A DNA stretch of 10,381 nucleotides, from contig WTAK01000302.1 of assembly GCA_013139625.1 (NCBI GenBank), forward strand, positions 1 to 10,381, read 5' to 3'. Positions 1 to 10,381 of the stretch are shown here, piece by piece (position 1 is the first letter of the stretch; every line of letters begins with the position of its first letter). Below the pieces are notes generated by a model. That model saw nothing but the letters and a program-made list of their open reading frames with translations. It had not been told where the DNA came from and ran no database searches. This DNA is from Candidatus Delongbacteria bacterium (GTDB lineage Bacteria; UBA4055). Made by a program: the position numbers and the translations under genes.

Positions 1-195
1 GAGATTTTACAGCTAATGCACTGACAATAAATGGCAGTTTGACATTGGATACAGGTGGAGCGGTAAGTAGATTTTCAACAGATGGTACTCTAGCAACTAA
101 TAGTGACAGTCATATTCCAACAGAAAAAGCGGTAAGAACTTATGTAACCAACAGTAAAGATAACTTAGGTGATCATATTGCTACTCAGAATGTGA

Positions 196-212
196 TATTA
201 CCTTTCTCATGA
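196..212 (+). other. Frameshift site in the first gene
   Basis: The reading frame has to change between the last recognisable residues of the upstream frame (TQNVIL, ending at 200) and the HDGGNEG of the downstream frame (from 208). The two frames overlap only in the open stretch 196-209. Removing one T from the TTT at 203-205 would join them as NVILPSHDGG. A small deletion here is also possible, because related fibre proteins usually have a few more residues between this Asn-rich segment and the DGGNEG motif (from memory of the family). Confidence 0.7.
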
Positions 213-263
213 TGGTGGGAATGAAGGTGTTTATGTAGATACAGGAGGAAATGTTACTATTAG

Positions 264-320
264 CGGCACTTCAACCTTAAATGGAACTCTCACAACTAGT
301 GGGACTTCAACCTTAAATGG
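264..320 (+). repeat. Two copies of a 36-base in-frame repeat
   Basis: The stretch at 264-284 recurs at 300-320 with almost no change; both contain ACTTCAACCTTAAATGG. It encodes two GTSTLNG segments 12 residues apart, which looks like short shaft sequence between the junction and the C-terminal domain of the first gene. Confidence 0.75.
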
Positions 321-1036
321 GGATGTCGGAATTGGAGCGGCACCAGCTTCTTCGTATAAATTGTATATTGTAGATGATTTTATATCAATTTTTGGTAATA
401 CAGATACTTCTACAGGTACATATACATATGGTGTTTACGGAGATGCAGATGGTGGATCAACAAGAAATATAAGTATTTATGGGGGTTCAGCAACAGGGAC
501 AGGAGTAAATTGGGCTGGATATTTTGAAGGGGACATAAATGTTACTGGTACTGTTTCGAAATCAGCTGATCAGGTAAAAATAGATCATCCATTATATCCT
601 ACGAATAAATTCTTATCACATTCAACTGTCACAAGTGACCAAATGACGAATATATATCATGGGAATGTAATATTAGGTAGTGATGGAAGAGCAATAGTAA
701 CAATGCCTGATTGGTTTGAATCAATAAACAGCGATTTTAGATATCAATTAACTGCTATTGGAGCTTCGGCACCGGGTTTATATATTGCTACAGAAATCAG
801 TAATGAAAGCTTTGAAATAGCAGGTGGAACACCGAACATGAAAGTTTCATGGATGGTTACAGGAATAAGGAATGATAATTACGCGAGGAAAAATAGACTT
901 GAAGTTGAAACAGATAAGGATTTAATTGAAAGAGGATATTACTTACATCCTGAATCATACGGCCAACCTAAAGAAATGGGTATAGATCATCAGCATGAAA
1001 AAGCAATGAAAGAACAAGCAGATAAATAAAAATCTA

Positions 1037-1040
1037 AGGA
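1037..1040 (+). promoter_or_regulatory. Ribosome binding site that bears on the start of the second gene
   Basis: AGGA lies 8 bases before the ATG at 1049 and 5 bases before an in-frame ATG at 1046. The wider spacing, and the MKK start shared by most paralogues in the array, favour 1049. Confidence 0.6.
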
Positions 1041-1048
1041 AAGATATG

Positions 1049-3079
1049 ATGAAAAAAATATTACCGATAATTTTAATGATCTTGATCTCACTGAATGCAG
1101 AAACATTATTTGAAGTGAAAGATACAAGTGATAATACTGTATTCTCCATATCGGATGATGGTATGAGAGTATTCAATCTAGGCGATACTTTGATGGTAAT
1201 AAGCTCATCAGACATAAAAGCATACATTGGCTCTAGCAAAGATAGAGCATTATCTCGTTCTTTTAGTATATCAACTAATACAACTGGAAAAGATGCTCAA
1301 ACTAATGTTCTAGAAGTTACAACTGGAGCAACTTACATGAGTGAAGGTGGGCTGGGGCGTAAGTATACAGATTTCAGCCCTGAAAACATTTTTATAGGGC
1401 TAAATTCCGGACTGGTAAATACAGGCATCAATAATGTTTTCTTAGGCAACGAAGCAGGATTGGATAATTTGGGAGCAAATGAAAATAACTTTATTGGATT
1501 TCAAGCTGGTTTTAATAATACGACAGGTTATAGAAATAATTTTATAGGTTTTCAAGCTGGATATTACAATACACTCGGTTATATGAATACCTTTATTGGA
1601 ACAGGTGCTGGTTTAAGTAATGTTGATGGGGATTATAATTCTTTGCTGGGATATTATTCAGGATATTTAGCAACTCTTGGTAACTATAATGTTTTTTCGG
1701 GATACTATAGTGGTTACAATGCTGACAATACCTCTAATTGTGTTTATCTTGGTTCGCATAGTGGTAGAAATGCTGACAATAGTACTAATAGTGTAGCGAT
1801 CGGATATTCCAGTGGATATAATAATAATGCTGCGAATAATGTTTTTATGGGTTATCGGGCAGGATATAGTAATACGACAGGGCATGATAATGCTTTTTTA
1901 GGAAGTGATGCAGGTTATTATTGCAATGGTTCGGTTAATGTACTTATTGGATTTGAAGCAGGTAAGGGAACTGCGGTTAACGATGCTCAATCGAATGTCT
2001 GTATCGGAGAAAGTGCGGCAAAAGCGCTTAATGATGCAGACCATAATGTATATATAGGTCGATTGGCAGGTTATGCTAATGCTAATGGAGACAGGAACGT
2101 ATATCTTGGAAGTGCTGCGGGAATGAATAATACAGGTCAGGAAAATACTTTTTTAGGATATTTTACGGGTATTAACAATTATACCGGAACTGGCAATACT
2201 TTTGTAGGCTATAACGCCGGAACTGCAAGTGGGAGCAATACATCTGGAAATGTTTGTCTTGGTTATTATGCAGGTGGTCAGGAGACAGGTTCAAATAAAC
2301 TCTATATTGATAATGGGAATACAACGACACCGTTAATCTATGGAGATTTTAGTTCTAATTTGTTAAGATTTACTGCAAATGTTGGTATTGGAGTAGACAA
2401 TACTTCATATGGCCTATATGTTAAAGACGATTACCTAGCAATTTATGGAGATACAGATGGTTCAAGCACCTATATTTATGGTGTTTACGGTGATGCGGAC
2501 GGAGGTACTACGAGGAGTGTAAGTATCTATGGTTCCTCTGCCTCCGGTACAGGAACCAATTGGGCAGGATATTTTTCTGGTGATATAAATGTTACAGGTA
2601 CAGTTGTAAAATCAGCAGATCAAGTTAAAATAGATCATCCTCTTGATCCTGAAAATAAATTTCTTTACCATGCGGATATTTCAAGTGATAAAATGACAAA
2701 TATTTATCATGGGAATGTTATTCTTGATAATGATGGAAAAGCAACAATAAAAATGGCTGAATGGATCGAAGATATAAACAGAGATTTTAGATATCAACTT
2801 ACAGCTATTGGTGCTCCAGGACCTAACTTGTACATCTCAAAGAAGTTATCAGATAATTCCTTTGAAATCTCCGGTGGAAAAGCCGCAATGGAAGTATCAT
2901 GGCAATTAACAGGGATCAGGAATGACAATTATGCCAAGAAAAATCCATTACAACTTGTAAAAGAAAAGAACAGTGATGAAAAAGGATATTACTTACATCC
3001 AACAGCTTATGATAAATCTGAAGAGATGGGTATAGAATTTAACATACAAAAGAAAATGGAAGCAGAAGCAGATAAATAA
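1049..3079 (+). CDS. Secreted repeat-fibre protein with a KIDHP/GIRNDNYA-type C-terminal domain
   Basis: This 676-residue protein is probably an exported homo-oligomeric fibre; no enzymatic function is recognised. Residues 1-17 form a signal peptide (MKK, a hydrophobic core, cleavage after LNA). Residues 20-110 are the array's conserved N-terminal domain: LFEVKDTSDNTVFSISDDG, GDTLMVIS, SKDRALSRSFSIST, then YTDFSPEN. Residues 114-415 hold 18 coils of the FIGxxAGxxNTTG repeat. The junction NKLYIDNGNTTTPLIYGDF begins at 416. From about residue 503 the NWAGYF domain runs to the end, with KIDHPLDPENKF, NIYHGNVIL, DFRYQLTAIG and GIRNDNYAKKN; it matches the gene upstream over about 200 residues. The start at 1049 is preferred over ATG 1046 because of spacing to AGGA. 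The gene follows the first one by 19 bases and precedes the next by 35, so co-transcription is likely. No membrane anchor or beta-barrel is visible. Confidence 0.92.
   Translation: MKKILPIILMILISLNAETLFEVKDTSDNTVFSISDDGMRVFNLGDTLMVISSSDIKAYIGSSKDRALSRSFSISTNTTGKDAQTNVLEVTTGATYMSEGGLGRKYTDFSPENIFIGLNSGLVNTGINNVFLGNEAGLDNLGANENNFIGFQAGFNNTTGYRNNFIGFQAGYYNTLGYMNTFIGTGAGLSNVDGDYNSLLGYYSGYLATLGNYNVFSGYYSGYNADNTSNCVYLGSHSGRNADNSTNSVAIGYSSGYNNNAANNVFMGYRAGYSNTTGHDNAFLGSDAGYYCNGSVNVLIGFEAGKGTAVNDAQSNVCIGESAAKALNDADHNVYIGRLAGYANANGDRNVYLGSAAGMNNTGQENTFLGYFTGINNYTGTGNTFVGYNAGTASGSNTSGNVCLGYYAGGQETGSNKLYIDNGNTTTPLIYGDFSSNLLRFTANVGIGVDNTSYGLYVKDDYLAIYGDTDGSSTYIYGVYGDADGGTTRSVSIYGSSASGTGTNWAGYFSGDINVTGTVVKSADQVKIDHPLDPENKFLYHADISSDKMTNIYHGNVILDNDGKATIKMAEWIEDINRDFRYQLTAIGAPGPNLYISKKLSDNSFEISGGKAAMEVSWQLTGIRNDNYAKKNPLQLVKEKNSDEKGYYLHPTAYDKSEEMGIEFNIQKKMEAEADK
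1388..2293 (+). repeat. 18 coils of a 16-17-residue beta-roll-like repeat
   Basis: The units follow the pattern (V/T)FxGxxAGxxNTxGxxN, for example TFIGTGAGLSNVDGDYN and VFMGYRAGYSNTTGHDN. The DNA copies are diverged but keep the period of about 48-51 bases and the reading frame. The Gly, Ala-Gly and Asn positions recur as in the left-handed roll of YadA-type heads. That fold is inferred from the pattern, not demonstrated. Confidence 0.85.
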
Positions 3080-3102
3080 AATTAAAACACTTTTAAACAA
3101 GT

Positions 3103-3108
3103 AGGGGG
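3103..3108 (+). promoter_or_regulatory. Ribosome binding site of the third gene
   Basis: AGGGGG lies 6 bases before the ATG at 3115. It is the most G-rich such site in the array and fixes the start of this gene. The 35-base gap it sits in shows no hairpin. Confidence 0.7.
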
Positions 3109-3114
3109 CATTAT

Positions 3115-5100
3115 ATGAAAAAGTTGTTTTTATCAATTATAGTACTGTTAGTATCACTAAGTGCAGAAACATTATTTGAGATCAAAGATACAAGTGATAA
3201 TGCTGTGTTTTCAATATCAGATGATGGTTTGAGAGTATTTAACCTCGGTGATACTTTGATGGTCATTACCACATCTGACATAAAAGCATATATTGGCGAT
3301 AGTAAAGATAGAGCCTTGTCGCGATCTTTTAGTATATCAACTAATACAACTGGAAAATCAGGTTTGGCAGATATTCTGGAGGTCACGACGGAAGATATGA
3401 CATTAAGGAGTGGTGTTGGAGGAGAGAAATATACAGATTTTAGTCCGGATAATATGTTTCTGGGATCAAACGCCGGAGCAAGCCGTACAACAGGGTCATC
3501 AAATGTGTTTATCGGTAATAATTCCGGGTTTTCTAATGAAGTTGGGAATTACAACATATTTCTTGGCTATAATTCCGGTTTTACTAATACGGCTAGCTAT
3601 AATCTATTTATTGGATTTGAAGCAGGAAAAAATAATCTTGATGGAACCTTTAATTCATTTATTGGTTATCAATCCGGTTTTACAAACTCATCTGGATTAC
3701 AAAATACTGCTAATGGTTTTATGACATTCCATTTCAATACTATTGGGAATTATAATACTGCCATGGGGTCATACGCATTGTATCATAATACAACAGGAAC
3801 AGATAATACCGCGATTGGTAATAATTGCTTATCATCAAATACTGAAGGTATAAACAATATCGCAGTTGGGTCAAGTGCATTACAATATACAACAACAGGG
3901 GACAAAAATACCGCTGTTGGAGCAGGATCACTTAGAAATAATATAACAGGGAATTATAACGCTGCTCTAGGAAATCTTGCAGGATATAATGCAACTGGTT
4001 CAAGCAATGCGTTTATAGGCAATTATGCAGGATTTAATGCAACTGGCTCAAGTAGTGCATTTATTGGATATTATGCAGGATATGATGCAACCGGATCAAG
4101 TAATATTGCGATTGGTTACGAAGCAGGATATGAAACAACAGGGATAAATGATGTTTTTATTGGATATAGAGCAGGGCGCTATAATACTACAGCTAGTTAT
4201 ACAACAGGAATAGGCTCTTGGGCGTTATATCATAATACAACAGGAATCGATAATACTGCGATTGGAAATAATTGCTTATCATCAAATACTGAAGGTTTTC
4301 GTAATATTGCAACAGGTTCAAGTGCTCTGCAATATACTACAACAGGGGATCAGAATACTGCTAATGGAGCAGCTGCACTTCGTACAAATATAATAGGTAG
4401 TAATAATACTGCCCTAGGATGCTTTGCGGGATATAGTACAACAGGATCGGGTAATGTCTTTTTAGGTGCTAACGCAGGATATAGTGAAACAGGATCAAAT
4501 AAATTATATATAGATAATTCAAATACAGCAACTCCATTGATTAATGGAGATTTTTCAACTAACTATTTAGGCATAAATGGGTTACTGAGTGTAAATGCCA
4601 ACAACCTAACATTAAGCGTGAGTCCTGGAGCTGGAGTGGATCCTATAAACTACATTTATCAGGGTGTTGCAGGAAGTTCTAATGTTAAGGATTATGCTGT
4701 TGCTATTTATGATCCACTTTGGGTTTCAGGGTCAGTATGGGCTGTTGCATACAATACGACCTCAGATAAAAGATTTAAGAAGAATATAGTACCTATTAGT
4801 AACGCTCTTAGTAAAATTTCTCAGATTGATGGGGTTTATTTTGAGTGGAATGATAATATGCTAAAGGTCAAAAATAATGAAGAACCGGAAATCAAACGAG
4901 ATCCTTCAAAGCAAATTGGTTTTATTGCTCAGGATATTGAAGAAGTTTTTCCAGAGATGGTAAGCACAGATGGAAGTGGGTATAAATCCGTTGATTATTC
5001 TAAGATGTCAGCTGTGTTATTAGAAGCAGTAAAAGAACAACAACAACAAATAAATATGTTAATTAAGGAGATTGAAACGATAAAGAATGCATCGAAATAA
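3115..5100 (+). CDS. Secreted repeat-fibre protein with a self-cleaving S74-type chaperone domain
   Basis: The 661-residue product has a signal peptide (residues 1-17, cleaved after LSA), the shared N-terminal domain (20-110), 21 repeat coils (114-461, the longest set here) and the junction from N462 (NKLYIDNSNTATPLINGDF). Residues 550 to about 655 form an S74 peptidase / intramolecular chaperone domain: SDKRFKKNI, FEW, IGFIAQDIEEVFPEMV and VDYSKMSAVLLEAVKEQQQQ, followed by a short coiled coil. In phage endosialidases this domain assembles the trimer and then cuts itself off between Ser and Asp. Here Ser550-Asp551 and a Lys at Ser+5 (K555), the dyad as I recall it, are present, so release of the last 111 residues is expected. 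The coils at residues 215-298 and 364-447 are two copies of an internal duplication. Finding this domain on a protein with a signal peptide is the odd feature. The domain call is strong; the cellular role is inferred. Confidence 0.93.
   Translation: MKKLFLSIIVLLVSLSAETLFEIKDTSDNAVFSISDDGLRVFNLGDTLMVITTSDIKAYIGDSKDRALSRSFSISTNTTGKSGLADILEVTTEDMTLRSGVGGEKYTDFSPDNMFLGSNAGASRTTGSSNVFIGNNSGFSNEVGNYNIFLGYNSGFTNTASYNLFIGFEAGKNNLDGTFNSFIGYQSGFTNSSGLQNTANGFMTFHFNTIGNYNTAMGSYALYHNTTGTDNTAIGNNCLSSNTEGINNIAVGSSALQYTTTGDKNTAVGAGSLRNNITGNYNAALGNLAGYNATGSSNAFIGNYAGFNATGSSSAFIGYYAGYDATGSSNIAIGYEAGYETTGINDVFIGYRAGRYNTTASYTTGIGSWALYHNTTGIDNTAIGNNCLSSNTEGFRNIATGSSALQYTTTGDQNTANGAAALRTNIIGSNNTALGCFAGYSTTGSGNVFLGANAGYSETGSNKLYIDNSNTATPLINGDFSTNYLGINGLLSVNANNLTLSVSPGAGVDPINYIYQGVAGSSNVKDYAVAIYDPLWVSGSVWAVAYNTTSDKRFKKNIVPISNALSKISQIDGVYFEWNDNMLKVKNNEEPEIKRDPSKQIGFIAQDIEEVFPEMVSTDGSGYKSVDYSKMSAVLLEAVKEQQQQINMLIKEIETIKNASK
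3454..4497 (+). repeat. 21 coils of the beta-roll-like repeat, of two kinds
   Basis: About half of the units are of the usual FIGxxAG kind, for example VFIGNNSGFSNEVGNYN. The others read TAIGxxxLxxNTxGxxN, with Leu in place of the second small residue, for example TAMGSYALYHNTTGTDN. Four consecutive units around 3961-4154 are very regular 16-residue copies (YNATGSS, FNATGSS, YDATGSS, YETTG). Confidence 0.85.
3757..4455 (+). repeat. Internal duplication of a five-coil block
   Basis: Block 3757-4008 and block 4204-4455 (252 bases, 84 residues each) match with a constant offset of 447 bases. The best part, 3781-3901 against 4228-4348, is about 85 percent identical by eye and includes 30 identical bases around TTGCTTATCATCAAATACTG. 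Four other coils (4009-4203) separate the copies. The divergence means this is not a recent event, although it is much closer than other coils are to each other. Confidence 0.8.
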
Positions 5101-5124
5101 ATAAATTGAAGAATAGTAGTCAAA

Positions 5125-5148
5125 ATGAGATTTAAAGATTTACAATGA
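5125..5148 (+). other. Possible seven-codon leader ORF overlapping the next start codon
   Basis: An ATG at 5125 opens the short frame MRFKDLQ, whose TGA (5146-5148) overlaps the ATG of the fourth gene in an ATGA. The fourth gene lacks a clear ribosome binding site, so translational coupling through this frame is conceivable. The leader has no convincing ribosome binding site either, and so short a frame can easily arise by chance. Confidence 0.2.
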
Positions 5149-6776
5149 AAAAAATATTATTAGTTATAATTACAATACTCTTCTCAGTAAACGCACAAGC
5201 ATTATTTGAGGTAAAAGATGCTCAAGATAGTACTGTCTTTCAAATTTCTAACGATGGTATGAGAGTCTTTAATGATGGTGATACTCTGATGGTGATAAGT
5301 TCATCTGAGATAAAAGCATTCATAAACCAAAGTAGTAAAGACAGGGCTTTATCTCGTTCTTTCAGTATATCAACCAATACAACCGGAAAAGATGGCAATG
5401 CAAATGTGCTTGAAGTTACGACTGAATCTACTAAAATGCGCGAGGGAACTCAAGGTAATCAATATACGGATTTTAGTTCTGAAAACATATTTATTGGACT
5501 TAATTCAGGAAATTCGATTATTGACGGAAAGTATAATATTTTCATGGGAAATAGCGCAGGATTTAACACTCTTGGGGGATTGCATGATCAGATGCCGGAC
5601 AGAGGTTTTTATAATGTGTTTATAGGATATGAAAGTGGCCTATCAAATACTTGGGGTCAAAATAATATCTTTATGGGATATAAAAGTGGATACTCTAATC
5701 AAGAAGGTTCTTGGAATGTGTTTATTGGAGATAAAAGCGGAATGAATTCCACCGGAGAGCAGAATACTTATATCGGGAATGAGGCAGGAATGAGTGCAAC
5801 TGATACTTATGGTAATTCATTCATTGGATGTAGGGCAGGATATAGCAATTACGAAGGAGAGCAGAATACATTTGTTGGTAAAAGTTCAGGATATTTTAAC
5901 TACAACGGTAGTCATAATACTTTTCTGGGAAGTAGCTCAGGAGACAACAGAAGCGGAGGAGACGGCAATACAATAATAGGATCTAACGCCGGTTCATTTG
6001 TAAATACTAACACTAGCAACAATGTTTTTCTAGGTTATGCCGCAGGACATGGAAACCGTGGTAGCGGAAATGTTTTTTTAGGAAATCAGGCAGGCAGTTA
6101 TTATACGAACGATACTGACTCTAATCGGCTTCATATTGCAAATACAAACACAGAAACTCCACTTATTTACGGTGAATTTGATAATAACCTAGTAAGGATA
6201 AATGGAAATTTTAATGTGACAGGGAATTGCACAACTGACAGTATGTTTATAGTAGAGACTCTGGAAATTGCAGATATGGGAGATACAAGTTTGGGTTTGG
6301 AGGGAGACATAATTCCTTATAGCTCAGTAAGTTATGACTTAGGAAATAATACTGCCACAGAACACTGGGATGATGTAGTTGGGGTTACTTTTATAAATTA
6401 TATCACTAAAAATTCGATAAAAGACATAAAACCAATAGATTCAGGTTTAAACAAGATCATGCAACTTAAACCAGTTACCTTCAAAAGTGACAGGAAAAAA
6501 TTTGGACTAATTCCTGATGAAGTTGAGAAGATCATACCGGAAGTAGTTATTTCTCAAGATATTGATTACGATCCTGCAACAGGTAAAAAAGTTATAACTG
6601 AAACAGAAAAAGGAATGAACTATATCGAACTTATTCCTGTGCTGATTAAATCAATCCAAGAGCAACAGGAAATAATAGAGAAGCAACAGGTAGCTATAAC
6701 AGAAAATAAAAAACTAAAAGCTGAGATTGAATATTTGAGATCAGAAATAGAAGAAATAAAAAAATCATTAAAATAG
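5145..6776 (+). CDS. Secreted repeat-fibre protein with an S74-like C-terminus lacking the cleavage motif
   Basis: The 543-residue protein has a signal peptide with a good A-x-A site (AQA, residues 17-19, before LFEVKD), the N-terminal domain in its second variant (QISNDGMRVFN, SSSEIKAFINQ), 12 repeat coils (115-326) and the junction SNRLHIANTNTETPLIYGEF (from 326). The C-terminal module has IADMGDTSLGLEGDI, then DLGNNTATEHWDDVVG, the usual lead-in to S74 domains, followed by NSIKDIKPIDSGLNKIMQL, FGLIPDEVEKIIPEVV and IELIPVLIKSIQEQQEI, and a coiled coil at about 500-543. Where S74 domains have SDxRxK, this protein reads ITKNSIK, so the Ser-Asp cleavage pair is missing. The domain probably still trimerises the fibre but stays attached. 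No strong ribosome binding site precedes the ATG, unlike its neighbours. Bases 5241-5449 are nearly identical to the seventh gene. Confidence 0.92.
   Translation: MKKILLVIITILFSVNAQALFEVKDAQDSTVFQISNDGMRVFNDGDTLMVISSSEIKAFINQSSKDRALSRSFSISTNTTGKDGNANVLEVTTESTKMREGTQGNQYTDFSSENIFIGLNSGNSIIDGKYNIFMGNSAGFNTLGGLHDQMPDRGFYNVFIGYESGLSNTWGQNNIFMGYKSGYSNQEGSWNVFIGDKSGMNSTGEQNTYIGNEAGMSATDTYGNSFIGCRAGYSNYEGEQNTFVGKSSGYFNYNGSHNTFLGSSSGDNRSGGDGNTIIGSNAGSFVNTNTSNNVFLGYAAGHGNRGSGNVFLGNQAGSYYTNDTDSNRLHIANTNTETPLIYGEFDNNLVRINGNFNVTGNCTTDSMFIVETLEIADMGDTSLGLEGDIIPYSSVSYDLGNNTATEHWDDVVGVTFINYITKNSIKDIKPIDSGLNKIMQLKPVTFKSDRKKFGLIPDEVEKIIPEVVISQDIDYDPATGKKVITETEKGMNYIELIPVLIKSIQEQQEIIEKQQVAITENKKLKAEIEYLRSEIEEIKKSLK
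5241..5449 (+). repeat. Near-identical copy of 10173-10381
   Basis: Aligned base by base with 10173-10381, this 209-base stretch shows only three differences (5317, 5325 and 5342). It codes for the second half of the conserved N-terminal domain. Upstream of it the two genes differ heavily in the signal-peptide region. Confidence 0.9.
5487..6122 (+). repeat. 12 coils of the beta-roll-like repeat, one with a long loop
   Basis: Typical units are VFIGYESGLSNTWGQNN and SFIGCRAGYSNYEGEQN. The second unit is extended by about nine residues (LGGLHDQMPDRGFYN), which breaks the period and probably forms a protruding loop near the base of the shaft. Confidence 0.85.
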
Positions 6777-6779
6777 AGG
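6776..6779 (+). promoter_or_regulatory. Ribosome binding site overlapping the preceding stop codon
   Basis: GAGG begins with the last base of the fourth gene's TAG stop (6774-6776) and lies 7 bases before the ATG at 6787. The 10-base gap between the genes is the shortest in the array and points to translation from one shared message. Confidence 0.7.
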
Positions 6780-6786
6780 TACTATT

Positions 6787-8496
6787 ATGAAAATAATAAT
6801 TTTTATCTTTGTATTGCTTTCAGCATTATTATTGAATGCAGAAACATTATTTGAAGTTAAAGATGCTCAAGATAGTACGGTATTCTCAATATCAGATGAC
6901 GGTATGAGAGTTTTCAACCTAGGTGATACTTTGATGGTAATAACTACGTCTGACATTAAAGCATATATTGGTGAGAGCAAAGATAGAGCTCTGTCTCGCT
7001 CGTTCAGTATTTCTACAAATACAACAGGGAAAGGCTATACCAATGCTTTTGAGGTAGGATCAGATTCAACTAAAATTGGAACTAGTTCCACCACAATGAG
7101 AGCTGGAGGAGCAGGAAGATATACAGCTTTTGGTTTGGAAAATATGTTCATTGGATTAAACTCCGGTATATCAGCAACTCCTGGATTACCTGAAGCATAT
7201 TCAGGTAAATATAATGTATTTCTAGGAAATGATGCTGGAGCGAGTAATACTTCAGGATTTTTAAATACTTTTTCAGGTTATCAAGCCGGTATGGCAAATA
7301 CTGAAGGGAATCAGAATTCTTTCTATGGCTTTCATGCAGGTTATTCAGCAACTTCAGGTACAGATAACGTTTTTATTGGAACTAGAGCAGGTTATTCAAA
7401 CTCAACAGGAAGCTATAATGTGAGTATTGGTAACGATGCTGGATCTGCGAATTCAGGTACAGGTAATGTTAATATTGGCAACGAAGCTGGTATGAATAAT
7501 AAATCAATTGCCAATGTTTTTATTGGAACTTCTGCAGGTAAAGCTAATTCTGATGGTGCTGCGAATACATTTATAGGCAACTTAGCCGGAGCAATTAATA
7601 CAACCGGAACATACAATACATATATGGGCTGGACTGCAGGTGCCAGTAACAATGGAAGTAATAACACATTTCTTGGTACTTGGGCAGGATGGAATGTGAT
7701 AGGTGCAGATAATAATGTTTATTTAGGATATTTTACCGGTAAAGGAAATGATTATGGTGATAATAATGTATTTATAGGTAGTAATGTTAATGTTGGAGGA
7801 TCAGATAAATTAGCTATTGATAATATGTCCACTAGCACTCCACTAATTTATGGAGATTTTGGGACAAATGCTTTGACTATTAATGGAACCCTTTTAGCGA
7901 CTGGAAATACAGGAGTTGGTGGTAATTTGACTATTACAGGTAGTGCTATAGTACAAGGCTCAATACAAACTTATAGTAATGCGCTAGTGGCTGGTACTCT
8001 TACTACTGGAGGAAATGCAACGATCAACGGTTTTACTAATATTGTGAATGATGCAGATGTAACAGGTGCAAAAGGACTTGTTATTGATACTGATGGTGAG
8101 TGGGGAGATATTCCTTTAAGAATTAGGACAAATGCAACTGCATCAGGATGGACAGATGATGATACACAATTTATTGTTTGGGGTGATGGATGTGTAGAAT
8201 CCAAGTCTATAAAAATTAATAGCGGCACAGAGATTTATATGACACAATCTGGAACGATCATTGTAGGTACTCATTCTGGTGGAGTAAAAACTGTAACTAA
8301 AACTTTTGATACTGCCTTTACTGCGGTACCCAAAATAAATGTTACTGCTAAAGGAGATGCCGCTACAGATGTGTATGCAGTTACAACAAGAAATGTAACT
8401 ACGACATCATTTCAGGTAAATATTTATAGAGTCGATAATCCAGGTGGTGGATGGGGACAGAATTTAAAAATAGATTGGTTTGGATGGCAACAGTAG
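6787..8496 (+). CDS. Secreted repeat-fibre protein with an H-type-lectin-like tip
   Basis: The 569-residue protein has a signal peptide (1-18, cleaved after LNA), the N-terminal domain in its first variant (SISDDGMRVFNLGDTLMVITTSDIKAYIG, seen in overlapping parts), 13 repeat coils (120-338) and the junction SDKLAIDNMSTSTPLIYGDF (339 on). A shaft of short TGN/TIxG repeats follows (about 370-415). Residues 489-569 resemble H-type lectin and related phage-fibre tip domains: FDTAFTAVPKINVTAKG, then NVTTTSFQVNIYR, then GWGQNLKIDWFGWQQ at the very end. In H-type lectins such beta-sandwich trimers bind sugars, so this could be a glycan-binding tip. That assignment rests on the pattern 'aFtavPkinv ... 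vTttgFqv ... W' and is moderate. There is no S74 domain or coiled coil. A short insertion (STKIGTSSTTMR) in the N-terminal domain is unique to this copy. Confidence 0.92.
   Translation: MKIIIFIFVLLSALLLNAETLFEVKDAQDSTVFSISDDGMRVFNLGDTLMVITTSDIKAYIGESKDRALSRSFSISTNTTGKGYTNAFEVGSDSTKIGTSSTTMRAGGAGRYTAFGLENMFIGLNSGISATPGLPEAYSGKYNVFLGNDAGASNTSGFLNTFSGYQAGMANTEGNQNSFYGFHAGYSATSGTDNVFIGTRAGYSNSTGSYNVSIGNDAGSANSGTGNVNIGNEAGMNNKSIANVFIGTSAGKANSDGAANTFIGNLAGAINTTGTYNTYMGWTAGASNNGSNNTFLGTWAGWNVIGADNNVYLGYFTGKGNDYGDNNVFIGSNVNVGGSDKLAIDNMSTSTPLIYGDFGTNALTINGTLLATGNTGVGGNLTITGSAIVQGSIQTYSNALVAGTLTTGGNATINGFTNIVNDADVTGAKGLVIDTDGEWGDIPLRIRTNATASGWTDDDTQFIVWGDGCVESKSIKINSGTEIYMTQSGTIIVGTHSGGVKTVTKTFDTAFTAVPKINVTAKGDAATDVYAVTTRNVTTTSFQVNIYRVDNPGGGWGQNLKIDWFGWQQ
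7144..7800 (+). repeat. 13 coils of the beta-roll-like repeat
   Basis: Units such as VFIGTRAGYSNSTGSYN and TFIGNLAGAINTTGTYN keep the Gly and Ala-Gly positions. The first unit carries an extra loop (ISATPGLPEAYSGKYN), as in the neighbouring copies. The last unit is shortened (VFIGSNVNVGGSD) before the junction. Confidence 0.85.
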
Positions 8497-8504
8497 AGAA
8501 TAAA

Positions 8505-8510
8505 GAGGAA
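8505..8510 (+). promoter_or_regulatory. Ribosome binding site that decides the start of the sixth gene
   Basis: GAGGAA stands just before the ATG at 8517. The frame is open further upstream to an ATG at 8451, but that start lies inside the preceding gene, lacks a ribosome binding site and would put 22 residues before the signal peptide. Confidence 0.75.
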
Positions 8511-8516
8511 TTTATT

Positions 8517-10061
8517 ATGAAAAAAATATTATTGGCAATTATGATTACCGTTTTTTCGCTGAATGCACAGGCATTATTTGAAGTCAAAGATGCTCAAGAC
8601 AGTACCGTATTTGAAATTTCAAATGATGGTATGAGAGTATTCAATTTAGGGGATACTTTGATGGTGATAAGTTCATCGGAGATAAAAGCATTCATAGATC
8701 AGAATAGTAAAGATAGGGCATTATCCCGTTCTTTTAGCATTTCAACTAATACAACAGGAAAAGATGGCAATGCAAATGTGCTTGAAGTTACAACCACTGA
8801 AACCACAATGAGAGAAGGTGGAGCTGGTAACAGGTACACAAATTTTAGTCCTGAAAATATTTTTATTGGATTAAATGCAGGTATTCTGACTTATCCGCAT
8901 GATGGTCCTTTTGGTGCTGAATTCGGTGAGGATAATATTTTCATAGGAAACCAAACAGGGATAGCTAATAATGACGGCTTTGGAAATATTTTTATAGGTT
9001 CTCAATGTGGAGTAAATAATGATTCAGGATATCAAAATATGTTCATAGGTAATGAGAGTGGAGCATCAAATGCTGATGGATATTTTAATCTTTTCATTGG
9101 AAACCATAGTGGAGGATCAAATATAAGCGGAGCTAGAAATACTTTTGTAGGATTTCATTCTGGTGCGAGTAATATTTCAGGTGTAGCAAATACCTTTTTC
9201 GGTAATAGTGCATCCTTTGGGTCTACTACAGGAAGTAGAAATACAACAATGGGGTATGAAGCGGGTCAATATAATAATACGGGAAGTTATAATTCTTATT
9301 TTGGTTCTGATGCGGGAGAGAAGAATGCTGGGGGAAGCTATAATTCAATTGTTGGAGCGGGAGCAGGAAGCGGTGTCTTGAGCAGCAGTTTTAGTAATAA
9401 TTCTTACTTAGGTTATCAGTCAGGTTTCTCTAACGCAACAGGTTCCGGGAATGTTTTTCTTGGTTATCAAGCAGGTTACAATGAAACTTTGTCGAATAAG
9501 CTGTACATAGATAATTCAAGTACTGCTACTCCTTTGATACATGGTGATTTTGCATCAGACGTTCTAACAGTTAATGGAACTCTTAAGGTTAAAACCATGG
9601 AAATTGCAGACATGGGAAGCAGCAACTTAGGCTTGGATGGAGATGTTGTCCCTTATGGTGGTAGTGCATTGGGCTTTGATCTTGGAAATAATAATGCTAC
9701 AGAGCATTGGGATGATATTGTTGGAGATGATTTCATAAACTATGCCGTAAAAAATGCAAAAGATGTAAAATCTATTGAAGCAGGTTTGGGTAAAATCATG
9801 CAATTAAGACCTGTATCCTTTACAAAAGACAGACAGAGATTTGGTCTTATTCCTGAGGAAGTTGAAAAAATCTTACCTGAAGCAGTTATTTCTCAGGATA
9901 TAGATTTTGATCCTGAAACTAAAGAAATGAAGGTAAAAGTAACAGAAAAAGGTATGGTCTATGACCAGTTGATACCAGTTCTAATAAAATCTATCCAAGA
10001 ACAGCAAGAAATAATTAAAAAACTTGAAGTTAGAATAATTAAATTGGAAAATAACAATTAA
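8517..10061 (+). CDS. Secreted repeat-fibre protein with an S74-like C-terminus lacking the cleavage motif
   Basis: The 514-residue product starts MKKILLAIMITVFSLNAQA, a signal peptide with an AQA cleavage site, then LFEVKD. The N-terminal domain is of the second variant (EISNDGMRVFN, SSSEIKAFIDQ). Twelve repeat coils follow (115-326), the first with a long loop (ILTYPHDGPFGAEFGEDN), and then NKLYIDNSSTATPLIHGDF at 327. The C-terminal module parallels that of the gene at 5145: IADMGSSNLGLDGDVVPYGG, DLGNNNATEHWDDIVG, KNAKDVKSIEAGLGKIMQL, FGLIPEEVEKILPEAV, LIPVLIKSIQEQQEIIKK, ending in a coiled coil. At the S74 cleavage position it reads YAVKNAK instead of SDxRxK, so self-cleavage is not expected. 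The two modules share most key positions yet differ in many others, so they are old paralogues. The gene lies 20 bases after the fifth gene and 15 before the seventh. Confidence 0.93.
   Translation: MKKILLAIMITVFSLNAQALFEVKDAQDSTVFEISNDGMRVFNLGDTLMVISSSEIKAFIDQNSKDRALSRSFSISTNTTGKDGNANVLEVTTTETTMREGGAGNRYTNFSPENIFIGLNAGILTYPHDGPFGAEFGEDNIFIGNQTGIANNDGFGNIFIGSQCGVNNDSGYQNMFIGNESGASNADGYFNLFIGNHSGGSNISGARNTFVGFHSGASNISGVANTFFGNSASFGSTTGSRNTTMGYEAGQYNNTGSYNSYFGSDAGEKNAGGSYNSIVGAGAGSGVLSSSFSNNSYLGYQSGFSNATGSGNVFLGYQAGYNETLSNKLYIDNSSTATPLIHGDFASDVLTVNGTLKVKTMEIADMGSSNLGLDGDVVPYGGSALGFDLGNNNATEHWDDIVGDDFINYAVKNAKDVKSIEAGLGKIMQLRPVSFTKDRQRFGLIPEEVEKILPEAVISQDIDFDPETKEMKVKVTEKGMVYDQLIPVLIKSIQEQQEIIKKLEVRIIKLENNN
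8859..9494 (+). repeat. 12 coils of the beta-roll-like repeat
   Basis: Units include IFIGSQCGVNNDSGYQN, LFIGNHSGGSNISGARN and VFLGYQAGYNETLSN. Two units depart from the pattern: TFFGNSASFGSTTGSRN, and an 18-19-residue one ending SSSFSNN. The array ends directly at the NKLYIDN junction. Confidence 0.85.
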
Positions 10062-10065
10062 TTAT

Positions 10066-10070
10066 AAGGA
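10066..10070 (+). promoter_or_regulatory. Ribosome binding site of the seventh gene
   Basis: AAGGA lies 6 bases before the ATG at 10077. A nearer ATG at 10073 runs into TAA after three codons, so it is not the start. Confidence 0.7.
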
Positions 10071-10076
10071 TCATGT

Positions 10077-10381
10077 ATGAATAAACTAGTACTAATAATT
10101 TTCATTATTTTTGTTACACTGAATGCACAGGCATTATTTGAGATCAAAGATGCTCAGGACAGTACGGTTTTTCAAATTTCTAACGATGGTATGAGAGTCT
10201 TTAATGATGGTGATACTCTGATGGTGATAAGTTCATCTGAGATAAAAGTATTCATAGACCAAAGTAGTAAAGATAGGGCTTTATCTCGTTCTTTCAGTAT
10301 ATCAACCAATACAACCGGAAAAGATGGCAATGCAAATGTGCTTGAAGTTACGACTGAATCTACTAAAATGCGCGAGGGAAC
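10077..10381 (+). CDS. Start of a further secreted repeat-fibre protein (partial)
   Basis: The gene runs off the window end after about 101 codons. It begins MNKLVLIIFIIFVTLNAQA, a signal peptide with an AQA cleavage site, followed by LFEIKDAQDSTVFQISNDG, FNDGDTLMVISSSEIKVFIDQ, SKDRALSRSFSIST and TTESTKMREG. This is the second N-terminal variant, also found in the genes at 5145 and 8517. From 10173 the DNA is almost the same as 5241-5449, while the signal peptide region is different. Both relatives carry the non-cleaving S74-like module, so the same C-terminus might be expected here, but nothing in the window shows it. Confidence 0.9.
   Translation, partial: MNKLVLIIFIIFVTLNAQALFEIKDAQDSTVFQISNDGMRVFNDGDTLMVISSSEIKVFIDQSSKDRALSRSFSISTNTTGKDGNANVLEVTTESTKMREG
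10173..10381 (+). repeat. Near-identical copy of 5241-5449
   Basis: 206 of 209 bases match the fourth gene; the differences are at 10249, 10257 and 10274, and two of them change a residue (Ala to Val, Asn to Asp). The match is cut by the window end and may continue. Confidence 0.9.

Follow-up and report, generated by a model that had tools for sequence, protein, structure and literature searches.

Does a row of adjacent genes that share an N-terminal plan and differ in their C-terminal modules serve to build surface fibres of different specificity, and are such fibres made together or used as alternatives? The window, meaning the whole stretch of 10,381 nucleotides analysed here, raises this question. 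It is an entire contig of a MAG that probably belongs to Candidatus Delongbacteria, and the array of fibre genes continues past both of its ends.

Organization of the locus

The fibre genes lie in tandem, all on the same strand, with intergenic gaps of 10-44 nt in the window.

3-1029, + strand: g1, 3' part only; the window opens inside the junction, and the KIDHP tip is in the ORF at 361-1029
1049-3079, + strand: g2; base 1049-1384, shaft 1385-2293, junction 2294-2350, KIDHP tip 2351-3076
3115-5100, + strand: g3; base 3115-3450, shaft 3451-4497, junction 4498-4554, tip 4555-5097
4762-4962, + strand: canonical S74 within the g3 tip, motif SDKRFK
5145-6776, + strand: g4; base 5145-5483, shaft 5484-6122, junction 6123-6179, tip 6180-6773
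6420-6548, + strand: degraded S74 of g4, without SDxxxK
6787-8496, + strand: g5; base 6787-7140, shaft 7141-7803, junction 7804-7860, tip 7861-8493
8212-8490, + strand: H-type-lectin-like end, the C-terminal part of the g5 tip
8517-10061, + strand: g6; base 8517-8855, shaft 8856-9494, junction 9495-9551, tip 9552-10058
9759-9887, + strand: degraded S74 of g6, without SDxxxK
10077-10379, + strand: g7, base only; the contig end cuts the gene

A sequence-only reading of this DNA had counted at least seven adjacent genes with the full plan. Five of them (g2-g6) are complete; g1 is a 3' part with its tip and a reading frame broken near nt 200-212, and g7 is a base. The latter probably runs on into contig C466, where it would end in a KIDHP tip: the two ends overlap exactly over 79 nt, but this stretch is not unique, being present in both g4 and g7 of the window. 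An ATG at 1046 is an alternative possible start of g2.

Fibre genes of this type are present in 11 of the 13 genomes of the window's family. A nucleotide-cyclase/TPR gene directly precedes the array start in 9 genomes, and an M16 peptidase gene is found beyond the array, on array contigs of 6 genomes. By eye, a large GLUG-type secreted protein is encoded beside fibre genes in eight genomes, and GLUG was detected in all four that were scanned. We surveyed 85 ORFs that had either a base or three or more repeats; at least two of these ORFs are GLUG-type neighbours with chance motifs. Pair tests used the 58 ORFs with a recognised junction; the remaining 27 were cut by contig ends, were stubs, were repeat-less or were without a recognised junction. 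Tip class was assigned to 67 ORFs at 45 bits or more, by profiles seeded from the same genes they later classified, and the base tree was built from 61 of the 67. Judged from titles and abstract starts, no treatment of fibre arrays in Delongbacteria was found in the open-licence PMC literature.

Base, shaft and junction

The products of g2-g6 do follow a common plan of a signal-peptide-like start, an N-terminal domain, repeats and a junction of the NKLYIDN...GDF type. The conserved N-terminal domain of the base is about 95 aa long. The shaft repeat, mostly of 16-17 residues, reads N-x-F-I-G-x-x-A-G; in the 66 units of the window genes N is kept in 95% and G in 100%, with a spacing of 17 in 38 intervals and of 16 in 11. 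No Pfam match to YadA_head was obtained in the shafts of g2-g6.

Base and shaft had both been described as constant, which does not hold for the shaft. Bases are 67-87% identical among g2-g6 and up to 96% identical to that of g7, whereas shafts are 40-50% identical among g2-g6. The base was closer than the shaft in all 184 within-genome pairs but in only 5/20 cross-genome pairs with related shafts. Shaft duplication within a genome is rare (1/203 pairs at 60% identity or more). In related pairs the shaft is the most constrained part, with dN/dS of 0.015-0.076 (five pairs).

Tip classes

The four proposed tip classes were recovered: KIDHP (g1 and g2, 149/242 residues identical), canonical S74 (g3), degraded S74 (g4 and g6) and H-type-lectin-like (g5). 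Relatives of these genes add an LCV class. The g3 tip scored 60.7 bits with PF13884 (cut-off 22) and keeps SDxxxK as SDKRFK, so that g3 should, as predicted from its sequence, cleave itself. The degraded tips scored 29.7 bits (g4) and 26.8 bits (g6) with the same profile, and both lack SDxxxK, which is required for self-cleavage, as the label "S74-like without cleavage" had implied. Among the array genes surveyed, 28 of 37 S74 tips carry this motif. Solved structures of S74 relatives come from phage fibre chaperones and from myelin regulatory factor.

The g5 tip scored 20.6 bits with PF09458, under the cut-off of 24, and its best PDB match had an E of 0.33; precomputed PF09458 assignments are present on 5/6 of its listed non-self matches. 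The KIDHP tip had no match in Pfam or PDB. It matches 3200 proteins at E ≤0.001, those listed being filed under several phyla, and looks like an unnamed domain family that merits structure solving. We also considered tips borrowed from elsewhere in the genome, and rejected this source: across the 13 genomes, the KIDHP matches (20 of 20) and the lectin matches (6 of 6) lie on array-gene contigs.

The products might instead assemble into a sheath, a matrix or a surface layer. Such a role would suit the GLUG-type neighbours, the constraint on the shafts, and the SLH anchor borne by one of 38 KIDHP relatives, a protein from another group. The variety of tips, one of them lectin-like, would point to recognition, and we regard a structural role as unlikely.

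Module exchange

Exchange of modules had been proposed, with phylogeny as its check, and the sequences support it. Tip class was not predicted by the base tree: it required 24 changes against a mean of 24.0 in shuffled data, with as few in 119/200 shuffles, on a tree of 112 columns whose bootstrap had not settled. For the three classes tested, trees forcing the class into one clade were rejected (p-AU 1.1e-5 for KIDHP, 1.4e-5 for lectin and 2.3e-38 for LCV). S74 tips retain some genome signal (22 changes against 25.1 when shuffled; 4/200 as low). Cross-genome pairs with related shafts (62-98% identity) numbered 21; 12 join different genera, and in 10 of the 21 the tips were unlike.

Since the base is shared within a genome and the shaft can be shared across genomes, the sequence comparisons support three assorting modules, not two. 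At four-fold sites, 4/573 within-genome contrasts survived Bonferroni correction (1.7e-8, 3.6e-5, 4.6e-5 and 8.0e-5), and two of the four belong to this genome. The contrast between base and tip in the g3 pair, at 1.9e-4, did not survive correction for the 573. None of 985 same-genus cross-genome contrasts survived, the best being 8.1e-4. A bolder version, in which the three parts are inherited and recombine independently of one another and specificity resides in the shaft as well as in the tip, is put forward tentatively and with some doubt. If it were true, each genome would hold a non-redundant shaft-by-tip set on one genome-wide base.

Breakpoints and recent copying

Two recent breaks could be placed in the window genes, each at the edge of a shared tract.

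4600-5060, + strand: g3 tract shared with a gene of contig C206; 23-29 of 30 nt match per scanning step from 4611, fewer upstream
5238-5477, + strand: g4 base tract found almost unchanged in g7 (from about 10170) and in C466; the likeness stops at the base/shaft border

On this similarity, the g3 tract is a recent copying of a tip, with a break at about nt 4600, some 50 nt beyond the junction. The g4 break falls at the base/shaft border (about nt 5478), contrary to the claim that module changes always come after the junction; assembly may be involved in the case of g4, g7 and C466, because contigs break at repeats.

As a breakpoint marker the junction stood in one kind of pair and failed in the other under the same fit. 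In 6 of 7 pairs with related shafts and unlike tips the break lay -6 to +13 residues from the junction end (the seventh at +49), a nearness partly built in because pairs were chosen for a related shaft and an unlike tip. None of the three pairs with related tips and unlike shafts broke there, their breaks being at -38, +130 and +166, the last disturbed by an unlike coiled end.

Export, expression and origin

A signal-peptide-like start was recognised by a hydropathy rule in 70/70 bases with an intact start, which supports export. A hydrophobic C-terminal segment was seen in 0/65. Export as T9SS cargo was considered and rejected, as the window proteins and 56 relatives contain no PF18962 sorting domain, though the genomes hold 29-63 such domains. 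A lipobox-like motif occurs in 2/70 base genes, and one of the two motifs lies upstream of the likely start.

Fibres might be phase- or antigen-variable, one being expressed at a time and the others serving as gene stores. Recombination between copies, evident at the sequence level, and the truncated base stubs in contig C206 and genome G005 fit such a scheme. Most genes, however, are complete and have their own start; they lie on one strand, with gaps of 44 nt or less in 55/60 cases. Promoter-like sites were at chance level (47 against 49.2 expected) in a scan blind to promoters of unrecognised type, as were terminator-like sites (4 against 3.3). Invertible cassettes were rejected as well: there are no long inverted repeats, those found being imperfect and at most 32 nt. 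The suggestion that the fibres are used as alternatives found no support here; joint expression would fit better, and phase variation appears rather improbable.

Alternative fibres on a phage-derived particle (a tail-fibre cassette of a prophage, tailocin or extracellular contractile-injection system) also have points in their favour. The g3 product matches 728 phage records over shaft and S74, all below 60% identity and 9 covering at least 80%, and PHROG tail and virion families match. Its shaft and S74 align with the fibre of Pelagibacter phage HTVC111P (92% covered, 30.5% identity), like phage tail fibres with an S74 intramolecular chaperone. The window fibres differ from these in their signal peptide, their chromosomal locus, found in several genera, and a base domain without any relative found in viral contigs. 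KIDHP and lectin tips had no match in phage records at 1e-5, and no phage structural gene was recognised by eye among the listed neighbours. Because of the signal peptides, the neighbours and the lack of base relatives in viral contigs, such an origin is disfavoured and seems very improbable.

Comparison with known systems and proposed model

The closest known system is the mosaic adhesive trimers (MAT) of Bdellovibrio bacteriovorus, and by analogy the window fibres probably work like them. The MAT account describes a signal peptide, a conserved beta-rich N-terminal domain of about 130 aa, a homotrimeric fibre displayed at the surface, and a C-terminal tip that can be exchanged, being either S74 (SDxxxK) or a different adhesive fold such as a lectin, with tip swapping and many members per genome (PMC10769870). 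By sequence, the window fibres resemble this description in their signal-peptide-like start, conserved N-terminal domain, fibre, exchangeable S74 or lectin-like tip and many members per genome. They differ from the MAT there described in forming a tandem array at one conserved locus, in having NxFIG repeat shafts that are themselves exchanged, and in their KIDHP and H-type lectin tips. We take the YQGxL domain to be the MAT N-terminal domain. Profile comparison of the base with YQGxL, which here stands in for actual Bdellovibrio sequences, gave a probability of 0.3%, so that the base does not match this domain. Titles and abstract starts in the open-licence literature describe no predatory life for these bacteria.

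We consider it likely that the locus is a chromosomal battery of Sec-exported, probably homotrimeric MAT-like fibres with recombined bases and tips, displayed together. To the architecture, locus, exchange and recent copying read from the DNA, this model adds trimers, anchoring, surface display, co-expression and binding, which we infer. The genome-typical base would hold the fibre at the cell, the shaft would be a beta-roll-like repeat, and the tip would be KIDHP, an H-type lectin, a cleaving S74 chaperone, a non-cleaving S74 or a short coiled end. S74 would align the three chains of a fibre and, in those tips that retain SDxxxK, release itself by self-cleavage; the part from the junction up to S74 would then remain as the actual tip. 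The head-to-tail genes are probably transcribed together, and therefore a cell would show different fibres next to one another. Within a genome, recombination between copies homogenises the bases; it also moves tips from one shaft to another. The array is likely a toolkit for gripping different surfaces.

These results suggest that an uncultured lineage, too, has batteries of MAT-like fibres, which would then not be limited to a predator. The conserved locus would let the evolution of recognition be read directly, and base, shaft and tip have histories of their own, which would predict which part binds what.

The window fibres also invite comparison with trimeric autotransporter adhesins. They differ from these in having the base N-terminal and the tip C-terminal, and no Pfam match to a YadA-type C-terminal beta-barrel anchor was obtained in the window proteins or 56 relatives. 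The Vomp array of Bartonella quintana is described as a tandem set of adhesin genes whose 5' portion is conserved (PMC10936683), an arrangement that the fibre genes share. YadA head repeats are present in 10/56 relatives of g2, a further likeness to these adhesins.

Array of fibre genes

The window is the whole of contig C67 in a 2.6-Mb MAG of 486 contigs (88% complete), where contigs break at repeats. The seven fibre genes, g1 to g7, lie on one strand with gaps of 10-44 nt. The sequence-only reading of at least seven adjacent fibre genes holds for this same-strand row, but only g2 to g6 are complete; g1 has lost base and shaft and g7 consists of a base only. The broken frame of g1 reflects either a sequencing or assembly error or decay, and two base-only stubs inside arrays are probably decayed copies.

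Window 195-215, g1 frame break; the frame-3 ORF stops at 212 and the tip continues in frame 1
L021 2940-3140, base-only stub of 66 aa
L087 5222-5428, base-only stub of 68 aa

Bases of g2 to g6 are 67-87% identical (up to 96% with g7) while their shafts are only 40-50% identical, so the shaft is not the constant part it had been taken for. Tips are 60% identical between g4 and g6, 62% between g1 and g2 and 22-34% in the other pairs among g2 to g6. Pfam called no YadA_head in g2 to g6 and called it in 10 of 56 relatives. The seven of these listed share the array base and carry at most three NxFIG repeats, so shaft type, too, seems to be exchangeable. At loci with at least two fibre ORFs, these were on one strand in 22 of 22, with gaps of at most 44 nt in 55 of 60.

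The base matched 18 named loci at E 5e-16 or better, 12 titled Candidatus Delongbacteria and six UBP11 or bacteria without name. Twelve weaker matches were in Salinivirgaceae (11) and Gemmatimonadetes. The base profile matched 11 of 41 genomes (the window's own and 40 others), every one in the window's family (11 of its 13 genomes; no match in G002 and G004), and 94 database proteins, from Delongbacteria where the organism was named. P0024, a protein found through its tip, bears the base yet is filed under a Clostridiales MAG.

Exchange of modules

We classed 67 genes by tip (37 S74, 16 KIDHP, 8 LCV and 6 lectin) with profiles seeded from these same genes, and 61 entered the base tree, which rests on a short alignment with 23 of 58 inner branches open. 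Agreeing base and tip phylogenies had been named as evidence against exchange; instead, tip class was random on the base tree, with 24 changes against a shuffled mean of 24.0 (equally few or fewer in 119 of 200 shuffles). One-group trees were rejected for KIDHP, lectin and LCV (p-AU 1.1e-5, 1.4e-5 and 2.3e-38), and the eight bases of the window's genome formed a single group (100/98) holding all four tip classes. For 35 S74 genes, 15 changes of genome label were needed on the base tree, against 25.2 after shuffling (0/200 as low). The 22 changes on the tip tree (shuffled 25.1; 4/200 as low) indicate that S74 tips retain some genome signal. Among the 14 KIDHP genes the label took 8 changes on the base tree (shuffled 9.9; 4/200 as low) and 10 on the tip tree (shuffled 9.8; 157/200 as low).

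Four of 573 four-fold-site contrasts, drawn from 203 within-genome gene pairs, survived Bonferroni correction. Gene g4 and the gene on contig C466 were alike at 18/18 base and 7/33 shaft sites (1.7e-8), and g3 and a gene on contig C206 at 46/59 tip and 13/38 shaft sites (3.6e-5), with 11/30 in the base. The others were a G005 pair (base 30/45 vs tip 19/69) and a G010 pair (tip 21/33 vs shaft 7/41). The g3/C206 break, at nt ~4600, falls about 50 nt past the junction and inside contigs. The g4/C466 break, in a pair touching contig ends, is at nt ~5478 on the base/shaft border, and the proposal that modules always change after the junction does not stand.

All-against-all comparison of shafts in 58 genes (1653 pairs) gave a median identity of 0.45. 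Identity reached at least 60% in 22 pairs, 21 of 1450 between genomes and 1 of 203 within. Twelve of the 21 span genera; their tips are related (0.5 or more) in 11 and unlike (below 0.45) in 10, tip class differing in four of the latter. The lectin-tipped g5 shares 191/223 shaft residues with a G001 gene bearing an LCV tip; the lectin tip of G001 is on a different gene, whose shaft matches that of g5 at background (96/213). Base identity exceeded shaft identity in 184/184 within-genome pairs vs 5/20 cross-genome shaft-related pairs. Shaft dN/dS in six shaft-related pairs was 0.015, 0.076, 0.057, 0.051, 0.034 and saturated, rough values from pairs chosen for alike shafts, several with dS >1; the g3 pair, with unlike shafts, gave 0.40.

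Two lectin-tipped genes from two species (L098:6735-8066 and L102:3-1412) have 223/228 identical shaft and 114/118 identical tip residues, with four-fold sites alike at only 64/107 (shaft) and 41/67 (tip); their bases match at 62/79. This points to very strong constraint on the shaft.

Conserved locus

A gene for a protein of ~1220 aa directly precedes the array in nine genomes (G001 and G005-G012; eight listed directly, the ninth judged by eye from the gene's end only). Cyclase, AAA and TPR domains were found in the copy from G011; in the window's genome the copy sits on a contig that carries no fibre genes. The gene before the array (L084, L087, L088, L090, L091, L094, L097, L100) has additional relatives in 4 of 13 genomes, and its product may regulate the fibres. 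In eight genomes, large secreted proteins of one kind, judged by eye, flank the fibre genes or are interspersed with them; a GLUG motif is present in 4 of 4 scanned. On array contigs of G000 (the window's genome, C466), G001, G003, G005, G006 and G008 the locus ends with an opposite-strand M16 peptidase gene, preceded in two cases by a phosphofructokinase-like gene (named by eye). In G005 a single contig spans the entire locus, which there comprises two fibres and one stub. Speaking against M16 as a universal right border, the gene lies away from the array in G007 and G011 and, in G004, is present with fibres absent within the stretch taken.

Proposed working and known systems

The fibre would probably be exported by Sec (70 of 70 bases have a signal-peptide-like start), form trimers, probably aided by S74, and probably be held at the cell by its base with the tip facing out. 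S74 would probably cut itself where SDxxxK is kept, as in 28 of 37 S74 tips; five of the nine others have SSxxxK. The motif is present in g3 and absent from g4 and g6, consistent with their earlier description as cleaving and non-cleaving. The T9SS gene SprA was found in 6/6 genomes, the window's included, with 29-63 Por_Secre_tail domains each, which suggests that type IX secretion is heavily used in this group; despite this abundance, no T9SS sorting tail was found on the fibres.

Mosaic adhesive trimer (MAT) proteins of Bdellovibrio have proven surface display and swapped tips, on the same plan as the array fibres (PMC10769870). The array would work like MAT, of which its fibres are possible members. 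What is new is the tandem array at a single conserved locus, its tip set, and the separate histories indicated for base, shaft and tip. Elsewhere in the window's genome, a single S74 fibre is built on a YQGxL base.

L104 (contig C364) 1-7500, solitary S74 fibre, YQGRL-type base; flanked by an FG-GAP repeat protein on one side and a gingipain-type C25 peptidase on the other

The KIDHP tip (window 2417-3076) had no Pfam or PDB match; its relatives number 3200 proteins at E-values up to 0.001, those listed spanning several phyla. Among 197 collected proteins it was on the array base in 66, a YQGxL base in 41 and other bases in 17, showing that the tip has spread beyond the array locus.
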